Of a DNA stretch of 49,266 nucleotides, positions 1 through 49,266 are shown in pieces. Below the pieces are notes generated by a model. It made no database searches and was not told the DNA's origin. It worked only from the letters and a program-made list of their open reading frames with translations. The position numbers and the translations under genes were made by a program. Origin of the DNA: an uncultured bacterium (GTDB lineage Bacteria > Bacteroidota > Bacteroidia > Chitinophagales > CAIODY01); the NCBI GenBank assembly GCA_903857255.1, contig CAIODY010000052.1, forward strand, positions 1 to 49,266, read 5' to 3'. The stretch's first letter is position 1. The number at the start of each line of letters is the position of its first letter.

Positions 1-438
1 AGTGCTACAAAAAATAAACGTTTGCAAAAAGCAAAAGAACACTATGCCGAAACAAAAACTAAATGTGAGCAAATGCTAAATGAAAATGGCAACGACCACG
101 AAAGAAAAGTATTTAATGATATTGTGGCTTCAGAATCTTCATTTATGACAACTAACAGCCCAATTAAAATACAAGAAAAGTCAGACGAGTTGCACAGCAT
201 AATTGGAAAAATAAATTGGCGAACTCCTGATTTCTTAATGGGTGTTTTTAATTGGCTTAAAAATGAACAGCCAAAAATGAACAATCAAACACAAGCTAAA
301 AGCCAAATTGATGCTGGTAAGTTCGCAGTTGAAAGTCAAAATTGGGATAGACTGAAAGAAATAAATTATAGCCTACTTGATTTGTTGCCAAAACCTGCAA
401 GAGAACAAATGAGTACCAAAATTGGGTTCGGTTTATAA
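1..438 (+). CDS. C-terminal end of a probable Hsp70/DnaK-like chaperone (5' end outside window)
   Basis: The frame is open from base 1, so the gene begins upstream of the window; the TTG at 22 is an internal codon rather than a convincing start. About 145 residues are visible. They are charged and helical, first a Lys/Glu-rich stretch, then a second helical block ending in LLPKPAREQ and GFGL. This resembles the helical lid and tail of stand-alone bacterial Hsp70-family proteins, where a short ...INxxLxDLLP... helix ends the chain. The ATPase and substrate-binding domains, which would prove the family, are not visible, so the assignment is an inference from the tail only. Downstream, a small membrane protein starts 17 nt after the stop and probably belongs to the same transcript. 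Confidence 0.45.
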   Translation, partial: SATKNKRLQKAKEHYAETKTKCEQMLNENGNDHERKVFNDIVASESSFMTTNSPIKIQEKSDELHSIIGKINWRTPDFLMGVFNWLKNEQPKMNNQTQAKSQIDAGKFAVESQNWDRLKEINYSLLDLLPKPAREQMSTKIGFGL

Positions 439-455
439 TCAAAGAAATCATTAAA

Positions 456-794
456 ATGGAAAACCAAAAATCGCAATTGGCTTTAAATGTACTAATCAAA
501 ATTAGTGTAGCAGTTCTGCTTGTAGTAGCCGCTTCAACAAGGCAGCAATATAGCTTTTATAGTTTTTTACGTTGGGCAGTAATGATTCCATGTGTTTATT
601 TTGCCTACCAATACTATACACAAAAGCAAATTGGATTAGTGATATTATATGCTGCAATTGCTTTATTGTTTAACCCTTTTCAAAAGTTTTGGTTTCAAAA
701 AGAAACTTGGCATTTGGTGGATTATTTGGTTGCTGCAATAATAGCAGGAACGATAGTTTATGATGTTGTAAAGATTAAAGAACCGAACAAATAA
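456..794 (+). CDS. Small four-helix membrane protein, DUF6804-like
   Basis: The product is 112 residues, almost entirely hydrophobic, with four predicted membrane segments at about 8-25, 32-50, 57-72 and 86-104, and a short charged tail ending KIKEPNK. The motif NPFQKFWFQKETWHLVD between helices 3 and 4 matches my memory of the DUF6804 family, where a conserved NP...F...W..D signature sits in the same place; this is recall, not a search. No enzymatic residues stand out. It starts 17 nt after the Hsp70-like gene and ends 13 nt before the next ORF, so the three are probably co-transcribed. Function unknown. Confidence 0.6.
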   Translation: MENQKSQLALNVLIKISVAVLLVVAASTRQQYSFYSFLRWAVMIPCVYFAYQYYTQKQIGLVILYAAIALLFNPFQKFWFQKETWHLVDYLVAAIIAGTIVYDVVKIKEPNK

Positions 795-807
795 CAGCAC
801 TTGAATT

Positions 808-2133
808 ATGTTCGGAGTAAAACAAAAACTTACTGATTCAACTCTGTATTTATTACATGACATGATTGAATACAAGTTGCAAGAAACTGAAAATTTACTT
901 TCTCAATATTCAAACAATGAACCCGAAATAATAAACAACTTAAATAAACAGATTGATTACTACAAAAACGAATTGTCAGAATTCGAGAAAGATTTAGAAA
1001 TACAGCGTTCACAGATGTTCCAATTTTCAGTTGAAGAACTCTATTCAATGTATGGACAATTTGAAAATAGGTTTATTGAAGTTGAGTTTCATAAACTATC
1101 AGATTCTGCTAAAAAATTTGGAAGAACAATTAGTGGTACAATCATTTATTTCAAATCCGAACGTGAAAATTTAGAGCTAATTATTAAATCAGATTCAGTA
1201 CCGAGAACCAACGGGCTTGTAAGGTTTGAACCAACTTCATTCAATCCAAACGTTGAAAATGACATTAAAAATGAACTTCAAAATAATGGTTTTATGAGCG
1301 GTGATATTTTTCAAGTTCATCCAGTTAATATGCCGCCACTAAAAGCATTTAATCAAGAAGGTAAAAAAGAAATCCCGAATACAATTGCAATTAATATTAC
1401 TCCACCAAAAGACATTAATCCCAAAAGTATATGGATAGGGCTATTTAAACAAAGGCTTAGTAATGGGTATTTATTAATTGATGAAGAAATGAATAAACTT
1501 TGCGGCTATTCATTGTACTTTGAACCCAAATCTATCAATGCCGAGTTAATTAAACTGAATGCATTTAATGAAGATGGAAGTATAAAAAAGAATGTTCGGT
1601 TTTATGAATTGGATGCAAAATTAGATGAGTACAACCTTTCTCAAAACGAACTTTTAGAATATAGCAATTTACTAAATGAAAAAGTATTAGTTCGTAACGA
1701 ATTAATAAAGATTGAACTAAAGAGTTCAACAAATAAAACGCTCGAAAAATTTGCAGAGGAATATCCTCAAATATTTAAAGAGCTACAAAAACTTGTAATT
1801 AATTTTGATGATGAAGCATTAGAGTTTTATAAGACTATCCGACCCATTTATTGGGATTTCAAAAGCTATTTACATATTTACCTTAGGCACTGTGAAGAGT
1901 TACAATTAGAGGGTAACAACAAAACGAAAACAACATTCCAATATTCACAAAAAGAAATAAAACGCATTCTTAAAATTGCAATTGAAAAAATACACGAAAA
2001 AATCAATGATAGATTGTCGCAAAGCAAAGAATGTAGAATCTATGGCGACCGCTCTCTTTATTTTAATGGCAACTATTACGCAATCAATATTGATAAAGAT
2101 GGCAGAGTTGCTGCATTTCATCCCTACGAATAG
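808..2133 (+). CDS. Hypothetical protein with N-terminal coiled coil
   Basis: The product is a 441-residue soluble protein that I do not recognise. Residues about 20-70 (YKLQETENLL..., NNLNKQIDYYKNELSEFEKD) look like a coiled coil. The middle (about 90-260) has alternating hydrophobic strands, and the last third is helical. It closes with a short beta-rich tail containing RSLYFNGNYYAINIDKDG. There is no signal peptide, no membrane segment and no obvious catalytic motif. It starts 13 nt after the small membrane protein, so it likely shares the transcript of the Hsp70-like gene and may be a client or partner. ATG at 808 is the first start of the frame. Confidence 0.6.
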   Translation: MFGVKQKLTDSTLYLLHDMIEYKLQETENLLSQYSNNEPEIINNLNKQIDYYKNELSEFEKDLEIQRSQMFQFSVEELYSMYGQFENRFIEVEFHKLSDSAKKFGRTISGTIIYFKSERENLELIIKSDSVPRTNGLVRFEPTSFNPNVENDIKNELQNNGFMSGDIFQVHPVNMPPLKAFNQEGKKEIPNTIAINITPPKDINPKSIWIGLFKQRLSNGYLLIDEEMNKLCGYSLYFEPKSINAELIKLNAFNEDGSIKKNVRFYELDAKLDEYNLSQNELLEYSNLLNEKVLVRNELIKIELKSSTNKTLEKFAEEYPQIFKELQKLVINFDDEALEFYKTIRPIYWDFKSYLHIYLRHCEELQLEGNNKTKTTFQYSQKEIKRILKIAIEKIHEKINDRLSQSKECRIYGDRSLYFNGNYYAINIDKDGRVAAFHPYE

Positions 2134-2205
2134 GACCTCAATCATCCTAACAATTTTTCGTTGAAAAAATTTCAATCTTCCTGCCAAGCCCACTCAAAAT
2201 AAATC

Positions 2206-2213
2206 TACCTTTG
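2206..2213 (+). promoter_or_regulatory. Promoter -7 element TACCTTTG just before the DUF488 gene
   Basis: The octamer fits the Bacteroidota -7 consensus TAnnTTTG exactly. It lies only four bases ahead of the ATG at 2218, so transcription from it would start at or next to the start codon, giving a leaderless message or using a later start (ATG at 2248). No clear TTTG box is seen 19 nt upstream. Confidence 0.45.
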
Positions 2214-2217
2214 CATC

Positions 2218-3102
2218 ATGTTTTACCGCAGAAAAGTAATATTAGCAATGCTTCAATTATTTGATGGAAAATTGGACAAAATTAGTTTGCAAAAATTGCT
2301 TTTTCTATTCACTCAAAAGCAACAAAAAACCGAGTACGACTTTATCCCTTATCGCTTTGGGTGCTACTCTTACTCTGCAAATGCAGATATGACAGCAATG
2401 GTAAAACGTGGTTTTTTGTTGGAAGATGAAAAACATTTTGAAAAAAAAGACACAGCCGATTATTTAAAATTACTAAAGCCCGATGACAAAAAATATTTGT
2501 TAGAGGTCAAAAATAATTACGGTAAAATGAGTGCAAACGCATTGATGAAACACACTTACATCAATTATCCATTTTATGCCACACATAGCACCGTAGCAGC
2601 AAATATCTTAAACAAAGCCGAACTACAAAAAGTAGAAGATGCAAAACCAAAAAGCAACAAAACAATCTTGTTCACTATTGGTTATGAAGGCATTTCTTTA
2701 GAGGAATATTTAGTTCGCTTGTTAAAAAACGATGTCAAAGTTTTGGTGGATGTGCGTAACAATCCATTCAGCATGAAATATGGCTTTAACAAAAACCAAC
2801 TTAAAAAATACTGCGATAATTTAGGCATTCAATACTTGCATTTTCCCGAAGTAGGCATTCAATCCGAACAACGACAAGAATTAAATGCACAAACTGACTA
2901 TGATAAATTGTTTGCCATATACCGCAAAACCAATTTAACAAAAACCACCAAAACACAAGTTGAAATTCTGAACTTATTAAAAGAACATAAACGCATTGCC
3001 CTTACTTGTTTCGAGGCAAATATTTGTCAATGCCATCGCAAACATTTAGCCGAAGCAATTACTTCTTTGCCAAACTTTTCCTATGAATTAAAACACATCT
3101 AA
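2218..3102 (+). CDS. DUF488 protein with an N-terminal Panacea/DUF4065-like domain
   Basis: The product is 294 residues in two parts. Residues 1-135 are helical: SLQKLLFLFTQ near 23 and YDFIPYRFGCYS near 40 recall the Panacea (DUF4065/SocA-like) fold, in which a conserved K(L)LF helix is followed by an aromatic loop. Residues 149-283 are a clear DUF488 domain: FTIGYEG at 152, DVRNNP at 178, and CFEANICQCHR at 264-274, the Cys/His cluster that ends DUF488 proteins. DUF488 has no settled biochemical role. The next gene starts one base after the stop, so the two products probably work together. An exact -7 promoter element precedes it. Two-gene units of this kind sit in accessory DNA; a role in defence or stress is only a guess. 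Confidence 0.75.
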   Translation: MFYRRKVILAMLQLFDGKLDKISLQKLLFLFTQKQQKTEYDFIPYRFGCYSYSANADMTAMVKRGFLLEDEKHFEKKDTADYLKLLKPDDKKYLLEVKNNYGKMSANALMKHTYINYPFYATHSTVAANILNKAELQKVEDAKPKSNKTILFTIGYEGISLEEYLVRLLKNDVKVLVDVRNNPFSMKYGFNKNQLKKYCDNLGIQYLHFPEVGIQSEQRQELNAQTDYDKLFAIYRKTNLTKTTKTQVEILNLLKEHKRIALTCFEANICQCHRKHLAEAITSLPNFSYELKHI

Positions 3103-3103
3103 A

Positions 3104-3931
3104 ATGGCTCGGAAGAAAGTATTAATCACAGTTACAACCTATCCTTTACCATCTCGAAGCTATGATGAATTAGTTTGCACCGCAGGTGTCTTAGAAAATG
3201 GCGAGTGGATTCGTATTTATCCAGTGCCGTTAAGTTTCTTACTCGACTTGAAAGGAACAGGCAAAGTGAATAACGTAAAATATACTTGGATTGAATTAGA
3301 GTTGAACCGAAGAACGGAGGATTTCAGACCTGAAAGTTTTTCTCCAAAGCATTATGATTTTAGAGATTTAGAAATTGGTAAACGATTAGACACTGAAAGT
3401 AATTGGGCAAGCAGAAAAGAAATTTGCCTCACCAATGTTTACACCAACAAAGCCAAACTGCTAAAAGATTCAGAAGCACCAACGAATGTTTCATTAGCCA
3501 CATTCAAACCTTCAAAGATTGTTGGTTTTAAAATTGAGAACGATGCACGGGAATGGAAAAATGAATGGTTAGAATTGCGTAAGCAAGGCGATTTGTTTAG
3601 TGGTGATAAATCACCCGAAATGTTAATTCCGAAATTGCCGTTCAAATTTTCTTATACTTTTTTAGATGATGAAGGAGTGTCAAGCACACTTATGATTGAA
3701 GATTGGGAAATAGGAGCTTTGTATTGGAATTGCTTGAGAGGTGCAGATGGAAACGAAGATATAGCTCTGGAAAAAGTAAGAGAGCAATACGAACATAACT
3801 TCACGAAGGAAAAAGATATTTACCTGTTTCTTGGCACAACAAAAGAGTGGCATATGCGTCGAGCAACCAATCCTTTTGTAATCATTGGGGTTTTCTATCC
3901 CAAAAAAGAAGTACAAGCCAAACTATTCTAA
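3104..3931 (+). CDS. Conserved partner of the DUF488 gene, function unknown
   Basis: The product is 275 residues, soluble, starting at an ATG one base after the stop of the DUF488 gene, which implies coupled translation. The N-terminus is striking: a beta strand KVLITVTTYPLPS, then SYDELVCTAGV and GEWIRIYPVPL, suggesting a small beta domain that binds a ligand or nucleic acid. The C-terminus has LFLGTTKEWHMR and NPFVIIGVFYP, again strand-rich. I do not recognise a named domain but believe this protein is recurrently found next to DUF488 genes. No membrane segments. Downstream comes about 560 bp without a gene, holding repeats. Confidence 0.65.
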   Translation: MARKKVLITVTTYPLPSRSYDELVCTAGVLENGEWIRIYPVPLSFLLDLKGTGKVNNVKYTWIELELNRRTEDFRPESFSPKHYDFRDLEIGKRLDTESNWASRKEICLTNVYTNKAKLLKDSEAPTNVSLATFKPSKIVGFKIENDAREWKNEWLELRKQGDLFSGDKSPEMLIPKLPFKFSYTFLDDEGVSSTLMIEDWEIGALYWNCLRGADGNEDIALEKVREQYEHNFTKEKDIYLFLGTTKEWHMRRATNPFVIIGVFYPKKEVQAKLF

Positions 3932-4036
3932 CACCTAATTACTTCCAGTAATATCCCCATTTTCTTTGCCTCTTTGCATGCCACCACCACCAAACAAGCC
4001 ACCAGCCTAACTCATAAGCTGATTGTCTTTAATAAT

Positions 4037-4300
4037 CACCTCAATAACTCGGCTGCAAACCTCACTGAACAGGTTACAATCGTCACTGACGAGGTTACAA
4101 TGAACGCTGTCGAGGCTGCAATCGTCGCTGAATAGGTTGCGGACACCGCTGTCATGGATACAATGGCAGTTGTCATGGACACAGTGGCAGATGACGAGGC
4201 TGCGGACAACACTGTCGAGGCTGCGGACATCGCTGTCACGACCGAAGTCGTCGCTGTCATCACCGAAATGAACGCTGTCATGGCTACGGAAATCAACAAC
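4037..4300. repeat. Degenerate tandem array with a 21-nt period (about 12 units)
   Basis: Reading in 21-base steps, units line up as variations of NNNNNCGCTGTCGAGGCTGCG; for example 4100-4120, 4142-4162 and 4205-4225 share most positions. In the forward frame each unit is seven codons (MNAVEAA, DTAVMDT, DNTVEAA, DIAVTTE, VVAVITE), a heptad pattern like a coiled coil. The frame is broken by TAG at 4133 and has no good start, so it looks like a decayed coding array or a non-coding repeat. It lies alone between the DUF488 unit and a long hairpin. Not CRISPR: the units are contiguous, with no spacers. Confidence 0.75.
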
Positions 4301-4337
4301 ATAAAAATGAAGTTCGGTGGTAATTCAGCACAGCACA

Positions 4338-4404
4338 TTAGCACACACATTTAGCAGGCGCAAAGCCCACCGCCAAAACCAAGCCTGCTAAAAGAGTGTG
4401 CTAA
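4338..4404. repeat. Long imperfect hairpin (22-bp arms)
   Basis: Left arm 4338-4359 (starting TTAGCACAC, ending TTAGCAGGC) and right arm 4383-4404 pair over 22 bases with three mismatches, separated by a 23-base C/A-rich loop. The stem is far longer than a normal terminator and has no U-tract. It sits 85 bases before element E1, so it may belong to the same family of mobile or cassette-boundary repeats. I see no gene in 4301-4489. Confidence 0.7.
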
Positions 4405-4489
4405 TCTTTGCCAACGCTTCTGCGACCTTTTCGGGCTTCGTTTCATCACAGGTTATCACTTGACGGGACACACCCATAAGACTTTCACA

Positions 4490-4625
4490 GCCGATAACAC
4501 GGGGCTTTTGCAAAGGCGGCAGACGGGTTTCATTTAAGTTTTGTAGTTTCTATTAAATGTTATCTTTGCGACAAGTGACGGACTTCTAATCCGCCTCTGC
4601 AAAAAGCCCCGAGAACGTTGGCGGC
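4490..4625 (+). repeat. Element E1: attC-like inverted-repeat element at the head of the WG-repeat gene
   Basis: The left arm begins GCCGATAAC and continues with GGGGCTTTTGCAAAGGCGG (4501-4519). The right arm is CCGCCTCTGCAAAAAGCCCC (4591-4610) followed by GAGAAC and GTTGGCGGC (4617-4625). The arms pair with small bulges and a ~70-base centre. E1 and E3 (34673-34805) share 23 identical bases at their right ends (4605-4627 and 34785-34807). The layout, two outer boxes of GCCAAC/GTTGGC type, asymmetric inner arms and a variable loop, is that of integron attC sites, but GTTGGCG departs from the GTTRRRY consensus. An internal promoter lies at 4540-4568. Confidence 0.65.
4540..4568 (+). promoter_or_regulatory. 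Bacteroidota promoter inside element E1
   Basis: TTTG at 4540-4543 and TATCTTTG at 4561-4568 (an exact TAnnTTTG) are separated by 17 bases, close to the usual 19. It points out of the element toward the WG-repeat gene, with a predicted start near 4575 and about 90 nt of leader formed mostly by the right arm of E1. Confidence 0.6.
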
Positions 4626-4665
4626 AACCCATGACAACCAGCAGACGACCTCAAACAAACAGACA

Positions 4666-6261
4666 ATGAAAACAAGACAATCTCACTTCTTTGCTCTACT
4701 TTTTTTCATAAGTACAACTTCGTTTTTAAATCTGAATTGTAATGCACAAACGACACCAAAACCTATTCCTTCATTTACACCAGAGTATTACAGACTATTA
4801 AAATTAGAAAATCAACCACAACCCCAAAAAAAAGATGGTAAATATGGTTATGTTATTTACCCGTCAAAAAAAGTTGTTATCCCTTACATTTATAAAGATG
4901 CAAGCAAATTTAACAACGGTTTTGCAATCGTAAAAAATGACACAGGCGCAGGAGTTATCAATATCAAAGGTGAAATTGTTATCCCTTTTAATTATACTCA
5001 AGTTGGATATTTCAACCAAGGCTTGTTTATTGCTCAGAAAGGATTAAAACATTGGGGTATAATTGATAGTAGCAATAAAACTGTTATTCCCTTTGAGTAT
5101 GAGGAAATTCAATCCCTGCCCAATCGAATGATTGCTGCAAAAAAGAATGGTAATTTAGGACTGATTTCAATTTCCAACAATGTCATTCTTCCCTTTGATT
5201 ATTTTGGCATTCGTGAAATTGCTGATTCAATTTATGAATTGACATGCAATGGAAACTACGGCAAACATGGTTTCTTCTTTTTCAATTCCAAAATAAAATT
5301 GGATTGCATTTATACATCCCATCCTGATTTTAATTTTAAACCGACAGGTATTGAATCAGAAAATAAAAGAGGAATTATTGATAAACGTGGTAATTTTTTA
5401 TTTCCACTCACTAAAAATGTAACATTCTTGGTTGATGATGATTTTAGAATTATGATTACTGACAAACACAAGTTTATCCGATTAAGCAGTAAATGGCAAT
5501 TAGGTGATACACTTGATATTGACAGTATCCGAAGTGTTTCTTATGGGCAAATAAAAGTTCGAAAAAATAATAAATGGGGGATTATTAATACCACAGGCAA
5601 GTGGTTGATTCCCATAAAATTTGATGGTATAGAACGTATAATTAACGGAAGAGTTGCTGTGAAAATAAATGACAAATGGGGATTTGCCGATACAATTGGT
5701 AATATAATCATTCCAGCCAACTATCAAAAAGTTGAAGATTTTTATGAAATGAGAAGTGGCTTTACTGGGTTGGCAGTTGTACAACAAAACAATAAATGGG
5801 GTATAATTGATAAACAAAATAAAGTAATTACTCCAATAATTTATGACCATTTGAGTACAATACATAACACAGGTATTTTCACATTGGTAATGCAAAATGG
5901 TCTTTATGGATTTCTTGGCACACAGGGTAAAGAAGTTTTTCCTTGTATTGAAAAAGAGTTGTTTTTTCCAATGACTAAATTAACTCCCATTCAACAAAGT
6001 GGGAAATGGGGATACACTAATTCAAATAAAGACATCGTTATTCCATGTATCTATGACGAAGTAAGCGATTACAATACCTCTGGCACACGAGTAAAATGCA
6101 AAGGGAAGTGGGGATTTGTTGATGGCTTTTTAAAAACGCAAATTGACTTTACTTTTGATGAAGCTGAAGATTTCAAGAAAATAGGCGAAGGCATTTTTGC
6201 AAAAGTAAAAAAAGGTAATGAAACTTATTTTGTTGACCCACAAGGGAACAAATACAAGTAA
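4666..6261 (+). CDS. Exported WG-repeat protein
   Basis: From the ATG at 4666 the product is 531 residues. It opens with MKTRQ and a hydrophobic stretch ending LNLNCNAQ, a Sec signal peptide (cleavage probably after NA or at the Cys). The rest is about eleven WG repeats (KYGYV, HWGIID, KRGIID, KWGIIN, KWGFAD, KWGIID, LYGFLG, KWGYTN, KWGFVD), each with a following I/VIP-x-YD block. WG repeats form beta propeller-like surfaces and are usually linked to envelope binding roles; the partner is unknown. An upstream in-frame TTG at 4618 lies inside element E1 and is unlikely to be used. The gene is framed by E1 and the broken copy E2, like a cassette. Confidence 0.8.
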   Translation: MKTRQSHFFALLFFISTTSFLNLNCNAQTTPKPIPSFTPEYYRLLKLENQPQPQKKDGKYGYVIYPSKKVVIPYIYKDASKFNNGFAIVKNDTGAGVINIKGEIVIPFNYTQVGYFNQGLFIAQKGLKHWGIIDSSNKTVIPFEYEEIQSLPNRMIAAKKNGNLGLISISNNVILPFDYFGIREIADSIYELTCNGNYGKHGFFFFNSKIKLDCIYTSHPDFNFKPTGIESENKRGIIDKRGNFLFPLTKNVTFLVDDDFRIMITDKHKFIRLSSKWQLGDTLDIDSIRSVSYGQIKVRKNNKWGIINTTGKWLIPIKFDGIERIINGRVAVKINDKWGFADTIGNIIIPANYQKVEDFYEMRSGFTGLAVVQQNNKWGIIDKQNKVITPIIYDHLSTIHNTGIFTLVMQNGLYGFLGTQGKEVFPCIEKELFFPMTKLTPIQQSGKWGYTNSNKDIVIPCIYDEVSDYNTSGTRVKCKGKWGFVDGFLKTQIDFTFDEAEDFKKIGEGIFAKVKKGNETYFVDPQGNKYK

Positions 6262-6324
6262 AACATTCATCAAGCCGACTATGCAGACAAGTTAGACCGC
6301 TTAAACCTTTGACGAGCAAACTCT

Positions 6325-6567
6325 CTTGACAACGGAGCTAACTCAAACAAAGGACGAGATAGCTAAAACAACAATCGAGATAGCTGTTCAGTCATTGAAG
6401 ATAACAAAACCAAAGGTCAAGACAATAAAACCAAGACCAAAGTATGCAGTGTTGTCATACGAGCAAGCACAATTGTCAGCCAAGACAACGCCGCAGACGT
6501 TGAAGACAACAGAAATAAAGGACGAGATAACAAAAACATGGGACAAGACAACAAAACCAAAAACTGG
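6325..6567. repeat. Second degenerate 21-nt-period array after the WG-repeat gene
   Basis: Blocks such as 6400-6420 and 6421-6441, then 6505-6525, 6526-6546 and 6547-6567, are 21 bases apart and share the pattern GAYAACAAAACCAARGNNNA. In one frame they read as heptads (DNKTKGQ, DNKTKTK, DNRNKGR, DNKNMGQ, DNKTKNW). That frame holds a stop and has no clear start, so I do not call a gene. The array ends directly at element E2. Its composition differs from the array at 4037-4300 but its period and placement are the same. Confidence 0.6.
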
Positions 6568-6570
6568 GCA

Positions 6571-6640
6571 GCCGCCAACACGGGGCTACTGTTACAGCGG
6601 CTTGACGAGCAATTTGAAAGTTCGGTTGTTTCGGTTACGC
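6571..6640 (+). repeat. Element E2: left half of an attC-like element, truncated
   Basis: It begins GCCGCCAAC, then CGGGGCTACTGTTACAGCGG and a loop starting CTTGACGAGCAATTTG. Over about 60 bases it matches the left half of E3 (34681-34741) with only a few differences, but no right arm follows: the sequence runs into unrelated DNA and the end of the TonB receptor gene. The position that is a -7 element in E3 (TACTTTTG) reads TACGCTTC here, so the promoter is also lost. Confidence 0.7.
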
Positions 6641-6700
6641 TTCGATTGTTTTGACGAGCAATCAAAACAACTGATTTTAATCTATTGTTGTTAAATAAAA

Positions 6701-9004
6701 TTAAAAAGTATAGTTAAAGCCTAAAGCTGGCAAAATTGGCAACTGATTAATTCGTTGGGATGTAACTCTATCGAAGTAAAAAATATTTTCACGGTTCAAT
6801 ACATTGGTTATACTAAAGTTAGCTTCCAATAAGCCACGTTTGCCCACATAAAATTTTCGTTTGATAGAAAAATCAACACGATGATAATTGGGTAATCTAC
6901 CTTGATTTAAAAGTGCATCGTATTTAATGCCTAAATCACCTGACTGGTTGATATAATTGGCAGTTACACCATCAGCAAAATTAAATTTTTCGTAGTATCC
7001 TTGAGTTTGTGTAAATGGAAATCCTGTTCCGAAATTGTAGCGAATGCTGGTTTCCCAATTCAAATTTTTGCCAAAAGTATAAGCAGATAATAAGTTCAAA
7101 TTGTGTCGTCTATCAAACGATGGTTGGTAGTAATATTTGCTACCATCAGCATTTAAAGTACCATCAAATCTGTTGGTGTAAGCCAATGAATAACCAGCCC
7201 AAAAATAAAATCTTTTATAATCGTATTTCGCTAAAAAATCAATACCATAAGCATTACCAGTTTCAACAATAAAATTGGGGTCAGAGTTATAAATTTTATC
7301 TCTGTTCAAATTAATCAGTTGCGTAAAATCTTTATAATAAGTTTCAGCAGTTAACTCAATATTTTTAATCACGTCATATTCTACACCAGCCACAGCATGC
7401 CAAGCTTTTTGCAACTTTGAATCGGCAATTTGCCCATTGGTATTTCTGATGTCTTCTTCGGGTCCTGATAAAAAACCTGTAAATAAATTCACTACATCTC
7501 TATCGCTTTTGGTGCTGATTAAATTTTGAGAATATCTACCAGCAGCAAATTTGAATCGAACATTCGAGGTAGCGTTGTACTTCATATCAAATCGAGGTTC
7601 AACTGATGCTGCATTGAGTGTGGCATAATATGGCAATCTTAAACCTGGTTCAATAATGAATTTGCCAATCACTTTTTTGTATTTAGCGTAGCCTGCTAAT
7701 TCAGTAGTGCTTTGGTCGAAACCATCACCATATTCAGTGCCCAAAGCATTATAAAATGTGTAGGTAGTTTTGTAATTATTTAGTTCAATACCATAATTAA
7801 AATTGCTATAATTTTCGAGCATGTAACCAAAATCAATTTTCATAGTGAAGCCGCCAATGGTGCTTGTACGTGGCAATCCATCACTTTCAGTTAAAGTTAA
7901 GCCATATTGCGAACCGCTTACTTGCCCACTAATTAATGTGGTTGCGCCAGCAGGAGAAATTACGAAATTAGCACCCATGCCATACGAAGTCCAACCGTAT
8001 TTTAATTTGCCTTGATAGTTGGCATTATCTGAAAAGTCGAACCCAAATAAATTTAGTTTACTACCACTGTTTGAATTGAAAGAAAGTTTGGCATAAATAT
8101 CTGTAAAGTTATATTGCAAACCATGTCCGGCAGTATCAGCATACTTATAAAATATGGGTGCTGATTTATCTAAGTAACTTGATTTGGCTGTGATGAGAAA
8201 TGATGAGCTGCCACTATTATTATCTGTCATTTTTTTTAATGGACCTTCCAATAAAACTTTACCTGCAAAAGTATTGGCAGAAATTTTTCCACTCAATCTT
8301 TTTCTGTTACCGTCACGAGTTGTTACATCAATCACGGCTGATGTTGCGCCGCCATCTTCGGCGTTGAAACCAGCAGTTTTAACATCGGCATTCTTCATGA
8401 TGTCGGTTTCAAAAACTGAAAACAAACCAATTGAATGAAACGGATTGTAGATGGTCATTCCATCTAACGTGATTTTGTTTTGAATGGGCGAACCACCACG
8501 AATATAAAGCTGACCGCCTTGGTCGCCACTACTAACCACACCTGGAACAATTTGTAAGTATTGCGCTAAATCAGGCTCACCACCCACTGATGGCAACTGC
8601 TTAATTTGAGTAGGCGAAACCTGAAACGTACTTACTTGTGTATTGGTCATTCGTTCCATTTTTCTGCCTGTAACTTTTACACCACGAAGCTGACGCGATT
8701 TTTTGGCGATGGAAAGTTTTACATTTAAAATATCATCAGCTTTCAATTGTATTTTTTGCGAACTACTATCATAGCCTAATGCAAAAGCAGTGATAGTATA
8801 TTCGCCAATAGGCACTTTTTTGATAGAGAAAAATCCATTCACATCAGTTTGGTTGCCATAAGTAGTGCCTGCTAACACAACATTTACAAAGATAGCAGGT
8901 TCGCCAGTTTCATGGTCGTAAACAAATCCTTTAATATCAGTGGTGGTAGTTTGCCCAAAAGCAAAAGATGAAATCAATAATAAAAATGGTAGAAATTTTT
9001 TCAT
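6701..9004 (-). CDS. TonB-dependent outer-membrane receptor
   Basis: The product is 767 residues. Signal peptide MKKFLPFLLLISSFAFGQ is followed by a CarboxypepD_reg-like beta-sandwich (about 22-105; DHETGEPAIFVNVVLAGT), a plug domain (about 125-235; PGVVSSGDQGGQLYIRGGSP, DGMTIYNPFH) and a 22-strand-type barrel ending in a terminal Phe (LPALGFNYTF). This is the usual Bacteroidota receptor for energised uptake of siderophores, glycans, vitamins or peptides across the outer membrane. There is no SusD-like partner beside it, so a polysaccharide locus is not indicated and the substrate cannot be named. A near-consensus -7 element (TACATTCG) lies about 21 bp before the start on the minus strand. 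Confidence 0.93.
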   Translation of the reverse strand: MKKFLPFLLLISSFAFGQTTTTDIKGFVYDHETGEPAIFVNVVLAGTTYGNQTDVNGFFSIKKVPIGEYTITAFALGYDSSSQKIQLKADDILNVKLSIAKKSRQLRGVKVTGRKMERMTNTQVSTFQVSPTQIKQLPSVGGEPDLAQYLQIVPGVVSSGDQGGQLYIRGGSPIQNKITLDGMTIYNPFHSIGLFSVFETDIMKNADVKTAGFNAEDGGATSAVIDVTTRDGNRKRLSGKISANTFAGKVLLEGPLKKMTDNNSGSSSFLITAKSSYLDKSAPIFYKYADTAGHGLQYNFTDIYAKLSFNSNSGSKLNLFGFDFSDNANYQGKLKYGWTSYGMGANFVISPAGATTLISGQVSGSQYGLTLTESDGLPRTSTIGGFTMKIDFGYMLENYSNFNYGIELNNYKTTYTFYNALGTEYGDGFDQSTTELAGYAKYKKVIGKFIIEPGLRLPYYATLNAASVEPRFDMKYNATSNVRFKFAAGRYSQNLISTKSDRDVVNLFTGFLSGPEEDIRNTNGQIADSKLQKAWHAVAGVEYDVIKNIELTAETYYKDFTQLINLNRDKIYNSDPNFIVETGNAYGIDFLAKYDYKRFYFWAGYSLAYTNRFDGTLNADGSKYYYQPSFDRRHNLNLLSAYTFGKNLNWETSIRYNFGTGFPFTQTQGYYEKFNFADGVTANYINQSGDLGIKYDALLNQGRLPNYHRVDFSIKRKFYVGKRGLLEANFSITNVLNRENIFYFDRVTSQRINQLPILPALGFNYTF

Positions 9005-9142
9005 TTAAATTTATAAAATTGGCAACGAATGTAATAGATTTTTTTGAAGACGAATACAATGATTGATAGCAACTATTGTATGACGAAAAATGATGCAAAA
9101 AGGTTGCAATCAACAATCATTTTTTTTCAACCAACCAAGAAA

Positions 9143-9634
9143 TTAATTTTGATTGAAGTAATATTTATTTTCATGGAGCGAATCGGTGATAATATTTTCT
9201 TGCAAGCCCAATTCTTTTTCGGTGAGTTTCAAAATGATATAATCATGACGAATGCCGCTTAATACTGGTTGAGGCAAATCGTTGTCATTCACATATTCTT
9301 CATTGAAAATTACATCCGTTTTTTTATCGTTTAATTGCCATTTACCATTTACCTGAACAATATGAGTAGAGCCATTTTGAGGCATATAACTTTCGGTATG
9401 AATATTCATCGTACCATCTTTATTAATATTGAATTGATAAGTAGAATAAGGTTGCATAAAGGCAGTAGTCCTATCTATTCCATCGCGGAAATATTGCACC
9501 AATTTCCAGTTCTGATGCAAACGTGCTGCTTTTGAACGCAAACTAAAATAAGGACCCTCGGGATATTTTTTGCAAGAAAAAAAAGGTGCCGAACAACCTA
9601 TAACTATCAGCAATAAAATGATTTTTATTTTCAC
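9143..9634 (-). CDS. Lipocalin-like small lipoprotein
   Basis: The product is 163 residues from a GTG start. A hydrophobic N-terminus ends in the lipobox-like FFSCKK at about 18-23, so it is probably lipid-anchored. The mature part has W-x-L followed by a run of predicted strands (KLVQYF, YQFNINKDGTMNI, GKWQLNDKKTDVIF, YIILKLTEKEL), the layout of the small lipocalin-like families common in Bacteroidota. The ligand is unknown. It stands alone between the TonB receptor and the rhomboid gene, same strand, with 138 bp to the receptor. Confidence 0.65.
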   Translation of the reverse strand: MKIKIILLLIVIGCSAPFFSCKKYPEGPYFSLRSKAARLHQNWKLVQYFRDGIDRTTAFMQPYSTYQFNINKDGTMNIHTESYMPQNGSTHIVQVNGKWQLNDKKTDVIFNEEYVNDNDLPQPVLSGIRHDYIILKLTEKELGLQENIITDSLHENKYYFNQN

Positions 9635-9783
9635 GTTGATAAAGGTAAGAAAAAAAATTATTTTTTCAATTTTACGCTATTAAATTAGTTGGTAAATTGA
9701 CACCAGAAAAGACAACCGCAAAACGCACGATACAAATACTTTTAAACCCAACTAAAGTTAAGTTGATGGTTATGGAAAGTTGT

Positions 9784-10638
9784 TTAATAAAACTTCTTCC
9801 GATTATTTTTTTGCCAAAAATAAAGCAGAATAAAACCAAACAACATGCCGCCTAAATGCGCTAAGTGAGCAATATTATCGCCTGGTGTGCTGCGCCAAGC
9901 CGAGTAAAATTCGTAAGCCCCCATCAACGCAACAATATATTTTGCACGTAAAGGAATCAAGAAATAAACATAGATTAATGTGTTGGGAAACAGATAGCCA
10001 TAAGCGAATAAAATTCCGAAAACAGCTCCCGAAGCACCAATCATCACATCCGAAAAACGTTCATCTAAATTAGCTAAGTTGCTGCTATATTCCGCTACTA
10101 AACTTTTGATATTATTGCCTAACTGCACATTATCAGGATGCAATAGCCATTGCTGAATATAATCTTTGTTCAATGAAATTAGGTTTCTGAAATCCATTAA
10201 ATGTTGCGATGCAATAAAAGTATTCAAGCTGGTTGGTGTTGGCGAATTTAAAAACACTTGCGCTGCTTGTTGCACATGATAAAATGTCCAGTAATTAGCC
10301 GCCAGATTGCATATTGCAGCCCCAATGCCCGTGAAAAAATAAAATACCAAAAAGCGTTTTAAGCCCCAATAATTTTCGAGCACACTGCCAAACATCCAAA
10401 AGCTAATCATGTTGAACAACACATGGTCAAATGAAGCATGCATGAACATATAAGTTACAAATTGCCAAATTTTGAAATGGTGATTCAACGGAAAGTATAA
10501 ACCCAAAATATTCGCCAACTCAATATTATAAACTGATTGAAAAGTGTAGGTGGCTAAATATAAAATGCCATTGATGATTAAAATATTTTTAACTGCTAAT
10601 GGCAGCATACTAAATTGCTGCGGACGATATTCGTTCAT
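9784..10638 (-). CDS. Rhomboid-family intramembrane serine protease
   Basis: The product is 284 residues with six or seven membrane helices. The catalytic serine is in GASG (Ser203) and the partner histidine in AHLAHLGG (His261). The HASFDHVLFNM segment (67-77) carries the conserved His and Asn near the oxyanion site. It cleaves transmembrane proteins within the bilayer. Unusual is the long soluble stretch of about 80 residues (about 118-195) between the helix after the HxxxxHxxxN region and the GxSG helix; it is rich in Asn, Gln and Leu. It lies 19 bp upstream of nothing else in the operon sense but follows the HCDH-like gene on the same strand with a 19-bp gap. Confidence 0.88.
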   Translation of the reverse strand: MNEYRPQQFSMLPLAVKNILIINGILYLATYTFQSVYNIELANILGLYFPLNHHFKIWQFVTYMFMHASFDHVLFNMISFWMFGSVLENYWGLKRFLVFYFFTGIGAAICNLAANYWTFYHVQQAAQVFLNSPTPTSLNTFIASQHLMDFRNLISLNKDYIQQWLLHPDNVQLGNNIKSLVAEYSSNLANLDERFSDVMIGASGAVFGILFAYGYLFPNTLIYVYFLIPLRAKYIVALMGAYEFYSAWRSTPGDNIAHLAHLGGMLFGFILLYFWQKNNRKKFY

Positions 10639-10657
10639 TTTTTTTCGGGAACTATTT

Positions 10658-11332
10658 TTATAGTGATTCTAAATATTGAGTTTTTAACAACGGACAAATT
10701 TTATAACGCTCTTCCAAAGTATCATGGTACAAGGCGTTGAGCGTTTCATAAACATTTGTAATGCCAATTTGTTCCATCCATTCAAACGGACCAAAAGGAT
10801 AATTGGTGCCTAATCGCATGGCTAAATTAATATCGGTTTTGTTGGCTGTGCCTTCTTGCAAAGTGTAAAATGCTTCATTAATTATCATACAAATCACTCG
10901 TGGAGTAACCAACCCTACTCGGTCTTTTACAAATTCAGTTTGCCAATTTAGTTTTTCAAAACACTTTAAAACTATTGATTTATCAGCCTCTTTCAGCAAT
11001 GCTAATTCAGCAATCGGTTTATTGATAAACGTTGGCAATGCATTGATGCCAATAAAAAATGAGTTGGAATTTTTAAGCATGGCATAAAATTGATGCAAGG
11101 CAACAGTTACTGAATTCAACACCACAATTCGGTTTTGCAATTGCGAATAAGTTTGAATGCTCGATTCATCGCCATTAAAATTCAAATCAAAAATCATTTC
11201 AAACCTGTTCAAAAATTCAACACTCAAACCTTCATCGGGTTGAACAAATTCGAGCGTCAAATCAGCTACAGCAGCTGTTTTATCTTTTAATTCTTTACCT
11301 CGTTGACTATCAGCAACAACTAAAATTTTCAT
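10658..11332 (-). CDS. 3-hydroxyacyl-CoA dehydrogenase C-domain-like protein without a canonical NAD motif
   Basis: From the ATG at 11332 the product is 224 residues. The C-terminal half (about 130-220) is a recognisable 3HCDH helical domain: DRVGLVTPRVICMIINEAF, then LGTNYPFGPFEWMEQIG. The N-terminal half begins with a strand (KILVVADSQ) but lacks the GxGxxG dinucleotide motif, and the protein is shorter than the usual ~290-residue FadB/HBD enzymes. It may therefore be a degenerate or non-catalytic relative. Placed between the rhomboid gene and the T9SS cargo gene on the same strand with 19- and 25-bp gaps, so all three may share a transcript. Confidence 0.7.
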   Translation of the reverse strand: MKILVVADSQRGKELKDKTAAVADLTLEFVQPDEGLSVEFLNRFEMIFDLNFNGDESSIQTYSQLQNRIVVLNSVTVALHQFYAMLKNSNSFFIGINALPTFINKPIAELALLKEADKSIVLKCFEKLNWQTEFVKDRVGLVTPRVICMIINEAFYTLQEGTANKTDINLAMRLGTNYPFGPFEWMEQIGITNVYETLNALYHDTLEERYKICPLLKTQYLESL

Positions 11333-11357
11333 TTGCAAATTTAATTCTTCAAAAAAA

Positions 11358-14072
11358 TTATTTACTCAATTCAATAAAACCAGTTAATGGTTTTGGCGTT
11401 TTTGTAACACCGCTCACTCTTAATTCGTACAAGTAACAAACATAGTAAAATGTACCTGTTGAAAGCTCTTTGTGGCTGTTGCCATCTTTGCCATCCCAAT
11501 TAATCATAGGGTCAGTAGTTTCAAAAACTTTATCGCCCCAACGATTAAAAATTTTCATATCCACATGGTCGATAAAACGAAAAGGTAAAAACGGGTGATA
11601 CACATCATTATGCCCGTCAGCATTGGGTGTGAAAGCATTTGGCAACACATACACCGGGCAATTATCCATGCAAACTACATTACTTGGTTTGCTTTCGTTG
11701 CCGGCTGAATCAATAGAAGTGATGTAATAACAACCTGCCACCGAACCATGATAATTATGTTGATAGGTAATCATTGTAGCTGGTGCAACACTATCAATTT
11801 TGTGCAACACTAATGAATCGGTTGGGGCATAATAAATGTAGTATTTATTTACATCGGTGATGCCGCATTGTACATCAGGATTGAGCCAGGATAAGTGATT
11901 AACAATATTGTCTGTTGATGAGGGTGAAGTTGAATTTTCACAATCGTTGTGAATAGTTAATTGTGTAGCGCAAGGAGGCGTTGTATCAATGGTTGTGGCA
12001 CAAACTTGTTGCGATAAATTGTAAGTGAAAGCAGTGATATGTGGCGATGTAAAATGCCCTGTGCTTTTCACATAATAACAATAATTCGAGTCGTTGATTA
12101 AATGCCAATCCGTAAAAAAATGATTAGTGGTAATAGCGATAGAATCATAATGCCCAGTTGATTTATTCAATTTGAAAATAGCAAATGAATCATTTAACCA
12201 AGGCACAGTTTCATTCCAATGTAAAGTAACTTTTTTATTTCCACCATAAGCATTCAAAAAGATGGTGGAAGCTGGGTCACTTGTTCCTAAAGTATCTGTA
12301 AAGCTATTTGTGTAGAATTTTACTTTGTAAAAATGTTGCAGATTTTTGGTGTCGATATTGGTTTGAATAAAAGACGAATCAGCCAAATTTCTGATTAAAT
12401 AAAAAGCATTAAAAGTTTTAGTGTTAATCAAATTGTTGATGCTGGCTACATTGCTGCCTTCATACAATTCAAATTTGTAAGTAGGTGGATGCAATGTTGT
12501 ATCTAAATCAACAAAATATGGTTTTACCCAACGAATGAAATTAGCACCAGTAGCGGCATTGGTGGTGTTCACACTGGCATTAAATAGCACAGGCAAATCT
12601 TCTTTCATTAAAATACAAGCCTGATTTGATGGTGCACCGCTAAAAGGATTATAAGGTTGATGACTCGGTGAATATTCGCTGAATTCAGCCACCACTCTAT
12701 AGCTATAAACTTGTCCTTGCCCAACATTGTAATCATCATAAAAATAATTTAACACATTGCTGGCAATTCGAGTGTAAGCAGTGCCATCTAATCCTTGCTG
12801 ACAACTATCAATAATTAAACTATCGCAACCGATTTTTCGCCATACGGAATATGAATTGAAGGTAGGTGCACTAGCGCATGAATAAGGATTTTGCCATGTA
12901 ATATGCACGTGTTTTTGCACTTGTACTGCAGCAACATTTTTGGGTGGTGGTGGAATCAAATAGATTCGCCAAGTTAAATTATCATTCAATGAATTGTAGC
13001 TGCAGCTACCATCGCCAGGCAGTGAATCAACTGCTTTGAAAATTACTTCGTAAAACTGCGGACGTAAATCATTACAATCAGTTTGCCACACAAAATTTCC
13101 AGATACATTTAATGAAGGCAAAGTAGTAACAAAACTTGCAGGATTCACCACCGCATTGCTGAAAGGCGCACCATTAGCCGTTAAATTCAGCAACTGCCCA
13201 GCATCTTGGTCTTGCGCCACAACTGTTTGAGTGATGACATCACCAGCCCAAACACATTTATCAGGTATGTTAGAGATTGCAGGCGGATGATTAGGGTTGC
13301 AGGTTACAATGATTTGCATATCTCTCATTGTTTTGCCTAATTTAACTACATGCCCATTTATTAATCTTCTGTATTCGTACACATAAAAAGCAATGTTATA
13401 AGTACAACAATTAGCTGTCGGTGTCCATCTAATTTCTCCAGTAATTTTATCCATAGTTAATCCAGATGGAAAACCATACAAAGCAGCTGCCAATTGCGAA
13501 TCACAACCTGTATGCGGTGTTTCTAATTCAAAATCTAAACTATCGCCATCTACATCAAAAGCATTTGGATTGTAACGAAACACATAACCCGGATGAGCAA
13601 ACGTGATGGGTGAATTTAAAAACACCACACTGTTGTTGTAAGGCAAAAATTGTGGGTCAGGTACATCAATTTCTGTTTCGATAGAGAATTCAACATTCAC
13701 TGAATTGTAGATGTTGCAAATGTAAGCAGTTCTATTTTTGTCGCTCATGCACAATAAAAAATTACCCGGCCCTGGGTAAGTATGTTGAGCAATGTATTTA
13801 TTTTCAATTATCGAATCGCAAATATTTATCGAGTCGTGTTTTAAAATAGTTGATGAAGTGCCATCACCCCAATTCAAATCTAAAGCATGACGGATGGCAA
13901 TCGTACCTGGCGGATAGTTGTTCGGATTTTTATTATAAACAGTAATGGTTACTTCGTAAGTGTTGTTAATGACATGCGTATAAGTGATTTCACCAGCCCG
14001 ATTATGCGTAGCATAAAGCAGTTGCGAACAACACAATAAAAAAACAAAAGGAAGAATTATGAAACGGCGCAT
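11358..14072 (-). CDS. Large secreted protein with T9SS type B (gliding-motility) C-terminal sorting domain
   Basis: From the ATG at 14072 the product is 904 residues: MRRFIILPFVFLLCC...LLYATHN is a Sec signal peptide. The body contains several beta-sandwich modules (fibronectin/Ig-like; for example RYNPNAFDVDGDSLDFEL near 170 recalls cadherin-like folds). The end is a typical gliding-motility-associated CTD: LPNAFTPNADGHNDVYHP, IFNRWGDKVFET, NWDGKDGN, STGTFYYVCYL. This tag is recognised by the type IX secretion system and delivers the protein to the surface or outside. A longer TTG-started frame adds seven residues but would spoil the signal peptide. Probably an adhesin-type surface protein; its ligand is unknown. 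Confidence 0.9.
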   Translation of the reverse strand: MRRFIILPFVFLLCCSQLLYATHNRAGEITYTHVINNTYEVTITVYNKNPNNYPPGTIAIRHALDLNWGDGTSSTILKHDSINICDSIIENKYIAQHTYPGPGNFLLCMSDKNRTAYICNIYNSVNVEFSIETEIDVPDPQFLPYNNSVVFLNSPITFAHPGYVFRYNPNAFDVDGDSLDFELETPHTGCDSQLAAALYGFPSGLTMDKITGEIRWTPTANCCTYNIAFYVYEYRRLINGHVVKLGKTMRDMQIIVTCNPNHPPAISNIPDKCVWAGDVITQTVVAQDQDAGQLLNLTANGAPFSNAVVNPASFVTTLPSLNVSGNFVWQTDCNDLRPQFYEVIFKAVDSLPGDGSCSYNSLNDNLTWRIYLIPPPPKNVAAVQVQKHVHITWQNPYSCASAPTFNSYSVWRKIGCDSLIIDSCQQGLDGTAYTRIASNVLNYFYDDYNVGQGQVYSYRVVAEFSEYSPSHQPYNPFSGAPSNQACILMKEDLPVLFNASVNTTNAATGANFIRWVKPYFVDLDTTLHPPTYKFELYEGSNVASINNLINTKTFNAFYLIRNLADSSFIQTNIDTKNLQHFYKVKFYTNSFTDTLGTSDPASTIFLNAYGGNKKVTLHWNETVPWLNDSFAIFKLNKSTGHYDSIAITTNHFFTDWHLINDSNYCYYVKSTGHFTSPHITAFTYNLSQQVCATTIDTTPPCATQLTIHNDCENSTSPSSTDNIVNHLSWLNPDVQCGITDVNKYYIYYAPTDSLVLHKIDSVAPATMITYQHNYHGSVAGCYYITSIDSAGNESKPSNVVCMDNCPVYVLPNAFTPNADGHNDVYHPFLPFRFIDHVDMKIFNRWGDKVFETTDPMINWDGKDGNSHKELSTGTFYYVCYLYELRVSGVTKTPKPLTGFIELSK

Positions 14073-14218
14073 AGCAAATAAATCGAGGAGCAAATTACAT
14101 CATTTTAATGAATGCAATAAACGATGGATTGGATTATTTGTTGTAAAATTTTTCAATCAAATAAAACGCGAAAAATTGAATGATAAAAACCATTGATTTT
14201 GAAATTCAAAAAATCAAT

Positions 14219-14770
14219 TCACTTCGTTTTCAACCACATCGGTTTTGTTTTCAAAATTGTTTTATGCACCGAACATCTGGCTGCATGTGCGCCCGGCAAA
14301 TAGCCAATGCTCATCAAAAATTCGTTCACAATTTCGCCACCAGTAAATTTGAAAGTTTTTTTAAACACTTTTACCCACTCTTCTTTTGTTTTGGGATGAT
14401 GATGCTCGAGCCATTTTTCAAACGAACCAAATTCTTTTTGCAACAACAAAATTGTTTTCGCATTTTCAATCGCAGCATTCACTTTTAACCGATTGCGAAT
14501 AATGCCAGCATCGGCTAAAAGCCGCTCTCTGTCTGCTTCGGTATAAGCCGCTACTTTTTTTATATTGAAATTGTGATACGCTTTTCTGAATGTTTTTTCT
14601 TTTTTCAAAATCGTTTCCCAGCTCAATCCTGCTTGATTTATTTCCAACACTAATCGGCAAAATAACTCGTTGTCATCATGAATCGGAAAGCCGTAAAGCT
14701 TGTCGTGATAAGCTTTGTGCAGTTCTTTTCTATCGCCCGTCATATTTTCAATTGAAATGCAGTAACTCAT
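14219..14770 (-). CDS. tag: DNA-3-methyladenine glycosylase I
   Basis: From the ATG at 14770 the product is 183 residues, the normal Tag length. It removes 3-methyladenine from alkylated DNA. Family signs: an early YHDKLYGFPIHDDNELF, then LVLEINQAGLSWETILKK, and near the end GYLPGAHAARCSVH, which supplies the zinc-binding His and Cys. The initial Cys of the zinc site is Cys4 (MSYC), which also supports this start over the longer frame beginning at 14806. It is a stand-alone gene between convergent and divergent neighbours. Confidence 0.9.
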   Translation of the reverse strand: MSYCISIENMTGDRKELHKAYHDKLYGFPIHDDNELFCRLVLEINQAGLSWETILKKEKTFRKAYHNFNIKKVAAYTEADRERLLADAGIIRNRLKVNAAIENAKTILLLQKEFGSFEKWLEHHHPKTKEEWVKVFKKTFKFTGGEIVNEFLMSIGYLPGAHAARCSVHKTILKTKPMWLKTK

Positions 14771-14874
14771 TTTTTTAAAATTTTGAAGTACGAAATTACG
14801 AAACAAAAAATTGTAAATAATTTTTCAAATCTTTGCCAACTCATTTTTTATGTCATTGCAAAAACCAAAAACAA

Positions 14875-16110
14875 ATGCAAAAACAAGAACCCTTAAAAAA
14901 TTTCACACCGTATCAAAAATTAGTAATTGCCATTTTAGCTTTATTGCAATTTACCATCGTTTTAGACTTTATGATTATTGCGCCATTGGGCGATATTTTG
15001 ATGAAAAAATTGAGCATTTCACCTTCGCAATTTGGTTTAATAGTTTCATCGTATGCCTTTAGTGCTGGGGCTTCGGGCATTTTAGCCGCAGGCTTTGCCG
15101 ATAAATTCGACCGCAAAAAAATCCTCTTATTTTTTTATGCAGGATTTATTTTAGGCACATTGCTTTGTGGCATTGCCGATAATTATTGGATGCTTTTATT
15201 TGCTCGAATCATCACTGGATTATTTGGTGGTGTAATTGGTTCAATCGCATTAGCAATCGTTGCCGATTTGTTTGCGGTGCATCAACGTGGCAGAGTAATG
15301 GGCATGGTGCAAATGGCTTTTGCAGGCAGTCAAATTTTAGGCATTCCAGCAGGAATTTTTATGGCAAATCATTTTGGATGGCACTCTACATTCTTGATGA
15401 TAGTGGCTTTGGCGGCTATAATTTATAGCGTTGTGTTTTTAAAAATGCAACCTGTGATGGAGCATTTGAAAATAAAATCTGATAAAAATCCATTCTTGCA
15501 TTTGTGGCATACCATCAACAAAAAAGATTATCAAACAGGATTTTTAGCCACTGCTTTTTTAGCCATCGGCGGTTTTATGTTGATGCCTTTTAGTAGCGCA
15601 TTTTTAATAAACAATGTGCAAATTTCGCAGCATCAATTGCCGCTGGTTTTCATGTTTGGCGGCTTTTCATCTATCATCATTATGCCGTTAATTGGCAGAT
15701 TGAGCGACAAAATTGACAAGTTTAAATTGTTCGCCGCAGGTTCGTTGATGGCAATTTTGATGGTTATCATTTATACGCATCTTGGCGTTGTGCCGCTGTG
15801 GCAAGTGGTTGTCATCAATATGCTGTTGTTCATGGGCATCATGAGCCGCATCATTCCTGCCACTACTTTAAATACGAGCATTGCTGATATGCAAGACCGT
15901 GGCGCATTTATGAGCATCACTTCATCGTTGCAACAAATGGCTGGCGGCATTGCAGCCATTGCTGCTGGATTTATAATTCAGCAAGACACCAAAACCAGTC
16001 CTATTCAGCATTTCGACATTTTAGGCTATGTAGTATCGGCTGTTATTTTGTTGTGTATTTTCTTCGTTTATAGAGTAAGTGAAATGGTGAAAAAGAAAGG
16101 GAGAGACTAA
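14875..16110 (+). CDS. MFS transporter (drug exporter-like)
   Basis: From the ATG at 14875 the product is 411 residues with twelve predicted membrane helices, the size of a 12-TM major facilitator. The A-type motif between helices 2 and 3 reads GFADKFDRKKIL, and the R-x-x-x-G pattern of helix 4 is present (ARIITGLFGG). It resembles proton-driven sugar or drug exporters of the DHA1 type. A promoter-like AATCTTTG lies at 14828-14835, so the TTG at 14833 is probably not the start. It is convergent with the HxlR regulator, 14 bp apart, which may control it. Confidence 0.85.
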   Translation: MQKQEPLKNFTPYQKLVIAILALLQFTIVLDFMIIAPLGDILMKKLSISPSQFGLIVSSYAFSAGASGILAAGFADKFDRKKILLFFYAGFILGTLLCGIADNYWMLLFARIITGLFGGVIGSIALAIVADLFAVHQRGRVMGMVQMAFAGSQILGIPAGIFMANHFGWHSTFLMIVALAAIIYSVVFLKMQPVMEHLKIKSDKNPFLHLWHTINKKDYQTGFLATAFLAIGGFMLMPFSSAFLINNVQISQHQLPLVFMFGGFSSIIIMPLIGRLSDKIDKFKLFAAGSLMAILMVIIYTHLGVVPLWQVVVINMLLFMGIMSRIIPATTLNTSIADMQDRGAFMSITSSLQQMAGGIAAIAAGFIIQQDTKTSPIQHFDILGYVVSAVILLCIFFVYRVSEMVKKKGRD

Positions 16111-16124
16111 ATAATTCATCTCTT

Positions 16125-16544
16125 TCATTTTGATTTCAAATGCTGTTTTGCTAAATGTTTTTTCATTTCATCTAACACAGGTTTTCCGCCTTTCATAATT
16201 TTTTTTGCATGGCTCGGAATGCTGGTATCGTAAGGTTCATGCTTCATTCCCCATGTGCCAATGGCAGCCAAGATGGGCAATAACTCAATTCCTTTTTTGG
16301 TGAGTGAATAAATATATTTCAGTTTGTGGTTGGGGTCAGCAGCCTTGCTGATAATGCCTTTCAGCTCCAACATCGCTAATCTATCTGTTAAAATATTGGT
16401 AGCGATTTTTTCATCCGATTGTAGCAATTCTCTAAAATATCGTTTGCCTGCAAACATCATATCTCTGATGATTAACAAGCTCCATTTATCGCCAAATATC
16501 TCGAGCGAAAGATTGATGGGACAATGCGATTTTTGATTTTCCAT
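16125..16544 (-). CDS. HxlR-family winged-helix transcriptional regulator
   Basis: The product is 139 residues. The HxlR wHTH covers about residues 8-98: the conserved Cys8 (KSHCPI), GDKWSLLIIRDMMFAGKRYFRELL, TNILTDRLAMLELKGII and YSLTKKGIELLPIL. HxlR proteins are dimeric repressors or activators, often responding to electrophiles or aldehydes through the N-terminal Cys. It is divergent from the DinB-family gene, with a 329-bp region between them that carries two copies of a perfect palindrome (16760-16772, 16798-16810), its likely binding sites. Confidence 0.9.
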   Translation of the reverse strand: MENQKSHCPINLSLEIFGDKWSLLIIRDMMFAGKRYFRELLQSDEKIATNILTDRLAMLELKGIISKAADPNHKLKYIYSLTKKGIELLPILAAIGTWGMKHEPYDTSIPSHAKKIMKGGKPVLDEMKKHLAKQHLKSK

Positions 16545-16558
16545 TTTGATATTTTTTT

Positions 16559-16713
16559 AAAACACATAGGCACAATAGAATTAAATGCGAAGCATTTACT
16601 CTGTGGTACTAAATTAATCTTTGATAATTGCAAGAGTAACTTAGAAAATAAATTTTTACACAAAGGAATACAGGTTTTACAAAATGATTACAACCTATGT
16701 GCCTATGTGTTTT
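16559..16713. repeat. MITE-like segment with 16-bp perfect terminal inverted repeats
   Basis: AAAACACATAGGCACA at 16559-16574 is exactly reverse-repeated at 16698-16713. The 155-bp segment between and including the arms has no ORF worth calling and contains CTCTGTGGTACTAAATT, a phrase similar to short dispersed repeats I associate with Bacteroidota intergenic regions. It separates the HxlR gene from its presumed operators, so it probably inserted between the regulator and the regulated promoter. Confidence 0.7.
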
Positions 16714-16758
16714 ATTTTTTTAGTTGTGTTTACGAACAATAATTTATTTTCAGAAACA

Positions 16759-16810
16759 CTTGCATTTTGCAACTATTCAATTACTTTTGCCGAATGCTTG
16801 CATTTTGCAA
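16759..16810 (+). promoter_or_regulatory. DinB-gene promoter with two HxlR-type operators
   Basis: TTGCATTTTGCAA, a perfect palindrome, occurs at 16760-16772 and again at 16798-16810, 38 bases apart centre to centre. Between them TACTTTTG at 16782-16789 is an exact -7 element; CTTG at 16759-16762, 19 bases upstream, serves as the -33 box and overlaps the first palindrome. The second palindrome covers the expected transcription start. Binding at both would block the promoter. The neighbouring HxlR regulator is the obvious ligand-bound candidate. Confidence 0.75.
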
Positions 16811-16873
16811 CCATGCAAAAATAGCAGAAACAATTAAAAAAATAATTTTCAAACGAATAAAAACACAAAAAAA

Positions 16874-17353
16874 ATGAGCAATCAATTAACTGTTAAAATG
16901 ACGCTTGACGCATGGAATGCACAAGTGAACAACACCAACAAATTATTAAATGAATTGACTGACGAACAGTTGCAAAACGAAGTAGCACCAAACAGAAATA
17001 GAGGTGTTTATTTGCTGGGGCATTTGGCAGCTGTGAATGACAAAATGTTGCCATTGTTGGGCTTGGGCGAACAATCGTTTGCACATTTAAACGAAACTTT
17101 TTTATCAAAACCTGATAAATCGGTGGCAGAAATTCCAACTGCAAGTGAATTGAGAAAATGCTGGAATGAATCGAGTGCTTCATTAACAAAGCATTTCAAT
17201 GCTTTATCAACCGATGATTTTTTTGCTAAACACACTTCGGTTTCTGCCGAAGATTTTGCTAAAGAACCCCATCGCAATCGATTGAATGTAATCATTAGCC
17301 GCACGAATCATTTAGCGTATCATTTAGGGCAATTGAGTTTTTTGAAAAAATAA
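16874..17353 (+). CDS. DinB-superfamily protein (putative metal-dependent hydrolase/transferase)
   Basis: The product is 159 residues, a four-helix bundle of the DinB/YfiT superfamily. The metal triad is visible: His50 in LLGHLAAVND and His146 and His150 in RTNHLAYHLGQL. Members include thiol-dependent transferases acting in detoxification; the substrate here is unknown. It is not the polymerase DinB. The promoter carries a double operator for what is probably the divergent HxlR regulator, so it is likely induced by a reactive small molecule. A bidirectional terminator follows 18 bp after the stop. Confidence 0.85.
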   Translation: MSNQLTVKMTLDAWNAQVNNTNKLLNELTDEQLQNEVAPNRNRGVYLLGHLAAVNDKMLPLLGLGEQSFAHLNETFLSKPDKSVAEIPTASELRKCWNESSASLTKHFNALSTDDFFAKHTSVSAEDFAKEPHRNRLNVIISRTNHLAYHLGQLSFLKK

Positions 17354-17371
17354 TTTTGTAACAATTTCTAC

Positions 17372-17405
17372 AAAAAAATAGCTCCAAAATTGGGGCTATT
17401 TTTTT
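17372..17405. terminator. Bidirectional terminator after the DinB-family gene
   Basis: AATAGCTCCAA (17377-17387) pairs with TTGGGGCTATT (17390-17400), two-base loop, with an A-tract before and a T-tract after, so it can work in both directions. Confidence 0.85.
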
Positions 17406-17478
17406 ATTCCACTTCTATTTTTGGAAGGAGTGAAAGCGTTTCACGAATTCGGTTTGCTAATTTTTCATTGTATGCCAT
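17404..17478 (-). pseudogene. Fragment of a TfoX N-terminal-domain gene (24 codons)
   Basis: On the minus strand ATG at 17478 opens MAYNEKLANRIRETL followed by SLLPKIEVE and a stop at 17404-17406. This is the start of small TfoX/Sxy-family proteins (typically MAYDEKLAxRIREAL...LPxVEEKKMFGG). The conserved MFGG and all following residues are missing, and the stop falls in the terminator of the DinB-family gene. The piece is therefore a remnant. Based on recall of the family N-terminus, not on a search. Confidence 0.5.
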
Positions 17479-17495
17479 CGGTGAAATTAATTGTT

Positions 17496-18185
17496 TTAAA
17501 ATTGGTTAATTCCATTCACATCAGTGGTCAATACTTCACTCATGTAATCAAAAAACGGACGCATGTTTTTAAAAATTTGATTCGCTTCGTTCAAAAAATT
17601 TTTGCTCAAAACTTCTTTGTCGGTAATTTTTTTAATCAACAAAAATTGTTTGAAGCGCAATAAATCAATGGCATCATTTTCAGCATCAAAACCTTTTGGT
17701 GTTGTTTTCAATCGTTCGCCTTGCAATGCGCCAAATGTGGTTACAAATGTTTTGCTTTTCAAAATTTTTCTTACTGGTTTTGCATCAAATGCAAATTCAT
17801 CTCTGATGCGTTTTAAATCTTCATTATTAGGCATCCAAAAACCACCAGACAAAAAACTATTATTGGGTTCGATATGAAAATAATATCCGCCGCGGCGCAG
17901 TTTGGTAGCCCGTTTGAAGCCGCCACTCCAATTTGTTTTGTAAGGCGTTTTATCTTTTGAAAATCGAGTATCGCGATAAATGCGATGCAAACTTTTTTTG
18001 CCCGATGCAGTTTCAAGTACATCATATACATTCATTTTTTGCAACAAAGCATCCGCAAAATTTTCTACAAAATTTTGTTCGGTGATGAATTCGTTTTTGT
18101 GCAGATTGAACCAATCTCGGTTGTTGTTTTTACGCAACAATTTTAAAAATTCTAAACTTGATGAAAGAATAATTGCGTTTTGCAT
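17496..18185 (-). CDS. DUF2461 (TIGR02453) family protein
   Basis: The product is 229 residues, the normal length for DUF2461. Signature segments are present: LRKNNNRDWFNLHK near 18, the central RIYRDTRFSKDKTPYKTNWS near 68-87, and GGYYFHIEPNNSFLSGGFW near 99-117. The family is widespread and of unknown biochemical function; the conserved RDxRF and H residues suggest an active site. Soluble, no signal peptide. Stand-alone transcription unit upstream of the TfoX fragment. Confidence 0.9.
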   Translation of the reverse strand: MQNAIILSSSLEFLKLLRKNNNRDWFNLHKNEFITEQNFVENFADALLQKMNVYDVLETASGKKSLHRIYRDTRFSKDKTPYKTNWSGGFKRATKLRRGGYYFHIEPNNSFLSGGFWMPNNEDLKRIRDEFAFDAKPVRKILKSKTFVTTFGALQGERLKTTPKGFDAENDAIDLLRFKQFLLIKKITDKEVLSKNFLNEANQIFKNMRPFFDYMSEVLTTDVNGINQF

Positions 18186-18264
18186 TTTCTCATTTTAATG
18201 AGCGAAGCTATGATGATTTCAATTTTGATTACACAGTTTAATTTTGAAAAAAAAATGCTTCATC

Positions 18265-18302
18265 AAAAAAAAAGGACTTCTCAAAATTTATTTGAAAAGT
18301 CC
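18265..18302 (-). terminator. Terminator after tRNA-Pro
   Basis: GGACTT at 18274-18279 and AAGTCC at 18297-18302 close a stem extended by AAA/TTT. On the minus strand it is followed by a run of nine T (18265-18273). Confidence 0.8.
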
Positions 18303-18309
18303 CCTTCCG

Positions 18310-18382
18310 TCTGGGTGAGAAGACTCGAACTTCCGACCTCTTGCACCCCATACAAGTACGCTACCAACTGCGCCACACCCAG
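18310..18382 (-). tRNA. tRNA-Pro (GGG)
   Basis: On the minus strand the acceptor CTGGGTG (from 18382) pairs with CACCCAG (ending 18311), with discriminator A at 18310 and no encoded CCA. The D-arm reads GCGCAGTTGGTAGCG. The anticodon stem CTTGT/GCAAG encloses loop ATGGGGT, giving anticodon GGG. The T-loop is TTCGAGT. C1 with A73 is typical of proline tRNA. Confidence 0.92.
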
Positions 18383-18402
18383 AAAACTATTTTTTCGAGC
18401 GG

Positions 18403-18410
18403 CAAAAATA
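18403..18410 (-). promoter_or_regulatory. Promoter -7 element of tRNA-Pro
   Basis: On the minus strand this reads TATTTTTG, an exact TAnnTTTG, 20 bases ahead of the mature tRNA 5' end. It lies just after the dapA stop. Confidence 0.5.
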
Positions 18411-18413
18411 AAA

Positions 18414-19289
18414 TTACTTTTTCAAAAAATCAGCAATTTGCTGATACAATTCTTCCGATGCAGGAATCAATGGCAATCGCAATTCGTTTTCGCAAATACC
18501 TAAAATATGCAGCGCAGCCTTTACTCCTGCTGGGTTTCCTTCTTTAAACAATAAATTTACGCCGTCAATTAATTGATAGTGCAAATTTTTTGCAGTGCCG
18601 AAATCGTTACTCAATGCGGCTTTCACCATGCCACAAAAATCTTTTGTAAAACATTGTGCAGCTACCGAAATTACTCCATCCATGCCGCTGACAATTTGTG
18701 GCAAAACCAAATCATCATCACCACTCAACACTAAAAAGTTGGCTGGTTTATTTTTCACCAATTCAAAGCAAGCAGCCATGCTTCTACTGGCTTCTTTTAT
18801 GCCAATAATATTTTTAAATGATGCCGACAAACGCAATGTGGTGGCAGGTTGCATCGAAATGCCAGTTCTGCCTGGCACATTGTATAAAATGATGGGAAGC
18901 GGCGAAAGGCTTGCCACTGCTGCATAGTGCTGAAACAGGGCTTCCTGATTGGGCTTGTTGTAATAAGGTGTAACTGATAAAAATGCCTGATAATCATTTT
19001 TGAATGGAAATGATTGCATCTCTTTTATCAATTCTGCCGTGTTGTTGCTGCCCATACCAGCCACTAATGGCAATCTTTTGTTGTTGATTTTTACCACAAA
19101 TTCCAACACCGCATTTTTTTCATCTTTGCTCAAAGTTGGCGTTTCGCCGGTTGTTCCTAACACTACGAAATAGTTCACTCCATTTTTTATGCAATGTTCT
19201 ATCAAGCGTTCTAACGCAGAAAAATCAATGCTTTTGTCGTTTTTAAATGGTGTAATTAATGCTACACCAGTGCCTTTAAATTGGTTCAT
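18414..19289 (-). CDS. dapA: 4-hydroxy-tetrahydrodipicolinate synthase
   Basis: The product is 291 residues, the usual length. It condenses pyruvate with aspartate semialdehyde, the first committed step of lysine and diaminopimelate synthesis. Seen: GTTGE at 45-49, TPYYNKP from 107 (catalytic Tyr), YNVPGRTG near 136 with the substrate-binding Arg, and the Schiff-base Lys165 in GIKEAS. TIM-barrel protein, cytosolic. It lies 35 bp downstream of the DUF6913-like gene, so the two are probably one operon, and ends directly before tRNA-Pro. Confidence 0.95.
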   Translation of the reverse strand: MNQFKGTGVALITPFKNDKSIDFSALERLIEHCIKNGVNYFVVLGTTGETPTLSKDEKNAVLEFVVKINNKRLPLVAGMGSNNTAELIKEMQSFPFKNDYQAFLSVTPYYNKPNQEALFQHYAAVASLSPLPIILYNVPGRTGISMQPATTLRLSASFKNIIGIKEASRSMAACFELVKNKPANFLVLSGDDDLVLPQIVSGMDGVISVAAQCFTKDFCGMVKAALSNDFGTAKNLHYQLIDGVNLLFKEGNPAGVKAALHILGICENELRLPLIPASEELYQQIADFLKK

Positions 19290-19324
19290 TGTTTTTATTT
19301 TTGAAAAAATAATTTGAGAAAAAA

Positions 19325-19876
19325 TTACGCTACTTTATTTTGCTTTTCGTTGAACATGGGTAAGTAAATTTCTACTTGTTTTATCAAGTCAGGCAGTTTA
19401 TCACCAGCTTTTAAATTGAGCATAAAGTCGTAACAGAAATTTTTGTTTTCGTGAAATTCACCTACTCTGAAACAAGCTCGACTACCAGCCATAATGTACT
19501 CCAGCACTGGGTTTTCGCCAACAGTTAAATTCAGTAACAAATCAAAATGGCGATTCATGAATTTATCAACTGTATCAGTTTGAGGAATGCTGTTCCAGGT
19601 AACATCACTATTTGTAAAATGATTGAACGGAATATTTTTCATTCCTAATTTTTTCTTCGAAACATTAATGTAACCTAAAAATTCAATGTCTTTTATTTTC
19701 AGCCTATCTGCAAAATGCTCAACCGATGTGTAAGAATATTCTTCTGTTGCATCAAACAAAATGCCTACACTTTTACAATCAGCCAGATTAATTTTGGAGT
19801 GATTGATTTTTTTTGCATCGAGCAAAAGCTGCTGCAATGCTTTATTGTAACTATATTTTTTTAAGAATGTCAACAT
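19325..19876 (-). CDS. DUF6913-like conserved protein upstream of dapA
   Basis: The product is 183 residues, soluble. Residues 37-100 contain SVGILFDATEEYSYTSVEHF and IEFLGYINVSKKKLG; the later segment HFDLLLNLTVGENPVLEYIM and the tail DKLPDLIKQVEIYL are typical of a Bacteroidota-only family I recall as DUF6913, often found next to dapA. No catalytic motif is evident. Probably co-transcribed with dapA (35-bp gap). Confidence 0.65.
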   Translation of the reverse strand: MLTFLKKYSYNKALQQLLLDAKKINHSKINLADCKSVGILFDATEEYSYTSVEHFADRLKIKDIEFLGYINVSKKKLGMKNIPFNHFTNSDVTWNSIPQTDTVDKFMNRHFDLLLNLTVGENPVLEYIMAGSRACFRVGEFHENKNFCYDFMLNLKAGDKLPDLIKQVEIYLPMFNEKQNKVA

Positions 19877-20020
19877 GATTGTTTTACAAAAATGCGAAAT
19901 TTAAAACAAATCAAAACGGAATGTTGTTAAAAGATTTGCAAATGACTGTATGAAAAGTTGTATTGTATAAGTTTTCTTAGTGGTTCATTTTTTTGTCTGC
20001 AAATTACAATTACAATTCTT

Positions 20021-20656
20021 TCAATGCATTTTTTTCAATCGCCTGTTTATTTCCTCTGTTAATGCGCTTAGTGTTTCCATGTATATTTCCTGTATTTGCA
20101 CTTTTTGTTCATTGTGAAGCAAACTATTATCAACAAATGTTTTGAACTCATGAATATGCTCTTCTTCGTAATATTTGCCTAATCCTATTCCACCATTCAG
20201 TGTACAGAAAAGCTGCTGTGTGCCATCATTCATTGGGAAATATGTTGGAATCATACCCAAGTTATGACGGAAAAAATATTTCACAAGGTCTTCAGGTTTG
20301 TCAATATTTATTTTCGCTCGTTCTTTATAACGTTTGAAAAAATGAGTATTGAAATGCATAAAATGTTCAGTGTCCATTCCAAAAAGAAAATGCGAAGCAG
20401 TAATACCAATATTATTATAGGAAATGACGTAAGCGTTAGTAGATATAAGCCCTTTATCACAAATGACAATGATGCGCCATTTGTTTTTGGTGTTGGTGAT
20501 GAATGAATTGGTTTCAATGAAATCTTTTCTGCCGCCACGAATCCATTTTCCTCTTGCTATAATTTCATCGGCTTTCATTCGTGCATGAACTTCATGTTCA
20601 TAATCGTAAACCAGCGCTTTCCTGATTTCGTGTAAAGTCATAGAAGGAACTATCAT
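20021..20656 (-). CDS. Hypothetical protein
   Basis: The product is 211 residues, unrecognised. It has a basic, mixed alpha/beta character with an N-terminal helix (LHEIRKALVYDYEHEV), WIRGGRKDF near 38, strands WRIIVICDKGL and AYVISYNN, and a HFFKRYKERAKI motif near 104. These could fit a small nuclease or phage-like fold, but no catalytic set can be named. ATG at 20656 is used; ATG at 20641 is an alternative. It is a single gene with 144-149 bp of empty DNA on each side. Confidence 0.55.
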   Translation of the reverse strand: MIVPSMTLHEIRKALVYDYEHEVHARMKADEIIARGKWIRGGRKDFIETNSFITNTKNKWRIIVICDKGLISTNAYVISYNNIGITASHFLFGMDTEHFMHFNTHFFKRYKERAKINIDKPEDLVKYFFRHNLGMIPTYFPMNDGTQQLFCTLNGGIGLGKYYEEEHIHEFKTFVDNSLLHNEQKVQIQEIYMETLSALTEEINRRLKKMH

Positions 20657-20805
20657 AACCCAAATTTTCTATTTATACGAAGGTTTGTCTATTTCGTTTC
20701 AATAAAATAACGAGTGGATTGGTAAGATATTTTAACCAAGCAAACGCTTGAAAAAAGCTGACAACAACAGGATAAAAAAGATGCAGATTGACTTATATTT
20801 CTAAT

Positions 20806-21363
20806 TTAATTCAAATAATAAATGCCAACCCAATTTAGCTTTTTAATTATTTCTGCATTACTACCAATAAAATCTTTCAATAAGTAACAAAGCTCCACCG
20901 AATCATCAGCTGACAATCCTTGTGAAATTACATTGAAATTTTTTTTGCTAGCATTCAATTTGACTGAATACCCTGATAAAGACATTCGTGTTTGAATACT
21001 GAATACCATGATTTGAATTTTTCCTTGTAAGATTTTTTTACTGGAGAGAATTTTATTAAATCTTTTTCTTTGAATGATAATACAATCGGCTTCTTTGGTA
21101 AGAGTTACAACGCCTTCAAGGAAAAATGGAATCATCTTCGATATAACAAACAAAACAAGAGAAACTAATCCTAAAATTACTACCAGTTGATTTAATCCTT
21201 GAAATTCATTTGTTGTATGAACAGCGAACCAAATTATTAAACTAATTGAAAAGAAAATTCCCAAGTGGATTAATACAATATTACGTATCATTTGAAATAA
21301 GAAATTCCAATTAAAACTTATCGTCAAAGTTTTGGAATCTTGTATTGTTGTTAAGTTTTTCAT
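20806..21363 (-). CDS. Hypothetical membrane protein with two transmembrane segments
   Basis: From the ATG at 21363 the product is 185 residues. Two hydrophobic helices (about 25-48, IVLIHLGIFFSISLIIWFAV, and 58-80, LVVILGLVSLVLFVISKMIP) form a hairpin, followed by a beta-rich soluble part (VVTLTKEADCIIIQRK...). This layout is like small PH-domain-like bacterial membrane proteins. No known family assigned. It starts 33 bp after uvrB (minus-strand order: uvrB is downstream of it toward lower coordinates is not the case; the uvrB stop is at 21396), so it may be transcribed after uvrB. Confidence 0.55.
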   Translation of the reverse strand: MKNLTTIQDSKTLTISFNWNFLFQMIRNIVLIHLGIFFSISLIIWFAVHTTNEFQGLNQLVVILGLVSLVLFVISKMIPFFLEGVVTLTKEADCIIIQRKRFNKILSSKKILQGKIQIMVFSIQTRMSLSGYSVKLNASKKNFNVISQGLSADDSVELCYLLKDFIGSNAEIIKKLNWVGIYYLN

Positions 21364-21395
21364 TTTCAAAATTCATTCGTGCATTAGTGACTAAT

Positions 21396-23423
21396 TTACA
21401 ACTCCTTCAACTTATTCTGCAACACAAACATTTCATCTCTCAATCGAGCAGCTTCCATAAAGTCGGTGTCTTTGGCGGCTTTGTTCATTTTGGCTTTGGT
21501 GCTTTCAATTAGTTTTTCTAATTGTGGTTTGCTTAAATATTCAGTAACAGGGTCAGCAGCCATTTGCTGTTCAATTCCTTCGGGTTCAACATAATACGAA
21601 GTGCCTTTGTAGCTGCTGTTTTCGTGAGTGTCTTGTTTGAAAATAGAATCGGTGCTGCGAATAATTGTAGTTGGTGTAATGCCATGTAAAGTATTGTAAG
21701 CAATTTGTTTTTCTCTTCTTCGTTGCGTTTCATCCATCGTCATTTGCATGCTCTTAGTTATTTTATCTGCATAAAAAATTACCAAGCCATTGCTGTTACG
21801 AGCCGCTCTACCAGCGGTTTGTGTCAACGAACGCACATTACGCAAAAAGCCTTCTTTGTCCGCATCTAAAATTGCCACCAATGAAACTTCGGGTAAATCC
21901 AACCCTTCTCTTAATAAATTCACACCAATCAACACATCAAACACACCCATTCGCAATTCACGAAGAATTTCAACACGTTCAAGCGTATCAATTTCGCTGT
22001 GAATATATTTGCATTTCACATCCAATCGAGCAAAATATCTGGCTAATTCTTCCGCCATTCTTTTGGTTAAAGTAGTTACCAAAACACGTTCGTTTTTATG
22101 AACTCTGATTTCAATTTCGTTGAGCAAATCATCAATCTGATTCAACACTGGTCTTACTTCAATTGGTGGGTCGAGCAATCCTGTTGGGCGAACCACTTGC
22201 TCAACAATCACACCGCCAGTTTGCTCCAATTCAAAATCACCAGGTGTTGCACTTACGTACACCACCTGATTCAGCAAATTCATAAACTCATTTTTATTCA
22301 ATGGTCGATTATCTAAAGCCGATGGCAATCGAAAACCATAATCAACCAGATTTACTTTTCTGCTTCTGTCACCACCATACATCGCACCAATTTGCGGCAT
22401 CGTTACATGGCTTTCATCTACAATCATTAAATAATCATCAGGGAAATAATCCAACAAACAGAAAGGTCTGTCTCCGGGTTTTCTTCTATCTAAAAATCGT
22501 GAGTAATTCTCAATGCCGCTACAGTAGCCCAATTCACGAATCATTTCTAAATCATAATTCACACGTTCACTCAATCTTTTTGCTTCCTGATATTTGCCAA
22601 TGCTTTCGTAATAATCAAAAGTGAGTTTTAATTCATCTTGAATTTCATGAATAATTTCGGTGAAATGCTCTTTCGGAGCGATGTACATGTTGGCAGGAAA
22701 AATCGCCATCGAATCTACTTTCATAATTCGCTTACCACTTTCAGGTTCGATAGATTCTATTTCTTCAACTTCATCACCAAAAAAAGTGATGCGATAAGCC
22801 ACATCAGCATAAGCCGGATAAATATCAACCGTATCGCCTTTTACTCTAAAAGTTCCTCTCTTAAAATCAATTTCAGTCCTTGAATACAAAGCATCTACAA
22901 ATGAGTATAATAAACGGTTTCGGGCAATTTTTTGTCCTTGAACTAATCGAATAATATTGTTCTTCGTTTCCGCAGGATTTCCCAATCCATAAATACAACT
23001 TACGGATGCCACTACAATCACATCTCTTCTACCACTCAACAAAGTTGAGGTAGTACTCAATCGTAATTTTTCTAACTCTTCATTAATGGCTAAATCTTTT
23101 TCAATGTACGTATTTGTTGTAGGAATAAAGGCTTCGGGCTGATAGTAATCGTAATAACTTACAAAATATTCCACTGCATTTTCAGGAAAAAATTGTTTGA
23201 ACTCACCATACAATTGCGCCACCAATGTTTTGTTGTGTGTTAAAATCAGCGTTGGGCGTTGTGTTTGTTGAATCACATTTGCCATTGTAAATGTTTTACC
23301 CGAACCTGTAACACCTAATAATAGTTGTGCTTTCTCTTGTGCATTTACACCATGCACCAATTGACGAATGGCTTCGGGTTGGTCGCCAGCAGGCGTATAA
23401 TGTGTAGTTAAATTAAATGGCAT
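21396..23423 (-). CDS. uvrB: Excinuclease ABC subunit B
   Basis: The product is 675 residues, full length. UvrB is the damage-verifying helicase-like subunit of nucleotide excision repair and recruits UvrC. Seen: Walker A GVTGSGKTFT near 39-48, the beta-hairpin region YVSYYDYYQPEAFIP, DESH box, YVSATPGD, the late helicase motif TQTAGRAARN, and the C-terminal UVR motif (LEKLIESTKAKMNKAAKDTD) that binds UvrC. A -7-like element TAATTTCG at 23428-23435 (minus strand) lies five bases before the ATG, so its transcript may be nearly leaderless. Confidence 0.96.
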   Translation of the reverse strand: MPFNLTTHYTPAGDQPEAIRQLVHGVNAQEKAQLLLGVTGSGKTFTMANVIQQTQRPTLILTHNKTLVAQLYGEFKQFFPENAVEYFVSYYDYYQPEAFIPTTNTYIEKDLAINEELEKLRLSTTSTLLSGRRDVIVVASVSCIYGLGNPAETKNNIIRLVQGQKIARNRLLYSFVDALYSRTEIDFKRGTFRVKGDTVDIYPAYADVAYRITFFGDEVEEIESIEPESGKRIMKVDSMAIFPANMYIAPKEHFTEIIHEIQDELKLTFDYYESIGKYQEAKRLSERVNYDLEMIRELGYCSGIENYSRFLDRRKPGDRPFCLLDYFPDDYLMIVDESHVTMPQIGAMYGGDRSRKVNLVDYGFRLPSALDNRPLNKNEFMNLLNQVVYVSATPGDFELEQTGGVIVEQVVRPTGLLDPPIEVRPVLNQIDDLLNEIEIRVHKNERVLVTTLTKRMAEELARYFARLDVKCKYIHSEIDTLERVEILRELRMGVFDVLIGVNLLREGLDLPEVSLVAILDADKEGFLRNVRSLTQTAGRAARNSNGLVIFYADKITKSMQMTMDETQRRREKQIAYNTLHGITPTTIIRSTDSIFKQDTHENSSYKGTSYYVEPEGIEQQMAADPVTEYLSKPQLEKLIESTKAKMNKAAKDTDFMEAARLRDEMFVLQNKLKEL

Positions 23424-23612
23424 GGGGCGAAATTAGCGAATTTGAAAATGAGAAAAACAGAATTATTAAAGCACTTCAATTTCTGCTAATGGCGTTCCTC
23501 ATCTATATTCATAAACTCATTGCAACAATAATACGTTAATACTTCAATTGAAATAGATTGCTGTGCTAAAAGCATTTACCTTTCCGAATATCATTTCTTT
23601 TAAATTAACACC

Positions 23613-24677
23613 ATGCCCACTTTAGTTGCTATTTCAACCATTAATTTTCCATTTAAAGTCAATCAATCGGCAGTGAAAGATTATGCTAAACAATTATTTG
23701 CACCTTCATTTCCGCAGGTAGAACGCATGATTGGCGCATTTGACAATACGGAAATTAAAACCCGAAACTTCTGTAAGCCGCTTGATTACTATGCTTCGGT
23801 GCATGCTTTTCAAGAACAAAATGCCGAGTACATCCACATCACTTTAGAATATGCTGTGAAAGCTATTGAACAAAGCATTGCCGATGCTAACATCAAAAAA
23901 GAAAGCATCACCGATATTATTTTTGTTTCTACCACAGGTCTTTCAACGCCCAGCCTAGATGCTTTAATCATCAACCAAATGCAATTAAACAGAAACATTA
24001 GTCGCACACCCATCTTCGGATTAGGTTGCGCTGGCGGTGTAGCAGGTTTTGCAAAAGCAAATGTGTTAGCCAATGCTAATCCTGATGCTGTGGTTTTATT
24101 AGTTGCTGCTGAATTATGTTCGCTTACTTTTTTAAGAAATGATTACAGCAAAAGCAATTTTATTGGTGCCAGTTTATTTGCCGATGGTGTGGCAGCTTGT
24201 ATCATTACTGGCGATAATCATCACAACAAAACACCAAACAAATTTTCGTTCATAGCTACACAAAGCAATTTGTATTACAACACACTGGATGTGATGGGTT
24301 GGGAATTTTTAGACAAAGGATTTAAGGTGTTGTTTTCACAAGATATTCCAACCATCATTGCTGAAAATGTAGGTGATGATGTGAATGCTTTTTTGAAAAA
24401 AAATAAGGTTGAATTATCGGAAATAAAGAACTTCATTTTTCATCCAGGCGGCAAAAAAGTATTGACTGCTTATGCCGAAGCCCTAAAAGTTGAAGGCGAT
24501 TTTTTGAAAAATACTCGTGAAGTGATGAATGACAATGGCAACATGAGCAGCCCCACTGTGTTGTATGTGTTAGAACGATTTTTTAAACAAGGCTTTGAAA
24601 ACGGTTATGGCTTAATGGTTGCCATGGGACCAGGTTTTTCGAGCGAAATGATTTTATTAAACCTTCACAAACAATAA
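23613..24677 (+). CDS. Type III polyketide synthase (chalcone/stilbene synthase family)
   Basis: The product is 354 residues. The catalytic triad is complete: Cys139 in GLGCAGG, His277 in FHPGG and Asn310 in NGNMSSPT. The closing GFGP-like loop reads MGPGFSSE. Such bacterial enzymes extend fatty acyl-CoA with malonyl-CoA to make alkylpyrones or alkylresorcinols. The next gene, an ICMT-type methyltransferase, starts one base after the stop, as in the bpsA-bpsB pair of Bacillus that makes alkylpyrone methyl ethers. The product is therefore probably a methylated membrane-soluble alkylpyrone. Exact chain length cannot be read from sequence. Confidence 0.92.
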   Translation: MPTLVAISTINFPFKVNQSAVKDYAKQLFAPSFPQVERMIGAFDNTEIKTRNFCKPLDYYASVHAFQEQNAEYIHITLEYAVKAIEQSIADANIKKESITDIIFVSTTGLSTPSLDALIINQMQLNRNISRTPIFGLGCAGGVAGFAKANVLANANPDAVVLLVAAELCSLTFLRNDYSKSNFIGASLFADGVAACIITGDNHHNKTPNKFSFIATQSNLYYNTLDVMGWEFLDKGFKVLFSQDIPTIIAENVGDDVNAFLKKNKVELSEIKNFIFHPGGKKVLTAYAEALKVEGDFLKNTREVMNDNGNMSSPTVLYVLERFFKQGFENGYGLMVAMGPGFSSEMILLNLHKQ

Positions 24678-24678
24678 C

Positions 24679-25164
24679 ATGATTTTCCTTTTATTTTTTT
24701 TGTCGTTGGTGGCTTTGCGAATTGGCGAATTGATTTTATCAAAAAGAAATGAAAATTGGTTGCTGGCAAACGGTGCTATTGAATATGGCAAATCGCATTA
24801 TCCTTGGATGATTGCTTTGCACGTACTTTTTTTTATTTCATTGTTGATGGAATATTATTTTCAAACTTCAGTTTCGTGCAACTATTCTTTGCTGTTTTTA
24901 TTCGTTGGTTTAACTGCGCTGAAAGTTTTGATAATAAAGAGTTTGGGTAAATTTTGGACAACAAAAATTTATCGCATTCCCAATGTAGCCTTAATAAAAC
25001 GAGGTGCTTACAAATATTTCAAGCATCCTAATTATACCATTGTGATTTTTGAAATTGCTATCATTCCACTTACGTTTCATTTGTATTTCACTACCATCGT
25101 TTTTTCAATTCTAAATGCTGCGATGTTGTATGTTAGAATTTCGGAAGAGAATAAAATTCTTTAA
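24679..25164 (+). CDS. ICMT-family O-methyltransferase, partner of the type III PKS
   Basis: The product is 161 residues with four to five membrane helices. The C-terminal catalytic motif of isoprenylcysteine carboxyl methyltransferases is visible: GAYKYFKHPNYT near 112-123, with the SAM-binding HPNY. In type III PKS operons such proteins (BpsB/SrsB type) methylate the hydroxyl of alkylpyrones or alkylresorcinols at the membrane. Start overlaps the upstream stop by design (1-bp gap), so translation is coupled. Confidence 0.88.
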   Translation: MIFLLFFLSLVALRIGELILSKRNENWLLANGAIEYGKSHYPWMIALHVLFFISLLMEYYFQTSVSCNYSLLFLFVGLTALKVLIIKSLGKFWTTKIYRIPNVALIKRGAYKYFKHPNYTIVIFEIAIIPLTFHLYFTTIVFSILNAAMLYVRISEENKIL

Positions 25165-25233
25165 CTACAAATTTGTTTTTGATGAAAAAAATTGATTATG
25201 GTTCTGTCATTTCAAATTCAATACCTTCGCCCA

Positions 25234-26094
25234 ATGATTCCATCTGAATTTAGTAGTATTAAAATTGGTGAGATAAATAAATTGCAAGTGCTTCGTTTAT
25301 CGCCACAAGGGCTATATTTAGGTTTTGAAGAAGGCGTTAATTTGTTGTTGCCCAATAAATATGTTCCTGAAAACACAGCAATTGGCAATATGCTTGATGT
25401 GTTTGTTTATACCGATTCAGATGATAGATTGATTGCTACAACGCTTGAACCACAAATAAAACTGAATGAAATTGGTGTGCTGAAAGTGAGAGAGGTGAAT
25501 GATATTGGCGCATTTATGCAATGGAATATTGAGAAAGATATACTGGTACCATACAGAAATCAGAAACATAAATTGATGGCTGGCAAATCGTATCCAGTGT
25601 ATTTATACTTAGATAACAACACAAATCGTTTGGTAGCTACTGCCATGTTGGATAAATTTTTGAACAATGAAATTTTATCCATCAAACAAGGCGATGAAGT
25701 AGATTTGATTATTTACGAACATACCGATTTGGGGTATAAAACAATCATCAACAAACAACACTTGGGCTTGTTATATCACAATGAAATTTTTCAATCAATT
25801 GCCGAAGGACAATGTTTGAAAGGTTATATCAAAACCATTCGTGAAGATGGGAAAATTGATGTAAGCCTTCAACCACAGGGCTTTCAGCATATTGATACCT
25901 TTACCGAAAAAGTTTTAATTTTTTTGCAAAAGAATAATGGTAAAATGATTTTAACCGATAATAGTTCGCCCGATGAAATAAAAGAGCAATTAGGAATGAG
26001 TAAAAAACAATTTAAAAAAGCAGTGGGTATTTTATACAAATCTCATAAAATAAAACTAGAACCAGACTGTATAACATTAGTAGTTAAACAGTAA
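25234..26094 (+). CDS. CvfB-like S1 RNA-binding protein
   Basis: From the ATG at 25234 the product is 286 residues. Three S1-type OB domains are followed by a winged helix (about 225-286, SPDEIKEQLGMSKKQFKKAVGILYKSHKI), the CvfB/YitL architecture. CvfB in Staphylococcus binds RNA and affects virulence gene expression; the role here is probably post-transcriptional regulation. A TACCTTCG promoter-like element (25222-25229) lies only four bases ahead of this ATG, which favours it over the earlier start at 25192 and suggests a leaderless transcript. Confidence 0.85.
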   Translation: MIPSEFSSIKIGEINKLQVLRLSPQGLYLGFEEGVNLLLPNKYVPENTAIGNMLDVFVYTDSDDRLIATTLEPQIKLNEIGVLKVREVNDIGAFMQWNIEKDILVPYRNQKHKLMAGKSYPVYLYLDNNTNRLVATAMLDKFLNNEILSIKQGDEVDLIIYEHTDLGYKTIINKQHLGLLYHNEIFQSIAEGQCLKGYIKTIREDGKIDVSLQPQGFQHIDTFTEKVLIFLQKNNGKMILTDNSSPDEIKEQLGMSKKQFKKAVGILYKSHKIKLEPDCITLVVKQ

Positions 26095-26135
26095 AAAAAA
26101 AGGCAACCCTAATGTTTAATTAAAGTTGCCTTTTT
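26093..26135. terminator. Bidirectional terminator between cvfB and hpf
   Basis: AAAAAGGCAAC (26097-26107) pairs with GTTGCCTTTTT (26125-26135) around a 17-base loop, with A and T tracts on either side. It serves both convergent genes. Confidence 0.88.
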
Positions 26136-26154
26136 CCAAAAATGGGTTTGAAAA

Positions 26155-26454
26155 TTAACTCACCATTTTTTCTTTCTTCTTAATTAATTGTTTTTTCATT
26201 TGGTCAATTGCTAAATCTAAAGCAGCCTCAAACATATTACTGGTTTGGCTTGTAAACAAATCGGCACCAGGAATGTGTAATCTAATTTCTAATACTTTTT
26301 CTTTTACAGGAGCATCATTATTATCTAATTTTAAATAAACATCTGCTCTTTCAATTTTCTGATGAAAATGTTCCAGTTTACCAACTTTTTCTTCAATGGT
26401 TTCTTTCAATTTTGAATCAGGAGAGAAATGAATGGAATGAATTTGAATGTTCAT
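26155..26454 (-). CDS. hpf: Ribosome hibernation-promoting factor, short form
   Basis: The product is 99 residues, the short HPF/RaiA (YfiA-like) type without a C-terminal dimerisation domain. It binds the 30S decoding region in stationary phase and blocks translation. Family features are the opening MNIQIHSIHFSPDSKLKETI, the central EKVLEIRLHIPGADLFTSQTS and the closing basic helix AIDQMKKQLIKKKEK. It is followed by the Xer recombinase and rpsU on the same strand, a gene order common in Bacteroidota. Confidence 0.9.
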   Translation of the reverse strand: MNIQIHSIHFSPDSKLKETIEEKVGKLEHFHQKIERADVYLKLDNNDAPVKEKVLEIRLHIPGADLFTSQTSNMFEAALDLAIDQMKKQLIKKKEKMVS

Positions 26455-26554
26455 ACTTCGCTTTGTTTTGTGGTTATAAAATAATTATTAAAAAATTGAT
26501 TTCACGAAATTACATTTTAAGGGATTAAAGTCAATACGTAGAATCATTTATTTT

Positions 26555-27439
26555 TTACGCTCGTGGATGTGCTTGTTGAAATGCTTTTTTTAATTTCTCA
26601 ATCGTGTTATGTGTGTAAACCTGTGTTGCTGCTAAACTGGAATGCCCTAACAATTCTTTGATAGCATTCAAATCAGCACCTTCATTGCTTAAATGCGTTG
26701 CAAATGAATGACGCAACACGTGTGGACTTTTCTTTTCAATTGTAGTAACCAAGTTGAGATATTTTTTTACCAAGTTGTAAACAAATTTTTCGTACATTTT
26801 TTTACCATTATTCATCACCAATAAAAAATCGTGTACTGCTGCTGCTTCCAATTGATTGCGCTGTTGTAAATATTCTTTTATCATTGGTAAAAGTTGATTA
26901 TTAAACGGTACAATTCGTTCTTTATTTCCTTTACCCAAAACTTTTATTTGCAGCTGATGTAAATTGATATTTGAAATAGTGAGGTTAATTATTTCGCTTC
27001 GTCGAAAGCCACAATTGTAAAGCAATTCAATGGTTAGCTTATCTCTCAAGCCTGAAAAATCATTTGTGAATTGAACATGCTCTAACAAGTTATTCATGCT
27101 TTTTTCTTCTACAAAAACAGGTAATCGTTTGGCGATTTTTGGTGCCACTACTTTTTGCATCGGGTTGCGTTCAACCACATTTTGTTTTAATAAAAATTTG
27201 AAGTACGATTTTAATGTAGAAAGCTTTCTGTTGATGGTTTTGGCGTTGTTTTTTTCATTCACCAAATTCACCAACCACGAGCGAATATGCTGATGATTAA
27301 TTTGCTTATCATCCATTTCACCATAAGATGAATTGATAAAAATAAAAAACTGCTTAAGGTCTTCACCATAAGCAGTTAATGTATGCTTCGAATATCTTTT
27401 TTCGAATTGTAAATATTGCAAAAACTCGGCTGTCATCAT
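26555..27439 (-). CDS. Tyrosine recombinase of the XerC/XerD type
   Basis: The product is 294 residues, typical of Xer recombinases that resolve chromosome dimers at dif. Core-binding SAM-like domain about 1-90; catalytic domain with Arg146 (YNCGFRRSE), Lys170 (VLGKGNKER), His240 and Arg243 (PHVLRHSF), His266 (LLGHSSL) and Tyr275 (TQVYTH). All catalytic residues are present. It lies between hpf and rpsU, a conserved housekeeping position, and lacks the extra patch of integron integrases, so it is not likely to serve the attC-like elements. Confidence 0.92.
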   Translation of the reverse strand: MMTAEFLQYLQFEKRYSKHTLTAYGEDLKQFFIFINSSYGEMDDKQINHQHIRSWLVNLVNEKNNAKTINRKLSTLKSYFKFLLKQNVVERNPMQKVVAPKIAKRLPVFVEEKSMNNLLEHVQFTNDFSGLRDKLTIELLYNCGFRRSEIINLTISNINLHQLQIKVLGKGNKERIVPFNNQLLPMIKEYLQQRNQLEAAAVHDFLLVMNNGKKMYEKFVYNLVKKYLNLVTTIEKKSPHVLRHSFATHLSNEGADLNAIKELLGHSSLAATQVYTHNTIEKLKKAFQQAHPRA

Positions 27440-27479
27440 CTATTACAAAGCTATGAATAGATTTTGATGAAAACAAATT

Positions 27480-27674
27480 TTATGCGTTTTGAGTGCCGTA
27501 AGTTTCTCTAACGTAAATAGCTTTCATAACTTCTTTACGGCGGCGAACTGAAGGTTTTACGAAGGCTTGACGACCACGTAATTCTTTTACAGTTTGTGAT
27601 TTATCAAATTTCTTTTTGTACTTACGCAACAATTTATCTACTGTGTCGCAATCTTTAGTTGTGATGATTAACAT
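27480..27674 (-). CDS. rpsU: 30S ribosomal protein S21
   Basis: The product is 64 residues, basic, with the S21 pattern: CDTVDKLLRKYKKKFDKSQT and RRRKEVMKAIYVRETYG. It binds the 30S platform near the 3' end of 16S rRNA. In Bacteroidota S21 is involved in anti-SD sequestration. A full promoter lies immediately upstream. Confidence 0.95.
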   Translation of the reverse strand: MLIITTKDCDTVDKLLRKYKKKFDKSQTVKELRGRQAFVKPSVRRRKEVMKAIYVRETYGTQNA

Positions 27675-27698
27675 ATTATTTTATGAATATTTGGAGCG

Positions 27699-27729
27699 CA
27701 AAGATAATTATTGTTTTCAGAAATGCAAC
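27699..27729 (-). promoter_or_regulatory. Promoter of rpsU
   Basis: On the minus strand GTTG (27726-27729) and TATCTTTG (27699-27706) are separated by exactly 19 bases, a good match to the Bacteroidota -33/-7 arrangement. It abuts the end of the acyl-CoA dehydrogenase gene. Confidence 0.7.
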
Positions 27730-27731
27730 TT

Positions 27732-28874
27732 TTAATGCTTAGAAATTTCACGAGCAATCACCAACTTTTGAATTTCGCTTGTCCCCTCTCCTATTGTACA
27801 AAGCTTAGAATCTCTCCAATATTTTTCAACTGGAAAGTCTTTGGTGTAGCCATATCCGCCAAAAATTTGTACAGCATTTTCAGCGCATTGCACCGAAATT
27901 TCAGAAGCATAGTATTTTGCAAAAGCCGATTCTTTAGTAACTTTTTCGTGGCGATTTTTCATGTCAGCAGCTTGCAAAGTCAATAGTTCAGCCGCTTCAA
28001 TTTTCATTTTCATATCTGCTAATTTAAAAGCAATGGCTTGAAAATTTGAAATAGGTTGGTTGAATTGATGACGTTCTTTTGAATATTGAATACTGGCTTC
28101 GTAAGCACCTTTGGCAATTCCGCAAGAAAGAGCAGCAATCGAAATTCTACCACCATCTAACACTTTCATGGATTGAATAAATCCATCGCCCACATTTCCT
28201 AAAACGTTGGATGCTGGTATTCTGCAATTATCAAAAATCATTTCAGTGGTTTCACTGGCTCTCATGCCTAATTTATTTTCTTTTTTTCCTGCCGAAAATC
28301 CTGCTGTGCCTCGTTCTACAACCATTGCTGTCATGCCATGACTATCGCCCACTTCGCCAGTGCGAACAATCACCACAGCTACATTGCTCGATTTGCCGTG
28401 TGTTATCCAACATTTTGTACCATTAATAATCCAATCGTTGCCATCTTTTACAGCCACACATTTCATGTTGCCAGCATCACTGCCGGTGTTGGGTTCGGTT
28501 AATCCCCATGCGCCCAACCATTCGCCAGTGGCTAATTTGGGTAACCATTTCTTTTTTTGTTCTTCATTACCAAATTGCAAAATATGACCTGTGCAAAGTG
28601 AATTATGCGCTGCCACTGATAAACCAATGGAGCCGCAAATTTTTGCAATTTCAGAAACAACAGTATAATATTCTTGATAGCCTAAGCCGCTTCCACCATA
28701 CTCTTCAGGCACTAACACACCTAGGAATCCCATTTCACCTAATTTTTTAATAAGGTCGATGGGGAAATGTTGCGCTTCATCCCATTCCATCACAAAAGGC
28801 TTGATATGTTTTGCACCGAAATCTTTTATAGTTTCGGCAATCATTTTTTGATTTTCAGTTAATTCAAAGTGCAT
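27732..28874 (-). CDS. Acyl-CoA dehydrogenase
   Basis: From the ATG at 28874 the product is 380 residues, full length. It oxidises acyl-CoA to the 2-enoyl form and passes electrons to ETF. Seen: WGLTEPNTGSDA near 125-140, WITHGKSSN, MRASETTEMIFDNCRIP, and the C-terminal GGYGYTKDFPVEKYWRD. Sequence is closest in feel to short/branched-chain dehydrogenases. A promoter -7 element overlapping the alternative start at 28895 supports the chosen ATG. A second acyl-CoA dehydrogenase lies at the right edge. Confidence 0.93.
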   Translation of the reverse strand: MHFELTENQKMIAETIKDFGAKHIKPFVMEWDEAQHFPIDLIKKLGEMGFLGVLVPEEYGGSGLGYQEYYTVVSEIAKICGSIGLSVAAHNSLCTGHILQFGNEEQKKKWLPKLATGEWLGAWGLTEPNTGSDAGNMKCVAVKDGNDWIINGTKCWITHGKSSNVAVVIVRTGEVGDSHGMTAMVVERGTAGFSAGKKENKLGMRASETTEMIFDNCRIPASNVLGNVGDGFIQSMKVLDGGRISIAALSCGIAKGAYEASIQYSKERHQFNQPISNFQAIAFKLADMKMKIEAAELLTLQAADMKNRHEKVTKESAFAKYYASEISVQCAENAVQIFGGYGYTKDFPVEKYWRDSKLCTIGEGTSEIQKLVIAREISKH

Positions 28875-28892
28875 AATTTTTTTTTGAGGTTG

Positions 28893-28900
28893 CAAATATA
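28893..28900 (-). promoter_or_regulatory. Promoter -7 element of the acyl-CoA dehydrogenase gene
   Basis: On the minus strand it reads TATATTTG, an exact TAnnTTTG, 18 bases ahead of the ATG. A CTTT 19 bases upstream is a weak -33 box. Confidence 0.5.
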
Positions 28901-28925
28901 CAAGGCTAAAGAAATTTTAAAAGAT

Positions 28926-28933
28926 TACTTTTG
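28926..28933 (+). promoter_or_regulatory. Promoter -7 element of tRNA-Arg
   Basis: TACTTTTG, an exact TAnnTTTG, ends 13 bases before the tRNA. No clear -33 box. Confidence 0.5.
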
Positions 28934-28946
28934 CAATCGTTTTTTT

Positions 28947-29021
28947 GGCGCCGTAGTACAATGGATAGTATAAGAGTTTCCGAAGCTCCAGATTCAGGTT
29001 CGATTCCTGACGGTGCCACCA
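28947..29021 (+). tRNA. tRNA-Arg (CCG), CCA encoded
   Basis: Acceptor GGCGCCG (28947-28953) pairs with CGGTGCC (29011-29017), discriminator A at 29018 and CCA at 29019-29021. The D-arm region is GTACAATGGATAGTAT. The anticodon loop TTCCGAA carries CCG, flanked by AGAGT and GCTCC. T-arm is CAGGTTCGATTCCTG. Probably the insertion site of the element whose recombinase remnant lies next to it. Confidence 0.92.
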
Positions 29022-29027
29022 TCCGAG

Positions 29028-29056
29028 AATCCTTCAATTTTTTTGAAGGATTTTTT
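29028..29056 (+). terminator. Terminator of tRNA-Arg
   Basis: AATCCTTCAA (29028-29037) pairs with TTGAAGGATT (29043-29052), a T-rich loop, followed by TTTTTT. The recombinase remnant is read through it on the other strand. Confidence 0.85.
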
Positions 29057-30037
29057 GTTTGAGCATGTTCTAAAGCCCTTGCTACACGGGCATTTTCAGC
29101 TATTATAGAATTTGCAGTTGTGGTTCGATAATTGCTTTTTTGGGTATTGTAGTATATTTTCTCTGGAAACACTATTTTTTGTAATCGTTGCTTTTCCCAT
29201 AAATCCCCAGAAGCCCATATTTTACTGATATTTTCAGATAATTTAACGCACTTATCAAGCAAAATTTCATGGTTCGATAAATTTGTTTTGGACTCATCAA
29301 TTTCGTTCAAAATTTCTGACATCTCCTTAGCATATTTCACTTTGAATTTTTCAAATAATTCCTTGTCAATTTCTCCCGAAACAAATCGTTCTTCCAGTTT
29401 ATCAATTTTAGCAGCCAAATCTTTTTTTCTTTTGAGAGAAACTGTTTTTGTTTGCTCTTTTGTGTCAGCTACTGTTTTTAACGAAAGTCTGATTTGTGCT
29501 TTTAATGGTTCTATAAATTTCGGATTGATTTCATAACGTTTTAAAAAGTTGGTAAATTCTTCGTGCATCTCTACTGCACTTCTGTTGCTGCAACAACTTT
29601 TCGTGTTGCATTTGTAATAATAAATCTGTTTGCTCTTAACAATATAACCTGTCATTATTTTACCGCACTTATCACACAAAACAGTTCGTTTCAATGGGAT
29701 GCTATCATCTTCTTTATGACTTTCAAACTTGCTTCGGTTTGCACTCAAAATCTGGATATTTAATGAAGGTTTCCTTGGTGATAATGGCTTCCCAATTTTT
29801 CCCTTCGACAATATTTTCACCCAACATTTATTGGTAAGCAATCCACAATAAAACATATTTCTGAAGGTAGCACTTAATCGTTTTTCAGAAAGTTGAACCC
29901 CTAACTTTTCCAACCATTTAGAAATTTCAGTAGTCGGCATCAGCATTTCTGCTTTCCACTTAAATGCTTTCTTAATAAGCCGAATAAGCCTGTAAAAACG
30001 TAATGCACAACGGGTTAAATTCAATCAAATTGATAAA

Positions 30038-30072
30038 GAAAAATCCTTTTCAATTTTGAAAGGGATTTTTTT
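30038..30072 (+). terminator. Terminator-like hairpin near the truncated end of the recombinase
   Basis: AAATCCTTTTCAA (30041-30053) pairs with TTGAAAGGGATTT (30056-30068) with one wobble, followed by a T-run. It resembles the tRNA-Arg terminator in sequence. No plus-strand gene ends here, so it may be left from the DNA that was removed when the recombinase lost its 5' end. Confidence 0.6.
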
Positions 30073-30142
30073 GTTAAAAAGAAAGAATGCTTATTTTCGC
30101 ATTCCTAAATTATTCACTAAAAATCTGTTTGTCATAAAAAAA

Positions 30143-30283
30143 ATGATTCTTGGTTTTCTGTTCATCAGCGTTTTCACTTTTAGTATTCACGAAAAATTAT
30201 TGGCAAGAGGATGCCGTTATGCTACTGTTTATAATAACTTATCATTGACCATGTGTAAAAGCCAACTTCCTTACACATGCTAA
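30143..30283 (+). CDS. Possible small exported peptide
   Basis: The frame from ATG 30143 encodes 46 residues: MILGFLFISVFTFSIHEKL, a signal-like start, then a short Cys-containing tail. A promoter-like TATTTTCG is seen near 30091, with TTTG about 18 bases before it. There is no other support for translation; it could as easily be chance. Unrecognised. Confidence 0.25.
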   Translation: MILGFLFISVFTFSIHEKLLARGCRYATVYNNLSLTMCKSQLPYTC

Positions 30284-30361
30284 ATCTTCTTGACTTTTAT
30301 TTTTCTAATTTCTCAAAATTTAATGTTGCTGCCTAAAAATATTCTTGTTTGTTTCATTTTT

Positions 30362-30393
30362 TTTGATACTTTACGTAACTATAATTTGATACT
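30362..30393 (+). promoter_or_regulatory. Direct repeat in the dinB promoter region
   Basis: TTTGATACT occurs at 30362-30370 and 30385-30393, 23 bases apart, with the palindrome TTACGTAA at 30371-30378 between them. It lies 30-60 bases before the polymerase gene and is a candidate operator for damage-induced control; no regulator gene is nearby. Confidence 0.4.
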
Positions 30394-30422
30394 AAATGTA
30401 GCAATAAAATTCAAACAGCAAA

Positions 30423-31628
30423 ATGCTCGAAAGAACAGTTACTCACATGGACTTGGATACATTCTTTGTATCTGTGGAGCGGAAGCTACATCCTGAATTG
30501 AACGGCAAACCTGTGTTGGTCGGTGGCATAGGCGACAGAGGTGTGGTGGCTTCATGCAGCTACGAAGCAAGAACGTATGGTGTGCATTCAGGTATGAGTA
30601 TGAAAATGGCTCGGCAACTTTGTTCTGAAGCATTGGTGATTCGGGGCGACCATGAACAGTATAGCAAATATTCCAACATCATAACCGACATTATTAAAGA
30701 CACTGTACCTGTTTATGAAAAAACTTCGATTGATGAATTCTATATTGACTTAACGGGAATGGATAAGTTTTTCGGTTGCTTCAAGTTTGCGACCGAACTA
30801 CGTCAGCGAATTATTAAAGAAACCGCTTTACCAATTTCTTTAGCGATGTCATCAAACAAAACAGTAGCGAAAATTGGTACAGGTCAAGCAAAACCAAATG
30901 GTCAATTAGAAATTATTCATGGCACTGAAAAAGATTTTTTAGCCCCGCTTTCTATAAAAAAAATTCCGATGGTAGGTGATAAAACTTATCAGCTGCTGCG
31001 CAACATGGGCGTTGAAAAAATAAAAACGATTCAGGAAATGCCGATGGAACTGATGCAACAAGTGTTGGGCGAAAACGGTATTTCGATTTGGAAAAAAGCC
31101 AATGGCATTGATACTTCGCCGATTGAACCCTATGATGAACGCAAATCTATTTCTACTGAAAGCACCTTTGAAAAAGATACCATTGATGTGGCATTCTTAA
31201 AACAAATGATTATCAGTATGACAGAAAAATTAGCGTATCAATTACGCACAGAAAATAAATTAACTGCTTGTATAACCATTAAAATCCGTTATGCTGACTT
31301 CAATACCTATACTATGCAAAGACGCATTCCATATACAGCTTTAGACCATGTACTCATTGAAAAAGCGAAAGAATTATTTGATAAGTTATTTCAGAAAAGA
31401 TTACTGGTGCGATTGATTGGTATTCGATTTAGTCATTTGATACAAGGCAATTATCAATTCAATCTGTTTGATGATATGAGAGAAAAAGTATTGCTCTACG
31501 ATGCGATGGATAAACTCCGAGACCGCTATGGAATGGATGCTATACAACGAGCATCAGCCATGCAAATCAAAAAAAATTCCTTCAGGAATCCGTTTAACGG
31601 TACAAAAACTATTGGTGATTTGGTTTAA
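30423..31628 (+). CDS. dinB: Y-family DNA polymerase (Pol IV/ImuB-like)
   Basis: The product is 401 residues. Catalytic residues are present: HMDLDTFFVSVERK (first Asp) at about 8-21 and KTSIDEFYIDLTG (Asp-Glu) near 104-116, with the finger R/Y segment SYEARTYGVHSGM. The helix-hairpin-helix and little finger follow (IQEMPMELMQQVLG; RIPYTALDHVLIEKA). So it should be active as a translesion polymerase, unlike true ImuB proteins that lack these Asp/Glu residues. It is followed, 79 bp downstream, by a short DnaE. This pair is the Bacteroidota version of the mutagenic polymerase cassette. Upstream there is no LexA-like S24 gene or imuA. Confidence 0.88.
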   Translation: MLERTVTHMDLDTFFVSVERKLHPELNGKPVLVGGIGDRGVVASCSYEARTYGVHSGMSMKMARQLCSEALVIRGDHEQYSKYSNIITDIIKDTVPVYEKTSIDEFYIDLTGMDKFFGCFKFATELRQRIIKETALPISLAMSSNKTVAKIGTGQAKPNGQLEIIHGTEKDFLAPLSIKKIPMVGDKTYQLLRNMGVEKIKTIQEMPMELMQQVLGENGISIWKKANGIDTSPIEPYDERKSISTESTFEKDTIDVAFLKQMIISMTEKLAYQLRTENKLTACITIKIRYADFNTYTMQRRIPYTALDHVLIEKAKELFDKLFQKRLLVRLIGIRFSHLIQGNYQFNLFDDMREKVLLYDAMDKLRDRYGMDAIQRASAMQIKKNSFRNPFNGTKTIGDLV

Positions 31629-31707
31629 AAAACGAGATGAAAAAATCGGACAAGTCTGCAAATCAATTGCGGATTTGTCCAACATCTTGTTGCAAAAAAA
31701 GGAAATC

Positions 31708-34644
31708 ATGTTGTTGAATTGTCATACCCATTTTAGTTTGTGTTACGGAATTTTAAGTCCGCAGGAATTGTTGTTAGCTGCGAAACAAAACGGTTTTACT
31801 TCTTACGCTCTAACAGATATTAATAACACATCAGCAATTTTAGATTCATTGCGCTTGAGTAGCGAATATGACATGAAAATCAATGTAGGTATTGATTTCA
31901 GGAATGGTGTGCAACAGCAATATATAGGAATTGCTAAAAACAATGCAGGTTTTAAGGAACTGAATGAACACCTCACTTATCATTTACACCACAATAAAAA
32001 ATTTGAACAACAAGCACCAAAATTTGAAAATGCTTTTGTGATTTATCCTTTTAAAAAGCAGGAAGAATTTGAATTACGACCTAATGAATTTATCGGCGTT
32101 AGTGAAAAAGATTTATTTCACTTACAATTTTTACCGCTTGAAAAATGGAAAGAAAAATTAGTGGTGTTGTATTCTGTAACCTTCATCAACAAACAACATT
32201 TTAACGCACATCGTTTGCTTCGAGCCATTGATAAAAATGTGTTGTTGAGTAGATTACCAAAAGAAGAACAAACTTCACCTGATGAAGTGATGCTCCCCAA
32301 ACATAAGCTGCAAGAGCTTTTCAGCGAATATCCATTCTTAATGGCTAACACAGAGCGACTGATGAGTGAATGCTCGGTGAATTTTGAAATGGGAAAATTG
32401 AGTAACAAAAACAAAAAGTATTACACGGAAAGTTTTGAGGAAGACAAAAAATTATTGAGGGCAGAATGCGAAAAAGGATTGTCGTATCGTTACAAAAATC
32501 CATCGCAAGAAGTGTTGGCAAGAATGGAAAAAGAGTTGAGTGTGATTGAGCAAATGAATTTCATTTCTTACTTCCTGATTAACTGGGACATTGTAAAATA
32601 CGCCCAAAGCAAAAATTATTTTTACGTAGGAAGAGGCAGCGGCGCAAACAGCATGGTAGCTTACTTGTTACGCATCACAGATGTTGACCCGATTGATTTG
32701 GATTTATATTTTGAACGATTCATCAATATTCACAGAAATAATCCACCCGACTTTGACATGGATTTTAACTGGACGGATAGAGAGGATATGACCCGATACA
32801 TTTTTGAACTATTCCCAAATACGGCTCTGTTAGCCGCTTATAGCACCTTTCAGAAAGATGCAGTCATTCGTGAATTGGGAAAAGTATTTGGTTTACCATC
32901 CCATGAAATTGATAAACTGCAACAAACTGAAAATTGGGCTACTGCTGATTCAATGGGAAAATTAGTGTTGCAATACAGTCAGTTGATTGCTGAAAAACCC
33001 AGTCATTTAAGCATTCATGCCAGCGGAATTATTATTTCAGAAAAACCAATAACTACTTACACGGCTACATTCATGCCACCCAAAGGTTATCCAACAACAC
33101 AATTCAGTATGCAGGAAGCAGAAGATATTGGCTTGGCGAAATTTGATATTTTAAGTCAACGTGGTTTGGGAAAGATAAAAGATGCTTTGGAAATTATCCA
33201 ACAAAATAAAGGCGTTGAAGTGGATATTCATGACATTGATAAATTCAAAACAGATGAACGGGTAAAGAAATTATTGAGTGAAGGTAGATGTATTGGTTGC
33301 TTCTACATTGAATCCCCAGCAATGAGAATGTTGCTTTCCAAATTACAAGCTGATGATTATTTACGATTGGTAGCTGCAAGTTCTATCATTCGTCCGGGCG
33401 TTAGCAAAAGCGGAATGATGAATGAATACATTTTACGTTACCGAAATGAAAATCGTAGAAGGCAGGCGCAGCAAGCCATTCCTGAATTATATGAATTGCT
33501 TCACGAAACCTATGGTGTCATGGTGTATCAAGAAGATGTAATTAAAGTGGCACATTATTTTGCCGGACTGACTTTGGCTGAAGCAGATTATTTGAGACGT
33601 GGTATGAGTTGGAAATTCAAACAGCGCAATGAATTTCATTTGGTGAGAGAAAAATTTTTTGAGAATTGCAGAAAGAAAAATCATTCCGAAAAAAGCATTC
33701 TTGAAATTTGGAATCAGATTGAAAGTTTTGCCAATTATGCGTTTTCAAAGGCACACTCAGCCAGTTATGCGGTAGAGAGTTTTCAGGCATTATATCTCAA
33801 AGCCTATTTTCCGTTAGAGTATATGACGGCTGTATTGAACAATGGTGGCGGCTTTTATCGCAATGAATTATACATTCATGAAGCACGAATGCACGGCGCA
33901 AAAATAATTGCGCCTTGTGTGAATGAGAGTGATGTAGTTTGTTCAATAAAACAAAAAACAATTTTTCTGGGCTTACAAATGATTAATGAAATTGAAGCAA
34001 AAACCATTCAAACAATTTTAAGTAAACGTGCTGAAAATGGCTTGTATCTTGACTTATATGAGTTCATTCAAAGAACTGCTATTTCTTTACAACAAATTAT
34101 TTTACTGATTCGGGTTGGTGGGTTTGCTTTTACAGGCAAGAATAAAAAAGAATTATTGTGGCAAGCACACATGCTGGTTAATCCTCAAAAAAAATCATCT
34201 CACAATGAATTGTTTGACATCAAACCGAAGCAATATCAATTACCAAAGCTGCATCATACATGGCTTGACGATGCTTTTGATGAAATTGAATTATTGGGAT
34301 TTCCCTTGTGTTCACCATTTTCATTGTTGAGAGATGAATTACCAACTCAAATGAAAGCGGTAGAATTAAAAAAGTACATTGGTAAAGAAATCAGCATTGT
34401 CGGATATTTGGTAACCATCAAACGAACCTCTACTTCGAAAGGTGATAAAATGTTTTTTGGAACTTTTACTGATTTGGAGGGCAATTGGATTGACACCGTT
34501 CATTTTCCACCATCAGCAAAAGCATTTCCTTTTAGTGGCAATGGTTGTTATTTGCTGCATGGAAAAGTTACGGAGGAATTTAATTTTAGGTATATTGATG
34601 TCAATAGAATGAAAAGATTAGCAGTAAGAAATCGAAATGTCTGA
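31708..34644 (+). CDS. Error-prone DnaE-type DNA polymerase III alpha (DnaE2/ImuC-like)
   Basis: From ATG 31708, with AAAGGAAA just before it, the product is 978 residues, shorter than a replicative DnaE (about 1150 or more). PHP domain at the N-terminus (NCHTHFSLCYG; LTDINNTSAI), polymerase core with GRGSGANSMVAY and catalytic Asp pair in NPPDFDMDF (about 346-354), then YLRRGMSWK, FSKAHSASYAV and a C-terminal OB domain (ISIVGYLVTIKR). The tail that binds the clamp loader tau is missing, as in DnaE2/ImuC. Likely works with the upstream Y-family polymerase in damage tolerance. The frame overlaps the dinB end if read from 31501, but the internal ATG is preferred. Confidence 0.88.
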   Translation: MLLNCHTHFSLCYGILSPQELLLAAKQNGFTSYALTDINNTSAILDSLRLSSEYDMKINVGIDFRNGVQQQYIGIAKNNAGFKELNEHLTYHLHHNKKFEQQAPKFENAFVIYPFKKQEEFELRPNEFIGVSEKDLFHLQFLPLEKWKEKLVVLYSVTFINKQHFNAHRLLRAIDKNVLLSRLPKEEQTSPDEVMLPKHKLQELFSEYPFLMANTERLMSECSVNFEMGKLSNKNKKYYTESFEEDKKLLRAECEKGLSYRYKNPSQEVLARMEKELSVIEQMNFISYFLINWDIVKYAQSKNYFYVGRGSGANSMVAYLLRITDVDPIDLDLYFERFINIHRNNPPDFDMDFNWTDREDMTRYIFELFPNTALLAAYSTFQKDAVIRELGKVFGLPSHEIDKLQQTENWATADSMGKLVLQYSQLIAEKPSHLSIHASGIIISEKPITTYTATFMPPKGYPTTQFSMQEAEDIGLAKFDILSQRGLGKIKDALEIIQQNKGVEVDIHDIDKFKTDERVKKLLSEGRCIGCFYIESPAMRMLLSKLQADDYLRLVAASSIIRPGVSKSGMMNEYILRYRNENRRRQAQQAIPELYELLHETYGVMVYQEDVIKVAHYFAGLTLAEADYLRRGMSWKFKQRNEFHLVREKFFENCRKKNHSEKSILEIWNQIESFANYAFSKAHSASYAVESFQALYLKAYFPLEYMTAVLNNGGGFYRNELYIHEARMHGAKIIAPCVNESDVVCSIKQKTIFLGLQMINEIEAKTIQTILSKRAENGLYLDLYEFIQRTAISLQQIILLIRVGGFAFTGKNKKELLWQAHMLVNPQKKSSHNELFDIKPKQYQLPKLHHTWLDDAFDEIELLGFPLCSPFSLLRDELPTQMKAVELKKYIGKEISIVGYLVTIKRTSTSKGDKMFFGTFTDLEGNWIDTVHFPPSAKAFPFSGNGCYLLHGKVTEEFNFRYIDVNRMKRLAVRNRNV

Positions 34645-34672
34645 TTGACTATGTTATAAGTATGTTTTAAGA

Positions 34673-34805
34673 GCCAACCCAGGGCTACTGTTACAGCGCT
34701 TGACGAGCAATTTGAAGGTTCGGTTGTTTCTTTTACTTTTGTTTTCGTGGGACAGCGGACGGCACACTAAACCGCTGCAACTGTAGCCCCGAGAACGTTG
34801 GCGGC
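34673..34805 (+). repeat. Element E3: complete attC-like inverted-repeat element
   Basis: The left arm has GCCAAC (34673-34678) and GGGCTACTGTTACAGCG (34682-34698). The right arm has CGCTGCAACTGTAGCCCC (34773-34790), GAGAAC and GTTGGCGGC (34797-34805). The outer boxes and inner arms are complementary; the loop is about 74 bases. The right 23 bases equal those of E1, and the left half equals E2. A perfect promoter sits in its loop. It starts 29 bp after dnaE stops. The DNA beyond it has no convincing gene. Confidence 0.7.
34711..34741 (+). promoter_or_regulatory. Perfect Bacteroidota promoter inside element E3
   Basis: TTTG at 34711-34714, 19 bases, TACTTTTG at 34734-34741. This matches TTTG-N19-TAnnTTTG fully and points out of the element to the right, into a stretch without a good gene. 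Confidence 0.75.
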
Positions 34806-35079
34806 AAGTTTAACGCTTCGATTTAATATTACTAACACATCAGACATCAATCAGCCAAGCAAGCAGTATTGTCAGTTAAGCAACCATTATTTTCACGCTA
34901 CCATATACTATTTTCCACCAAGACAATTCTATTTTAATCCCAGCCGACATTATCCCAATTGCACCGCAGCCCAGTTTCCTACACACCTAAAAAGCGTAAC
35001 AGATAGTTTATATGGCTGACAAGACAAATAGTTTCCACAATCTTATCAATTTCAACATCCTTTCCAGCTTAAAACAGAA
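34806..35079. other. Gene-free stretch after element E3
   Basis: About 270 bases, rich in A and C, hold only short frames; a 73-codon frame (34798-35019) begins with a non-ATG codon inside E3 and has no recognisable product. If E3 bounds a cassette, this would be an empty or decayed one. I see no RNA gene or clear repeat here. Confidence 0.5.
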
Positions 35080-35124
35080 CAAAAAAAAAATCCCGAACCA
35101 CATAAATAGTTCAGGATTTTTTTT
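35080..35124 (-). terminator. Terminator of rpoB
   Basis: On the plus strand AAAAAATCCCGAAC (35085-35098) pairs with GTTCAGGATTTTTT (35109-35122), with one mismatched pair and a ten-base loop; A/T tracts lie on both sides. It closes the rpoB transcript 28 bases after the stop. Confidence 0.88.
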
Positions 35125-35151
35125 GCTCATACACATAATCATGCGTATCTA

Positions 35152-38100
35152 CTAATTTTCAAATTTCACATCCAAGGCTAAGCCACGTAATTCATGCACT
35201 AATACATTGAATGATTCAGGAATACCTGGTCTTGGTATGTTTTCACCCTTCACAATGGCTTCATAAGTTTTAGCTCTACCGATAATATCATCTGATTTTA
35301 CAGTTAATAATTCTTGTAAAATATGAGCCGCACCATAAGCTTCCAATGCCCAAACCTCCATTTCACCAAATCTTTGACCACCAAATTGTGCCTTACCACC
35401 CAATGGTTGTTGCGTAATTAATGAATAAGGTCCAATGCTACGAGCATGCATTTTATCATCTACCAAGTGATTCAGTTTAAGCATATAAATTACACCCACT
35501 GTTGCTTTTTGATGAAAGCGTTCGCCTGTTTCGCCATCATACAACCATGTTTGACCATAGCTTGGTAATTTAGCTTCTTCAATTTCATCAGCAATTTCTT
35601 GCAAAGTAGCACCATCAAAAATTGGTGTACCGAATTTTTTGCCTAATTCCAATCCTGCCAAACCCAATACTGATTCATAAATCTGTCCTAAGTTCATACG
35701 GCTTGGTACCCCCAATGGATTCAAAACAATATCAACCGGGCGACCATCATCTGTATATGGCATATCTTCATCGCGTACAATTCGACTTACAATACCTTTG
35801 TTACCATGGCGACCAGCCAATTTATCACCCACTTTCAACTTACGTTTCTTAGCAATGTAAACTTTAGCCAATTTCACCACACCTGCCGGCAATTCATCAC
35901 CAATAGTAATGTTGAATTTTTCACGTTTGTTTTGCCCTGCCAATTCGTTGTGTTTAATGCCGTAGTTGTGCAACAATTTTTTCACCAATAAATTGGTTTC
36001 ATCATCGCCTGTCCAACCATTCATATCAATTTGAGCGTAATCAATATCCAAATTTTTAACACCGAATTTGCTACCTTTCGGTATCAATTCTTCACCATAT
36101 AAATTCTTAACACCTTTCGATGTTTTGTCTTTCAATAAAGAAGATAATTTACCAATCAAAATATCTTTCAAATCCTTTTGATTTTTTTGGTAGATGGTAT
36201 CTAATTTATCTAAAGCCGATTTTTCTTTCGCTTTTGAATTTTTATCTTTTTTTACACGAGTGAATAATTTGGTATCAATCACCACACCATCAGTTGATGG
36301 CGCAACTTTCATTGAGGCGTCCTTCACATCGCCTGCTTTATCCCCAAAGATGGCACGTAATAATTTTTCTTCCGGAGTTGGGTCAGTTTCACCTTTTGGT
36401 GTAATTTTTCCAACCAAAATATCCCCTTCTTTAATTTCAGCACCAATGCGAATAATACCTCTGTCATCCAAATCTTTAGTCGCTTCTTCCGATACGTTTG
36501 GAATATCATTAGTCAATTCTTCTTCGCCCAATTTAGTATCCCGAACTTCCAATTCATATTCTTCAATGTGCAACGAAGTAAATAAATCTTCTCTAACAAC
36601 TCTTTCACTCAATACAATCGCATCCTCGAAGTTATAACCTTTCCAAGGCATGAACGCTACTTTCAAATTAGTTCCCAAAGCCAATTCACCATTATCTGTA
36701 GCATAGCCTTCACACAATACCTGACCAGCAACAACTTTTTCGCCTTTTTTCACAATCGGGCGCAAGTTGATACAAGTGCTTTGGTTGGTTTTGCGGAATT
36801 TTAATAAGTTGTACACCTTAACATCATCTTCAAAAGAAACTACTTTTTGTTCATCGTTTCTTTCATAACGAACGTGAATATTTTTTGCATCCACATATTC
36901 AACCACACCTTTCCCTTCGGCGTTAATTAACATTCTACTGTCTTGCGCTACTTTAGCTTCCAAACCAGTTCCAACAATTGGTGATTGCGGACGCAATAAA
37001 GGCACTGCCTGACGTTGCATGTTTGAACCCATCAACGCACGATTCGCATCATCATGTTCTAAGAACGGAATTAATGATGCTGATACGCCCACAATTTGAT
37101 TAGGCGCAACATCCATAAATTCAATTTCAGCTGGTTCTAAAACAGGGAATTCACCATGTTGACGGCATTTAATTCTGGTATCTTTAATATTGCCTTTATC
37201 ATCTACATCAACATTGGCTTGTGCGATGATTTTATTATCTTCATCATCAGCCGTTAAGAATTCAACTTTCGTATCATTCATATTCACTTTGCTGTTATCT
37301 ACTCTTCTGTATGGTGTTTCAATGAAACCCATAGGATTAATTTTAGCATGTACACAAAGTGTTGAAATCAAACCAATGTTTGGTCCTTCGGGTGTTTCGA
37401 TAGTACACAAACGACCATAGTGAGAATAGTGTACGTCACGAACCTCAAAACCTGCACGTTCTCTACTCAAACCGCCTGGTCCTAATGCTGAAATACGGCG
37501 TTTATGCGTAATTTCAGATAATGGATTAGTTTGGTCTAAGAACTGCGATAATTGTGATGTTCCGAAGAATGAATTAATTACAGAAGAAAGTGTTCTTGCA
37601 TTAATCAAATCAACTGGCGTAAATACCTCGTTATCACGAACGTTCATACGTTCTCTGATTGTACGAGCCATACGAGCCAAGCCCACACCAAATTGTGAAT
37701 ACAATTGTTCTCCTACTGTACGAACACGACGATTGCTCAAATGGTCAATATCATCAATTTCAGCTTTGGCATTGGTTAATTGAACCAAGTATTTTACAAT
37801 CAAAATAATATCCGATTTGCTCAATACACGACTTGCATTTTTAGGGTCTAAACCTAATTTTTGATTTACTTTATAACGACCAACTTCTCCTAAGTCATAA
37901 CGTTTATCGCTAAAGAATAATTTTTCGATGATGCCACGAGCTGTTTCATCATCTGGCGCATCAGCACCACGAAGTTGACGGTAAATGTGTTGTACCGCCT
38001 CTAATTCAGTATTAGAAGTATCTTTTTGTAAAGTATTATAGATAATGTTGTAATCACCAGCCATTTCTTCTTTTTGAAGAATAACTGTTTTTACGCCCGT

Positions 38101-38958
38101 TTCTAAAATCTCTTCGATATTTTTTTCATCTAAAATAGTATCGCGTTCTAATACTACTTCATTACGCTCAATTGAAACCACTTCACCAGTATCTTCATCC
38201 ACGAAATCTTCAAACCATGATTTCAATACACGAGCTGCTAATTTTTTACCTAAAGCATCTTTTAATGTAGGTTTTGTCGCTTTAATTTCTTCAGCCAAAC
38301 CAAACAATTCCAAAATTTGCTTATCAGTTTCATAACCCATTGAACGCAACAAAGTGGTAACTGGAAATTTCTTTTTTCTATCAATGTAAGCATACATTAC
38401 ATTGTTGATGTCAGTTGCAAATTCCATCCAAGCTCCTTTAAAAGGAATGATTCGAGCCGAATAAATTTTAGTGCCATTTGGATGTACACTTTGACCAAAG
38501 AAAACACCCGGTGAACGATGTAATTGCGATACAACCACACGTTCAGCACCATTAATGATGAACGTTCCTTTGGGAGTCAAATAAGGGATATTCCCTAAAA
38601 ACACATCTTGTACGATGGTTTGGAAATCAATATGTTCTGGGTCGTTGCAACTTAAACGCAATTTTGCTTTTAAAGGCACACTATACGTTAAGCCACGTTC
38701 AACGCATTCTTCCATCGAATAACGAGGAGGGTCAACAAAGTAATCTAAAAACTCTAAGTTGAAAATGCTACGAGCATCGCTGATAGGAAAATTTTCCTGA
38801 AATACTTTATACAAGCCCTCGTTGCTACGATTTTCAGAAGTGGTATCTAACTGAAAGAAATCGCGAAATGATTGCAACTGAATAGCTAATAAATCCGGAT
38901 ATGGCAAAGCTTTTATTTTACCGAAATGGATTCTTTCTTTTGATTTTTTGGTTGACAT
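35152..38958 (-). CDS. rpoB: DNA-directed RNA polymerase subunit beta
   Basis: The product is 1268 residues, complete. RpoB forms the catalytic pincer of RNA polymerase. Seen: [20 protein letters not shown] near 130, the rifampicin region [70 protein letters not shown], and the end [19 protein letters not shown]. No lesion is seen. Oddly it is a single-gene unit: a terminator follows 28 bp after the stop and no rpoC comes next, and upstream there is an ABC ATPase gene, not rplL. It has its own strong promoter. Confidence 0.97.
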
Positions 38959-39142
38959 ATTTAATTAAGAATTCTAAATTTAATACACTGATTTATCTAA
39001 AATACAAAACCCAATCATTCTGCTAAAACCATTGCTACATAAGCATTTTAGATGGATTTAAGCAAAAAATTGTTCATCATTTAAAGCTAAAAAAGTAAAG
39101 TTTTGTAAATCAAAAAGTTATTGGCGCCCTTTTTAAGGAGTG

Positions 39143-39173
39143 CAAAAGTACGAAAATGGTTGATTTAACCAAA
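39143..39173 (-). promoter_or_regulatory. Promoter of rpoB
   Basis: On the minus strand TTTG (39170-39173), 19 bases and TACTTTTG (39143-39150) give a perfect Bacteroidota promoter. The start would lie near 39136, leaving a leader of about 175 nt before the rpoB ATG. The leader has a weak hairpin around CTAAAA...TTTTAG near 39020-39050 but no clear regulatory RNA that I recognise. Confidence 0.75.
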
Positions 39174-39291
39174 TTTTTATGGAGGTAATTTTTTATTGTT
39201 CAATTCAGAATCAACACAATAGTTTTTTTTGGAATTAATTTGTGTTATCCCAATTAGTAGGATGTTGTTTTTGCTAAGAGTTGCCATTGAA

Positions 39292-39900
39292 TTATTCTAA
39301 TAATAATAAGACAGTTGCATTCACAAAATCTTTTTCATTATTCGATGCAATAATTATTAATCGGTCATTAGCATATTTTTGCAGCAATTCTTGATACCAA
39401 TTGATACCCCATTCATCTAAATTGCTGGTGGGTTCATCTAACAAAACCATTGATACATCAGCCAATACAGCCAAAGCAACTTTTACTCGTTGCTTCATAC
39501 CAGTGCTAAAATTTTTCAGATATTGATGCGCTTCTTTTTCTAAATTCAATACAGAAAGAATTTCTTTTTTAGTTAAATTTGGCAACCAATTTTTAAATGT
39601 AGATTGAAATTGAATAAGCTCTGAAAGTGTGAATTCATCAGGTAATTCAATAGATGGTGAACACCAAGTAAGGTGTTGAAATATTTTTTCCGAATCAATT
39701 TTATGGTCATCCATCCACCATTCAATTATTCCTTCGTTGGGCGAAGCTAAACCGCTTAAAATGCTTATTAGTGTTGATTTTCCTGCACCATTATTTCCTT
39801 TAATGGCAATGGTATTTGATGAGTTCCAAGTGGAATTGATACCACGAAAAATCCAATGGTAGTTAAAACGTTTGCCTACATTATTCAATACCACCTTCAT
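39292..39900 (-). CDS. ABC transporter ATP-binding protein
   Basis: From ATG 39900 the product is 202 residues. Walker A GNNGAGKST, signature FSTGMKQRVKVAL, Walker B SMVLLDEPTSNLD are all present. It is a compact ATPase without extra domains. It starts inside the last codons of lpxA (20-bp overlap), so it is made from the lpxC-lpxA transcript, but no permease lies nearby. A link to outer-envelope assembly is plausible from context only. Confidence 0.88.
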   Translation of the reverse strand: MKVVLNNVGKRFNYHWIFRGINSTWNSSNTIAIKGNNGAGKSTLISILSGLASPNEGIIEWWMDDHKIDSEKIFQHLTWCSPSIELPDEFTLSELIQFQSTFKNWLPNLTKKEILSVLNLEKEAHQYLKNFSTGMKQRVKVALAVLADVSMVLLDEPTSNLDEWGINWYQELLQKYANDRLIIIASNNEKDFVNATVLLLLE

Positions 39901-40681
39901 TGCGCTTGCTGTATCCTTTGATGATGCCACGAACTGAATTACGAATAAAATCAACTATTTCATCACGTTCGGCAGAAATAGGTAATTCTCTTTCTACCAA
40001 TGCAACAGCTTTTGAAGTACCTAATCCTTTCACAAAAATATAGCGATAAATATCCTGAATACGATTGATTTGGTCTTCAGTAAATCCTCTTCGGCGAATG
40101 CCAACTGAATTGATACCAACATATGAAAGCGGCTCACGAGCTGCTTTTACATATGGCGGCACATCTTTTCTAATCAACGAACCACCTGACACGAAAGCAT
40201 GTTTACCAATTTTTACAAACTGATGAACGGCTGTCATGCCGCCAATAATTACCCAATCTTCTACATCAATATGACCTGCTAAATTTACATTGTTTGCCAA
40301 AATACAATTGTTGCCTACTACACAATCATGCGCTACATGTACATAAGCCATCAATAAGCAATTGCTGCCCACCACAGTTTTTCCTGCGGCAACTGTACCA
40401 CGGTTAATAGTTACGCATTCTCTGATAGTTGTATTATCGCCAATCACAGTGATAGTTTCTTCGCCATCATATTTCAAATCTTGCGGAATGGCAGAGATTA
40501 CTGCGCCTGGAAAGATGCGACAATTTTTACCAATTCGAGCACCTTCCATAATCGTAACATTCGATTCTATTACTGTCCCCTCTCCTATTTCAACATTTTT
40601 ACCAATGGTTACAAATGGCTCTATTACTACACTTTTAGCAATTTTTGCTTGTGGATGTATGTATGAAAATGGTTGATTCAT
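39881..40681 (-). CDS. lpxA: UDP-N-acetylglucosamine acyltransferase
   Basis: The product is 266 residues, a left-handed beta-helix of hexapeptide repeats (IHPQAKIAKSVVIEPFV, IEGNTVI-like). It transfers 3-hydroxyacyl from ACP to UDP-GlcNAc, the first step of lipid A synthesis. The catalytic His of LpxA is in MAYVHVAHDC; the C-terminal helical part begins near GINSVGIRRRGF. It lies downstream of lpxC-fabZ with a 114-bp gap that contains a run of short TAATTTGCTAAT-like repeats. Confidence 0.95.
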   Translation of the reverse strand: MNQPFSYIHPQAKIAKSVVIEPFVTIGKNVEIGEGTVIESNVTIMEGARIGKNCRIFPGAVISAIPQDLKYDGEETITVIGDNTTIRECVTINRGTVAAGKTVVGSNCLLMAYVHVAHDCVVGNNCILANNVNLAGHIDVEDWVIIGGMTAVHQFVKIGKHAFVSGGSLIRKDVPPYVKAAREPLSYVGINSVGIRRRGFTEDQINRIQDIYRYIFVKGLGTSKAVALVERELPISAERDEIVDFIRNSVRGIIKGYSKRNEGGIE

Positions 40682-40795
40682 TTTTAAATAATTATGCTAA
40701 TTGGATAATTTGCTAATCTGCTAATTTTTGAAAATTCTTTTTATTTTTTAGTGATGCCTTTCATTAGCACATTAGCTAATCATCACCTTATCACA

Positions 40796-42199
40796 TTATA
40801 CAGCGTCTTCTTTGCGAACAATTTTTGCAATTAATTCAGCTTCTGTTACAATTTTGTTCCCCACATAAGCAGTGCCTTTCATTTCGCAAATACCTCGGCG
40901 AATTGGACTTAACAATTCTAATTTTAAAATTAAAGTATCACCCGGCACTACACGATTTTTAAATCTACATTTATCAATTTTCACAAAATAAGTATCATAA
41001 TTGTGTGGGTCAGGCACAGTTCCTAATGCTAATATTCCGCCCGTTTGAGCCATAGCTTCAATTTGCAAAACACCAGGCATTACTGGGTTTCCTGGGAAAT
41101 GTCCTTGAAAAAAATGTTCATTGAAAGTTACATTTTTAATACCCACTACTTGTGTTTCGGTCATTTCAATAATCTTATCTACTAACAAGAATGGATATTT
41201 GTGTGGTAATGCTTTTTCAATTTGGCGAATATCAAAAACTGGTTTTGCATTCGGGTCATATTCAGGCACTACATTTCTATTTTTTGTTGCTTTGATGTAG
41301 GCTTTTATTCTTTTCGCAAACTCAACATTGCTAGCATGTCCGGGGCGACTGGCAAATACTTTGCCTTTTATCGGCGTACCAATTAAAGCCAAATCACCAA
41401 CCACATCTAATAATTTATGACGTGCTGGTTCGTTTTGATAACGCAAATCAACATTATTCAAAATGCCTTCTTTCATCACACTCACTTTATCCCGATTGAA
41501 TAATTTTGCTAATCGAGCTAATTCTTCATCACTTACTAATTTATCAACTACAACAATGGCGTTGCTTAAATCGCCACCTTTAATTAAATTATTATCGAGC
41601 AACAATTCTAATTCGTGCAAAAAACAAAATGTACGTGATGCTGCAAATTCACCTCTGAATTCAGAAATATTGTGCAACGTGGCATGTTGTGTTCCTAAAA
41701 CTGGTGAATTATAATCAACCATTACCGAAATTTGATAATCTTCGGCAGGCACAGCAGTCATTTCAACCTTTTTAATAGGGTCGAAATATTGAACTGTTGA
41801 ATTCAAAACAAAATATTCCCTAACTGCATTTTGTTCTTCTACTCCAACGCTTTCAATAGCTTCAATAAATGGTTGCGAACTACCATCAATAATTGGCACT
41901 TCCATACCGTCCATTTCAATCAACACATTATCTAATCCCATTCCTACTAAAGCAGCTAATGAATGCTCAACAGTTGAAACTCTTGCGCCATTTTGTTCTA
42001 AAGTAGTTCCTCTCGACACATCTACCACCAAATCAGCATCAGCATTAATGATGGGTTGGTCAGGCAAATCAATTCGCTTGAATTTGAAACCATGATTTAT
42101 GGGAGCAGGTTTGAAAGTGAGGGTAACATTTTTACCAGTATGAAGACCATAACCAGAAATTGAAACAGCTGATTTTAAAGTACATTGCATGTCGCTCAT
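40796..42199 (-). CDS. lpxC-fabZ: Bifunctional UDP-3-O-acyl-GlcNAc deacetylase / 3-hydroxyacyl-ACP dehydratase
   Basis: From ATG 42199 the product is 467 residues, a fusion characteristic of Bacteroidota. LpxC part about 1-300: zinc ligand His in STVEHSLAAL, and EPARHKLLDVVGDLALIG with the second His and Asp. FabZ part about 310-467: LPHKYPFLLVDKI, FFQGHFPGNPVMPGVLQIEA with the catalytic His and Glu. LpxC commits the pathway to lipid A; FabZ dehydrates fatty-acid intermediates. A -7 element at 42239-42246 overlaps the longer start and favours this one. lpxD is not in the window. Confidence 0.95.
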   Translation of the reverse strand: MSDMQCTLKSAVSISGYGLHTGKNVTLTFKPAPINHGFKFKRIDLPDQPIINADADLVVDVSRGTTLEQNGARVSTVEHSLAALVGMGLDNVLIEMDGMEVPIIDGSSQPFIEAIESVGVEEQNAVREYFVLNSTVQYFDPIKKVEMTAVPAEDYQISVMVDYNSPVLGTQHATLHNISEFRGEFAASRTFCFLHELELLLDNNLIKGGDLSNAIVVVDKLVSDEELARLAKLFNRDKVSVMKEGILNNVDLRYQNEPARHKLLDVVGDLALIGTPIKGKVFASRPGHASNVEFAKRIKAYIKATKNRNVVPEYDPNAKPVFDIRQIEKALPHKYPFLLVDKIIEMTETQVVGIKNVTFNEHFFQGHFPGNPVMPGVLQIEAMAQTGGILALGTVPDPHNYDTYFVKIDKCRFKNRVVPGDTLILKLELLSPIRRGICEMKGTAYVGNKIVTEAELIAKIVRKEDAV

Positions 42200-42238
42200 A
42201 GTGCGATTGTATTTGTTTGTTTTTTTGAAAAATGGAAA

Positions 42239-42246
42239 CAAAAGTA
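42239..42246 (-). promoter_or_regulatory. Promoter -7 element of lpxC-fabZ
   Basis: Reads TACTTTTG on the minus strand, an exact match, 40 bases ahead of the ATG at 42199. The -33 box is weak. Confidence 0.55.
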
Positions 42247-42400
42247 AAGCATTTATACGCTACTTTTTAACAAAAATGTAATTGAGTTGCAAATATGTTT
42301 AAATGCCTTGCTGAATAAGCATTTCAAAAATCACACCAACCCAAAATAGAAATATTTCAGAAGAGTTAATTGTCGAAAAATAAATTTTTAATGATTGTTG

Positions 42401-42925
42401 TTAATCAAATCCTCCCATGTGAGCTGAAGCCCAACCCATTTTCACTGCAACAAATGCAAGAATTGCAATCAAAACAATTGCGCCAATTAAAATGCGAAAA
42501 CCAAGTTTATAAATTTTCAACTGGTGCATGGTTTTCATGTGTTCGCCAATATTGTTGAAAATATTTTCGAGGCGCATAAATGCACTTTCGCTTTTTACCA
42601 CATAATCATAAGCCCCGTTTTTCATGCATTCTACGGCTACTGAAATTTTATCTTGCCCCGAAAGCATGATGACTGCTGCTGTTGGGCAAGCATTTTTCAT
42701 TTTTTTTAAAATTTCTACACCATTTTCGGCAGTTTTATTCACACTCATTAAATGGTAATCTAAAATTACAATTTCAGGATTCAAGTGCATATTTGCCAAC
42801 GCTTCTTCGCCCGTAGCATATTGATACAGCTTCATTTCAAAGCGTTCATCCAAATAATCTTTCATCATTTGCAATTGCATATTGTCATCGTCAACCAAAA
42901 AAATTATTCGCTCTTGTTTTGCCAT
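42401..42925 (-). CDS. Receiver-domain protein with a C-terminal membrane anchor
   Basis: The product is 174 residues. Residues 6-125 are a CheY-like receiver: acidic pocket VDDD at 11-14, phospho-acceptor Asp56 in VILDYH, LSGQD and the Lys in YVVKSES. Instead of a DNA-binding output, it ends with one hydrophobic helix (about 146-166, FRILIGAIVLIAILAFVAV) and a short tail. It may be tethered to the membrane and act as a phosphate sink or signal partner of the next gene, an Hpt protein 63 bp away on the same strand. Confidence 0.85.
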   Translation of the reverse strand: MAKQERIIFLVDDDNMQLQMMKDYLDERFEMKLYQYATGEEALANMHLNPEIVILDYHLMSVNKTAENGVEILKKMKNACPTAAVIMLSGQDKISVAVECMKNGAYDYVVKSESAFMRLENIFNNIGEHMKTMHQLKIYKLGFRILIGAIVLIAILAFVAVKMGWASAHMGGFD

Positions 42926-42988
42926 AAAATTAAATTGTGTAATAAAATTAAGTAGTTAAGAATAAAAGTCAAAAGTAGAATTTTGTTT

Positions 42989-43330
42989 TTAAAGTGTGTT
43001 CACTTTTTCCAAAAGTTCAGTGATGGATTGCGACAAAATATTGTTTACTTTTTCAACCAAAGTAGGCAATTGTTCCAAATTTTTTTGTTCGGTGCAAGTG
43101 TGTTCCAAACTCACAATATCGGCTTCCACTGTGCTGATGCCCATGTATCGGGCTTGCGATTTCATAGTGTGTGCAGCTACTTTTAGCGTTTCATATTCTT
43201 TAGCTTGCAACGCATTCTTCATCACTTCCATTTTTTGTTTTGCGGTGTCTAAATACATCTCAATATACTTTTTCATTTTGGCTTTATCGCCTTTTGTAAA
43301 TTGAGTTAAAAAATCTAAATTGGTTACCAT
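42989..43330 (-). CDS. Histidine phosphotransfer (Hpt) domain protein
   Basis: The product is 113 residues, a four-helix Hpt domain. The phosphorylated His54 is in AAHTMKSQARYMG. No histidine kinase is in the window. With the receiver gene immediately downstream, it likely forms a small phosphorelay module. Confidence 0.88.
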   Translation of the reverse strand: MVTNLDFLTQFTKGDKAKMKKYIEMYLDTAKQKMEVMKNALQAKEYETLKVAAHTMKSQARYMGISTVEADIVSLEHTCTEQKNLEQLPTLVEKVNNILSQSITELLEKVNTL

Positions 43331-43407
43331 TCCGTTGTTGTGAGTTTTTTATTTTTTCAAAAAGAGTTTGCAAATCTAAAATTATTTTTTCGGCAAACAA
43401 TTCAATT

Positions 43408-46400
43408 TTACAACTCCTCCACTTTCTTCACATTATCATCCGGAATTCTGTCAATCAAATAATTATAAGGGTCGATGCCTAGTTGAAAAGGTTTTTCTTT
43501 TGTTCTGAAAGTAAAAGTGTTTTCTTTTTTAGTGAGCTTCAAACGTTGATACAGTAATGGTTTGCCCAAATTCTTTTTATTGCTTGGCTCTGCAAAAATG
43601 CCTACATCAATAAAATCATTTAGTGCTAAAGTTTTTTCTTTACCTAAAGAATCTGCTCTGAATTTTTCAGACGAAGTCGTCATCGTAATTTCAAATTCAT
43701 TGCCCACTTTTTTATATTTCGCAGTCAAAGTTCTGTTTGAAAACAGCGTGATGTTTTCAAACAAATCGTCAATCAAATATTGCAAACTATCAGGCGTAAC
43801 TTTTCTAAATGCTCTTACTGCCGAAAGTGATGTAGCATAAGGTGGTGGCTGATAAGCAAACGAATCTAACAAGGTTCGCAATGCTTCATTCACTTTGTTT
43901 TCACCAATCATTTCTTTCAAACAATACATCACCACACTTGCTTTTTGATAATGAATATATTGTTGCGATTCTGTTTTCATCAAAGGTCGTTCAGCTTCAA
44001 ATTCACGGCTTCTTCCACGTAAATAACCATCCATTTCATACTTCAAAAACTTCTTCATTTTGTCTTTGCCATATTCTTTTTCCATCACCATCAATGCCGA
44101 ATATTGCGCAAAACCTTCGCTCATCATTTCGCTGCCTTGCATGTTTGCACCGCAAATTTGATGAGCCCAATATTGATGTCCCATTTCATGTGCGACTACA
44201 TAAAATACTTGGTCAATATCATCTTTCGTAACATTCCGTTCATCGATGATAAAACCAATTCCTTCACTATAAGGCATGGTGCCAGGGAATGATTGGGCAA
44301 AACTTGCATAACGTGGAAATTCAATAATTCTACACTGTTTGTGATAATATTTTCCAAAATTATGTGTGTAATAATCTAATGATTTTTGCAGGCTATTCAA
44401 CATATTCGGCACATTATATTCGTGCTCTTTGATGTAATAAACTTCCAAATCAATATCGTTCCAATGCTTTCTTTTCACTTCATATTTTGCTGAAATGAAA
44501 GAATAAAAATCCAACGATTTTTGGTCGAGATGATAGTTGAAATACCTTTTGCCATTGGCTTCCCACGATTTTACTAAACTGCCAGGCGCAATCGCAATTT
44601 GGTCAATTGCCGTGCTGATAGTGGTATTCACTTCCACCCAATCAGCATCATGACTGATGTAAGTATTTGCTCTTGCTATCAAATCTTTTTCATTCAATTT
44701 AGGCATTCGCAAACGCTTTGGCAGCTTAAGTTTGATGCGTTTGTTTTTATCACTTATTTCATAACGATTGTCATAACCAAATGTGGGCATGATGTCGCCA
44801 TTGTTAAAAAATGTTCCATTTTGAGTGAGTTGTGTAAATGAGACTTCGTTTTCAAATCCTTTGGTAATGCGGCTTACATCGAATTTAATCAAGATGGAAT
44901 CGTTGGGTTGCAAAGGTTTTGCTAAAGTGTAAATGCGATAATTTAATCTGGTATCGTTCAATTTTAATTTGCTTCCATCAATCGAAATCCTTACTGAATC
45001 AGGGATTTGCGGCAATGTGAAATGCAATTCGGTAATTGGTTGATTAGAAATATTTCGTGCCCAAGCCTCAACATTGGCTTTCATGCTGCGTTCGTAAGGC
45101 ATCAAATCAATGTTGTAGTTGTATTTATAAAATCGTGGCTGAATTAATTGCTCATATTTTTTGTAAGTTTTTTCATACTCAACTTGTTTGTTTTCTTGCT
45201 CTTTATCCGAATCGTATTTGTTCAAAATTTTAGTGTCGTAATAAACAAAACTGCAACACAGCACAAACACAAAAGCACATAAGCCGATGGTGATTTTATT
45301 TTTGTTCAGCAAATATTTTGCGTTCGCAAATCGATGCCCAAAGCCAGTTTCTTTGCCTCGGATGTAAAATGAAAAAATGACAAAGCCAATCAACACACAA
45401 AAAATAATCCAATAAATATTGAACCAAATTGTGGATGGAACAAACGGTCCAAAACCATTCATGTCGGAATAAGTAACACTTGGAGTGCCTCCAAATTTTA
45501 CAAGGTTAGAATTGATTTTTAAAACGCCCCAAATAAATTGATTCAAAATCACAAAAGCCACAAAAGCAAAGTAAGCGATGTAGCGATTATTGATGAGGTA
45601 ATGAAAAAACAAAGCGATTACCACCAGGAATGAAAACGACAGCAAATCCATTACCAACAAGGATTTGAAGTACACAGCTAATTCATAACGATGATAACCA
45701 AAAGCAGTTTGTGCAATCATGCCAATCAAAATAGTGCAAGTCATAATCAATGCGATTGAAAAAATCATCGCCACTAATTTTGAAACAAAAAGCAATGATG
45801 TTTGGATTGGAGTTGCGTCTTGAATTTCATTGATTTTAGCATCGCGTTCTTTCCATACCAAAACACCCGAATAGAAAGTGATGATGGCAATTAAGAATAA
45901 ATAAAATGCACCTCTGATGCTATCAACAATATTGTAGGTTACAGGATATTGTTGTTCACCATATCCGCCTGTAAAGCTTGTCATTGCTGCAATTAAGTTC
46001 ATCAGACCAATCACCACAATGATGATAAAAGTTGGATTTTTGATGATGGCTTTTGTTTCAAATTTTATCAAAAACCACAATGCAGAAAATGAAAATTTGT
46101 TGGCAGTGTTAGCGGTAAAATTATTAGTTGAAATATTTATTGTTTTAATTTCCGTCTTCGCAGTTTTTTCTTTTTTAGCTGTTTCATTTTTTGCGCTGAA
46201 GGAAAATTTGAAATAAGCGGCAATTAAAATCAATAAACTTGTTGCTAACCAAATCAACCGATTAATCAGCAAAGCCCCAACCAGCGGAACTCCGTGAGCA
46301 TTTTTTTCATCCACGGTCATGTATTTTGAAATGATAGCTTCGGGGCGAAAACCAAATGGGTCGAGAATATTTGCTAACCATTCTTTTTCAATATCTCTTG

Positions 46401-46983
46401 TAAAGCCTGCCGATACTGCATACAACACCAAAATCAACATCGCTCCAACAAACGAAACAATGTTGCTACGAAAAATAATTGCTAAGGCATACAACAACAC
46501 TGCTGCAATAATTGTGTTTGGAATTCCGAAAGTGATGATGCCTTGCAAATGCCCACTCCAAATAATATTTCCATAACGATTCGGTTCAGCCCACGGCATC
46601 AAAGGACCAATCAATGCACCAATCGAAACGCCTAAAAGCGGCAATATTGCTATGCTTGCAGCACCAATAAATTTACCGAAATAATAATCTCGTTTTTTGA
46701 TGGGCGATGAAAAAACAAATTGATACATGCCGCTTGAAAAATCTCTGTTGGCTGACGCATTCATAAATGCAGTGGTCATCAACAAACAAATTAATGACAT
46801 AACGCCGTAATAAGTTTGAATAACGTAAGGCGCATTTTTATGAACGCTGCCCACACCGCCGCCAATGCTGATGCTATCAGATGATACAGCACCCATCACC
46901 AACATGGTGTTGATGAACAAAAATATCCAAGTCATTGGCGAAGTGAGCCAATGTTTCCATTCGTGTTTTATAAATTTCCACAT
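43408..46983 (-). CDS. ABC permease fused to an M1-family metallopeptidase
   Basis: The product is 1191 residues. About 1-570 form an ABC-2 type permease with roughly twelve membrane helices in two halves (WKHWLTSPMTWIFLFINTML at the start; WKERDAKINEIQDATPIQTS near 370). Then a beta-sandwich and an M1 catalytic domain with zinc motif HEMGHQYWAH and, downstream, SEGFAQYS with the third ligand Glu. The peptidase part is placed outside the cytoplasm by topology. Such fusions are known in Bacteroidota. The ATPase partner is the gene 19 bp upstream; the transported substrate is unknown. Confidence 0.88.
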   Translation of the reverse strand: MWKFIKHEWKHWLTSPMTWIFLFINTMLVMGAVSSDSISIGGGVGSVHKNAPYVIQTYYGVMSLICLLMTTAFMNASANRDFSSGMYQFVFSSPIKKRDYYFGKFIGAASIAILPLLGVSIGALIGPLMPWAEPNRYGNIIWSGHLQGIITFGIPNTIIAAVLLYALAIIFRSNIVSFVGAMLILVLYAVSAGFTRDIEKEWLANILDPFGFRPEAIISKYMTVDEKNAHGVPLVGALLINRLIWLATSLLILIAAYFKFSFSAKNETAKKEKTAKTEIKTINISTNNFTANTANKFSFSALWFLIKFETKAIIKNPTFIIIVVIGLMNLIAAMTSFTGGYGEQQYPVTYNIVDSIRGAFYLFLIAIITFYSGVLVWKERDAKINEIQDATPIQTSLLFVSKLVAMIFSIALIMTCTILIGMIAQTAFGYHRYELAVYFKSLLVMDLLSFSFLVVIALFFHYLINNRYIAYFAFVAFVILNQFIWGVLKINSNLVKFGGTPSVTYSDMNGFGPFVPSTIWFNIYWIIFCVLIGFVIFSFYIRGKETGFGHRFANAKYLLNKNKITIGLCAFVFVLCCSFVYYDTKILNKYDSDKEQENKQVEYEKTYKKYEQLIQPRFYKYNYNIDLMPYERSMKANVEAWARNISNQPITELHFTLPQIPDSVRISIDGSKLKLNDTRLNYRIYTLAKPLQPNDSILIKFDVSRITKGFENEVSFTQLTQNGTFFNNGDIMPTFGYDNRYEISDKNKRIKLKLPKRLRMPKLNEKDLIARANTYISHDADWVEVNTTISTAIDQIAIAPGSLVKSWEANGKRYFNYHLDQKSLDFYSFISAKYEVKRKHWNDIDLEVYYIKEHEYNVPNMLNSLQKSLDYYTHNFGKYYHKQCRIIEFPRYASFAQSFPGTMPYSEGIGFIIDERNVTKDDIDQVFYVVAHEMGHQYWAHQICGANMQGSEMMSEGFAQYSALMVMEKEYGKDKMKKFLKYEMDGYLRGRSREFEAERPLMKTESQQYIHYQKASVVMYCLKEMIGENKVNEALRTLLDSFAYQPPPYATSLSAVRAFRKVTPDSLQYLIDDLFENITLFSNRTLTAKYKKVGNEFEITMTTSSEKFRADSLGKEKTLALNDFIDVGIFAEPSNKKNLGKPLLYQRLKLTKKENTFTFRTKEKPFQLGIDPYNYLIDRIPDDNVKKVEEL

Positions 46984-47002
46984 AAAATTTTGGGATTGGT
47001 GA

Positions 47003-47875
47003 TTAAACTAATTCATTCAGTTTTGCAAAAAATACATCTTCCAAATTTTCTTCGGCTTTTGAAAAACCATTGCCTAAATCATTTTCTGAAAACGCATGAA
47101 TCAATGGTTTGCCACCTACTAATTTGCTGGAAATAATTTTGTAATTATTTTGAAATTCAGGCAATTGAATTTTATCCACTTTTCGTTCCCAAACTTTCCC
47201 TTTAATTTGCTGCAAAGCATCATCCGTATTGCCACTGAACAACACCTTGCCTTTATCCATGATTGCCATTTGTGTGCACAATTCTCTTACATCTTGTACA
47301 ATATGCGTAGATAAAATCACAATTATATTTTCACCAATTTCACTTAAAATATTGTAGAACCGATTGCGTTCACCGGGGTCTAATCCAGCAGTTGGTTCAT
47401 CGACAATTACTAATTTTGGATTGCCAATTAAACATTGTGCAATACCAAATCGTTGACGCATTCCACCGCTATAACTACTCACTGCTTTTTTGCGATGTTC
47501 GTATAAATTTACTTTGTCGAGTAATTGATTGACCATCTCTTTTCTTTCGCCGCTATTGCCAAAACCCTTTAACAGAGCCAGATGGTCAAGTAAATCAACA
47601 GCAGAGGTTCTTGGATAAACTCCAAACTCTTGAGGCAAATAACCCAACACTTTTCGCACCGATTCTTTATCATTCAATACATCAATTTCACCTAAATGAA
47701 CCGAGCCACTATCGGCATCTTGCAGCGTAGCAAGTGTTCGCATTAAAGATGATTTACCTGCGCCATTCGGACCAAGTAAACCAAACATACCTTTGTTGAT
47801 ATTGAGCGATACATCGTTCATGGCATGCACCCCATTGCTGTATTGCTTGTTGAGATTTTTGATAATTAAATCCAT
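47003..47875 (-). CDS. ABC transporter ATP-binding protein (partner of the permease-peptidase)
   Basis: The product is 290 residues. Walker A LLGPNGAGKSSL, signature SSYSGGMRQRFG, Walker B KLVIVDEPTAGLDPGE, plus an extra C-terminal ~70 residues. CcmA/NatA-like. It precedes the permease-peptidase on the same strand with a 19-bp gap and is surely its energiser. Confidence 0.92.
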   Translation of the reverse strand: MDLIIKNLNKQYSNGVHAMNDVSLNINKGMFGLLGPNGAGKSSLMRTLATLQDADSGSVHLGEIDVLNDKESVRKVLGYLPQEFGVYPRTSAVDLLDHLALLKGFGNSGERKEMVNQLLDKVNLYEHRKKAVSSYSGGMRQRFGIAQCLIGNPKLVIVDEPTAGLDPGERNRFYNILSEIGENIIVILSTHIVQDVRELCTQMAIMDKGKVLFSGNTDDALQQIKGKVWERKVDKIQLPEFQNNYKIISSKLVGGKPLIHAFSENDLGNGFSKAEENLEDVFFAKLNELV

Positions 47876-47996
47876 TGCTAAATTTTGTAGTGGTTAAATG
47901 TTTGAAGATTTCAAAACTAAATAATTAATCGTTTGCCGGTGGAGAAAAGTTACAAGTAAAATGTTTTTGAATTTCTCAACAAAATAAAAAACCCTG

Positions 47997-48004
47997 TAAC
48001 TTTG
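47997..48004 (+). promoter_or_regulatory. Promoter -7 element of clpS
   Basis: TAACTTTG, an exact TAnnTTTG, 13 bases ahead of the first ATG; the -33 region is not convincing. Confidence 0.5.
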
Positions 48005-48017
48005 TGCTGCAATAACA

Positions 48018-48308
48018 ATGATGAACCCTAACACAATAGAACAAGAAGATGCCGATGTAGCCACGATAGAGGCTTTGCCTTATGTGCTTACCTTGCACAA
48101 TGATGATTTCAACACTTTTGATTGGGTGATAAAATGTTTGGTAAATGTGTGTAATCACAAATTTTTACAAGCTACACAATGTGCTCACATTGTACACAAC
48201 AATGGCAAATGCGATGTAAAAAAAGGCGATTACGATGAGATTAAAACCATGTACGAAAAATTGCAATCGGCTAATTTAACCGTAAGCATGCAAGAATCCG
48301 AAACATGA
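48018..48308 (+). CDS. clpS: ATP-dependent Clp protease adaptor ClpS
   Basis: The product is 96 residues. ClpS presents N-end-rule substrates to ClpAP/ClpCP. The binding-pocket motif is seen in PYVLTLHNDDFNTFDWVI (Asn-Asp-Asp) and the late HIVHNNGKC with the His of the pocket. The family start is usually near 48021-48060; either of the two adjacent ATGs at 48018/48021 is possible. Divergent from the ABC operon. Confidence 0.9.
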   Translation: MMNPNTIEQEDADVATIEALPYVLTLHNDDFNTFDWVIKCLVNVCNHKFLQATQCAHIVHNNGKCDVKKGDYDEIKTMYEKLQSANLTVSMQESET

Positions 48309-48463
48309 TTGACAATGCCATATATCAAACAATGGAACAGAGTTGATTAAAATAAATTAGACAATAAACATTCAAAAGGCACAACTTGTTTTGTAGCTAA
48401 TAATAGAAAGTGAGATTCGATATTTACATTTGGCTAAATTTTTTTTCAATTCAACAATAAGTT

Positions 48464-49266
48464 ATGAGCAAATTAAAAGGCGGCGAATTCGTCATCAAAG
48501 AATCAATAGCTGAAAATATTTTCACACCCGAAAATTTTACCGAAGAGCAAAAATTAGTAGCACAAACGTGTCATCAATTTTTAGAAGCAGAAGTGTTCCC
48601 TAATTTAGATAAAATTGATAAGCAGGAAAACAATATCATGGTTGATTTGCTGAATAAATGTGGTGAATTAGGATTGCTCGGAGCAAGCATTCCTGCTGAA
48701 TATGGCGGCTTAGGCGAAGATTTTATCACAGGCACATTAATTAATGAAACATTAGGTGCCGGTAATTCATTTGCTGTAGCAAGTGCCTGTCATACAGGCA
48801 TTGGCTCATTACCAATTTTATATTTTGGCAACGAAGCAACCAAACAAAAATATTTACCAAAATTAGCAACAGGCGAATGGAAAGGTGCTTATTGCTTAAC
48901 CGAACCAGGCAGCGGCAGCGATGCTTTAGCTGCAAAAACAAAAGCTGAATTATCGGCTGATGGCAAACATTATATTTTGAACGGACAAAAAATGTGGATT
49001 ACCAATGCAGGCTTTGCTGATGTATTTAGTGTATTTGCAAAAATTGATGGTGATAAATTCACAGGGTTCGTGGTTGAACGTGGCTTTGAAGGCATTTCAT
49101 TTGGTGAAGAAGAACATAAAATGGGCATCAAAGGAAGCAGCACAAGGCAAGTGTTTTTTAACAATTGCAAAGTGCCCGTTGAAAATGTATTAGGTGAAAT
49201 TGGCAAAGGACATAAAATTGCTTTCGATATTTTAAATATTGGCAGATTGAAATTGTGTGCTGCAAC
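48464..49266 (+). CDS. Acyl-CoA dehydrogenase, 3' end outside window
   Basis: From ATG 48464 the frame stays open to the window end (267 codons). N-terminal helical domain with FTPENFTEEQKLVAQTCHQF, then LGLLGASIPAEYGGLG, CLTEPGSGSDALAAKTKAE and MWITNAGFADVF, FSVFAKIDG: acyl-CoA dehydrogenase. The start MSKLKGGEFVIKES suggests the longer (about 590-residue) FadE-like Bacteroidota group with an extra C-terminal domain. A TACATTTG promoter element is at 48425-48432. Confidence 0.9.
   Translation, partial: MSKLKGGEFVIKESIAENIFTPENFTEEQKLVAQTCHQFLEAEVFPNLDKIDKQENNIMVDLLNKCGELGLLGASIPAEYGGLGEDFITGTLINETLGAGNSFAVASACHTGIGSLPILYFGNEATKQKYLPKLATGEWKGAYCLTEPGSGSDALAAKTKAELSADGKHYILNGQKMWITNAGFADVFSVFAKIDGDKFTGFVVERGFEGISFGEEEHKMGIKGSSTRQVFFNNCKVPVENVLGEIGKGHKIAFDILNIGRLKLCAA

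Follow-up and report, generated by a model that had tools for sequence, protein, structure and literature searches.

The gap between dnaE and rpoB in the DNA analysed here (a window of 49,266 nucleotides, the whole stretch under study, from an uncultured member of the Bacteroidota) holds a hairpin element, E3, with a promoter-like sequence in its loop. What kind of element is E3, and could its loop drive expression of the DNA that follows such a site? We consider it very probable that E3 serves as an attC-like recombination site in a system of gene cassettes that resembles an integron and occurs across Bacteroidota, a joint reading that takes in the mechanism below and a loop promoter in this genus. 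The element would fold as a single-strand hairpin, an IntI-related tyrosine recombinase without the IntI-specific insert would carry out exchange at the GTT of the right-hand core, and single-ORF cassettes would exit and enter as circles. In the genome of the window the arrays stand without a detectable platform recombinase, as in CALINs. At many sites of the genus an outward TTTG/TAnnTTTG promoter in the loop would start transcription within the site, downstream of the left arm, and expression of each following cassette would need no platform promoter. Because a start in the loop excludes the left arm, the mRNA would lack the full hairpin, a predicted benefit.

The element family and its members in the window

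BLAST and covariance searches recovered 15 full copies of the element in the genome of the window (G000, here the own genome), plus partial ones. Covariance model R1, built from 8 own-genome copies, matches the family in 23 of 100 relatives, and model R2, built from 30 diverse copies, matches 66 of 100 relatives and 142 of 296 genomes sampled across the phylum. As is characteristic of canonical attC sites, the hairpin is conserved in structure and variable in sequence: 83.5% of cells are paired, compared with 31.8-43.2% in slid structures, and both-sided changes occur in 19 of 25 hairpin pairs. RNAalifold on the diverse set recovered part of the stem only, owing to misalignment, so the final structure was drawn up manually on the basis of column pairing. 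An arm of the element carries a conserved mismatch. Conservation is complete or nearly so in YAAC-A on the left side and in C-GTT(R) on the right; in the essential triplets these match the attC cores. The full attC core consensus is scarce (RYYYAAC in 6/79 copies, GTTRRRY in 7/76), and what is general is YAAC and GTT(R) alone. The coordinates of the elements in the window are given in Table 1.

Table 1. Positions of the attC-like elements, their parts and the WG-repeat cassette in the window
Feature	Position	Strand	Evidence
E3, full attC-like element, ~138 nt	34668..34805	+	R1 151 bits, R2 95 bits
E3 R''-type core CAAC	34675..34678	+	YAAC in 79/79 family copies scored
E3 L''-type arm	34682..34698	+	covarying helix 2, 91% of cells paired
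E3 loop promoter-like sequence TTTG-N19-TACTTTTG, toward R'	34711..34741	+	
E3 L'-type arm	34772..34790	+	covarying hairpin structure
E3 R'-type core GTT, putative crossover site	34797..34799	+	GTT then R in 74/76 copies scored
E1, full attC-like element before WG-repeat cassette	4488..4625	+	R2 115 bits
E1 loop promoter-like sequence TTTG-N17-TATCTTTG	4540..4568	+	
WG-repeat cassette core, after G of E1's GTT to AAC of E2	4618..6579	+	end bases complementary 5/5
WG-repeat protein gene (cassette ORF)	4663..6261	+	Pfam PF14903, 189 bits
E2, attC-like element, 5' half only, cut off in loop	6569..6640	+	

E3 is alone in its gap and lies 24 bp downstream of the dnaE stop codon. Behind it there is no convincing cassette gene (the ORFs there reach at most 73 aa), and a partner start for its own R'' is not present within about 4.9 kb. 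No clean empty site for E3 was found: the dnaE and rpoB matches in the related genome G001 lie on separate contigs, and the stretches read have no element beside either. In its present state, E3 is best regarded as a stray site that no gene follows. The crossover point inferred for E3 is supported by the orthologue of E1. At the homologous locus in G002, E1 and its upstream DNA are held in common and divergence begins at GTT, which is where integron-type exchange would cut.

Several further observations concern the copies and their surroundings. Incomplete copies occur in G000 and G001 (E2 in the window; L016:1035-1084; L017:3159-3214; L018:8548-8686; L226-L231), and several of those in G001 have a shared piece of ~56 nt joined to the loop, with the same loop end position after GGTTGTTTC. 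This common endpoint suggests a second recurrent breakpoint. The A6 element loops (e.g. L043:330-467, L046) have internal repeats, with NGTG motifs every 18-19 or 36-37 nt in many copies. Upstream of E1, a stretch of ~100 nt (window 4330-4430; C90 of G002, locus L159) is near-identical between G000 and G002, while its flanks are ~77% identical; it holds nested inverted repeats, TTAGCACAC...GTGTGCTAA enclosing TTTAGCAGGC...GCCTGCTAAA, and is possibly another hairpin element. At the Rfam gathering threshold the sole matches in the window are tRNAs, and its two tRNA genes lie at 28947-29018 (+) and 18310-18382 (-).

Promoter-like sequences in the loops

The original prediction held that the loop of E3 carries a perfect TTTG-N19-TAnnTTTG promoter pointing outward and that E1 has one with N17 in the same relative place. 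The E3 string is present as described. The E1 string is likewise in the loop, although its place agrees approximately only, being about 9 nt deeper than that of E3. Taken singly, such an occurrence means little, since the string is near chance in the window: TTTG-N17-21-TAnnTTTG occurs 9 times on both strands, compared with an expectation of 5.2, and a count of 9 is reached in 8 of 100 shuffles. A sigma70 scan of the E3 region gave no match on the + strand.

Across copies, the perfect outward motif is found in 8 of 15 own-genome copies and in 4/4 distinct sampled copies from the genus, which as homologues are not independent, and in 0/69 copies from other genera; shuffled loops give 0.3-1.3%. 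It is this repeated occurrence in one position and one orientation that goes beyond chance. Both Bacteroidota promoter boxes at a spacing of 17-21 nt are present in E3, E1 and 10 further distinct genus copies. In other genera, 9 of 10 motif positions match in 12% of copies, compared with 5.6% in shuffles. By the refuting condition set with the proposal, an absence of box conservation among other copies, the loop sequence fails outside the genus as a property of the whole element family; it is a genus-level addition. What survives of the proposal is that the element bounds cassettes in a system like an integron and that, in many copies of this genus, it has a Bacteroidota-type promoter sequence facing the next cassette.

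Within the genus, function is on balance the better supposition: the loop motif probably acts as a promoter, though by a modest preference. It is also quite possible that the motif has no transcriptional role and is there incidentally, as T-rich DNA of the loop that homologous copies have inherited. Such an origin would agree with its being missing in other genera, with the near-chance count in the window and with the even conservation of the loop: within the genus the difference between box columns and the other loop columns (0.88 vs 0.80, p=0.16) is not significant. It is harder to reconcile with the reverse strand of the loops, which never carries the motif, and with five own-genome types, 62-74% identical, that keep 9-10 of 10 matches at spacings of 17-19 while its position shifts slightly, E1 being among those shifted. 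The own-genome copies at C81:1664, C81:3512 and on C6 score just 6-7 of 10. At 26-38% divergence, a lineage would keep 9 of 10 matches by chance with a probability of 10-26%, and the box columns are not significantly more conserved than the other loop columns, so it is the match to the consensus that argues for promoter function.

If the motif acts as a promoter, its position in the loop may matter for the transcript. Predicted folding at E3 is -23 kcal/mol for a loop-start transcript and -55 kcal/mol for the full one, the two stretches being of unequal length, and attC stem-loops are reported to hinder translation (PMC8876359). Expression independent of a shared promoter had been described as unlike classical integrons, which was too strong: cassette-borne promoters are known there, in cmlA1 and in a V. 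rotiferianus array (PMC8876359), and cassettes, including ORF-less Treponema cassettes, are expressed without Pc (PMC8876359, PMC6557892).

Cassette arrays and the associated recombinase

Contig C81 of the own genome is a case in point: nine elements form an array that spans 1664 to 13733, and each of its first six intervals has one forward ORF. Across 27 sampled loci, neighbouring elements are co-oriented in all 56 intervals (56/56), and the longest ORF is forward in 51 of the 54 intervals that have an ORF of at least 60 aa, with one ORF per interval. The median gap from element to element is 738 bp; the cassette ORF starts a median of 45 nt after R' and stops 16 nt ahead of the next R''. Just ahead of the first C81 element lies a gene for a PtuA/AriA-like AAA ATPase, a Septu/PARIS-type defence gene (L015:308-1657; PADLOC 112 bits).

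In an integron, the bases that follow GTT belong to the next cassette, and it is the circular cassette's own start that pairs with its own end. In these arrays, perfect five-base pairing joins the cassette end to its own start in 36 of 48 cases and to the adjacent start in 3 of 48, with a mean of 4.63 of 5 pairs within the same cassette and 2.46 of 5 with the in-array neighbour. Shuffles gave 2.26 +/- 0.15, and none of 2000 shuffles reached the observed mean. The WG-repeat cassette of the window passes the same test, and so does a class 1 integron cassette used as a control, whose end GTCTAAC exactly complements its start GTTAGAC. We take this pairing as the signature of circular cassettes that would be exchanged at GTT.

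Searches of the own genome, a 134-contig assembly, found XerC, XerD and three integrases of phage or transposon type, but neither IntI nor a recombinase of the cassette type. In relatives an IntI-like tyrosine recombinase is frequent. Five such proteins tested score 178-238 bits with TIGR02249, below its cut-off of 265, and 208-232 bits with the NCBI model XerA_Arch. The SPLD tail is common to the cassette recombinases and IntI. The IntI-specific insert of ~42 residues, near patch III, is missing from all 35 aligned recombinases and present in 8/8 IntI, and the distance from KGxKDR to LRHS is accordingly 74-79 residues in the former and 116 in the latter. A tree of 45 proteins places IntI beside or inside the cassette recombinases and XerC/D apart; the nesting of IntI inside them is tentative, Xer being represented by two rows on long branches.

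These recombinases lie close to the elements. Among 52 recombinase loci in relatives, 27 have elements within 10 kb, and 16 of the 25 loci without them have less than 600 bp of contig remaining downstream. The elements number 61, compared with 1.3 expected; 44 are downstream on the same strand, 15 upstream on the opposite strand and two placed otherwise. Co-occurrence by genome is moderate (elements in 40/51 with a recombinase vs 26/49 without, Fisher p=0.007), 11 recombinase-positive genomes having no detected elements. Relatives of the recombinase are also encoded on named plasmids of Rufibacter, Pontibacter, Chryseobacterium and Persicobacter. Small, mostly forward ORFs follow it in the first three (the Persicobacter record is unannotated), and R2 detects elements behind it in Chryseobacterium, in Persicobacter and also, though weakly, in Rufibacter. 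Plasmid arrays hold IS110-family transposases (L201:16272-20054; L202:14850-16205; L203:18935-19993), and L201 also has a group II intron; relatives of both kinds of element target attC sites.

It is improbable that the elements represent canonical attC sites belonging to ordinary integrons (CALINs) with an IntI elsewhere in the phylum. True IntI does score above the cut-off in 84 of the 296 phylum genomes sampled, and the cassette logic is identical. However, R2 has no match at the 12 strongest phylum IntI loci, at the IntI locus of genome G022 or in a class 1 array, the sites seldom agree with the full core consensus, and it is with insert-less recombinases that they cluster. The IntI of G022 lies at C40:3592-4530, and some genomes with IntI have R2 elements too, which seem to lie far from IntI or on different contigs. 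It is most improbable that the elements are ordinary repeats between genes (MITE/REP-like palindromes or terminators) in an incidental array, for although E3 is solitary between dnaE and rpoB and partial copies are scattered at many places in G000 and G001, strictly oriented intervals of one ORF each, cassette ends that match their own starts and clustering beside an IntI-related recombinase all speak against it, and the test of the cassette ends already contradicts it.

Novelty and relation to known systems

In the account of IntegronFinder 2.0 (PMC9024848), integrons are reported to be all but missing from Bacteroidetes, Salinibacter ruber M1 being the only member of Bacteroidetes proper with one, besides Chlorobi/Ignavibacteriae. 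A search of the open-access literature (subscription journals and preprints fall outside its scope) turned up no account of arrays of this kind with insert-less recombinases, nor of a promoter in a recombination-site loop that recurs along arrays; the novelty of the system is provisional. A large gene-exchange platform may have been overlooked because its recombinase lacks the feature by which integrons are found. If this recombinase acts on these hairpins, the IntI-specific domain would be unnecessary for hairpin recombination, which would bear on the origins of integrons. A promoter-bearing recombination site would release cassettes from the position effect, and a start inside the loop would keep the complete hairpin off the mRNA. 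We put forward only tentatively the wider proposal of a widespread, largely overlooked integron-like system of Bacteroidota, with a recombinase older than, or sister to, IntI and dating from before IntI acquired the insert; in some lineages each site would have become a promoter, every cassette being expressed.

On the present evidence the system is integron-like and not an integron in the strict sense. It has the co-oriented array of single-ORF cassettes by which integrons are strictly recognised, bounded by attC-like sites; we do not file it as an integron, since two features that were looked for, the IntI-specific domain and the full core consensus, are respectively absent and rare in it. 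It resembles a chromosomal (sedentary) integron in its hairpins with AAC...GTT cores, its co-oriented single-ORF cassettes, the circular-cassette signature at GTT and a tyrosine recombinase at one array end (here in relatives, none having been found in the own genome). It differs in having a recombinase without the IntI-specific insert, sites in which GTTRRRY and RYYYAAC are seldom present, an unequal core-arm spacer (about 1 nt left, 5 right) and a length held tightly at ~138 nt. The own-genome arrays without a platform recombinase are like CALINs, attC clusters lacking an integron integrase, but the sites are not canonical attC. The cassette recombinases share a fold family with XerA, XerC and XerD, whereas the tree groups them with IntI, apart from the host XerC/D. 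Like the cassette-borne promoters (PcmlA, V. rotiferianus, Treponema), the loops would allow cassettes to be expressed without Pc, here from a promoter-like sequence; unlike those promoters, each of which belongs to one cassette, this sequence is part of the recombination site, lying in its loop, and is found again at one site after another.
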